Notes under the pieces: model-generated | The model's input: the letters and a program-made list of their open reading frames with translations, nothing else | Databases searched by the model: none | What the model was told of the DNA's origin: nothing | Origin: Halichondria panicea | Taxonomy: Eukaryota > Porifera > Demospongiae > Suberitida > Halichondriidae | Direction: 5' to 3' | Assembly: GCF_963675165.1 (NCBI RefSeq) | Contig: NC_087388.1 | Span: forward strand, 3,078,800 to 3,142,799 | DNA length: 64,000 nucleotides | Translations under genes and position numbers: made by a program | Shown: piece after piece, positions 1-64,000 of the stretch | Position numbering within the stretch: position 1 is the first letter of the stretch | Layout: each line of letters opens with the position of its first letter

Positions 1-3000
1 ACAAAATGAACCGCTTCTTGTACATCAGACACATAGACTCTGTTGCCCATGGTCTGTATGTCCACAATCAGATTGGGAAGGTGCTTGTTCTCACACTTTC
101 TCAGCATTTTCTTCTTCCCAATGTCGTATATCCTCAGCAGCTTGCCCATTCCCACTAGTAGGCGTCCTTGGAAGGGCGCCAACGCCACAGGTACATCATC
201 AAGCGGAGTCTAGTAGATAACAAGCTACCTTTATAGGTTATATTTATAGAAAATCTCTCAAAAATATTACAGAATTGATAAGAGCAACACAATGAGAAGT
301 AGCTGACGTACTAAGATTCACAATTCTGTACCATAAAACCTATGTAATTGAGAGAACACTACTTGGAGCATAATCATTATTACATGTATGAAGCTTAAGA
401 GGGCACTAGAAAAAGTATTGTAAGACAATCATTAATATTTAAATAAATTATGCCTCAGACATCTGTTGGTCGTGGGAAATACACTACTAAGTACAGTACA
501 AGTACAGTACATGATGCTGGTACACCTGTGTAGCAGTCTAACACTTTATAGGTAGACTGGTAAGTATGTATATACATGTGCATTGACAGTACTGACTATA
601 CAGTGTCCACGTACTGAATAGACATGATTTAGACATGATATAGGAGTTAGTACTCCCATGATTACACTCACAGTATGCACATGCTCCAGCTTGGATCCAT
701 CAGGGTTCAGCCTGAAGAGCACCAGTGCACCACCAGAACTGGTCCTGGGCGAGAGCATCATGTCTTTGGCTGTACCCACCACCACATACCACTCTGTGTC
801 AGCACGTGATGTGAACGTGCACACAGCCACACTGAATGCAGCAACATTCTGGTCAAATTGAACTAAATCCAAGGTTCGACCCTGCAGCAATAAATAACTG
901 TTCTTGTGTGTGCACCGCACCCCATATTGTTCACACAATGGAACTGATTTTAGAAGGGTATTATCTACATTGCAGTATGTGCATTGAGACACAGCACACT
1001 ATTCATAAGTACACTCTACAAAAAATAGTTTGAAACCTGCAACATTAATTGTGTACAACTCACATATGTATGCACGAAATCTTACGACAGAGAGTCAAAA
1101 TTAATTGAAGAGTACACCAAACAGTATCATACTATGCCACCTACATGTACACGCACAAGCATGCACTTTTCCTTTACCTCTGCGGGGTGCATGAGCCTAA
1201 GGCAAGAGGCCCACATTCCAGCACCAGCCTTGGGGGCTCCAAACATAGTCTCTGGCAGCTCTTGAGACAGAAATGACTCAGCAGCTTCTGCCGCGGCAAC
1301 CTAGACCGAGGAGTAAAATCAATTACTAAGACCTCTGATACACAGGTATAATTTATGTGCCAAGGCTTCACCTACGATACTTCAATACTAAGCTGCTGTT
1401 TTGCTATGGTTTACAGTAACATGCACTGATTTATAAATATTGACAGCACCCACCTGTTCTTCGTCACCAGCAGTCTGAACCATCTCCTCAGCCATAGCCT
1501 GCTTTCGATGAGCTTTGTACGACTCTGTGAAGGCATTGTGATCAGTCTCTATCAGCACCAGAGTTCGGCTAGGGGGGTGGACTGTGAGACGACGAGGGGT
1601 GAGTTGAAGGGGCGTTGATACTTGATTAAATACAACCCCTAGTTTTTCTAGAGAGAGGATACGCAGAGTGTTACTGGCAATGGCAACAATGCCTTCAGGG
1701 CACTGCTCAGAGGAGAATCCTGAAGCAAAGTCGAGGACATCATAAGAGAGTGGAGTGAGATGGAATCGAGACTGATAGTTGTAGCTGAGCCAACTCCTAC
1801 TTGATACAGCCAGAACACTCTCTGCGGATTGCATGAGCACTCGAAACAGCTTTACAGGACGAGTACCCATGTACCTGCACAACCACATAATATAAAATTA
1901 TGTTGCACTTAAAGTGAATGTTTACAAATTTTCCGCAAAGATTCATAGTAACTCTATCGACAGTTAGTCTAAAGCCTTCCAACGTTACATAAACATTGTA
2001 CGTGTTCGCAGCACACACACACACACACACACACATGTAAGGCTTAAAGACTAATAATTATATACAGTCATGTACATGTAGACTAATGCACAATCAGCAT
2101 GTACAGCTGTAACAGTGGTTTAACAACCTTGTTCTGGTGTCAGAGAGATCTCCAGTAACCGAGTCCAATGCAGTACGCAGGAGGACTCCATTCTGTAGGC
2201 CTATGTTGAGGAAGAGTCCACCACTACTGCCCATTTCTCCCCCTCCTCCCATCTCCACTATACATAGACTTTCTGCCCCAGCTGGCAGTGCCTGCATGCT
2301 CAGTGGCTGCAGGGTATCCTGTAGGCATGGTAGGGAATATACTTGACACAGTACAAAACACAGCACATATATAACAGGGGAGGCAGAAAAAAGTCAAAAG
2401 GTAAGTTACTGCTCCCTACAATCACATGTACAATAGGGGGAGGCAGAAGAAATGTCAGGGTAATTAAGTTACAGCTTTCTACATTCACATGTATAATAGG
2501 GGGAGGCAGAAGAAATGTCTTGCTACATTCATAGGGGAGGCAGAGAAAGGTCAGAGTAAGTTACAAAGTACATTGCTTGTAGCCAAGAGGTATTTACAAG
2601 TTGTGAGAATTGCTTTGATGTCTGGTTGATTGGCATGACAGACATGTACATTCATATTATAGTGAAACTACACAGGCTCTTATGTCTGGAGATCTAAAGA
2701 GGTCACAATTTTTTTTACTAGTAAGTACATGTGATGATTGATTGTACGTGAGTAGATTATAGCATAGATAAAAGAGAGAGGGATTGGAAACGGAAGTGGT
2801 GCACGTGACCATTTAATATTGGTTCTACACAGAGGCCTTGAAAACTGTCCGCTTTTCGTCCTATTTTTGCCAGGTAACTCGCTCAAAATAAGAAAGCTGT
2901 GTTTCTCGAGACATTATCTCCTTCAGCAATTTATAACACGCCTATTCTGTGAGCCACGTGTGGTACTAGCTAATGACTGACCACACCCAGTAAAAGGAAA

Positions 3001-6000
3001 CATTCAAAGTAAGCTTCAAAGTGCTATTTTAGGGTCTTCGATTGCTATAACATGTAAGCGTCCTGGTAATAGATTTGATCTGCACAGAATAAGCACATCT
3101 GCTAGTGGTTTATTCTCCACAATGTGTAGAAATAGGCATCAGCTTGGCTACCTTGTAGCCACGCCCCTTATAGATGGCTTGCTAAAGACAGCCTCTATTG
3201 AACCACGGGGAAAAGCGGATGTTCATTCGAAGATACTTCTGTTTCCAATCCCTCTCTCCTCTATCTATGATTACAGTAAGCCACACAGCAATCGTAACAA
3301 TCATAAGCAAATAACCCTACAAGTACTGCACTTAATATACAAGTACCGTGTAGCGGGAAATTTTCGTGAGGTGCAAAATTTTGCGTTTTTCGAGGGCAGA
3401 GCAGTTAGTTTAAACTGGGATAAACTCCCACGCACCGGTATTTTACATGCAAAGTTCTTGGTAGGTGTGGTTTCCAAGAAACGCGACTATTAAAACCCAC
3501 GAACATTTCTGCTGAGGGCTCTGGAGCCAAAGAGCGAACATTTCCCGCTATACGATAGTAAATTCACACCAGGTTGTACATGTTTAAAAATGGTAATGTA
3601 CTGCACTTACTGAGGGATCGAGAGAGATGATTCTGACAGTCTGGTCAGTCAGCCCAACAGCCAGGAATCTTGATCTTTGCTCCCCAGGGGGCACTGTGCC
3701 GAGGCTCATACATGACACCTCAGAAGCCATGTCTTTCCTCTCAGTGTACTCATTCAACTGGCCGCTCTGTGGGCACATAAATGTATTTGTATACACAGCA
3801 CATAAACATACATGTAACACTAGTATCCTAAGCGTGACAATGGGAGTACCTGTACATGCACATACCATGTGACAATTAACATCAAACAATAAAACCAACA
3901 ATGCAGATGCCACAATGACTCCCTTGCAAGTGTAAGGCATGCAACTGACCCATGAGTAAGACATTGTTACATCGGTAGCAAGTGCCGAGTACAATTATTG
4001 TTAACAGTGGTTTTGGTGTATTTAAATATGCAATACAGCCATGTGCAAATAAGAATACAACACTCCCAACGAAGTACATTGCCTGAACTTTTCAATCACG
4101 TATACACAGACAAATGTGGGTTCGTGAGGCTAACCAGGTCCATTTCAAAGTAGACGATCTCCCCGCCATTGAGAGCAATGACCACCTGTCGCTCATTGAT
4201 GGCACACTTTGTAATGACTCTTTTGCCAGGTGATCTCCACTCGTTCACACGTTTGTCGGCACGGATGTGACGAATACCATCTGGGTATACCTACAATGTA
4301 ACAGTATATGCATGCACAAGAAGCATTCAGTATCACAGGCTTTCACAGTCTAGTGTGTTACAACAAAGAAATTAATGTTACACGTATACAGGTACTAAAT
4401 GTACATGTTTAAATCAATGACATGGTGCATGGGACAATAAAAACGAAAAAGCATGCACCGTGACAATACAAACATACCTTAAGGTGACAAATATTCACAG
4501 GTTATATTTTACCGTATAGCGGGTAATTTTCGTGGGGTAAAATATTCGTTATTTTTGTGGGCAGGCTGACTTCCACGAAATTTTAACGTAGGCGTGGCTT
4601 ATCGGAACGTAGGAATGCCATGCAGCTAACGAGACTAAACAAAATTTTTACTCACGAAAACCACCTTTTCTCGAGTTGAACGAATTTTTTACCCCACGAA
4701 ACTTACCCGCTATACGGTACAGCATAAAATATAATCTTACTTGTGTCATGTACATTTTACTGATTACAATCAAAGCGATAAATTTCATAGTGGACATAAT
4801 CAGCAAGCACACACTCATTTGGAAACATAATAATACCAAGGGCGTACGTATAAAAAGAGAGAGGGCATGCAACTGACTATCAACCCTAAAGCCACAGACC
4901 GTAGTAATGTAGTGCTGTATATACACAATCTATTAATAGAATTTTATTTTTAGATTTTACTGTACTTTTCACCGCCCACTTAGTTTTTGCTTGCAAGCTG
5001 TTGCATGCCTTCTCTCTTTTTCTACGCCCTTGGTAATACTACCGCAGAATTGTCACCTTAGGGTGTTATTGAATTCAAAGTCTACGAGCTGTGCATAAGA
5101 ACGAGATACATGTACACATGATGTATATGTATGTGTATCTACACGTACTTATTGTGACTGCTAAAAATCACCTGTATAAGGGCATCTTCACCAAGCCTGG
5201 AGCAAGCGAGAGTAGGTGAAGTCCCCAGGAAGCCGGAGTCGGTCACTTCCTCAACTGTCTCTCCAATAGAGAGTACCAGGGTGGCATTAATAAAGGATAC
5301 CACAATATACGAGTCATACTCCTCTGGAGGGGAAGACAATAGACATTACGTTTAAACCCTCATTATTGCATTATTGAATCAGGCATTTACTGACATTTAA
5401 CTGAGGAAGTACGGTACACTATTCACAAGCACTGTACAGATGTTGCATGTACGTACAGCACACTGAAGAAACAAGTACATGTGTGTATATAGCCACCTGC
5501 AATGTTTGTCTTGACTGTCCACACGGCATTAGGATTACCAGGCAACTCAGACACAGCCATTTCACTCACCTACACACCCATGTACACAGATTGACCTACA
5601 TGCATATACTGACACCACTGCAGCTGTCTCATACACTAAACAGCAAAAAGGCTATATATACATGTACCAATGATTGTCTGTATAATTATTTCCGAATTAA
5701 CAGTCAGACAACGAAAACTGATCAGTATAGCTAGAAGATAGACCAGAGATTCGAACGTTTGGTCATGCACAAATTGACCGAGCAGAATTATCACGGGAAT
5801 TTAACGTTCGTGCAATAAGATAAAAACAGGAAATATCATAATTGTGATTGATTGAAGTAGCCATTTTGTGATAGAATCACAGTGCTACCTGGTTATTTTT
5901 GAGGCACGAGGTTTCTTTAGTGCCTCAAAATTGGTTTACTTCCGGTTAAAGACCTCTCTACGGTAGGGGTATGACCATTTGAACCTCTATCCTCGAAAAT

Positions 6001-9000
6001 AAAATTTTTAGTTTGAGCAATCCACAAAAATGTAGTGCCTCGAAAATAACCTTAATTGTAATTGTAAGTAGCACTTTCACGGATGGCCAAGACACGTACT
6101 TTAAGTGATAGCTCTAGCAAGAAAAGGTAGCTAATAATTATGGTCGAATTCCTACGAGCGAAAATGACTTCACATTTCGACTGACAATTTGTGCTATGGT
6201 CTGACATTTGTCAGTTCACTTGGAAAATGTTATTAATGAGGCAATTAAAATATAATTGGCGATTCTATTAATTTTGGCGATGGCATTACTGGCATGTATT
6301 AGGCGATCCTCACTTACGCCAATTGCAGGGTTTCATCTAGTGGGGGGGGCGGGAGGAAAGCTTCCCCCCCAAAAGAGAAGTGAAAATAGGCCCGAGGAGA
6401 GGGATAGGGAGAGAGAGAGGGGGAGGGGGAGAGAGGGGTACTATACCCAACATTATCTAGACACGGTCTTTTGTTACATGTAGCTTTGCTAGAGCTAGGA
6501 TGATTGGTCATCACCTATAGTCTTACAAATATATCCATTGCTTTTGTATATACATGTGGTTTCTATAGTATTCTATACATACGGTGTCCACAATTTCATA
6601 CCAGCATACCAAGTTACATGGAGTTGCCTGTCAATGCACATTGCCAGAAATACATCGCTAATAATTATAGGCACCAACAACAAACAAAATAGGGAGTGCG
6701 GTGACCGAAAGTGGGCGTGACCTCACATTTTTCGCGCTAACGCGTGGTTCCTTTTCAAAATTCCCCCCCAAACTTAAAATCCTTGATGAAACCCTGAATT
6801 GTCAAACCTATTTCCTACCCAAGTACATTGTAGTAGCTGATATATATACAGTGTATGTACATCATGTAGAGCATATTCCTTGAAAGGACACCATTATTAT
6901 CATTGCAGGGACTTCGTTCATGATGTCACACACACAAACAGTTTTACTGCTCGGTTTAATCAACTACAGTGTATGCACCACATGTAGTTTACCTCAAGTC
7001 CATGCCTGAGTACTCTTAGAGAGGACTGTGGGCCACGCCCACAGGCAATATAGAGTTGAGGCGTGTCTTCAGCAGCAAGGTCGGCCACAAGACATGACAT
7101 TACGGGTGAAAGACTCTCTAACTTGTCAACCTGAAACGTACATGAAATGCGGTTAAAAACACAAAAGCAGTGGCATTTATGCTAGTCACTAGCTACTAAA
7201 CAATGTATAATAACAGACCTGGACAAGGTTTTTGAGAGGCCTGGGGGCAATGAAGAATGTTTCTCCCTCTTCCAAAGGCATGGCTGACGAGAACTCTGGC
7301 TCCCCATCATCATCTCCCAAATGGGCAATCTGGTACAAAGCACTAGCAAAGAAAGGCAATAGAACATTATTTTAAACAAACTGTTAGAATCCGGTAAAGG
7401 GCATGCAAGAAATAAATGTGCAACAGTATATCCCAATGCATGTACATAAACACTACTGTTTATACATGTAGAAAAGATTGATTATACTGAAACAAACGTG
7501 CATTGCCAGACGAATATAATTTATTATATTAATGAGCATACTGATTTCCAAACTCTGAGGCACAGAAGAGGAAGCCTGTTTTGAGCACACACATCGATGC
7601 TGCCACTGGTACAGTGTCAAAATACTTGATTCTGATCTCAGTCACCTAGAGTAGAAATGCATGTCACATTGTAATAACCACAAAACATAGCAGTATATAA
7701 TCAGCATTAAGTTTGGTTTGAAAACATTAATTGATATCCGTTCATTTACTCATTGAAAATTCTATTAGCTAGTTAGCAAGATACCTTCTCATTGGGTCTC
7801 CAATATGCTCACTAACTCCTGCGCTGGAAAGCCTAAAAGACAGGCATCTGCAACCATTGAAGACCGTACATGCTCAACAGTTAACCCTTACGTGCTTTAG
7901 TTTTATATTATTGATGCCACGCATGCGCAAAGTGAATACATGTACCAGCTAGGCTCTCTTTTCGTGAGAGCCTGAAATCGAGGCTAGTATACATGCTACA
8001 GACAATATGGTATTTTATTGTTACAGATATGACCAACAAGGACAGCAGTCCTATAGATAACAACAGGTTTACCGTAATCCTCGTGCAGCTGCGCGTCGAG
8101 GCATAACAACTACATGTTTGGTAGCCAATGCATGATCAGCACACTTTTTTCAACTGTTAGCTACGACAGCTTGTTTACAGTGAGTGCAACTTTGCTCCAA
8201 CACTTGAAACTGCTTGGCCAATCCTAGCTACAAGTAGTACCTACTGAATTTGACAATACAATGTAAGTCGTAGTGCTAACATACCGTATAGCTAGAAATT
8301 TCTGTGGCCCAAAAATTCTGCGAATAGCTGCAAAAAGACCTTCTGCAGATAATATTTCTGCGAATTAAACTTTCAAATTAGGCGTGGTTAATAAGCATTT
8401 GCGGATAATATTTCTGCGTTTACTCACTCATTCGCAGAATTCGCAAATTTTTGGGCCACAGAAATTTCTAGCTGTACGGTACTTACCAAGTCATCATCGG
8501 TCTCAAGGGTCACTTTGAAGATGTCCCCTTGCTCAGTTTGTAGCAGGAAAAAAAACATGTGCTGTAGTCAGATAAAACAAAAATTAATAGTTAATTTCTT
8601 ACAGCTTCAAAAATCGACACCAGCATATATAAAGATTATATACACACAGATGAACATAAAAATATCTATATTATAATTATTATAATTATGCACACTATAT
8701 ACATACTGATACAGCTAGAGAGTCCATAATAAGAGAAAGAATATTGAACGCATGCATATACTTTGCATCAGAAAGTAACATGGCTTCCTATCTGTAACGC
8801 ATGGTACAATGACAATTTGGTAATTTATAAGCAATAATTATAACGAGGCATGTGATGGCTCCAGGCGGCCAGGAACCCACGTTACTTGAAACATGTGATG
8901 CAAGGTATTGCTTTTTTCAATACTCTCTCTCTTTTTCTTGGTATAATGTACAGCAGAAAATGTGGTGGCGTACCTTTGTTTTGTGAGTTGCACTAGACAC

Positions 9001-10170
9001 AAAGAGGATACTTCTCTCAGCATCATCAAGATCATGCTGTCGTCGAGGTATGGGGCAGCGGAGGTCGGGCTGATCACCAAAATTCTTATAGACTAGGTAG
9101 TTCTCACAGGCTAGGAGCACTCCACTGGGACCATCATTGCCTCCTGGGACAGCCAGCAGAAAATTAGCTGTGTCTTCAAGAGGCTCAGAGTACTTGCGTA
9201 CAACATGGTTGAGACCGAGGTCCAGCTCATAAAATGTAAGAGTTTGCTGAGCAACTTGAGCAGCTTCACCGGTAGGGTCACCATCAGCCTCCTGTTTGTG
9301 GAGTGATCATACGCACAAATAATTGCTTTGCATCACAATTTTCAAAGGAACAGGCAAACATATAATGTTGATTTTTAACTTTCACACACCTCGTAGTCGA
9401 GCTCAAGTGTGGCGAACATAGGGTTATCGAACCCCACATCCACTCCCACCATGTGGTAGACCAGATTGTGTGACTTGTGTGCTTCTAAAGGTGAGGAGAT
9501 GGTTAGTCTGGCTGCAGAGTCTCGGTTGAGGATGTACACCAGCTTCTGTTTCTCAATGGCTCCTATCATGGCCGCCCTGCCTTTAGGGTCAACAGCAAGG
9601 TATTGCCCAGGCACAATACGACGGCACCCACTCTTGCCAAATGTCTCCTGATGGACCTGTGAATGTTTAGTTATTAGTGCACTGCACATACACCTACACA
9701 GTGTGTCTTGCTAGTATTAAACATACACAGACCTTTTCGAACATATTTTTCTGAGGGTTGTAATCCAAGATCACAATGCGCCCAGAATCACTACCAACAA
9801 TGAGGAAATCTGTAAAAGTAGCAGACTCTGATACACATACATACGTGTACGATATTTACACGTACAAAATCAGTGATTTTTGAATTTGTTAGCAGATCTA
9901 GCAATTTATAATGTGTCGTTCATAAACGTTGTAAAAATGTGTACCCTTAGAGCTCCCAGTGAGTCTAAATGGTATGATGGACCGGATCATCCCAAACACG
10001 TCACAAGAGTGGAGGGAGTGAAGTTTTCCTGTATTTGGGTCGGGACGAACAATTTCCAAACTCTTTCCACGACTTAGGACAATTTCTTGCTGCTTACTAC
10101 CAGCAAAGTTTCCATGAACAGCCTGAGTGATGGTGGACGCCTTTTGCAGGGTGAGTGAGTATAAATGCAT
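1..10170 (-). CDS. SF3B3: SF3B3, splicing factor 3b subunit 3 (C-terminus outside window)
   Basis: Large beta-propeller subunit of the SF3b complex in the U2 snRNP, acting in the nucleus in branch-site recognition. Seventeen exons were joined on the minus strand: 9945-10170 (ATG at 10170), 9733-9809, 9390-9656, 8974-9291, 8487-8561, 7542-7645, 7219-7342, 6993-7130, 5497-5569, 5172-5323, 4135-4290, 3611-3766, 2128-2318, 1454-1874, 1178-1300, 672-881 and 1-209. The frame stays open for about 1,006 codons; the family is about 1,217 residues, so roughly the last fifth lies beyond position 1. Near-identical family stretches include [39 protein letters not shown] and [20 protein letters not shown]. 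The DDB1/CPSF160 paralogues are excluded by this close SF3B3-specific match. One donor (at 2127) reads GTTGTT, weaker than the others. Introns carry several transposons, one abutting the donor at 8486. Start chosen because [11 protein letters not shown] aligns with the family N-terminus. Confidence 0.97.
2012..2035. repeat. (CA)12 microsatellite
   Basis: Uninterrupted CA dinucleotide run inside an SF3B3 intron (between exons 1454-1874 and 2128-2318). Confidence 0.95.
2374..2573. repeat. Minisatellite of about 60-bp units
   Basis: About four imperfect tandem copies, each starting ATAGGGGGAGGCAGAAGAAA and ending near a TTCACATGTAC-type tail; the third copy is truncated to about 36 bp. Located in an SF3B3 intron just upstream (in transcription) of exon 2128-2318. 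Confidence 0.85.
2763..3269. mobile_element. MITE family A, about 510 bp, copy 1
   Basis: Terminal inverted repeats begin CATAGATAAAAGAGAGAGGG on the left, with a matching right end finishing CTATCTATG. Flanked by ATTATAG / ATTACAG, a 7-bp target duplication with one mismatch. Homologous throughout to 11835-12348. No coding capacity, so it is a non-autonomous DNA transposon of unknown superfamily. Confidence 0.85.
3344..3557. mobile_element. TACCGTA-family MITE (diverged)
   Basis: Starts TACCGTGTAGCGGGAAATTT and ends with the inverse, TTTCCCGCTATACGATA. Same terminal design as the element at 4510 but with a different interior. In an SF3B3 intron. Confidence 0.75.
4510..4719. mobile_element. 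TACCGTA-family MITE, full length
   Basis: Starts TACCGTATAGCGGGTAATTT and ends ACCCGCTATACGGTA. Interior AGGCGTGGCTTATCGGAACG is shared almost unchanged with the copy at 62239-62446, so these two are the best reference copies. The ends suggest a TA target duplication. Confidence 0.88.
4835..5034. mobile_element. Short inverted-repeat element (ACCAAGGGCGTA ends)
   Basis: Left arm ACCAAGGGCGTACGTATAAA continues into AGAGAGAGGGCATGCAAC; the right arm 4999-5034 is its inverse. About 200 bp long, in the same SF3B3 intron as the element at 4510. Confidence 0.75.
5891..6051. mobile_element. GCCTCGAAAATAACC-ended element, copy 1
   Basis: Inverted ends GGTTATTTTTGAGGCAC and GTGCCTCGAAAATAACC. Interior resembles 50977-51152 (both contain a TTTGAACC..CTATCCTCGAAA stretch). 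In the long SF3B3 intron 5570-6992. Confidence 0.7.
6321..6801. mobile_element. GGGTTTCATC-ended element with G/C homopolymers
   Basis: Inverted ends AATTGCAGGGTTTCATC and GATGAAACCCTGAATT. Near the ends lie G8 and C7 runs, followed by a purine-only tract (GAGAGAGAGGGGGAGGGGGA). The right third is homologous to 46640-46745. Confidence 0.7.
8282..8481. mobile_element. TACCGTA-family MITE abutting a splice donor
   Basis: Starts TACCGTATAGCTAGAAATTT and ends AAATTTCTAGCTGTACGGTA. The interior is a distinct subtype (TTCTGCG-rich). Its last base overlaps the minus-strand donor GTAAGT (8481-8486) of SF3B3 exon 8487-8561. Confidence 0.82.
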
Positions 10171-10425
10171 GTTGGGGCTAGCAAAGACTAAATCTATGTG
10201 CTTGGGTTATCAGATTATCATAACTTCAGGCTTGATCCTCCGGCAGGTAAGGAGAGCATTGATTAGAACACAACGTGGCCACCTGGCTAATCGTAATATT
10301 TGAAGCTGTTCGTTTATTTGAAGAAAATTAATAGCTAACCTTTAACCTTTAGATTTGTATTACCAATACGGACACATATACATCATATCAATTTTGATAT
10401 TCTGCTTGGAACTTAACAACTGAAG
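10171..10425. promoter_or_regulatory. Bidirectional promoter region, SF3B3/PDCD6
   Basis: The start codons of SF3B3 (minus) and PDCD6 (plus) are 255 bp apart and face away from each other, so both promoters and both 5' leaders must lie here. I see no TATA box at a convincing distance and no repeat. The assignment is positional. Confidence 0.6.
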
Positions 10426-16542
<6,117 letters not shown>

Positions 16543-16665
16543 ACAAATTAATTATATAAAGTTATTTTTAAAGGACAATCTTAGAATAGTTGCATGATCA
16601 CTATAATTGTATGTTTAGGACTGGCAATGCTATTTAAAGCATCTGTACATCTAGCTTTGAAAAGT

Positions 16666-19153
16666 CTATTTCTTCAACGGAAACCTGCATAAAAAGTAAT
16701 TATAGGTACAATAATAATATTGAACATTATTCCTACTTCGTTTCTTTTTCTTGGAAGTTCGTTTACTCTTACTTTTCTTCTTTGGTGGGTACTCCCCAAA
16801 CTGCAATTGACAACAGTTTTACATTATTAAATTTTTTATGTCTAAAATTATATATAATTATTATACATGTATAGCTCTTACATCTTGAGTGATGGATTTC
16901 AACTCTGAAAATTCAGCTAAATCGTCCAGCTCTTGTCGGTTGCTACGACCTGTGTCATGTGACTTCCTTTTGCGAGATAACCTCATCATATTATTCTCTT
17001 CAAACCTACAGAAACAGCAAAAAAGACAGATTGAGTGTCATACCGTATAATATACAGTGGAACCTCTAAAACGGACACCATTGGGGAATAGCCTTTTGGC
17101 CGTTATAGAGAAGTGGTCTTCCTTGGGAGGTTTCAGCTATGTATGCTCTACGAGTCATTTCTTGCTACAATTAATTGGAGCTTTGCTAACTGCTTCTTTA
17201 TAGCTCATACAAGCTACAGCTAGGTTTTCACGATTGTGCAAAATAATGCTATCTCAGCAATAATTTTCCAGAGCTGATTTTGCGATTTTATTGTTGCGAA
17301 TTGTTTGATGCTCGCAAAACGTTCTAGTAATACGGTAAAAAATGGACTTGAGTTTGCATGCAAGCATATTGTGTGTTCCTTATAATTATACTATGCTCAC
17401 AACACTATAATTATAGTAACTAAAACACTATATTCCATAGTTATAAGGAATTAATGCTCTATGTACTGGTGTGTACGTTGCAAAGATTAACTCCAGTTCA
17501 AACAAGTTAAAAAAACATAAGTATTAATTTTTATGGGAAGAAGTATAATTATAGATTTGGGTAAAATAGAGGATCTGCATTTTCTCTTGCATGAACTAAT
17601 TTGCCTTTTCTGCATGCTTTGCTCATGAGCGCTATATACGCCTTTTATGTAATTTAATTAACGTTGATCTAATCCTGGTACGCATGCCATCAGTGACCAG
17701 CTAGGGAATCAATTATTTTCTCTGACACCGGTATAAAATCATTTACTAAAGTCGTAATTACTAACTAACCATAATGGTAACACGTACGTATGCATGCTGT
17801 GCCATACACAAAAATATGTCTTACATACCGCTCCAAGTCTTTTTCTCTAGCAAGTTCTCTTCGTTTTTGAAGTCCACCAACTACCATAGATGTCTGCAGA
17901 TATGAGAAAAGCCATACAATATGAAAGCGGGTGCTGATGCACCTCGGTGGAGGTGCCAAAGCTAAATAACATAATATTATAAAGCTACTAATTAATAATG
18001 ATTTAGAAGCTCTCAGCCACTTGTAGTACCCTCGCTACGCTCTGGATACTAAATCAGTGCCTTAGGGCTTCTAAATCACATGGACAACGGCCGACAAAAC
18101 AGTCATTTAGATACTACAGTCTACACAAATACACTACCGTATACCTCGCTTGCGCATGCGCACCGAGGTGTAATTAATACATGTACGTAATTCAAGTATG
18201 TGATTGAATCCACAAACCTTCACTTCACTTGGCATATCTAGTACTTCTTCCTTAAGCTCCTCAATTAGAGCTGTTTGATTTCTGTTTTTCTTTTCCCGCC
18301 TGCCTGGATTCTCATCATAGGGAGTAGACACCACTTTTGGAGGCATGTAGAGTTTAGGATTTGAGGTTGGTCGTTCTTCATCACTGCTCTCACTCTCGTC
18401 AACTTTAGACACCAGATTGGAAGGGTTGGGTTTAAAGCGTAGAGGATCACTAGCAGACGCTGGAGTAGGTATCAATAGTAATACGTACATATTAATTATT
18501 GCGTCATACCCATTCCAGTTGTTGCTGTTCGCACGAGTTTTTCCATTTGATACTTGAGTTTTTGATCCAAAGGTCGAATTTTTTCTAGTACCTTATACAG
18601 ACAAGGAGGTAGAAGTAGTTTTGTTTATTATAACAACATAGAACAGAAGTGCATGTACTCACTGTTCGGATCTCCACTATCCTATGTAAGGGAGGAGTGC
18701 AATTAATTGATTGTCCATTCAGTTTCATCATCACCACTTGCACAATGTTGACCAGGTAACTGCAGGTATAAAAATTTAAAACTAGTGACTACCTGCAAGT
18801 GTAAAAACCAGCCGGTGGTAAAGTGGGTACAATTCAACATTCATAGGTGGCACTCGATTTTAATATTGGGATGGTGTGGGTACCGTAATTCGACCTATTA
18901 GTAAGTTATACCTCAGTAATAACTGAAACTTCAATTCTAGCAGGCTAATACCAGCCTCAGGCTTGTGACCTCCAGTCAGAGCATGTGCTCTTATCTTGGC
19001 TACGTGCTCTCTGACGGCCTTCACCCTGTCTGTGATTTCACTCAACAACTGGTGTCCCTTTGGAAGATCTTGGGCCAACATCTATAAAATCATTATTATA
19101 GTGAGCCAATTAAAGGGTCTTATTTATTATACCTTGACACCTAGTGTCTCCAT
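16666..19153 (-). CDS. NGDN: Neuroguidin (Sas10/Utp3/Lcp5 family)
   Basis: Nucleolar small-subunit processome factor of the Sas10/Lcp5 family; the vertebrate member also binds eIF4E and CPEB. Exons 19133-19153, 18912-19081, 18663-18759, 18510-18591, 18218-18459, 17829-17893, 16882-17005 and 16666-16800 join to 936 nt (311 residues, near the family length of about 315). Diagnostic stretches: the Sas10 helical core (SLLELKFQLLL), EIRTVLEKIRPLDQKLKYQ, DPLRFKPNPSN, then LYMPPKVVSTPYDENP and a Lys/Arg-rich tail (KKKSKSKRTSKKKKRS) that looks like a nucleolar signal. An acidic stretch (VDESESSDEE) precedes the PPKV motif as in other members. The last exon is the least certain: the frame runs past the basic tail to TAG at 16666-16668, and an unseen terminal intron is possible. 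It is divergent from GMPR by 148 bp. Confidence 0.93.
17055..17274. mobile_element. CAGTGGAACC-ended element, 3'-truncated
   Basis: Begins TACAGTGGAACCTCTAAAAC and follows the 15114 element for about 220 bp, then loses similarity near TTTTCCAGAGC. Lies in the 823-bp NGDN intron 17006-17828; the rest of that intron is AT-rich with no recognised feature. Confidence 0.75.
17928..18178. mobile_element. (CA)n-family element, internally deleted
   Basis: Left end GCGGGTGCTGATGCACCTCG, right end TATACCTCGCTTGCGCATGC then GCACCGAGGTGTAATTAAT. The two ends are partly inverse (ATGCCTCGGTG core). The interior including the CA tract is reduced. In NGDN intron 17894-18217. Confidence 0.65.
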
Positions 19154-19301
19154 TTCCAACTTTGAGACTCCTATATAGACAAGATCTACACGTGTTTCAC
19201 TATTAACTGAGACGATCAATAGACTAGAGATCTACTATAATCACTTTACGATCACAGTATACATGTAGTACACCTTTAAATTTTATTACTGAGCGCGCAG
19301 G
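19154..19301. promoter_or_regulatory. Bidirectional promoter region, NGDN/GMPR
   Basis: Only 148 bp separate the start codons of two divergent genes, so their promoters and leaders must overlap here. No TATA box is obvious. The stretch is free of the inverted-repeat elements that fill nearby introns, which fits constraint. Confidence 0.6.
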
Positions 19302-24175
<4,874 letters not shown>

Positions 24176-24527
24176 GTAGGTGTATGCAACATGATATAAA
24201 TTCTAACTATTTGAAAATGTATGTATGATTATTATTATTGTCCATAGGTGCAGTGGATGATCACAGTTTGCATAAATTAATGTGTTCGTCTGAGGATAAA
24301 TGATGCGATATGTACATAATTATGTTGTGAAAGATACCTGTTGTGGATATACGTGTTTTTACACATAGACATAATTATAGACTGATGGGTACTATAGTTT
24401 GATACTGCATGTGATGCATGGACAGACTATACCAATGGACAGACTATTATACTGTATTGCTTTCTTTTAATCTTCTATTACCAGAGCTATAATTATGGTA
24501 GCCAGTTAAGGCACAGCTGAAAATTAA

Positions 24528-24723
24528 TACCGTATAGCGCGAAATTTTCGTGGGTTAGAATTCTACACGAAAATTGTTCTTTAATTAGAATTACCTGCTA
24601 TCATGCAAATATTTAAAGGCGTGGCTTCCGATAAGCAGTCATTCCACGAACATTGTGCAACAAAATGGCGTTTAGAGGCCAATCCACGAAATATAGTGCC
24701 TCGAAAATTTCGCCTATACGGTA
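24528..24723. mobile_element. TACCGTA-family MITE
   Basis: Ends TACCGTATAGCGCGAAATTT and GAAAATTTCGCCTATACGGTA; near the right end it also carries the AGTGCCTCGAAAA block of the 5891 family, so the two families look related or recombined. Confidence 0.82.
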
Positions 24724-25376
24724 TTGGAAAGCTCGTATTGTTATGAGCGAAGGACATGATTTCTGAGATACAAAAAGCGTCACAGCTATTTTATAGCTAG
24801 GGTGTAAATGTCTTTCAGTAAGGCACTAGATTGCTTAAACTAAAACATTTTGCTGATGTATAGGTTTAAATTATCACACTCTTACAGAAATTTTTTTTCA
24901 ATAATTATACTGCTACGTCAACAATAATATTATTCGCAAAATTCTTCAATTAAGGTTTGAGGTCAATTTGCAAAAACTTCAAAATTCAATGCCTCGAAAA
25001 TAACATATCACTGTCGACAACTAGCCTCCTTCACTGGTGTGATAAAGTGCGGCCTGGGATCAAGGCTATAATTATTTTGACTCAGGTGTTAAGATTGTAC
25101 TTGCCAAAAATAACTATTGTACACGAGTTAAAATAATTATGTGAAATATTAATTGCTAAACGTGTACACGCAAACCCACTGCCAATCCTAACTAGTTTTC
25201 AATTTTACTTATTAATCCGAAGTCAGTCTATAAGGAAAGGTGCAGCACATTATGCAATCAGTTTACGCAAGTTTACATAGAACTTGGTACACCAAATGTA
25301 TAGCTACGTAGGTACATAATATAATTATAGGACAAACTTTTTAGTAAAATTTTCAGCTAAATAATGTACATTCAAC

Positions 25377-25407
25377 CATAGATTGAAGACTAACTATTCA
25401 ATCTATG
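25377..25407. repeat. Palindrome made of MITE family A tips
   Basis: CATAGATTGAA, 9-nt loop, TTCAATCTATG. The arms equal the first 11 bases of MITE family A, so it may be a solo-end remnant after excision or deletion. It lies 54 bp past the helicase stop codon, probably in its 3' UTR. Confidence 0.8.
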
Positions 25408-25460
25408 ATTCAACTAAAACTACACATAATTCATTACATGTTGTAGTTTTACAATTATGT

Positions 25461-28400
25461 TTACGTGAATCCCCCATGGGACTGATGAAGATGACCGTAG
25501 CACTCTCCTGAGCTGCTAAAAAAGGCAAGGCAGTGCCAACAAATGTGCGACTTGCAACTTCTACAAGCCACGTGAGCACATCCTCCATACTTCTCGATTG
25601 GAGTGTTGCACTTAGGACAAAGCTTCCTGTTTTCTGCATCGTCCTGCAACCAAGAAGTCAATCCTTCATCAGGATTACCAGAAGATTCATTTTGTGCACA
25701 GGTAAGGCCACAATGGAAAGGTTGGTGACAGTTGGTGCAGGTCAGTACACCACAGTGATTGCACAAAAAACACTGCCCCTCTTCTGTGACAGTATAAACC
25801 ATACCACAATCTGGGGTGGGGCAATTGTGCACCTGATCGTTGTTTGCTGTTATGTATGCACGGACAGACTCTGTAATTACTGTCTGTAGATTCAATTTTC
25901 CCTTTGATTTGAGATTTTCAAAGTCTTGCCATACAAATGGACGAGAACATCCTTCAGCAGCACATTGGATTGGAATTGTGATTGTATTTGGTGTAAGCTG
26001 TGCTTCTACGCACTCACAGTGGTACGCATGTCCACAGTCCTCAAGTCTATATACACTTTCCGTGTCATCGATTAGAGTGTAGCAAGCACAGCACATAACA
26101 TCACCAGCAAGGGAATGAACAATCGGAGTATTGGTGGAATTTTCTTCACAAAATTGCTCAATAATATCCGTAAGCACTTTGTATCCGGTATCAGAGGCAA
26201 AAAGAATTAGTATCTGTTTGCGAATGTCAACTCTAACCATTTCAATTCCGGACTGTGTCATAAGCAATCTTAAATCAATTCCGAATGTAGTTATAAGGAA
26301 TTTTAAAAGTCCAGGAGGTCTTCCAGTTTTCTTCAACTCAATTTCATAATAACTTATCCCAATTCCAAAAGAAAGAGATTTGTCAAATTCTGCCTTAGCT
26401 TTTGTAATGTTTTCTTTTATACCATACATTTTAATACATTTGAGTCGAAAATCCCTACGAATAACAGTTAAGCTGATCTCCTCAATTTTCTTTATGTCTT
26501 CTTCACATCTTTTTGATCTCATGTACTCAAAACGAAGTTGGTCCGAGCATTCTATCACATCTGGCTGTAGAACAGAGTTCAATGCTTTTAAAGCTGCAAC
26601 GAATTCAGTTGGATTACTTGATTCGACCTTTACAATTACAACGTCTCCTTTCTTGGAGTTGGTTACCTTTACGGACCTATAGTCAGCTTTGACATTTTCA
26701 GTTGCTTCGTACACCGATTTCTGAACAGCTGCGTACAGTGTTGGGGAGAATTTAATGCTTGACGAAAGAAAACGATGGATTTTGATTGGCTTGTAGTTAA
26801 TGCGAGCATTATTTAATGTATCTATTGCTGTCATTCCTTCATCAATGCTTGTAAAATTCACAAAGGCTACAAAAAACTTGTGATAATTTTCAGGCATTAG
26901 AAGTTTGAGGTTAAACTTTTCTTTAGCAATGGGACCCATAAGACTGTGTAGAGTCTCTTGCAGCAGTTCATGCTCTTCTTCGGTAGTTTCAAATACTTTT
27001 GTGTAAGCAAATATCACATCATAACTGCCTCTAGGGTAGCCTAGTGGGGTCAAAATTATATCAAACTCATTTCGGATTGCTTCTTCAGGAATTTGAGGGG
27101 GTACATTTGATGTGTAAATATGGCATTCATTATGCTTTGATATTCGGAATCGCAATACCACACCAGCAATGGCAGCACCATGGTCGGAAAGATGAGTAAA
27201 GATTGTAGTTATATGAGGTGTTCGGAAATCAAGATTCACAAAGTTTTTGCGGTCTCTTCTGTTCCACTCCATCTTTATAGTAAGATAAGATACATTAAAC
27301 CGATCTTTTTTTCTTGGGAGAATCGGCTGGATACAAACTCCAGTTGGGGTCGTTAGTTTACTTGCTTTTTCGGCATCATTAGAATCATAGAAAGTCACGA
27401 ATAAGCGCCTTTCTTTTGTGAAAACCTGTTTCTGGATGGCGCCACAACCGCTAAGCGTTTTTGTGAGCTCTTCATTCCAATTACCAGTTACAGGCCCCTT
27501 AGCAACCAAACAGCGATATTGATGAGGCATCAGAATTTTAACAGTAACGCCTCCACTTCCAACAAGCACTCTGACATTGTCACCATCTGCGGTTACACCA
27601 GCCTCAGAACAGAACATATTTAGCTCAAGTTTGATGTGACTTATATAGTGCTCCAGGTGTTTCTGCACCAGTTTACGAAAACTGTTTTGTACAAAGACTT
27701 TCAGAGTACCATTCTTCTGACTAGCATCAATCTGAACTCGATTCAGGGAAGTAAATGTAGGATGATCAAAGAGAGACCTTTGGTTGTGAACAACAGTGTC
27801 AAGTACATATGTTCCAAGGTGCTCAACAACAAATGGTGATACTTCTAAGTTTGTAAACTGCTCACATTTCATGGGGTGATGTCGTATCAGTCCAGACTCA
27901 AGTGCTTCTTCCACCCACTCTTCTCTTACTGGCAAAACTTGAAGGAGAAAATGCTGAGAGGTTCTTAAAGTTTTTTCATAAATGAGAAACTTGGGCTGGA
28001 TATTCAGTTTACACAAAGAAGATCCTGGGAAAATGACAAGCTTCTCGTCTGGAAGGTTTGGATTAAAGTAACCAACTTTCTCATGCCCAAGAAACACACA
28101 TAGATTGTTTGCAAATGATTTAAAGAAGAGTTTAGCTACCTTGTCTATTGCCCTTTCGAAAGATAAGGTGCTTGTAGCAATTGGTACTTTTAGCTGTTTC
28201 TTGACTATCACAGTGAGATCTTTGATCGTTTCGTCTACGATACGCATGCTCTTTGCATTAATACTGTTTTTCACACACCAAGCATTGCGCTCTTGACGAG
28301 AATTAGATACCCATTGGCAATAGGCATTGAAATCAGTTAGCTGGTCGCCTTCAGGGACGCAAAATGTGCTCTTCAACAAATCACTTTGCTCCTTATTCTG

Positions 28401-31400
28401 ATCCGTTCCACCTCGAAAGAAAATAGTGCTAGCTAGGGAGGAAATAGCTGCCATGGCAATTGCTTCTGACCCAGCTTTCTCAACAAATCCATCTAGTATA
28501 ATCTTTGCTAGTCTTGGATCAACAGGGAGTGCAGCCATTGATCTGCCAATATTTGTGAGCCTGCCGTTACACACAGCACCAAGGAACTCTAGAGTTTCAA
28601 CAGCATATATCAGAGCAGCTTCTTCCGGCTTTTCAATGAAGTCAAAACCGAGTACATCTGTGATTCCAAGTTCATGCAACTTAAGAACTGTGCCAGCCAG
28701 TGACACTCGTAGTATTTCAGGAACCATTCTTTCTGACATATTCTTGTATGTGTCCTCCGAGTAAAGACGGTAACACTTTCCCGCACTTGTTCGTCCTGCT
28801 CGACCTTTTCTCTGTTCAGCGGAGCTCTTACTAATATCTCGAACTTCAAGAGAGTTCATGTTCTTCTTCGCATCAAAGCATAGTTCCTTGACAACACCGG
28901 AATCCACAATGTATTTTACTCCAAGAATGGTAATCGATGTTTCAGCCACATTAGTGGAAAAAATAATTTTTCTTTGAGGATAGTCCTTGAAAACTTTCTG
29001 CTGATCTTCTGGTTGCAGCTTACCGTGTAGAGGCAGAATACAAGCTGTGTTTTTAGTACGCATTTCCAATGTCTGGCAAGCACGTTCGACTTCACCAGGG
29101 GAGGTAAGAAAGACAAGGATATCACCTGGGGGTAGGAGTTGGTAGATAATATGCTCGAGATTTTACCTATTATTTTTTATGCTCAGGTTCTTTTTAAATT
29201 GCCTACAAATCGCCTTATTCCCACATTCCTCCAAAGTACAACACAAACCACACCCCATGTTGTCACATCAAAATGGCCACATGCACGACTCTATCTCTTA
29301 ATAACATTATGATATAGAATGCCAAGGAGATAATTATCCACCAGTATTTCTACAAAGTAATGACAAATTGTTTATACTAAGACCTAAACCTGCCTATATT
29401 CCCATAATTGTTAAAGGTGCCCATCATGCCAGCATAATTCTCACCAAAAACATGTGCATACTATGCTCAAGCATTATCTACCAACCCTACCTGGGGGTTC
29501 ATTCTTGTGCAGTGTATCGGCATAATCTATTGCTCCAGCAACATACACAGGCATCCCTCTTTGCGAGTTCTGACTGGTTGTGATAGGGCAGTACGTCACA
29601 TCTACAGGAAATAATCGACCTGGCACAGTCTTTACTGGACAATCCTGGCCGAAGTACTGCACAAAATTCTTTGGGTCAATAGTAGCTGATGTGATGACTA
29701 CTCTAAGGTCTGGGCGTGTTGGAAGACAACGCTTGATGAACGCTAGTAACACATCAGTGTTCAGGTTCCTCTCGTGAGCTTCATCCACTATCAGGCAAGA
29801 GTACTTGGAAAATGTTGGATCTTCAACACACTCATTTAGTAAAGTGTGATCAGTTACGTATAGCATGTCAGTATCCTCTGAATAGTTACCATGGATGCCT
29901 GTTTTGTATCCAACAATTGTTCCAAGAGAGGCAAACATTTCTGAGCTAACATACTTAGCAAGAGAGATAGCAGCCACCTTTCTCGGCTGTGTGCACACAA
30001 TAACACCTGCACTTGCAAAGCCATCCTCATAAATGTACTGAACAAGCTGTGTGCTTTTTCCAGAGCCAGTTTCTGCCGTTAGAATGCTAACCTGGTTATT
30101 TCTGATAATTTCCATTATCTGCTGTCGATGTGAGTATATCGGAAGTCCTTTATTATACCTCAAGCATTCACACTTTAATCTCCTTTCAAATAGTTCTGGA
30201 GGAGGAGATGGTAAGCTATAGCTGCGAGCAAATTCACACAATTTTTCACAGGCTGTGTTAAACTCAAATTGTCTGCACTGAATCTCTGACATCTCAAGTG
30301 CTATTGATGTCTTTTTCTCTTGCAATGTTTGAAATAAAGTTAATGAGCATTTTTTCGGAATCAGAATCTGAGTTTGCTCCTGTTTGAGCTGAGAAATTCG
30401 TTCTTTGCATTTTGTTCCAGTGCTTTCTTGCTCATACTTGATTCTAAGTAATAGATTGTCAACAGACGAACACTTCTGATCATATTCAGGCTTGTTGGAA
30501 GCTGCAGAGTTAATACGTGCAACGCTCTTGTGCCTTTTCTTTTTCTGTGGTATGTCTTTTCCATCAACAATGACAGACTTCAATACTTTCTGTGACACTT
30601 GATGTGCAAGTTGTTGATCAGTTGGTGTATTGGAGGGACGTTTTTTCTTTTTCTGTGGTAAGTCACTTCCATCAACAATGACAGGCTTCAATACTTTCTG
30701 TGACACTTGATGTGCAAGTTGTTGATCAGTTGGTGTATTCGAGGGTTGTTTTTTCTTTTTCTGTGGTAAGTCACTTCCATCAACAATGACAGGCTTCTGT
30801 GACACTTGATGTGCAAGTTGTTGATCAGTTGGAATATTCGAGGGTTGTTTTTTCTTTTTCTGTGGTAAGTCAGTTCCATCAACAACGACAGGCTTCTGTG
30901 ATACTTGATGTGCAAGTTGTTGATCAGTTGGTGTATTTGAAGGTTGTTTTAACAGTTCTTTCTTTTTCTGTGGTATGTCACCATCCAGAATGACAGACTT
31001 CTGTGATAAATGATGCGGAAGTTGTTGATCAGTTGGTGCTAGTGTGTTCAAGGGTTGTTTTAAGGAAGCTGTTATAGTCCTGCCATCCATACAATAACCA
31101 TTAAGATGTGTCACAGCTCTCTCGGCACCTTCATTTGACTTAAAGTTTACCCAGGCATACTTGTTTTTGGAGCCCTGAATAAAGGGCTTATTAACAAGCT
31201 TTCCATGTTCCTCTACCAGTTTAGTGAGCACATCTTGTGTTACACTTTTTGGAAGGCAAGTAATTTTGACTGTTTGTGGCGTCTTTGTTGAATCAGATTG
31301 CAAAGTTGAGCAACATTGTATTGCGCTTGTAACTGGTTCTATGTTTTCACTGTGTACCACTGAAAAAATGTAAAGCTTAATTACTAAGGAGGCAACCATA

Positions 31401-34400
31401 AGATATTGATCATTCCTGTACCTGTTGCACTTTGATTCACTTCACAAGTATTGTTGAAGTCTCCATTCTCATCAGAGACTACTTTCTAAAATTGAAAATA
31501 ATAGCAATAATTAATTCGTACAAGTATATGGTTTAGGGTTTAGCTTACTTTATGGGGGTCATAACGACAGACACCATCAACCAGAAATTTGTACTGGTAT
31601 TGACCAACAGGCAGAGAAACTTTGATGTAGAATCCTTGTTCACCTCTGTATTTATAATTATACTTGATGCGATGGTAACGTAAATAACTGTCATACAGAT
31701 ACATTGAAAATCAATACGAACTGACTATAATGCTCGACCAGAGGACGCTCCTGTATAAAGGCCGCTTCTCAAATAGTAGCCTCCATTAATTACCAGCAAA
31801 ATGATTAGCAGCCGCTCTCAAATAGTAGCTTCAGTGAATATTAACTCAAGCATTTCTGCACGTGGAAGCCATATTTACTATAGCTACATGTAGCTATATA
31901 GAAGCCTATAGAAATTCTTACTTATACTTCATTGATCTTTGAGCAACTGTAGCACTCCACACACACACCACACACGTACACACACACACAGACACAATAC
32001 TACCGTATACCTCGCTTGCGCATGCGCACCATAAAGGCATTAATGAGTGCGGTCAAGAAGTCACAGCAATTTATAGCTTATTCTGCCTTGGTGCACTCAC
32101 GCACAGCAAAGATAAAGGATTGGAAACGGAAATGACCTCGAATAAACCATCTGTGTCGCCCCGGTTTTATTCGAGGCTGTCTATACACTCCAACGTGGAA
32201 AGAAAATCCAGGCTAGAAACGGTCCGGTTGAGGAAACAAATGATAACAAAACTGCTGCTGCATGAACGTATTGGTTATGTATATCTACTACCCAGTCAAT
32301 AATTAAACCGCTTGTAGCACGAATTGCCATGTAATGTACTTCGTTGTCAGTTACGGTAATACGTTTGGTTTTCTTGTTGATTTTTGTGAACTATAAATGC
32401 TATATGCTACATGTAGAAGTTTGTGGCACATATATAATAGGTGTATCATTCTGTATGACAAGTATCAATCTTCAAAACATCTTGCAGTGGAAGCTCTGAG
32501 CGATCATCAAGTTACTAGAAACAACACAGACTATAGTAGTCATTTTAGACGTCCAAAAACACTTCTAGTTCTGTGTTTTTGCTCTTATGCTTGTTACGAT
32601 TCTGGAGGGTGACTCAAAGCGTTTTTTTCTTTCCAGGCTATTAAATAAACGAAGTAATAATAATTATGTAGACTAACTACAGTCAGAGCCAAGGATAACA
32701 GCCTTTTGTGAGCTTTCAGTAGCCTTTTTCAAAACATCTCTTTGAGCCGCCCTGCATATACAGTAGACAGTAGACTGTACTTACAGTGCAACAACCAAAG
32801 AGAGTAGAACTTTTGTTTTTTTTTACGTTTTTGTGTATATCTTCTAAACTAAATGTGATTGGATCAATTTGAGTGCAGGTACTGAAAGTTCAACTATTGG
32901 CGCTTCCAGTGGACCACCACCTGTTACATCATATGACATTATCATTCCAAAATGGCTGCTAGAATATGTGTACATTGGAAAATATGTTAGGCATGGAACT
33001 ATCTTATTTGTTTGAGTTAAGATCTGAAATTTGTTGTGCAAGTACTTCATTACCTTGCACATCTTTTGAGCTCCAGCGGAAGTGCAGGCTACTGGTAGGT
33101 TCTGAGATACACAGAATTTTGCAAATTTTTAGTAGCAAATGTGCTAGGCATTGATTTTTTGAGTTTATGCTAGTTAAGGTCTGATTTTTGAGGAGCACGA
33201 ACTACAATAGTAGATCTATACTTTTCATTTGTACTAACTTACAGGAGCTAGATCAGTCTCTTCTTTGCTAGAGGGGAGGCCCTTTTTGTCAAAAATGGTG
33301 AGTTTAGCTGCGTAGTAGTGTAAATTGCCACGCCCCTGTGACACATATGACTGATCAACTGGGTGTAGTTGCCAGGTTAGACATCACATGAGCTTGGATG
33401 TAGCAAATAAAGACAAGATGATTTGTGATGTCACAAATCAATGAATATCATTGCTACGTCACAAAATGGGCAAAGAGCAGCAAAATCATTTTTGACAAAA
33501 AGGGCCGCTCTAGCAAAGAGACTGGTCTAGCTCCTGTAAGTTAGTACAAATGAAAAGTATACTATTGTAGTACATGCTCCTCAAAAATCAGACCTTAACT
33601 AGCACAAACTCAAAAAATCAATGCCTAACTCTACTAAAAATTTGCAAAATTCTGTGTATCTCAGAACCTACTAGCTAACAGCCTGCACTTCTGCTTGAAC
33701 TCAAAAGATGTGCAAGGTAATGAAGTACTTGCACAACAAATTTCAGATCTTAACTCAAACATATAAGATAGTTCCATGCCTAAGCCATTTTGGAATGATG
33801 ATGTCATATGATGTAACAGGTGGTGGTCCACTGGAAGCGCCAATAGTTGAACTTCAGTACCTGCACTCAAATTGATCCAATCACATTTAGTTTAGAAGAT
33901 ATACACAAAAACGTAAAAAAACAAAAGTTCTACTCTCTTTGGTTGTTGCACTGTAGCTATCTAGTAAAAGTATCTATTTAAGCCACGAAATGTCTACTCG
34001 ATCTCCGTTTCAGTTGGATCTTACGATTACTAGATCTAGCTAGCTCATGAATAATTAATGAGCAAACGGTTTACCGTAACTTTAAAACAATAATTATTAT
34101 TGCACTATAACTGCATGGAAACCATGCATATAAAATCCTACTATTTCTGCCTTACTATTTTAATGGCGGTTTTTCTCAATAATGCAATTTCATAGCAACC
34201 AACTTCAAACGATCATAAACTTAGTCATAGAATGAGGTATGTACACACTTAGCATAGCATTGCGTAGGCGTTTGTGTGCTCTATCACCACATACATGTAC
34301 AGAGATCTCGATCAAGCCAATTAAGTGGTCCCTATTCTCAAATTGCATCATTAGGATAGAGTAGTACAGTAGTTTATCCGGTCACCCGTGCAGGTTGACC

Positions 34401-36653
34401 GGAATAGCGAGGTAGCTGTATATTTCAAAACATAGCCACGGCTAAATAACGGTCCTACGTCGAATCTAATAGCAAGCGAGTGGCCGCATTTCAGGGCGAG
34501 TTTTGCATAGTAAAGATCAAGCAATCTGTGCCAAAAAATAACAAGTATAATTATGGAGGTGATCGTACTTCAGAGAGCCGGATTAGCGAGAGTCTACGGT
34601 ATAGTTCAGCTTAGGGTGCTGTATGTAGTTTGCACTGCAATGGCTGGCAAGAATCTAGTAAACCACAGTATGCACTGATAACTCCCCAGAAAAAGGAGAT
34701 CGTTGGGGATTGGGTTGCAGTTGGTTAACCCTTCCCCTCTGGCCTCTGGGAGGTTTTAGGGCAGCTAAAAAGCGAGAACATCAATGCTTTGTGAGTTAAA
34801 GGAGGATCATAACTACATGTAGATAGGAAGCTACCTTTCAGAGGTCAAGCTAGAGACCATGTTTCTGGACATGGACAGTGGTACGTTACCATTTGTAGCC
34901 CTGATAGGGTTTGCTTAGGCTAGTTAGTACACAATTAAGTGAACATCATTGAATTTGTAGCCTAAGTGTATGCATTTCCTGGGAAAAGGGCGTCTGCCAA
35001 TAGGACCTCACACACAAGTTTCTGCAGATCTTATAGAGAACACTTATAATAGTGTCTTTAGTCCTTAACACACACTTAATTATTGTTTGAGTATGTTTCA
35101 ATCTATGACTAATTATAACTAGTGTTCAAGCTGGCGCTGTGCTAATGCCTCTCGCCATGTTTTTGCTTTCGCTTAAAAGTATTAGAGTGTTATATTAGTA
35201 TTAAAGTTAGCTTATCTATATAAAGTCACTGAGAAGAAAAGACTTATTTACATGCATCTATTGTTGTATTATGTGGCTTACCAGGATCTCAAGAAAGAAG
35301 AAAATTGATTCTTCCAGGATCTGTAGTTCAGTGTATATAATATCTAAGAAGAAAAGACCTGTGTACATGCATATTGTTATCTATATTGTTATATGGTAGT
35401 GTTTTGTGGCTTATATACCAGGCCCTCAAGACAAAGATGATTCTGCCAGGAGGATCTTGGGATATTATTTTCTCACACATGGGGAATGAGCGCGCATGCG
35501 CATTACATCCACAGGAATAATTAAAGGGTGTGTCCAAAGAGATCAATTTCACAAATGGCTACTGCTAGCTAGCTGTTTTAAAAGATATTTTCTGAGTATT
35601 GTAGCTAACAAAAAGCTAGTGTTTTAGTGCAAGGCTAACTCATATGTTGAATAGAAAGTTTGTGCGGACAGATGATGCTATGAAAGATTCTGAAGAGACT
35701 GCAACAGCCTTCAATGTGAGTCAAACTAGCCATAACTCGAGAAAGAAGCTTTAGTTTGCTAATCCACGAATCAAAATCCAAGAGAACGTGGCTAGAAGCC
35801 TATAGAAGCTGTTAGTTTTCGTTACATTGCAACCGTTGAGCAGTTATAGCTGGAATACACACACACACAGACACACACACAGTCAGCTTTACCGTATCCC
35901 TCGTGCGGCTACGCCTCGAGGCATAATTAGTGCGGGTGGTTCGTTGCTAGGTAATAATAATGGTGTCGAGATACCCCTGGGGTCTGGGCTATTCAAAGTA
36001 GCCAGAGAGGCACATAAATTTACCTTCAGCTAGTAAGAGGGTTTGTCTCACTGCAGAAAATTTATAGCCCAATCAGATTTCAAGCTGAAGGCGTGGATAT
36101 GAATGAGCCAGTAAGTAGTACTATACCGTAAACGTTCTAATTATAGAACCAGTAAAAAATAATTATTTTTCTAGAAACAATGTACCCAACAAAATGATTT
36201 TATATGGTGGTATTATGGGCGTTATAAAAGAGGGCGTCCTACCCGAGGCTGGTTCTATAATTGGAACGCTTACAGTATTCGAGCTTTGCCGTTAACGCCC
36301 ACCATGATTAATAATCACACCCTAAGTATAAAAACTCGTACCCTGATATGCATGGCATGGCGTGGTTCTCAATCCTACGTGAGCGTCCAAGGTTGGGCCA
36401 TTAAATCACAAGCACCTTAATTAATTAATAATTATTTAGCACAAACTAGGTCTAGCACAAACTGTAGCTACCAATACCCAAACAGTCATGCAGGGACACC
36501 ATAAATTATACAGATATAGAGATATATAATTTCTAGCTATACAACTTCTTACTTCTTAGCCATTGGTCTTCCTGGCTGTTTCCAGTCATCAAAGCTTCCA
36601 AGAAGGAAAACTTCACTACCCTCAGCCTCCCAAACGAAAGTATGCAGCGCCAT
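25461..36653 (-). CDS. CBM48-RRM-DEAH helicase-RBR ubiquitin ligase fusion
   Basis: Predicted RNA helicase and E3 ligase in one chain. Exons 36553-36653, 31549-31645, 31422-31485, 29491-31359 and 25461-29125 join to 5796 nt (1931 residues). Domains: residues 1-87 resemble the AMPK-beta glycogen-binding module (FVWEAEGSEVFLLGSFDDW, then LPVGQYQYKFLVDG); 118-187 an RRM; 189-364 about five Lys-rich tandem repeats; then a DEAH helicase with GSGKST (519-524), DEAH (613-616), SAT (645-647), STNVAETSIT (from 767) and QRKGRAGR (815-822), followed by HA2/OB-like and RRM-like regions. RING1-IBR-RING2 starts near 1719, with the likely catalytic Cys 1893 in YGGCAHV. Helicase plus RBR matches the plant DEAH11/DEAH12 layout. 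The CBM joins through a 4.9-kb transposon-filled intron, so exon 1 is the weakest link, though its phase and homology fit. Function is unknown; RNA-triggered ubiquitination is an inference. Confidence 0.9.
29126..29490. other. Helicase intron 4 (365 bp)
   Basis: Interrupts the codon for Gly711 in the helicase core. No repeat or RNA feature recognised. The acceptor follows CCTACCCCCAG. Confidence 0.8.
30530..31057 (-). repeat. Coding tandem repeats in the helicase gene
   Basis: About five units of roughly 32-39 codons with consensus QPSNTPTDQQLAHQVSQK then (VLK)PVIVDGSDLPQKKKK. The DNA copies are nearly identical in the middle three units and more diverged at the ends, so expansion is recent. 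Units differ by an optional VLK insert. Confidence 0.92.
31897..32051. mobile_element. (CA)n-carrying element, 3' part
   Basis: GCCTATAGAAATTCTTACTT, TTGAGCAACTGTAGC, CA tract, CTACCGTATACCTCGCTTGC, then CATTAATGAGTGCGG. 5' part missing or diverged. In helicase intron 1. A one-sided piece of MITE family A follows near 32108. Confidence 0.65.
32784..33953. mobile_element. Foldback element (1.17 kb) with arms of about 515 bp
   Basis: Left arm about 32784-33298, right arm about 33487-33953, inverse and closely similar. Ends CAGTGCAACAACCAAAGAGA / inverse, flanked by TA on both sides, as for Tc1/mariner-type insertion. The loop of about 190 bp has no coding sequence. In helicase intron 1; transcription across it would give a long RNA hairpin. 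Confidence 0.88.
34367..34603. mobile_element. Dispersed element (GCCGGATTAGCGAG end), copy 1
   Basis: Shares AATAGCGAGGTAGCTG, GGCGAGTTTTGCA.. AGCAATCTGTGCCAAAA and AGAGAGCCGGATTAGCGAGA with 59430-59671 in the same order. In helicase intron 1; the remaining stretch 34604-35620 shows no recognised feature. Confidence 0.7.
35630..35936. mobile_element. (CA)n-carrying element, copy
   Basis: AAGCCTATAGAAGCTGTTAG, GTTGAGCAGTTATAGC, CA tracts at about 35857-35880, and the end TACCGTATCCCTCGTGCGGC..GAGGCATAATTAGTGCGG. Confidence 0.7.
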
Positions 36654-36761
36654 AGCTAGTTAGACAGTTATTTCTATAGTAGCAATGGATCGAAATGACA
36701 CCCGGCAAAATAAATAGTAAATGCAGTCACGCGACTGCAGTGATTGTAGTAGCGATCGTAG

Positions 36762-37558
36762 TACCGTATATATAGCGTGTAATTTTCGTGGGGGCAAAAT
36801 ATTCGTGGTACCTGCAGTGCACGCTCCAACCTAGCCTCGATCCCAGGCCGCACTTCCCACTAGGGAAGTGGGCCTGGTCGACTGCTTGCGCATGCGCTAA
36901 TATCTGGGGGCTTTGGATAACATCATTATTTTATGCTCAGTAAAACTATGACATCACAACGAAAGGAAGTGGATTTAATTAATGAAGGAAGTAGATAGAA
37001 AGTTCGATTGAAGATTGCATTCTCTCTGATAGCTACCCTTAGCCTGCTATGTTAACAAAAGACTCACAGCCTGCAACTAGACTCGCAAGCCGCCACTGTT
37101 GCACGCGAACATGCAACAGTGGCAGCTTGCGAGTCTAGCCTGCAACAGTGTGGATGACGATCATCTGAAAGGAGTGACGGCTGATAAGAGCCTATAATTA
37201 TGGACAGGCCACGCCCATTTAACACTAACTTTGGTGAAAGTCTACTATACTACTGCTACTGATTCTACAGAAGAAAATAGCAGTACAACAAACCTACACA
37301 GCTCTGTCTCTAGCTAGCTAGCTATAAATTATAGCTTTGTGTATGACTTTTAGGAAATTATTTTCTCTGCAGTATTATAGGAATATTTATGGGGAAAAAT
37401 CCAATAATTTGGCGCATGCGCAAGCAGTCGATAGCAGGCCTTCTTTCAAAGGCCGGTGAAGGAGGCAAGCTCCAACCACGAAAATATTCCCCACGAAATG
37501 TCTCAATATTGCTGAACCACGAATATTTTGTCCCCCGAAAATTACCCGCTATACGGTA
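36762..37558. mobile_element. TACCGTA-family MITE split by other insertions
   Basis: Left tip TACCGTATATATAGCGTGTA; right tip AAATTACCCGCTATACGGTA. The tips pair as in other copies, but 600 bp of unrelated sequence lies between, including a TAGCCTCGA element (36832-36890) and a 27-bp hairpin (37077-37138). Confidence 0.65.
37077..37138. repeat. 27-bp hairpin with 8-nt loop
   Basis: CTAGACTCGCAAGCCGCCAC (37077 onward, arm to 37103) pairs with 37112-37138 with one mismatch. Very stable if transcribed. Confidence 0.9.
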
Positions 37559-37980
37559 TCTGTTTTTGTTACTGATTTTTCAACCGTAAAACTCTTACCC
37601 TAAATTTAACGCATTCCAATCCTTAGCCTTGAGACCAGCCGTTCGTTATCTGAAAATAATGGTCAAGTTCTAATGTGCAACTTGTCCAGCTGAGTCAGCG
37701 TTTTATAGCATATATTCATGGGTAATATATTCATGGGTAATACACCTTGGGCGGACCTTGTGCGGGCAATTACCGGTCCAAGCGTTCAATTAGAGACGGA
37801 TCGGCCTGGGATCGAGGCTAGTGCTACGTTGGAACTTGACTAGGCGTTCTTTCAGATAACAAATGGCTGGTCTCGAGGCTATCCAATCCTGAGGCACGCT
37901 TATATTAATTAAAACACACATGTGTGATAACCTTCCAGTGGAAAAAACATACACATTACAAAAACAATTTAGTCCACCTG

Positions 37981-38039
37981 TAGCCTCGATTCCAAGCCGC
38001 TGAGAAAGGCCACTATTCAAGGGGCTGGAGTCGAGGCTA
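37981..38039. mobile_element. Tiny TAGCCTCGA-family element
   Basis: TAGCCTCGATTCCAAGCCGC at the left and GGGGCTGGAGTCGAGGCTA at the right, with a short GGCC-containing interior. Same design as 20308-20362. Confidence 0.7.
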
Positions 38040-38072
38040 GTCCACCTGTACCTTCGCCATGACAGGTTCAAC

Positions 38073-38299
38073 TTCCGTATAGCGGGTAATTTTCGTGTGG
38101 TAAAAAATTCGTTCAACTCGAGAAACGGTGGTTTTCGTGAGTAAAAATTTCGTTTAGTCTTGTGCCTGCACTAGCTGCATTCCTACGCCACAGCCACGCC
38201 TACGTTAAAATTTCGTGGAGGTCAGCTTGCCTATGCACAAAAATAACAAATATTTTATAAATTACCCCACGAAAATACCTGCTAAACGCCATTACGGTA
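38073..38299. mobile_element. TACCGTA-family MITE, inverted interior
   Basis: Starts TTCCGTATAGCGGGTAATTT, ends near ACGCCATTACGGTA. The interior (CCACGCCTACGTTAAAATTT) is the reverse of the 4510 copy, so it sits in the opposite orientation. Confidence 0.78.
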
Positions 38300-39197
38300 T
38301 TGCAACATTTAACGCTAACAGCTCATGTAATGCAGCACTGATGAACACCATCAATGAACATTTGCCCATTTTGTGTGTGAATAGTGAAGATCATCAAGAT
38401 GTTCAGAAAGGATGTCACGCTCATGTCTTGCAAGTTCTAACTATAATGAATGATTTGATTTTTTATACATGAAAAATGTTTGTTAATTTCATCTAGCTGG
38501 GTACAAAGTGTACTATTCTCCTGGGCAGTTGAATTATTGTTACACTTGGACCGAGACAGTCTCTGGCGAAAACAGTGAACCTAAGTAGTGTGGGCAGTTT
38601 GTAATTGAGTATCAAGGTTGTGTATAGTCTTATCTTGGACGGTTCTTTCTCTTTCCATTTACTTGGATTGAGTCTGAGATTCTACCAACTTACGTTTTTT
38701 AACATTTTGCACATCAAGTGTCAATATATAGTTTAGTAGATAATTCTTCTATCGTAGCCTTGTCCTTGGAAAGAGCAGTGTCTTTGCATAGTAGGGGTAA
38801 TGGTGTGCACACCACAAAACGGTTTTTTAAACGAAGCCCCGACATCGTCCTTTTTTTGTTTTGTACTAGCTCAGACCTTTTCTTCTCTAATCTGCCAACA
38901 AAAGGAGCCGTGAATGATGAGTCACAAATTGCCCTAATAGCTTCATAAAAGTTCATCGAAGTAGTATACCAGCGCATTAATTTTCGTCTTTGACTTAATT
39001 CATACACGGGTCCCTTCCAAATATTAGTAATCTTCACAGTTGGTGGAGTCTAGGTGCTTTTCATCAATAGTTAAGCCTATTAATAACTCCTACAGTGTTC
39101 ACCAGCATACTCAGCAACTGCAGCCATTGTCCTTTCACAGACAATGGCCAATTAAGGGTTATAAGCAACAACTTTCTGGAAAATTATCCTCCCTATA

Positions 39198-39530
39198 GTA
39201 TACTTAGTCTCATGAATCAGCCGCACCTTTGGTGTTCGTCTGAGCACTCTTTACGTGAACTCATGGGCCACGGTGGATTTCCAACGTGACCAATGAGATT
39301 GCTCACAAGCATCAGGTGACTTGAATAGGAGGCAGCAAATAGTGAAACTTTACATGCGGTTGAGCAGCAAGCAGTGATGTGGCTGAGCAGAGATAGCGGA
39401 TGTGGTTGCATTTTTATGGTTTTGTTAGCTTGTACAGTGACGTAATACATTCCATTGTGAAATGATTTCACGTAAAGAGTGCTCAGACGGACACCAAAGG
39501 TGCGGCTGATTCATGAGACTAAAAGTATAC
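39198..39530. mobile_element. Inverted-repeat element of 333 bp
   Basis: Arms of about 66 bp, GTATACTTAGTCTCATGAAT onward and the inverse ending ATGAGACTAAAAGTATAC. Arm sequence CACCTTTGGTGT is itself near-palindromic. Single copy here. Confidence 0.82.
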
Positions 39531-39666
39531 TTGTCTGAACTTGAGCTGCATAAACGCTCCAACCAAAACATAATTATAACTTTGATCAAAACAATCAATA
39601 ATCGACTGTCTAACAGAACTTTTAGCTAATAGAGGACAGCTGCAACTTGATACTGTATATTGATAG

Positions 39667-40258
39667 CAGGGGCGTAGCTACCATTGTTTCCTGGCCCAGA
39701 AACCCCCCCAGGAGCTGCTGAGAAAATTGGGCAGGGCTCCCTATAATTGAAATCATGCAGCCCTGCCCATCTTTTCACACGTGGCTGCAAATCAATAATC
39801 AGAGCAGCACCGTGAAGCGTTTCACTTTGGCTTTGTCTCAGCTAGTTAGTCTCAGCTAGCTAGCTACCTCAAACAAAGAAGACCAAGACTTAAGTTCTAG
39901 ATCTAGTATCAATCCTGAATGCTCCAGTATTCTCAGACTCAGCTCTAAGCACAACTTTATTCAGGAAGTGTACAAGTTTAGAACAATCTCAGCCACATGA
40001 AACCTCTCAGGTAAATGACATTTAATTGTTGCTCAGCTAGACTAGCAATACACAATTGGCACCTGCATGCCTAGTATGTTACGTCTATAGCTAGCTAGCT
40101 TCTCACAAACATGTAAAAAAGTCATGAACAATAGTCAATAACAGTAGGTGTGCCCCAATCAAGAGGGTGTGGTACCGGAAGTGGGCGTGGCCACAAGAAT
40201 TTCGCGCCGCTGATTTTTCTGCAGAAACCCCTGTCTCAAAAGTCTGGCTACGCCCCTG
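39667..40258. mobile_element. AGGGGCGTAGC-ended element of about 590 bp
   Basis: Ends CAGGGGCGTAGCTAC and GGCTACGCCCCTG. Its right part (AGAGGGTGTGGTACCGGAAG, TGGGCGTGGCC) resembles 46640-46700 and 6690-6720, linking it to the GGGTTTCATC family. Confidence 0.7.
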
Positions 40259-40839
40259 GATAGGCTAACACCTTGGCTAGGCTACATGCAGAGAACAAGT
40301 TTGGGGTGCATGTGTATAGCAATCAATAATCGGTGAGTATAGTGTGCGCATGCACGCTCAAATCCTGTAATTCCCCTAAAATTCCAATTATTAGTTACGC
40401 ATGATTTTGGAAACACAAAAAAGTGCATGCAATTAATTTACGAGATATTACTTTTTTACAAGAAATAATTATTGGAAATAATAATATTATTGTACACTAA
40501 TTTTAATAAATATCGGCCTTGAGCATAGCGAGTGCATATTAGTCAATCGATAGCATTATTTATCCCAGTGCACCAGCATTAAAACATTAACTACAATCTG
40601 ATCTAGCTAGCCTCTTTCACAAGGCTCATCTTCCAGTGCGGCCAGGGATCAAGGCTAATACTGATCATGAATCTGAAAAAACATGTTCAAGCTACATGTA
40701 CTCAGGTAGGCTCCTGCACACATTAAAACACTTATAGCTAGCTAAGTGATATGATTATTGTAGATAGAGTATCAAAATGAAAAGGCAACGTGCACCACTT
40801 TGTATGTGTGTGTGCATGAATAATTATTGTGTTCTAAGT

Positions 40840-40985
40840 CTGCTCAGCCTGGTAAGTGCTGCGCTTACAGCATTGATACAGCTACTCAACACAAGCCCGT
40901 ATTAATATTGGCAGATTTTGATACTAAAGCTAATTCTTTGTTGAGTAAAGGAGAGTAAGAAGCGTATCTCGCAGTTATAAGAAGC
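40840..40985. repeat. (TTTG)n-associated dispersed repeat, fragment
   Basis: TGCGCTTACAGCATTGATAC and TTGGCAGATTTTGATACTAA match the 11690 and 12816 copies; the TTTG run is missing. Confidence 0.6.
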
Positions 40986-41663
40986 GTATTTTGCATGTAC
41001 ATGTATGTACAATGTCATGTAGTTGGACAGATCCCAACTATGTTACATATGCAAACGATTGTGAACCGATAATTATAGTTTTGTTCCACTGCAAGAATCA
41101 GATTGCAGCGTTCAAGTGCATGTTCTTTGATGAATACATACCGTGGATTCTATTATGTTGTGCTATTAGAGTGACTGGAGAGTGTACTGCAATTAATCCC
41201 GTATCACATCCGCCGGTCCAGTAATTGCACGCTGTCAATGAAAACGGGTTGTTTTCGAATAACGGGAAAATATTAATAAAAACTACGGAGAACTTACAAT
41301 TAGTATGGTTACTTGTGCAATAAGGGATTAATAGCACGAGTAACAAGCAATGGCAAGGCTACTAATTGCGCGAGGCGTACCCATATTGCACTCTTAGCCA
41401 TACTATTTTTCGCATGCATCCTTGCATGACACAGGATTTTTAAAGTTTGTTCCACTGCAAAATCAGAGTGCCAGCGTTTGATTCTTGTGATTACATGCCG
41501 CGGGTTCTATTCTTGCAGCATACAGGTTTAAGTTAATAACTATAATAACATCATAAATGATTACTCAAAAACAAATAATTCACTAACATCACCATGTTTA
41601 TAAAAGAGTGCACACACTATAAAAGATCTTACAAAAGTTACACAAAATTATTTTTTGTTATCA

Positions 41664-44600
41664 TTACACTAAGGAGTCTAAGGTGTCTGTATTGGGCTCT
41701 GAAGTGGCAGGCTCGACATCTGCATGTAAAATTATTATTGACTAAATTAATTACTGTATAGCCGGTAATTTTCGGGGGGACAAAATATTCGTCACTTTTG
41801 TGGTTGAAGCTCTGACCACGAATGATTTACCCACGAATGAAGCGACCTTGACTGCCTTTACCCACAGTGCAATTAGCAACCACGAAAATATTATCCACGA
41901 AATGTCCACGAATATTTTGTCTCCCGAAAATTACCCGCTATACAGTACAAAATAGGCACTCTACATTAATTTTACAGAATAACAAGTATGACAGCAGAGT
42001 AAGAGCCTATAATTATACTCATGGAAAGTTTTGTACATGCCAATAAGACTCACTCTGATTTTCAGCAGGTTTCCTTATAGTGCGTGGTTTCGGACGTGGT
42101 CTAGGAGCTGGTGGATCCATTGTTGTCCTGCGCTCTGGTTTAGGTGAGCCACCAGCTGGTTTCTCCGCTGTTGGCGGGGGTACCTGCATAATATGCCGTA
42201 GTAAGTATTTAATAACGATGCCTCAGGCGTACTGCTGCAGGACACAATGCAGTAAAGCTGTGTATCTGCCTGTAACTGCTCAACAGTTTCAATGCGACTA
42301 CAACTAAGAGCTTCTATATATAAGATTTTACTTTGTTCGAAGTAAACCTGTTCTTCTTTCTATTTAACTTATCCGCATGTGCACTTAATTCCACGTGCAT
42401 GTGTGGGAATCCTGTTTTTCTTTCATGAGCCACACAACACTACAACGCTAAACATGCACCGAGGCTGTAAGCTAGCGCACCGTGGTGCTTGAATGCTCGT
42501 TAATTTATATTGCACATTCATCCAATATTAACCTTCGGCTTTTTCTTTCCAAATGCATTGGCTAACTCGTCCATGTTAACATTGGGCATTTGCACTCCAC
42601 CAGGCAGCCTCTTCATTGGTGTTGGTTCAGGAGCAACTGTCGAGGTATTTTCTGTTTCAGTAGGTTGTGGTCGTTGCTTGGGTTTGACAGCAGGCTTTCC
42701 TTTTGTAGCAGGTGGTTTCTCTTTGACTGTTAGAGACTCACTGTTTGGTTTACTCTCTAAAACCTCCCAGTCTCCACTTTGACGAGATGTTGTCACTACT
42801 GGTTCTTGAGCTGGTGTGGGTTTTTCTTCAGGTTTTGACTTTTTACTAAAGATTTTTGAGAGCCCATGTCTGCAAAAGAAGAATATTAAACAATCAGATA
42901 GTGAGCAACAAACAATCAATGAGTACAAAACTGTATAAGCATCAAGCAGAAGAATACGAGCACAATTCTGTTAATTTCATGTACGTACATGTACATTGTA
43001 GTTTACACTTCCAAATGCTTGCATATTTTGAAACTACACGTACCTTTTTCGTTCTTTTGTTTTCTTGCCATCAGCAGAGCCACTTCTTTCCTCCACGGTC
43101 TGGTTTGGGCTTGGTGTTCTCTCCATTTTGGGGGGAGTGACTACTTCCTCTCGTGAGGACTCACCAGAAGCACTGTCAGGAGGCTTGGATGCCTGGGGAC
43201 ATAATTTTGAAACATGTACTATACATTGTACATGTACTGCATAAAAAAGTGTGCCGAGAAATTCAGCGTTGCTTGTTAAATATACATCAGAACATACATG
43301 TACTATACATGAGAATATTACATGTACCGTACACCCTCACACATTCTTTTGCTACAACCTCCTTGCACGAGGGTATTTTGACTCAAAAAGGTATGTGAAA
43401 TATTACATGTATTAATTAGTTATTGTAGCACGAGTGCAACATGCCATATTATTGCACTGGAGTGTACGAGGGCGCCTGCAATAACTAACTTGTTGCCCAA
43501 TGACGCCAAACTCTTCTGATTGGTCAAGTTTTTCCCTGAAAGACATGTGTTTTGAGTGAATTCATTAGATTTGCTGAATTCCATAGTAAATTCTTAGTTT
43601 GTTACCACAACTAGTGCAAAAGGAAGTAGCATAAGTCGAAAAGCAGATTTCATTTGCTACATGTACATGTACTGGATTGCTTTGATCTGCCCACCCACTG
43701 GGCAACAAGTATATAAACAGCATGTGTTAGGAACTCTACAGTGTGCTGGGAGTTATTAGTGATGGCTTCTAGAAAGCTAATCCAAGAAAGACAGTATGTG
43801 GCTCTGCTTGCCCTCAACGATGTTAAATGCAGGAAAAACTAGGCTAGTCTTTCACTACTCTCAGAATGATGTCGATCACCCATGATTTGCAGCTTGTCTT
43901 GTTCTTCCTCAGTGGATAAAGTACTTACATGTACCAATGACATTGTGCTACTATACATACACATGTAGCTAAGTTGATTTATGTATATAATACGCATTTA
44001 CATTGTACGAGCCTCGAGACCAAGTCGTGGGGTATATTTTCGAGTATAACTACGCCGTTAGCGAGTCCAGCCCTATCTCAAGTCTAAAGTTCTTCGCGAG
44101 TGTAACGTTAAACGAACAGACATGAGCTGGGTGCATCTAATGGGAGTACTTACAATTGGGCTCATTGGAAGGATAATCTTTGGCTCTGAAGGTGGTAGCT
44201 GATTGACTTGCTTGTGATCATCTTCACTATAATTACATGTACAAGGACAAATAGTCTTACACTTACACCATGAACATACAGAGCAAACGTACCTCACACT
44301 CAGTGATTGTAGCTTTGAAGTGCTCTCTGTCACAGGCAGAGGATTTGAAGGTTGCTTGTGCTTGTCCGTTTCAGTATTTTTGGGTTCTTCTTTAGGAAAA
44401 GGGATTGTCGGAGTTTCTTCAACAGGTGGAGTAGCAGACATCTCACCAATTGGAGGACTGTCAAGTTTCTCAGGTAGTGTAGGTGTATTACTGTCTGTGG
44501 AGGATGGTTGCAAGTTTTGTTCTTGTGATTTTGTAGTTTCTGCTTCTGTTGGTACTGCTGGCTCTTGGGGCAGTGATGAATCAGCAGGAGTATCCTCTGT

Positions 44601-47600
44601 TTTATCTGGCTCCGGAGACGTTTCTTTGATAACTGGTTTGTCATCCTCATTTGGTTTGTCATCAGATGAACCAGCAGTATCTGGGTCGGAGGAAGTGGAA
44701 GCTGGAAGTTCAGGTGTTGAAGGAGACTCATCCGGGGAGGTTGCAGATAATTTATCTGGTTCAGCCTCGGCAGATGTACATGTATCATCTTCCTTGCTAG
44801 GATCAGTCTTAGGTGGCCGTGGACGAGGGGAAGGTTTTGGGGATGCTTTAGGAGTTGCAGGTTTTTCCTCTGTTGAAGCCTCTAGATGTTCATCTTCTGC
44901 AGGTGCTTTAGCTTCAGTAGGTGGAGGACTATGTTCTTTTTCATCAGCAGCCTCAATATTAGTACGCTCTGGCTGGTCCTGTGGAGAAGGGGTTCGAGTC
45001 AATGCTGATGGTGGGAGGAGAGGGGACTTCGACTGTGGAGGAGACTGTTGTTCCTACGTACATGTACATTGGACAGAGTAATTTTAACGAGTCACTTTCA
45101 TCATCCACATGTACATGTATTGTAAGTTGCACCAGGGAATAATGCATGGATCCCTCAAATGTTACAAATGCCACCATTGATGCGCTTTTTAACAATGCTA
45201 TCTTAACAGGTTAATATAACTATTGTGCTTTTTACCTCCGTGGGTCCCTCTTCTTGAACAGCTGTTGGGGTGTTTAAATTGGGACTTGGTTTGACAGTCG
45301 GTCGTGATTTCCCTCCTCGCTGCATGCGCGCAGGCTTAGGTCTAGTCTTGCCAAGATGTTGGAGAGCAGGACCCACGGCCACTAGAGGCTCGCTGGGAAG
45401 ATCAACTGCAAGAAGTGTTTGTTAACAAAGGTACATGTACATGTATCAGGAAATGTCGCACAAAAGTTTGAAGATACATGTACATGTACGTGATAAATTT
45501 ACATGTACACGTGCCTGAGGCACCTCGCACAATACTATCATAGTGAAAGTTTAGTTGTTTAGTTGATCAAATAAAATCGAAGTGAGTCTATGGCTAGAGA
45601 TAGTGAGTTAATCAGCAGCTGAAAACTGTACTCTACCTTGTTCCTCCTCATTAATATCGTCAGGGTCAGGACGACGAGCTCTCTTTTTCTTAGTAATGGG
45701 AGTGTTCTGTTCCACACGGAATGTAAAGTTTCGTGAGACCTTTGTATCAGGAGTGGCACTGCTGGCACGAGCATCTTTGTGCATCTTCATCTACATACAT
45801 TTAATTATGAGTGATAGCACTTTTAAGCTTATACATGTACATGTACGTCTATTAGAGCATGTATGGTACAATGCACTGATGTACACATGCATACATAGTA
45901 CAAGGGATCAGTTGTCGTCACCAATAGTTTAATTTACCAGTTTGAGATTAGCTTTGTCCAACTTCACCAATGTTTGCTCTACAATCAGCTCCGTAATGTT
46001 GGCAGCCACATCCAGGTTGATAGCACTGACATGACTCACAACCTCCGGAGCAGATTTCTTCGTTACAGCTTTTTTGGCGTATGTGAAGTCCGAGGAAACA
46101 GAGCTAGAGAGCACCATACCCCGTATCATTGTTTTAGCTTCATCAGTCAGGAGGGAGGGACATGCTCTCAAGGTTTGCTCCACCATACGGTCCGATGTGG
46201 CCTGATAGATATTAGTTAGTTGCGTTACATGTACTGTCCAAAATAATATGATGTACATGTACATGCATGTACGTGTACACAGTACATCTTGTTCTAATAT
46301 TGAACAGAAAATGAACCTTGATATGCTCAGTGTAGACTTGATCCATGAAGGACTCAAGTAGGATTTTCACTTGTGTTGAGATGGCTTGTAACTGATCAGA
46401 CTCAACTTGAGGGTTGTACAGTCCATCCGTAAGCTGGGGGGACACAAGTTAAGAGTCTGGATAGACTCAATTATTTATACATTGTGTGCCCACTGCAACT
46501 ACAAATGTACGTATAGTTACATGTGCATCAGGGTTGCATCTAAATGTAATAGGGAGGGCAGGGGTGAACCCACCTCCCAATGTTTGTAGAATATTGATGT
46601 GCAATATGTAACTAGATCTACCGTGATGCACTATAATTATGTAATAGAGGGTGTGGTCAACAATTGTGGGAGTGGCCAAACATTTTGAGGCGCGCGTAAC
46701 AAACCTTCCCCCCAAAACTTTTAATCCTAGAGATGAAACCCTGAGTAGCATGTACATGTATGTACCAGAGTACATTGTAGATGTACATGTATCAAGATCG
46801 AATAAGCGAATTTACAGGGCCTCACATGTACTTGAAGGCGTACACACAAAGTGGGGAATTAATTTGGCCAACACTCATATCGAGAAAGCATAATAAATAA
46901 CCAAAATTCAGCAATGAATGAACCTAAGTACATGCATGCATGTATGTACCTTGAGGACGTTGTTGGCTTCACTTTTGACTTGAGTGGCCTCCTTTACATT
47001 GTCATGGGAGGTCCCGTGGGCAGATTCTGCCCACTGCAAAAGGTCCTCCAGCTGTACCAGCTCACGACTCACAACAGACTACATGTATATTGATAGGTGG
47101 TTGGTGAGATTCAGATATAAATGAGTGTAAAAGGCATAATTGACACTTACACTCTGCTGTGTAGCCGTAAGCAGTCTACCTCTGTGTCTGGCTGCGAGCT
47201 CGACCTTTAATCTTTCATCAGAATGATTCCTACAAAGGAGCAGCTGGATCTCCTGCACAATTTTTTCAGTCTCTTTGCCAGCTCGGCCAATGTCTGCCAG
47301 GGGGAGGGGCATCACACGCAGAGTGTAGTTGCTTAGGGAAGAAGTAGTACATGAACATGTAAGTTATGGTTGAAAAAAAGGAGCACCTCATTGACCCAAA
47401 ATGCATAGGCGGCGCAGCGGATTATACAGCGTAGTAATCGTCAGTGTTGGTGAGACTGTCCACATTAATTATATTGTTTGTACAACACTCGTCCTATTGC
47501 ATATATAACTCGTAGAAAAAAGCTGATTGCATACACAGTCACGTATCCTAGTGTATATCACTTGCATCAAAAACAATTCACCCTTGCACTCACTGTTTGA

Positions 47601-50600
47601 GAGCAGAGATGACGTCCTGCAGTCCGCACAGAGAAGTATCATTGTGGTCCCAGCTGACCTCACGAAGATGATAGTTTGTGAGTAGGACCTTTGCAAGGTA
47701 ACGAGCTCCATGGTTACCCATCTGATTGCCACTGCACGAACAGACAACAAACAGCAATATAGTGACGTAAGTTGAAAGTGAGAGATGTATATGTATATTC
47801 ACGGAAAAAATTCCCCTACTGTACGTTCTACAGAACATGAAACAAGTTACATGTGCATGTACGTACACTTGGATCTGCACATACATGTAGCAGAAAACGA
47901 TAAGCTTCAGTTACATGTACATGCACATTTACCACACCTGATGTTGAGCTTAAGTAATGATGTGTTGTCTGAGACAGCTGTAAGAAGGGCAAAGGTAAGG
48001 TCTTTCAGTTTGGAGTCCTGCACACTCAACGATGACAAGTGACAGTCGTCCTTCTTAAGAAGGAAGCACAGTTTGTCCATGGCATCCGCACGAACTCTAT
48101 GTGTGCATACATGTAAGTGCATGCCAATAAACGTGTTTACATTGAAACCTTAATTCCTACACTGAAGGTTTGCTCAAGTATTGAAAATAACACAGATGGG
48201 TGATAGAGTTTGTTGATATTAACAAAGTATGTGCTTCAGTAATGACAAGAGAATCAAAACAATGGCTATTGGGAATATAACATTGACTAAACAATACACA
48301 TTGAACACACGTTAATATACATGTAGTCATGTAACTCGTGAGTGGAATGAGAAGCACAATCATGCATGTACATTGTATATGTATTTGCATTTATAACAAA
48401 ACCGTTTTTAGTAATCAAATATCTGGCTTCAAAAAAGTACGTACCACTGGGGTGAGGCGGGGCAATCAGGGCTGTATATATTATTATGTACCACTGTAAC
48501 AGTAAGGCACTTCACTTACATTTGCTTGCCACTGAAGTTCCTGCCAAGTGCCACATGCCTGAGCTTACTGTTTCCAGCAACGGACTCTATGATGATTGGC
48601 AGACACTGATCCAGACCACAGTCAGAGATATCGAGTTTGTGTAGACACTGGGTTCGAGAGATAACTTTGGCCATTACTCCAGGGTCATGGCCGCAACCCA
48701 GGTCATTGGACGATACGTTCAAGTTAACAGAAGTCACATTGGGATTAACTGAAAGGCCTTCCAGTATGGCACTGTGCGGTGGAGGGATCGTTACTACATG
48801 TACATGTACTGTACGCAATAGCTAGCCCAATACTATTAGCAATAATTATGATACATGTACATGTACAGGAAACCACAATGTTAGTGTTCAGGTGCACAGA
48901 ATGTGATATGAATTCTAGGATAATAAAAGCACAGTAACCAAACTCAACAGCGGCATACATGCACGTACATGTATCTATATACACATTGTATATGTAACTT
49001 ACGAGACAATTTCATTGGTGAGCCTGCAATCAGTTAGGTCGATGTTACTGATGGCAATGCACGAGCTGCAGAACTGTTGCAGTTTTGCGGCCACACCGGC
49101 AGACAGTACACCTTTCTTGCCTTTACCACTGTTGTGGGACAGGTCCAGCGTTCTAAGATGTTGTTGACAACCTCTGATCAAAACCTGTAGAGTGTACATG
49201 TAGTTATGGCGTACTTCCAACATCCATAACATTTCAGGTTAGTGAGTGCAAAATCATACACTATAATGAGAGAGATTAGATTTCCATACACTTCAGGAAT
49301 AGTTGAAAAAAGTTTGCCTAGAGTGATTTCAGTTCCATATTAACCTGAACGACTGAGTCCAGAGTTAGGCCACACCCAGAGAGGTTGAGGTGGGAGATAG
49401 TTTGTGGCTCCTGGATAAAGGCCAGGGCACCCAGTGGGTCAGGGCCAAGAGGATTGCTAGATAGGTCAAAGTGCACAAGGGAGTATTCCATGTGCTTGTT
49501 TTGTTTCAACGACTGTGCCAGCATTGATCCACCTACAAACATGAATGTGTGTAAGCAAAGGTAGTCGTGCACATGCAAGCACCAATGTGCACATCGCTAT
49601 GTATGCACGATTGTCTATGTATTGTACATGCATTCATAATAATTATGGCGCATCGAAAGAGCCTGTTTTGATAACAGGCATAATACCTCATTGTCACCAC
49701 GTGGGTACCCACCTCTGTTGGAAATCTTGCAGTTGGCTAACACAATATGTTGGAGTCCGTGTGGGAGGTTATCTAAAGCACTGCCCAGTGACTCAATAGC
49801 TGCATAAAGGATCAATACGGACACGATTAAAAACAAAAGACAGCTTTTCCTAACACATGAAAACAATCTTAGCTTTGTAATAATTATAGTACAGTAGTAC
49901 ATGTATAATTTTTGTACTGTACAATATATTTATGACATGAAATTGCTTCAGCATCAGCAATGTACATCGTATGTACTGTACTATGATATAAAAGAACGTA
50001 CACAGTGAACATACATTTGTCATCAAAGTTGTTGTCAGATAGGTCCAAATGAACTATTGCTGACCGAGGGTTGTTCTTCAGAGCAACAGACATTCTCACG
50101 AGATTCTCACTGTGTATTGACAAGAGGTTGATTGATAGCACACATGTATGGCATACAAATTATATAGCACATCATACGTGCAGATGCATGGTAATACACT
50201 TACGGTCTAAGAGATGCATTGCGAAGAACAATCTTCTTAATAGCTCGAGACACGTTGATTACATAGCAAAGCTCTTCAACTAGTTCAGCAGGCTGGATGG
50301 ATGAATCGGGAAAAATATTTAAGCTTATAACATTATTATACCAAGAGTAGATAAGAGTACTCTTATCTACTTTTGCATATACATACATACACATACGTGT
50401 ATTGTGTATGTAGAACAAGTGCTTACCAGTCTGTCATTTCTAACAATAATACCCTCAAAAAACTCGTTGTGCCTGAGCGTGCTCAAAACTGGAAGGAGAT
50501 CTCTGCATTGAGTAAAAAAACTTTCAGCAATGTATCTACAGTACTGTAGTGGTACCCTCACAACATAATTACGCCCACCTACCCTTTTCTGCAAGAACTT

Positions 50601-53600
50601 TAGGCTTAATTGAGAAGGTACTGGAGGACCCATTTTAACAAACAGCGAGTTATAGTTACAAAACCAAATACCCGCGGCTTATGCTTGTGGACTGTGATCG
50701 TACCATATAAAATGCATTGTACCTTGTGAACAAAATATAATATTGGTATATACAGAATAATGTACATTTGAAGCATGATTAAAGTACAACAGTCAACTAC
50801 ATGTACATAAAGATCTACATGTACTTGCATGCTCTACACAATCATCTTTGGGGGCGAGCAGAATCACAGAGAAAAATCATGTCCGTTTTTAGTGCATATT
50901 ATACCGGCCAGCATAGATAAAAGCTGTCTAACACTGATTTGCTTGTTTCTACTTCACAAACTCAGCATTTGATATGGTTATTTTCGAGTCTTTCGAGGAT
51001 TGACCCAGAAATACGAAAATTTAGTGCCTCGAAAATTGGTTTTACATCAGGTATTGAAATCTTTCTACTGTAGAGGTGTGGTTATTTGAACCACTATCCT
51101 CGAAATGTTCTGTTTGGGCAGTTCGCGAAAATTAGTACCTCGAAAATAACCCGCTATACGGTAGCTATGTACAAAAAGAGGGGATGGGTGTATTTTTGCC
51201 ATAGGGTATATATACAATAACATAAATGTTTACCTGGTGGAGAGGTGATTGAAGTCAGACAAATTGAGGTCTCGAAAACCATGAGCCAGGTACACGTTCT
51301 TCAAATACTATTGGGTGAGCAAATTGTTTACAAAACAAAAGGAAAAGGTCCAACCACAACTACTCCACTTAACTACCTATAATTATGTAATAGCAGGAGT
51401 ATTCATGTAATAGTGATAACCTATACAGTTATAGACACCAGGTTTCGAATGTGTTTTCAAATAGATAGCGAACGTAATTAATGCAAAGACTGAACATTAG
51501 CATAGTTAGAAAGGCATAGGGCTTGTGCAACGTCATTCGCAAACGATAAATTCTAAATCGGGTATTATATAAATGCTGTACTAACCAATCAGATTGCGAT
51601 TCTATACTACGAGTAACTAAACGACTTTAGTACAATGTGCACCATAAGCGTGCTGTATATATATAGTGAGCATATTTTGCATTTCAGGGAATCAGGTGAA
51701 ATAAAATTCCCTCCTGATAAGTAATCACGATCGACCAATGGTTGCTGCAATAATATTATACATTGTGTATGCAGTACTGGTAGAGCTGTGGATATCCCGT
51801 GCAGTGCATATTTGCACAGTAAACATTCCCCCCAAACACATTCGTCAAATAATCATAATGCTTGCAAAATGTAAACATACCCGCTATACGGTATTATATA
51901 AATATAGAGACAAACTGCATACACATGGAAGATATGCTTTGGGCCAATACGGTAACAGTGGAAAAATGGGATCAAGTGGCTTATACAGCACCGGATGTGC
52001 ATTTTTCCTTAGCTAACCTAAATCCCTCCCCCTTCCAAAATTCCATCCGGTGCCGTATATGCCACTTGATCCGATAAATGTAGCTTTTTCTCTACAAATT
52101 TATTGTAGTACATAATCGTTACATACCTGTAAGTAAAGTCATACTGAAAGAGGTACGAATGACATGATCGACATACGTGTACGTGTAACATTGCACGTAT
52201 ACTTCATAAGCGTTGAGGCGAACACACAAATTATGATTATTGATGAGACATAATTATACTGTACAGTAAGAGGTACATTGTACATGTACGAATGACATGA
52301 TCGACATACATTGCACGTACAAATCATCAGCATTGATGTAAACACATAAATTACGATTATTGATAGGGTCTACTACTTATTTGATCGACAATTTTACATG
52401 CACAGGGAGTATAGCTTTGCACTTACCCAAACTACTTCACTGCTGAAGGACACACCAAAGAAGTCACTGAGGAAGGCATAAGAGGTGATAAAGCCTTGCA
52501 GACTAGAGGCATCACTACGATCCATTGCTGAGAGAAGACTGTCTCGTAGTGACGTCACCTCTGACCGAAGTGAGTCAGGGTCAAAGGTCAACTTCAACAC
52601 CATCCTGGACAAAATAGAACTTGCCGTGCACAAATGTGCATAGATGACGTACATGTAAGCTACTACTGGATGCACCTGTAATTTACTTGCACCTTACTGT
52701 ACACGCAGACAGACTTTTAAGAAAACACTTACTCTAATTGAGTAATAGGAAACACATTCTTGAGCTGGGCTGTGATTAGTCCAATGATCTCCACTGAGTC
52801 ACGCCTAGTTGAGTGGAATTCTCGTGGTTTCTCACCCGGAAGTTGGAATGTAAGCTGGGAAAAACATGTCGAGTTGTTTGCATAGACCATTTTGCTTTAC
52901 CAACACAATATCTACGTGGTAACATGTATGAGTTATTGAGGGCTCTTTCTCACGACTATTGTTGATGAAATTCCATGATCCCATGGGAAATTGGCTATGA
53001 AAACAAACTGCTCACGAGCATACTATTATTATGTGGGAGCGGTGTGGCATAATGAGCATGTGAACACTATATTAAAGTAAACATCACTAAAATGATAATG
53101 GTAAAAGTTAACAAAGAACTATACTGTTAATGCAACGTGCAAATACACGGCTGTGTGTATACGCAAACACATCATTCACTACAAAACTATACCTTTGATT
53201 CAGTACATTCTAGTAGTTGAATCTTGAGAAAGTTGAAGCTGATCTCCAGCTACAATAATGAAGCAGAACTAAATTCACATTAGATTATCACGACGATATT
53301 ACCTTAACAGCTGGTCTATGGGAGAGGATGTAGCATCTGCTGTTGGTGATCACCTTAGAAAAAATAAAGTGACACTAGAATTATAATTTTGTGCGTAATT
53401 ATTCTCTCACAAATTACAGCTACAAACATTTAATTCTTGTGTTGATAGGTGAGCCAAGTTACCATACCATTGCTAGCTTCTGTTGCATTTGTGTAACAGA
53501 AGCCACAACCATGCCAACATACATGAGCCTGCTTACTGCCTTGAACCAGATCTAGTCTATGTATAGTGCGCCCAAATGCAATTTTTACCAGTGTCTTGGG

Positions 53601-53895
53601 CTCAGTGGGGTCTCCTTTCTTTGAAAATGTGTCTACTTGCAAAACTTTTCTCAAAAATATCTCTCCAGCTCCAACCAGCACACTGCGCTCCGCAGCTGAG
53701 GAGTCAGACACATTCATATACATGTAGTACATAATACATTCGCATAAACTGTACCAAATGCAAAATCACATTAATAGGCCAAAAAACCTGTTATAACACA
53801 TCATGTAGAGATCTACTTCCACATGTTTACTTACAGGTAAGTCCTAGCTCTTTTCCAAAGATATCCAGATCCTTGGGAGGGCTTGATTCCGTCAT
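41664..53895 (-). CDS. CARMIL: CARMIL-family capping-protein regulator (LRRC16-like)
   Basis: Regulates actin capping protein at the plasma membrane and leading edge. Twenty-eight exons join to 4437 nt (1478 residues; vertebrate CARMILs are about 1370-1435). Boundaries: 53835-53895, 53589-53695, 53303-53353, 53193-53249, 52733-52854, 52427-52604, 51234-51307, 50427-50502, 50204-50292, 50015-50109, 49713-49799, 49345-49532, 49003-49184, 48520-48771, 47938-48096, 47594-47731, 47151-47331, 46950-47078, 46317-46433, 45938-46201, 45637-45790, 45236-45405, 44293-45053, 44154-44226, 43044-43192, 42533-42869, 42054-42183, 41664-41719. Layout: PH-like N-terminus (about 20-120), leucine-rich repeats (about 240-700), helical dimerization region (700-920), then a capping-protein-interaction motif LQHLGKTRPK (935-944; family pattern LxHxTxxRPK) and a Pro/Glu/Thr-rich tail. 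Paralogue number cannot be assigned. An alternative exon may replace 44154-44226. Confidence 0.94.
41752..41947. mobile_element. TACCGTA-family MITE (subtype with CACGAATATTTTG)
   Basis: TACTGTATAGCCGGTAATTT to AAATTACCCGCTATACAGTA. Interior subtype equals the 36762-37558 tips. Inserted 33 bp before CARMIL's last exon (41664-41719), in its final intron. Confidence 0.82.
43490..43535 (-). CDS. Candidate mutually exclusive CARMIL exon (46 nt)
   Basis: Lies in the CARMIL intron between exons 44154-44226 and 43044-43192. It has a CTTTCAG acceptor and a GTTAGT donor, and reads EKLDQSEEFGVIGQQ with the same entry and exit phases as the 73-nt exon 44154-44226. Using either exon keeps frame; using both or neither breaks it. 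It could also be chance intron sequence. Confidence 0.45.
46528..46745. mobile_element. GGGTTTCATC-family element, 218 bp
   Basis: Ends ATCAGGGTTGCATCTAAATG and AGAGATGAAACCCTGA; right part (CCTTCCCCCCAAAACTTTTA) is homologous to 6745-6800. In the CARMIL intron between exons 46317-46433 and 46950-47078. Confidence 0.72.
50977..51152. mobile_element. GCCTCGAAAATAACC-ended element, copy 2
   Basis: GGTTATTTTCGAGTC at the left, TACCTCGAAAATAACC at the right, and immediately beyond it CGCTATACGGTA, the TACCGTA-family tip. Interior shares TTTGAACC.CTATCCTCGAAA with 5891-6051. In a CARMIL intron. Confidence 0.72.
51969..52072. repeat. Hairpin of about 29-bp arms
   Basis: GGATCAAGTGGCTTATACAG and CACCGGATG at the left; the inverse CATCCGGTGCCGTATATGCC then ACTTGATCC at the right, two mismatches. 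In a CARMIL intron. Confidence 0.82.
52145..52370. repeat. Tandem duplication of about 110 bp
   Basis: Both units contain CGAATGACATGATCGACATA, ATTGCACGTA and ATTGATGAG/ATTGATAGG. The second unit has an extra ACATTGTACATGT insertion. In the same CARMIL intron, just before exon 52427-52604. Confidence 0.8.
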
Positions 53896-54055
53896 AACTT
53901 AACTATAAAGAAGGCCTCTCTTTAGTTTTTAATTTGAGCTAAACTGTAACAGCTCAGCTAGCTAATTATGTATGGGTGGGGCAGGTGTCCTGAGGTGAAA
54001 CATTCGCTCCCCCTCAATTCAGGAATTTCGGGGGGTTCCAAGCATTTAATCTCCC

Positions 54056-54099
54056 CTAGTTGGGCGGAGTCCAACCAACACACGACTCCGCCCAACTAG
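54056..54099. repeat. 16-bp perfect hairpin (CTAGTTGGGCGGAGTC)
   Basis: CTAGTTGGGCGGAGTC at 54056-54071 and its exact inverse at 54084-54099, loop 12 nt. The arm shares TAGTTGGGCGGAG with the palindrome at 54582-54621. Confidence 0.9.
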
Positions 54100-54134
54100 A
54101 CCTCCCCAGCCCCCCAGCCCACCAGCTAGTCTCG

Positions 54135-54560
54135 AGGCCAGACTCCTCCCGGGGAGAGAGTCTGGCAAACAGAGTCACTTTTCTTGGTTTTCAGACAGTC
54201 AAAAGTGGGCGTGTCGGAAATGGGCGTGGTGACGATGCTAAAACTGGCTGGCTATTATCTCTACTCCTATACAGATTTAGTGAGATTTGAAAGATTCTCT
54301 GTACTTGAAATAACATTTTTAGTTGATGTATACAGGAATTTAAGTTAGCCATTGCCTACTGGCATAGTTTTAAAAATGACAAAGGTCAAGTACTATCAAC
54401 CTCCTCTGTGAAGTGGAATCATGTGACAGTTTAATTGCATTCTTGCGAATCTGATTGGAGATGTCAAATTTTGACATCTGAACCAAGAAAAGTGACTCTA
54501 AATGCCAGACCCCTCCCTGGCACATGTCAGATCACGTGCAAGGGAGTGGTCTGGGGCCAG
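54135..54560. mobile_element. Inverted-repeat element between CARMIL and CNOT10
   Basis: GCCAGACTCCTCCCGGG, then AGAGTCACTTTTCTTGGTTT at the left; the inverse AACCAAGAAAAGTGACTCT and TGGTCTGGGGCCAGAC at the right. Not seen elsewhere in the window. Confidence 0.7.
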
Positions 54561-54581
54561 ACTACCCACCAGCATTAGGGG

Positions 54582-54621
54582 TAGTTGGGCGGAGCCCGAC
54601 CGGTCGGGCTCCGCCCAACTA
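54582..54621. mobile_element. Perfect 40-bp palindrome with 9-bp flanking duplications
   Basis: TAGTTGGGCGGAGCCCGACC followed by its exact inverse without a loop. Flanked by CATTAGGGG on both sides (54573-54581, 54622-54630), as for a transposon insertion. Its left half matches the hairpin at 54056. Confidence 0.88.
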
Positions 54622-54769
54622 CATTAGGGGCTCACCAATTGGAAAACATTGAAGCAGCCCCTTCAGCTAGCTAGCTATCTCACTGCATGCCGCGCCGCAG
54701 TACCTTCACCTTCAGCTGATCAGATAAAGACTACACGACTGTGGCTGTTGCATTGGTTTTTTTTCTCCC

Positions 54770-57700
54770 ATGGACAATGAAATTGAGCTGGCTAGATTGG
54801 CTAAAGAGGCGTTCGATAGCCACCGGTATGAAAGTTGCCTGTCCTCTCTAAACAAGCTACAGGAGCACCGCAGAAGTGATGGGCGTGTAGCTCACAATAG
54901 AGCAGTTGCACAGTACCTTTTGTCCAACCTAACTCTAACAGATGGCTTTAAAAAGTCTCTGCTGTCAGTCAATGCACAGGTACTATTCATTACTTTAACT
55001 GTGTTTTAATTTTGAATACCGTCTTTGTAAAAACGGTGATAAAACGCATTCCGTATAGTTTGAAGGTAAAGTTTTCAATTAATTGCACCTTTGAAAAACG
55101 AAGGTAAATCTGTAACTAGTTGCTTTCTACTGTCCATATTATTGCAGCCGGAGCTTTGATCTACATGTCTGCAATCTTGAAATTAATATCTCTTTTTAAC
55201 TGAAGGCCTTCAATTTCAGCGCCACCCTAATATTAAATTACTCTCTAATAAGGCGCCACTTTTTTTATACATGTAATTACAAGGATTCTATGGGAGAAAT
55301 GTCCCGGTGGCGCCATATTAAAAGAGGCCTTATTTCGAAAAATTACGGTATAGAGGTAAATCACAAACATAAAACGGGCGTGTTAAAATTTGAGCTAAGG
55401 TTAGAGTTGCTACACTGTTGGTAGTGCAATCAGACACTCTAAAGGATCAAGCGTATCAATGTATTGCTTTCTTGTATACAGGTATCTAGATTTAGTTTCA
55501 GATGGTACCTTCAGCACAAAAGTTTACAAAACTACGGTTTTATTATTGACTTTATCACAGGCAGGACTCTCTCTCTCCAGAGATGCTGAACATATAAACA
55601 TGATAGTGTGTGATATGGAAACAGAAATCAGTGCAATAGATAAACATTTGCTTGTGCTTGTGTGTGCAGCTCGGACTACAATTGTTGGGTGTGTGAATCA
55701 TCCATTATCTTGCTGTCTATGCTTATTTTCTTGACACGATAGCTTCTTAGCACTTAGTTCTAGCTGAATTTTCTTGCATCATACTCAACCATACATGTAG
55801 TAGAGCTACAAATGTAAGTAACATTGCTACAGCTTGCCACTCATGCTTTTTACTACTCAGAATGGGCTGCCTGGCCAGAAGTAGATGGATCTGCATAACC
55901 TCTATAAGCACAACTTCAAAAATTGATTGAGCGCATTTTCATAAATACATTTAGCTGCAGCCGTTATTCAATTCCCGTGCAACAGCTCTTGACAGCAATT
56001 ACTGGTCCTAAATATAATATGAAATTAATGCGAGTACTGATACCTCGGGTGGAGTCGCCAAAGCTCTATGGCATCAAGCTACTAGCTATTAAATACACAC
56101 AATGATATGATTGTACTTCTATTAATGGCTGCTGCTCTCATAAAATCGAAACAGTGCAGCTTTGCAGTTTTTTTTTTACTCTTGCAGTTATAATTATAGC
56201 CTCCTTCACAGGCCTTCCATTGAAGAGAAGGCCTGCTACTACTGACTGCTTGCACCAATTATTGGGTATTCTGACGCAGGATAACAATGTGTAGGCTAGC
56301 AACACTCTGTGGATATGATTTGCTACACTTGAGCCCGAAAAGGCTGCAATGGCAAGTACATTGTAAGCCAAAACAAGCCATAACTTGAGAACAAAGCATT
56401 ATTTTGCAAATATTCACAAATTGAAATCCAAGAAATTATGAAGGTGAAAGTATTTGCCAATTTAGCGATACCATGGATTATAGCCTATAGAAGCTCTTGC
56501 ACTTCATTGGTCATTGAGCAACTATTACATGTATATAAATAGCAGTCTACATACACACAAACACAGTACCGTATACATGTACCTTGCTTTTTTGCATGCG
56601 TACAACCGAGCCATATTAACACGCTATTAATAACAGCTTCGCTATGCAAATTCCAGTGCAGTAATAGTATATCATAATTGTATAAGCGTAAATTAGTTAT
56701 GCAATGTTGTGTTTGTAATCAGTGCAGTGCGTTGTACTCTAGCCTCGAATTCTAGCCGATTCTCATTGTAGCGTGGGAGGGAGAGAACCGTTTGGTGACT
56801 CTGGGCATACTTTTCTGTCGTCAGACGGAATGTTGGTAGAGTACCTTACCCACAAGAATGTAAGATAGCTTTTCAAGAATACATTTCTATTTAAATTGTG
56901 GGTTATTATCCACCTGGTTAACGCATTTCTGACTGAGAACAGAATGCCCAGAGTCACCAGACGGTTCTCTCCCTCTCATGCTACATTGAGAACTGGCTGG
57001 AATTCAAGACTATGTTTTACCCAATCCTACCCACATCCATGTCGGCACAAGTTCAAGATCAATTTTTCATGTTTGTATTATTTTTAGTTCCACTAAATTA
57101 TTTGTTGCATTGATAATTATTGTTATGTGTTCCTTTTCTGACAGTTTGACCGTGATAGCGAGAACAGTGGTGTGGAAGCTACCATTGCTGACAAGGCAGT
57201 GCTCTACTTCAACCAGGCGCTGATCCACATGAGGCTGCATCAGTACAAGCATGCCACATTCCTCTTAGAGCAGCTTTTCCAGGTTCACAATACCTTGCAC
57301 AGTGAGTTGTTGATTGCTGTACGAGTGTCTCACCTTCTCATACAATGTATGGTATGTATGGTGATCCAGTGACGGATTTAAGGAATGGGTTTTCTGGCGC
57401 GAGACTGATACATGTACGTGTATGTAATACTATAGATAAAGGAGAGAGGGATTGAAAACGGAAGTCAAAACGTGTTCTTTTGTGCAGGAGGTGTGGCTTA
57501 AATTGGAAACTATCCGCGTTGCCAGCCCAAACGCAGGAAAATAAGTTTTAGCCTATTGATTTTCACCGAGTGTTGCTACTGTACTTAGTTTAATAGCTCT
57601 GCACTAGTCAAAACGTGTATTTTTGTGCAGAAGTTGTGATTTCCGTATTGCTCCTCTCATTTTTGTACAACCTGATCATCAACGAAGAAAATGTCGAGGT

Positions 57701-60700
57701 CAAAAGCCCCTGAGTTCTTGCAGTCGATATGATATTGCAGTGATATTTTGGATTAATACGTTAGGCTATATATATTATTCTATATTCAACAATGTATAAT
57801 TTTCTCAATTTAGCGGACTCCTTGGCAGTGGAAGTAAGTCTACTGCTCATCGAGGTATGTCTCCGTACCAACCAATTGGAGATGGCTAGCAAGTACATCG
57901 AATTCCTTGAGAGCCATTACTTCAAGAGTAGCAATGGGGGACGAGGGGAGGAGCTATCTGGAGATGGTGGAGTAGAGAGTTATCGCTCCAAGATGTACCT
58001 GTTCAAGGCATGTCTCAGCGTGCTTACCGGAAACATCAAGACTTGTAAAAAAGAGCTGAAGAGTTTGACAAGTATTTCTGGGAATGTAAGTTTCATATTT
58101 CACGTATTTTGAGTATACATGTCCCTTACAAAAATACAATATGAGCAGCACGCATGCAGCACATATCAGCAGCACACGTGCATGCACTTACATCTTGCAC
58201 ATATCTGGCATTTGTTTAGCATTTGTGCTGCTTGTGTGCTGCATGGTGTATTTTGGACATAGGCGTGGGACGAGTGCAGAATGAGTGCAACTGTTATAGC
58301 TGTGGTACATGTGCTGCACGTGTGCCTCATGTATGTAGCCTGCTTGTTTGCTGCTCATAATTATTTGAAGGTTGTGTGCTTCCCACATGTGTGCAGCACG
58401 CATGTAAATGGCATGCAATGTACATGCGTGCTGCACACATGCCACTTACGATTGGTGCTTTCATTTTGCACCTATATTACGCGTATTGGGCACGCGTGCT
58501 ACCCATATTTCTACATACATGCAGCATACGTGCCATTTGAATGCCAGTATTAAAAGTTGCTGCCATGGAAACACACATACAAATCCATAATTATGCACTA
58601 GAAGGGTAACTTTGTTCAAAAAGTATCATTTGGGCTAGTTTAAAGCTCTTTTGGTCTTAACTTGTTACTGTTACGCTTTGGCTGTGATCAACTGTTCGCA
58701 GTGCTTTTCATATTTCTTTGAAGCTGGTAGCTCTTCGGTTTCTTTCTCTTCTCTCAATTTGAGTATTGGATTTTCAGCCTGTTTGTTGCCTTCCACTACG
58801 TGTTAATCAACTACGTAACTTTTAGTGAGCTCTTTCTTTGCACTGAAGTGCTAACCCTCGGCTGTTGACATGAGAATAAATAGATCTAGTATAAAAACCG
58901 AACGAGTGTTCAAGAAGCAATTACAAATGTAACTAACTTTTAATTAATAGAGACCGGTAAAGGATCACTTCAGCTGCTAATAAATTATGTAGATTTACAT
59001 TGAATAAAGGTCGCGTGTAGAGCTAGCCAACACGTGCAAGTTCAAGCTTCTTAGCTTTTGCTCGCTTTTATATGACAATGAAGCTTTAACATCGAAATCT
59101 GCCATTGTTTAAAAGTAATAACTTGTTGTGTGAAGGCTATCCATGCTGTAAACGCAGTGCTGTGGCATCCAGGTGAGTAGGCTCAGATCTGACAAACAGA
59201 CAAACAAACAAACAAAAAACGGACTACTGTACCCGCTAGTAATGATCGAATGATGAGTATAATTATGCTTGGCTGTCCTACATGTAATTGTAGAAGAAAG
59301 ACTTTGGACTTATACGCATTGGATCACCTAATCTAATAACCTCACTTTCCCGTTTCAACGCAATAAATTATTAAGCCCTTGTTTGATTTTCATAATCCAG
59401 GAGGGAGACTCGTTAGTGTGGTCACCCTTTAGGACAGTGCAGTTAATAGCCACAATAGCGAGGTGGCTGCAATTCAGAAAGTGGCCGTAGCTAATTTGTG
59501 GTCCTACCTCGAGTCCAACCATGGAGCAGTATACGGAATAGTGAGGTGGCTTCATTTCAGGGCGAGTTTTATGCAGTAATGCTAGCTAGCAATCTGTGCC
59601 AAAACAAATCGGTCGGTATATCGAGGTGACCATAATTCAGAGAGCCGGATTAACGAGAGGCTACAATGTATAACTATTGTATACTGTTAAAATTGCAAGT
59701 ATCACAGCTACTTATATATGGCTCACTTAATTGTTTCTAAACTTTCTCATACGTAGTCATATAATTATAATTATAGCAACAAAACATATATAATTATTAT
59801 TTGCACATAATAATATTATTGTAAATATTTTTCTGGTGAGAACGAATCTAATGATGGCACACTCAATATAGAGCTCTGCTGCTCAGTTTCTGAAGGCTAA
59901 CATTGAGTTTCTGAGGGGAAATTTCCAGAAATCATTAAAGGTTCTCGGCTCCACACAAAAGTCTCCCATGGTTACAGAGTCTGGAGAGTGTCTCACAGCA
60001 TTCAGCTTGAACAACATTGGCTGTATCCACTATCAGTTGGGTAAATACAGCCTGGCGGCACACTACCTCAGGAAGGCCATAGAGGAGAATGATGCTGCTC
60101 TCAATGGATTCCCTCCTCTGGATAAAGGTGGTTATGTGTAGTAAATGACATCTATCATCCTCTGAGTGACATGTCAGCAGAATACTATGGTGGTATTCTC
60201 ATTCACTTAATCCTTTCCTATACCTCTAGCCACCCCTCTCTCTGGTCGTCCCCTTGCTGTGTTGGGGGTTAACTGTCGACACATTCTGCTGTACAACTTG
60301 GGCATCCAGCAACTGTTTAGTGGCGCCCCCATGGCTGCCTTTGACTCTCTCCTGGAGGTGGTACAGGTGTACCATGCAAATCCACGGCTCTGGCTTCGAC
60401 TGGCTGAGGCCTCTGTGTCTGCACACACAAAAGTAAAGTTTCCCACACCTCTCTGCATGCAAGTCCATCTTGCGAGCATCTCTGGGTGGAAATACTGCTG
60501 TGAACGCTTTAGTATAATTATGTGTGTGCGTGTACATGTAAAGGTTTATACACGTATATAATTATTGCAGTAGTTTTGATATGCTTACAGTACCATACAT
60601 CCTGCTTTTCCCTCCAATAGGTGTCCCATGATTTAGCCGCAGGTCAGGTGATGAAAAGTGGTTCTGTGCAGCTGGTGGTAGGCTCTGGCATCAATCGCAA

Positions 60701-63146
60701 ATTGGTAGTTTCTCCTCTGCAGCAGACTAACAAGAAAGGAAGGTCAGTGTTGAACCATATGCATCTGCCAGAAAACGTTACTAATTAATGTTCTGCATGT
60801 TCTGCTAACGGTTCTTGCTTCCGTTCTTTTATCCTTTAACTCTATCCTTACTTTAAACAAACATAACTGCTAATGCTGCGTCGTTCTAACCTGCCCTAAA
60901 CTCTTGTCTGGTTTTCCTGGAGCAGATTGATGCTAGATAACCAACTGCTTCTCTTGGTTTTTTGTTTCTAGCCCCGTTCTTGCACATGCTACTGATTCCA
61001 TAACAAAATTAGTGGTTCTAACATGCCGTGCAATTTTTTCCCATCATTTGCAGCCCATAAAAATGTTGGAGGGCAGTTAGACCAATAGCCACTTGTTGTG
61101 CATAACAAAAAAACAGGCTGTGATCGCAAAAAGTTATGAAGCTAGAGCATGCCAAAAACACTGCATGTGTGCTTAGATCTAGCAGTCTGGTTTTCAAAGA
61201 AATCTGCAAGAGACACAAGGACTACACTATTATAATAATAAGATCGTAAGGCAACCTTTAAACACATTGGAATAAGGATGATAGGTCATGAAATGAGCCA
61301 GTTCAGAGCTGACATATTTTTTGTTTACAAACAGAAAGGTGGGACGGGCTGAAGACAGAGAGGAGATCGATTTGCAGTAGTACACAGTGCATTCTCTCAT
61401 GATGGTCATTGGTATGGCCTTACTTCTTTAGCAGAGACACTGGTGGAGACTTGGAGGAGTCAGCAGAAAAATAAGAAGAAAATAACAACATGGAGACAGA
61501 CTGCGCTGTGCATAAATAACTTTGTTCCATCATAACTTTTTTGTGCATCTCATCACAAGCTGCAAAAGATATCATAATAGATCTACTCTAAATCCAAGAT
61601 ATTAAATGGTGGGAACAAACTTTTTGCACGGTAAGAAAACATCCACTACAGCAACACTGATTTTAGTGGGTGCTACTCAGGTTGGATTATCTTCATGCCT
61701 TCTTATCTTGACTGTGGAAACGACTGCATTAATATTACACTTCCATATGATTAGCCTTCACCTTCAAACTGTTCAAAGTTGTAGTTATTGGTGCTGTCAT
61801 CCACAAAAGACAGTAAAACAGACAGCTACAGATCGCCCATTTTTGGCACGGATTGATAAATGACGTAATGATAAATGAATATTTAACATAGAAATTGGAC
61901 CTTGGCCATCCGACTGTTTAACAACAATCATGGTCATTCATAACCCACTCTTGAGTTTCCCTGTGATTCTGGATTCTGCCTGCTTGCAGCAAAATTAATT
62001 AATGCAAAATGTTCATCATGATAATTATAATGTGTGTATAAAAACTATTAGTAGCTTTACGTTATGTAGCTTTAGTATCTCCACCGAGGCATCAGCACCC
62101 GTGGTGCTTTCAGTATACTGTATTACTAGAATGTTTTGCAAGCATCAAACATTTGCGAACTTTGCTAGGTTAATCAATTCGCAACAATAAAATCTGCAAA
62201 ACTACTAGTAAATACACACGATCCTTGCTAGAATGCGATACCGTATAGTGGGCAATTTTTGTGGGGTAAAATATTCGTTATTTTCGTGGGCAGGCTGACC
62301 TCCACGAAATGTTAACGTAGGCGTGGCTTATCGGAACGTAGGAATGCCGTGCAGCCACGAGACTAAACGAAATTTTTACTCACAAAAACCACTGTTTCTC
62401 AAGTTGAACGAATTTTTACCCCACGAAACTTACCCGCTATACGGTAGCTAGATCGCAAAGGGTCAAATTTTCTGCTGATTTGGCTTATTCGCAAAGATTT
62501 TTCACCAGCAAAATATTCAAGTGAAACGGTACTACACATGCGCTGTGCAGTATTTACACACATACCTACTGACTTACACGCTTGATTGCATGCATTCTCA
62601 GTTATTGAGGCTCTGTGCACCACTTCAAATAACCTTTCGACCACTTACAGCTCTGACACCCACTCCCAGTCTGCTGCGATGCCAGCTCCTACTTTGGAGT
62701 TTGCTGCCATTTGTCTCCGAAATGCCCTTTTCCTAGTCTCCCCAGAAATCATTCCCTCATGCTCAACTTTGCCAGGACCAACCCTACATGAGAATTCTGT
62801 ACTTGGACTGAGGTACGGAGGTGTACATGCATTATTAATACATGTACTTGGCAATAAATTGTGAACTCAGCTGGTTAGTGTTGCAAAATTGTGCGACTGT
62901 TCTGTTGCAGGTGTAGCATTCTCTCCTATCTGTCATATGTGTCTCTTGGTCTGGGGGACCCCCTCTCAGCGTTATCCTATGCCACTCAGCTGCTTGCTTC
63001 TCCGACGCAGCCCAAATGCCTAGAGTTTTTAGGCCACATTTATTCAGCGGAGGCTCTTGTTCTATTGGACAGGATCCCTGAGGCTTTGCATCATCTCAAT
63101 CCCGAAAATAATTTGTCTGACAACACTTTTACAATCACATCTTCTG
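54770..63146 (+). CDS. CNOT10: CNOT10, CCR4-NOT complex subunit 10 (3' end outside window)
   Basis: TPR-type scaffold of the CCR4-NOT deadenylase, which pairs with CNOT11 at the CNOT1 N-terminus. Exons in the window: 54770-54979, 57145-57301, 57814-58085, 59887-60127, 60230-60432, 60621-60742, 62651-62812 and 62911-63146, giving 534 codons plus one base; the family is about 740 residues, so the C-terminal quarter is missing. Strong matches: [73 protein letters not shown] and [10 protein letters not shown]. Repeated helix pairs of about 34 residues fit TPRs throughout. Start: first ATG, beginning [15 protein letters not shown] and leading straight into the first TPR; the vertebrate Gly/Gln-rich leader is absent. 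The donor at 63147 is GTTAGT and no further exon was found to 64000. Introns 1, 3 and 6 (about 1.8-2.2 kb) hold many transposons. Confidence 0.95.
56030..56610. mobile_element. (CA)n-carrying element, nearly full length
   Basis: Starts GCGAGTACTGATACCTCGGG, contains AAAAGGCTGCAATGGCAAGT, TAGCCTATAGAAGCTCTTGC and a CA tract, and ends ACAGTACCGTATACATGTAC..ACCGAGCCATATTAACAC. The longest copy here. In CNOT10 intron 1; the stretch 54980-56029 shows only a GGCGCCAC..GTGGCGCC inverted motif (about 55215-55318). Confidence 0.7.
56740..57012. mobile_element. Inverted-repeat element of 273 bp with TAGCCTCGAA ends
   Basis: TAGCCTCGAATTCTAGCCGA, then GGGAGGGAGAGAACCG..TGACTCTGGGCA at the left; the inverse TGCCCAGAGTCACCAGACGG.. 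to GAATTCAAGACTA at the right. Its tips match the tiny TAGCCTCGA palindromes, so it may be their longer relative. Confidence 0.8.
57433..57540. mobile_element. MITE family A, solitary end
   Basis: TATAGATAAAGGAGAGAGGG and ATTGAAAACGGAAG match the family A tip; no matching right end was found before CNOT10 exon 57814. Confidence 0.6.
58140..58530. repeat. Degenerate GCAGCAC/GTGCTGC-rich tract
   Basis: Dozens of CATGCAGCAC, GTGCTGCACG, TGTGTGCTGC and GCACATATC variants on both strands over 390 bp, resembling an old minisatellite. In CNOT10 intron 3. Confidence 0.6.
58975..59215. repeat. (TTTG)n-associated dispersed repeat, inverted copy
   Basis: Reverse complement of 12816-13015: AGCTTTTGCTCGCTTTTATA, then TGGCATCCAGGTGAGTAGGC, ending in a CAAA run (59187-59205). 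Confidence 0.78.
59430..59671. mobile_element. Dispersed element (GCCGGATTAACGAG end), copy 2
   Basis: Same blocks as 34367-34603, ending AGAGAGCCGGATTAACGAGA. Ends about 215 bp before CNOT10 exon 59887. Confidence 0.7.
61912..62000. repeat. Dispersed repeat, inverse of 13290-13370
   Basis: CAACAATCATGGTC.. and TTCCCTGTGATTCTGGATTC are the reverse complement of GAATCCAGAATCACAGGGAA and GACCATGATTGTTG in PDCD6 intron 1. The rest of the 1.9-kb CNOT10 intron (60743-61900) shows no recognised feature. Confidence 0.65.
62239..62446. mobile_element. TACCGTA-family MITE, full length
   Basis: TACCGTATAGTGGGCAATTT to AAACTTACCCGCTATACGGTA. Nearly the same throughout as 4510-4719 despite 58 kb distance, indicating recent mobility. 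Confidence 0.88.
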
Positions 63147-64000
63147 GTTAGTTGATGAGGTTTGCAATAATTATACGCTAGCTATATATACATGTATACC
63201 AACGGTATTACGCATATATTATATTGATAATTACTATTGCACGTTCTGTGAAATCCTGTGCTTGACTATTACTGTATAATTTATCACTATGGTTGAAGTG
63301 GTATGTTGTCCAGCCTTGTTCTCTTGGCTGCAAGTAAGCGAGGTTGTTTAGACATCACTAAATCCCAAAGTAATGCAGTGCTCTGGTTAATGAAAGCACT
63401 GCGGGTGCTGATGCCTTGGTGGATGTGTTAAAGCTACATGTACATAACACAAAGTAGTAGCTATTATAGGCATTAATCAGAGAAACTCGGAAATGATTGA
63501 CCAGCTAAAAAGGATGCCAATTAAGTACAAAGTCTAAAATGAATGGCTGCTGCTCCCAGTACAGTAGTTGAATTGCAGTTATCAATAGCTAGCGTTCTAG
63601 TGCAGAGCTAACTACTAATTTATGGATTGGCAACGGATCACATGCTCACATAAGCTGCATATAAAATGCACATACTGAGCTAATATACAGCCGTGTTTCG
63701 CTCCCTACCCCCGGAAAAACTACTTATATGGCTGTTTTGGACCTTTCCAAGCCCCCTCACAACCTCTATTATTTTAATAGTACATGCAGGTATCATTAAT
63801 TTTTTATTTCTAGGAAGTAGCTAGAGGTACAGACCATTCTTTTTTCACTATTAATTTTAGCTGTGACAATAACACCATAATTATTATACAATGTAGCTAG
63901 AACTGGCTGCCTAAATAATTATCAAACAGAAGATTCTCACACTGACAATAAGACCATCATTTGGCCATTTTTTCCCACATAATATAGTATAGGCAGCCTC
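63147..64000. other. CNOT10 intron running off the window
   Basis: No further exon found. Contains the left part of a (CA)n-family element (63387-63640: GCGGGTGCTGATGCCTTGGT, then TAGCGTTCTAGTGCAGAGCT) without its CA tract or right end. The remainder is AT-rich with nothing recognised. Confidence 0.65.

What the first reader, a model, noticed from the sequence alone, without database searches (positions are those of the whole stretch)
25461..36653. One protein joins a glycogen-binding-type module, RRM, DEAH helicase and RBR ubiquitin ligase
The sequence shows, in one open frame over five exons, an AMPK-beta-like CBM48, an RRM, Lys-rich repeats, all DEAH helicase motifs, and RING-IBR-RING2 with a candidate catalytic Cys (1893). 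Plant DEAH11/DEAH12 proteins have the helicase-RBR half; a CBM48 in front is not an arrangement I know. It suggests an enzyme that senses RNA, and possibly a polysaccharide or a CBM-bound partner, and ubiquitinates in response, perhaps in innate defence. The role is inference.
Basis: partly seen in the sequence, partly recalled or inferred. Interest (0 to 1): 0.85.

Follow-up and report, generated by a model that had tools for sequence, protein, structure and literature searches.

The report
Sugar-binding-type module on RNA-helicase ubiquitin ligase
An animal gene, probably of a sponge, encodes one protein that puts a glycogen-binding-type module in front of an RNA-binding domain, an RNA helicase and a ubiquitin ligase, and two PARP14-like genes of the same genome carry a similar front end, which hints at a shared way of aiming RNA-linked tagging enzymes at their targets.

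Summary
Five GT-AG exons give one open frame of 1931 residues with AMPK1_CBM (2.7e-21), RRM_1, DEAD, Helicase_C, KH_DEAH11 and IBR matches in order. The catalytic half fits the known, ancient Helicase (Plant I) RBR subfamily. The new part is the front. In the same genome two tandem PARP14-like genes also begin with CBM48 then RRMs, with the same first three intron phases (2, 0, 1); the nearest RRMs are reciprocal best matches. The phase-2 and phase-0 introns also lie in the AMPK-beta gene, so the CBM is most simply of AMPK-beta origin. CBM identity (35%) and tree (p-AU 0.253) do not settle whether the fronts share one origin. The window's CBM has Cys in place of the second sugar-contact Trp, so glycogen binding is doubtful. 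I propose an RNA-engaged ubiquitin ligase aimed by a CBM48-RRM front. A role in defence is inference. No eukaryotic collection was held, so spread to other species is untested.

The parts
36553..36653 (-). Exon 1: start codon and first part of the CBM48 (ends in phase 2)
   Evidence: in-frame TAA upstream; GTAAGA donor
31549..31645 (-). Exon 2: middle of the CBM48 (ends in phase 0); holds Lys53 and Cys60 (Trp133 position of AMPK beta-1)
   Evidence: (31.2 bits alone)
31422..31485 (-). Exon 3: end of the CBM48 (ends in phase 1)
29491..31359 (-). Exon 4: RRM, Lys-rich repeats, first helicase half
31070..31264 (-). RRM_1 (residues 120-184)
   Evidence: 6.5e-15; reciprocal best match with a C16 PARP14-like RRM
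30535..31038 (-). Lys-rich tandem repeats, unit about 99 nt (33 residues), with QKKKK runs
29666..30127 (-). DEAD/DEAH ATP-binding domain (residues 499-652): AETGSGKST 516-524, DEAH 613-616, SAT 645-647
25461..29125 (-). Exon 5: second helicase half, HA2/OB-like part, about 500 residues without a domain match over cut-off, KH, RBR, stop
26142..26345 (-). KH_DEAH11 domain (residues 1638-1705), the only match listed in the genome
25515..26096 (-). RING1-IBR-RING2 (residues 1721-1914)
   Evidence: ARIH1, 6.3e-15
25578..25580 (-). Codon of Cys1893, candidate thioester-forming Cys of RING2
32782..33955 (.). Foldback repeat inside intron 1 (arms 32782-33262 and 33516-33955), a dispersed element; not part of the protein

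Best explanation
A member of the ancient helicase-RBR ubiquitin ligases that carries an AMPK-beta-type CBM48 and an RRM at its N-terminus. Most likely mechanism: the RRM, the KH domain and the DEAH core engage RNA; ATP-driven movement of the helicase exposes or places the RBR; RING1 takes E2-ubiquitin, ubiquitin passes to Cys1893 of RING2 and then to a nearby substrate. The CBM48-RRM front acts as the aiming piece that brings the enzyme to a particle holding RNA together with a CBM ligand, which may be an alpha-glucan but, with one Trp lost, may equally be a protein. Shown by sequence: the architecture, intact motifs, and a like front on PARP14-like genes. Inferred: splicing, RNA coupling, ligase activity, the ligand and the surveillance role.
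For: Domain content; the helicase core matches DEAH RNA helicases (1.5e-112 to a putative splicing factor, 6i3o; 1e-110 to PRP22) and the RBR matches ARIH1 with Cys aligned; KH_DEAH11 links it to the helicase-RBR family. CBM48 then RRM recurs in two tandem PARP14-like genes with equal intron phases, whose RRM is the reciprocal best match, with PARP frames behind, and macro and WWE in copy B (candidate join). RNF213, an E3 that restricts intracellular pathogens, also bears a carbohydrate-type module, CBM20 (PMC11549300, passages).
Against: No transcript, activity or binding data. The CBM has Cys in place of Trp133. CBM identity between the window and C16 genes is only 35%, lower than that of the C16 CBMs to AMPK-beta (44-46%); the tree neither shows nor rejects common origin (p-AU 0.253), and the window row has a long branch. 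The RRM grouping is weak (79/80). In RNF213 mutation of the predicted sugar-binding residues did not change recruitment, which its authors call ambiguous. Structure predictions were useless (pLDDT 35.7 and 32.3).
Confidence: 0.5

Rival explanations
1. The CBM48 is only a protein-docking or folding part, with no sugar role; the enzyme is an ordinary RNP-associated helicase-RBR ligase for RNA quality control, without any part in defence.
For: Trp133 position is Cys and Leu146 is Asn; helicase core closest to splicing DEAH helicases among solved structures; residues 68-123 of AMPK beta-1 bind glycogen debranching enzyme even when glycogen binding is mutated (PMC6274970, passage).
Against: The Trp100, Lys126 and Asn150 positions are kept, and W133L only partly disrupts binding in AMPK; a like front lies on PARP14-like genes.
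Confidence: 0.3
2. A glycogen-directed ligase: the CBM48 holds alpha-glucan and the RBR ubiquitylates the glucan or proteins on it, somewhat as HOIL-1 or the laforin-malin pair in mammals.
For: AMPK1_CBM at 2.7e-21; the RBR ligase HOIL-1 targets unbranched glucosaccharides (PMC9016349, title and start of abstract in the listing).
Against: Second sugar-contact Trp lost; RRM, KH and an intact DEAH helicase have no place in this scheme; the RBR is closest to ARIH1 and ARIH2 among solved structures, with chain 8eaz (HOIL-1 by its molecule name, as I recall that name) far weaker at 4.4e-6.
Confidence: 0.12
3. Two genes: exons 1-3 make a small CBM protein, and the RRM-DEAH-RBR protein starts at its own ATG.
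For: Intron 3 is only 62 nt; reading through it meets a stop after 12 codons, and an in-frame ATG lies in it ahead of exon 4 (read). The C16 RRM exon also begins with ATG.
Against: Standard splice sites and unbroken frame; the same CBM-then-RRM order with equal intron phases in two further genes.
Confidence: 0.08

Closest known systems
Helicase (Plant I) RBR subfamily, Arabidopsis DEAH11/DEAH12 type
   Same: DEAH helicase followed by KH_DEAH11 and a C-terminal RBR; subfamily reported in unikonts and bikonts with repeated loss in animals (PMC2904391, passages)
   Different: An AMPK-beta-type CBM48, an RRM and Lys-rich repeats in front. Whether other animal members have them could not be tested
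AMPK-beta CBM48 (glycogen-binding domain)
   Same: 76-bit AMPK1_CBM match; phase-2 and phase-0 introns as in this genome's AMPK-beta gene (C6 read by eye; AMPKBI beside it)
   Different: Trp133 replaced by Cys; no AMPKBI domain in the protein
PARP14-like genes of the same genome, C16 2979220-3004766
   Same: CBM48 then RRM, first three intron phases 2, 0, 1; reciprocal best RRM match
   Different: They continue with PARP and, in copy B, macro and WWE domains instead of helicase and RBR
RNF213
   Same: E3 ligase with an N-terminal carbohydrate-type module and an ATPase engine
   Different: CBM20, dynein-like AAA core and RZ finger instead of CBM48, DEAH helicase and RBR; no CBM_20 match in this genome at E 0.001
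PARP14 / DTX3L pair of vertebrates
   Same: An ADP-ribosyltransferase and an E3 that share RRM-KH parts (PMC13224862, passages)
   Different: DTX3L has RING and DTC domains; the domain list given there has no helicase and no CBM

Membership tests
Helicase (Plant I) RBR ubiquitin ligases | DEAH helicase core with motifs I, II, III, V, VI | tested here: met
   (DEAD, Helicase_C over cut-off; HA2 and OB under it); motifs read by eye; 1e-110 to PRP22
Helicase (Plant I) RBR ubiquitin ligases | C-terminal RING1-IBR-RING2 with catalytic Cys | tested here: met
   Cys1893 and His1895 align with ARIH1. Activity not tested
Helicase (Plant I) RBR ubiquitin ligases | KH_DEAH11 domain between helicase and RBR | tested here: met
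   (48.8 bits). That it marks the subfamily rests on the Pfam name
Helicase (Plant I) RBR ubiquitin ligases | Place inside the subfamily on an RBR tree | not testable with these tools
   No helicase-RBR relatives were obtained (none in viral and prokaryotic contigs)
Glycogen-binding CBM48 | CBM48/AMPK1_CBM by profile | tested here: met
Glycogen-binding CBM48 | Sugar-contact residues Trp100, Lys126, Trp133, Asn150 (PMC4032982, passage) | tested here: not met
   Three of four kept; the Trp133 position is Cys60
AMPK beta subunit | C-terminal AMPKBI domain | tested here: not met
   Not among the families; in the genome both matches lie beside the C6 gene
PARP14-like | Macro, WWE and PARP domains | tested here: not met
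   None among the 22 families matched by the window protein
RNF213 | CBM20, AAA core, RZ finger | tested here: not met
   Not among the 22 families, save sub-cut-off AAA_22 and AAA_19 matches on the helicase P-loop region

The most novel reading that the evidence does not exclude
A CBM48-RRM cassette, built from AMPK-beta-type exons, works as a common address tag that sends both a ubiquitin ligase (window gene) and ADP-ribosyltransferases (C16 genes) to the same RNA- and glycan-bearing targets, so that this animal writes ubiquitin and ADP-ribose on one cargo. It would be an independent counterpart of the vertebrate PARP14-DTX3L pair and of RNF213's CBM20.
Probability: 0.15. Interest if true: 0.85.

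Novelty: new variant of a known kind. Interest (0 to 1): 0.6.

Why it matters
A module known for linking AMPK to glycogen sits in front of enzymes that handle RNA, ubiquitin and ADP-ribose in one animal genome. Together with RNF213's CBM20 it suggests that animals have joined sugar-binding-type modules to intracellular tagging enzymes more than once. That makes a question testable: do such modules read sugars on invaders or stores, or have they become protein docks? In print: a search for CBM48 with PARP14 found 0 papers; of the 15 papers shown of 31 and the 10 shown of 713, no title or abstract start tells of such a fusion. These searches cover open-licence papers only, and unlisted papers were not seen.

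Tried and rejected
Structure prediction: two AlphaFold jobs on stretches of exon 5 without an alignment, residues 1595-1931 and 1120-1640, gave mean pLDDT 32.3 and 35.7. They say nothing, so no fold search was run. The CBM spans three exons and was not submitted, because that tool takes proteins read letter for letter from the DNA.

Relatives elsewhere: scans of viral and prokaryotic contigs with the exon 5 protein, a search that reaches close relatives only, found none. No eukaryotic genome collection was on hand.

A second helicase-RBR gene in the genome: none seen. KH_DEAH11 matched only the window gene. In the search with the helicase-to-RBR protein (31 matches) no other place holds both helicase and RBR matches. 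Three of the other IBR places were opened (C11; C17; C2): by reading, none of these frames holds a helicase. The rest were not opened. RNF213-like CBM20 in the genome: none at E 0.001.

Shared origin of window and C16 CBMs by tree: unresolved; one clade not rejected, p-AU 0.253. Faster change of the CBM+RRM part than of the PARP part between the two C16 copies: 46 nonsynonymous and 20 synonymous codon differences against 53 and 42, Fisher p 0.099, not significant.

C16 RRM part to PARP part: the two open frames are 59 nt (copy A) and 43 nt (copy B) apart. A CAG/GTGGGT donor with a CATCCTACAG acceptor would join them in frame in both copies (introns of 113 and 97 nt), but 37 and 35 GT-AG pairs fit the frame, so the join is a candidate, not shown.

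RRM and IBR on C17 within 5 kb: an RS-rich RRM frame and an RBR frame on opposite strands. C11 IBR near a CBM: opposite strands. A cox1 fragment with two in-frame TGA fits an animal-type mitochondrial code and no more.

Full report
The gene. Reading the minus strand, five exons (36653-36553, 31645-31549, 31485-31422, 31359-29491, 29125-25461) join with GT-AG introns into one frame of 1931 residues ending in a stop. The third codon before the ATG is an in-frame TAA. The spliced protein matches AMPK1_CBM at residues 5-85 (76 bits), RRM_1 at 120-184, DEAD at 499-652, Helicase_C at 702-823, KH_DEAH11 at 1638-1705, IBR at 1797-1853 and IBR_1 at 1875-1914; HA2_N, HA2_C, OB_NTP_bind and zf-RING_2 (RING1) stay under their cut-offs. 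Exon 2 alone scores 31.2 bits against AMPK1_CBM in the genome scan, so exons 1 and 3 add about 45 bits. That is strong evidence that the exon 4.9 kb away belongs.

The catalytic half. Among solved structures the helicase core is closest to DEAH helicases of splicing (1.5e-112 to a putative splicing factor, 6i3o; 1e-110 to PRP22). Motifs I, II (DEAH), III, V and VI are intact by reading. The RBR is closest to ARIH1 (6.3e-15) over all three parts, with Cys1893 and His1895 in the ARIH1 positions (that these ARIH1 residues are catalytic is recalled). Marin's survey (PMC2904391, passages) describes a Helicase or Plant I subfamily found in unikonts and bikonts and lost in many animal lineages. The half is thus of a known kind, and the only one seen in this genome by its KH_DEAH11 domain.

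The front half. AMPK1_CBM has 10 matches in the genome, from 12 candidates scored. They lie in the window gene, a gene with AMPKBI beside it (C6), two tandem genes on C16, and places on C11, C5 and C13. The C16 genes (copy B 3004766 to 2993917, copy A 2993031 to 2979220) run CBM48, RRMs, then a long frame ending in PARP; in copy B that frame also has a macro domain and two WWE stretches. The join from the RRM frame to the PARP frame is a candidate only: one good donor-acceptor pair fits in both copies, among 37 and 35 pairs that keep the frame. They are PARP14-like by content; Pfam's own PARP14 KH model matches one only weakly (0.077). The genome is rich in PARP places: of 56 matches listed, only the two of these C16 genes lie within 100 kb of a CBM match.

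Common origin of the front. In the window gene and both C16 copies the CBM is cut by introns in phase 2 and phase 0 and followed by one in phase 1. The phase-2 and phase-0 introns are also in the AMPK-beta gene on C6 and in the C11 and C5 modules (read by eye), so the module is most simply of AMPK-beta type. The phase-1 intron was not seen at that place in C6, C11 or C5, though the ends of the C6 and C11 third exons were not worked out. The window's RRM finds the two C16 RRMs best (1.1e-9 and 2.6e-9; next gene 0.0016), and the C16 RRM stretch finds the window's best outside its own pair (3.5e-8; next 0.0055). Against this, CBM identity between window and C16 is 35%, no higher than to other CBMs (30-40%), the CBM tree is unresolved (one clade not rejected, p-AU 0.253; window branch long) and the RRM grouping is weak (79/80). 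Two separate captures of AMPK-beta-type exons are not excluded.

Does it bind glycogen? PMC4032982 (passage) names Trp100, Lys126, Trp133 and Asn150 as the critical residues of AMPK beta-1. PMC6274970 (passage) reports that W100G and K126Q abolish binding of the isolated module while W133L partly disrupts it, and that W133A among others ablated glycogen's inhibition of AMPK. Of eight CBMs aligned, six from this genome and two from the PDB, seven keep both Trp; the window copy alone has Cys at the second (the more distant C13 module was left out of that alignment). Binding is therefore doubtful for this copy and more likely for the C16 copies.

Mechanism and rivals. The best-supported reading is an RNA-engaged, ATP-driven RBR ligase with a CBM48-RRM aiming piece. 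The architecture is shown by sequence. RNA-dependence, ubiquitin transfer and the CBM ligand are inferred from the families. The link to defence rests on the PARP14-like genes with a like front, on the roles of vertebrate PARP14 and DTX3L (PMC13224862, passages), and on the CBM20 of RNF213 (PMC11549300, passages). That paper also reports that mutating the predicted sugar residues did not change recruitment, a result its authors call ambiguous; it warns against reading such modules as proven sugar sensors. A glycogen role like that of HOIL-1 (PMC9016349, title and start of abstract in the listing) is possible but leaves RRM, KH and helicase unexplained.

Limits. No eukaryotic collection beyond the window's own genome was available, so I cannot say whether the fusion is species-specific or widespread. 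Scans of viral and prokaryotic contigs found nothing. Structure predictions failed for lack of an alignment. The organism was not identified; genome searches note that only the best candidates are scored, so absence there is not proof.

Noticed in passing
G000 C16 2979220-3004766 (loci L001-L004): Two tandem PARP14-like genes begin with CBM48 and RRMs; the PARP frame of copy A lacks the macro and WWE part that copy B has.
   Followed up: yes
window 32782-33955: A foldback element of about 1.17 kb with long inverted arms sits in intron 1; twelve full-length matches at 84% identity or more, the window's own included, and 118 matches in all (40 of 244 candidates scored) are listed in the genome.
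   Followed up: partly
G000 C5 6900500-6902794 minus (L007): A Tudor domain frame lies just upstream of a CBM48 with the same first two intron phases and a stop soon after: perhaps a Tudor-CBM48 gene.
   Followed up: partly
G000 C11 3073650-3075860 plus (L005): A nidogen-like (NIDO) frame is followed within 2 kb by a CBM48 with the same first two intron phases; whether they are one gene was not settled.
   Followed up: partly
G000 C2 6327072-6342454 (L013, L014): DEAH helicase parts in frames of 933 and 3646 aa, the latter with long repeats of the SEPSQEAHPHT type.
   Followed up: no
G000 C15 692184-770253 and C13 153043-204850: Two clusters of many PARP catalytic-domain matches, an expansion worth a look.
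   Followed up: no
G000 C1 5280527-5280718: A cox1 fragment with two in-frame TGA codons inside a large contig, probably a mitochondrial insertion.
   Followed up: no
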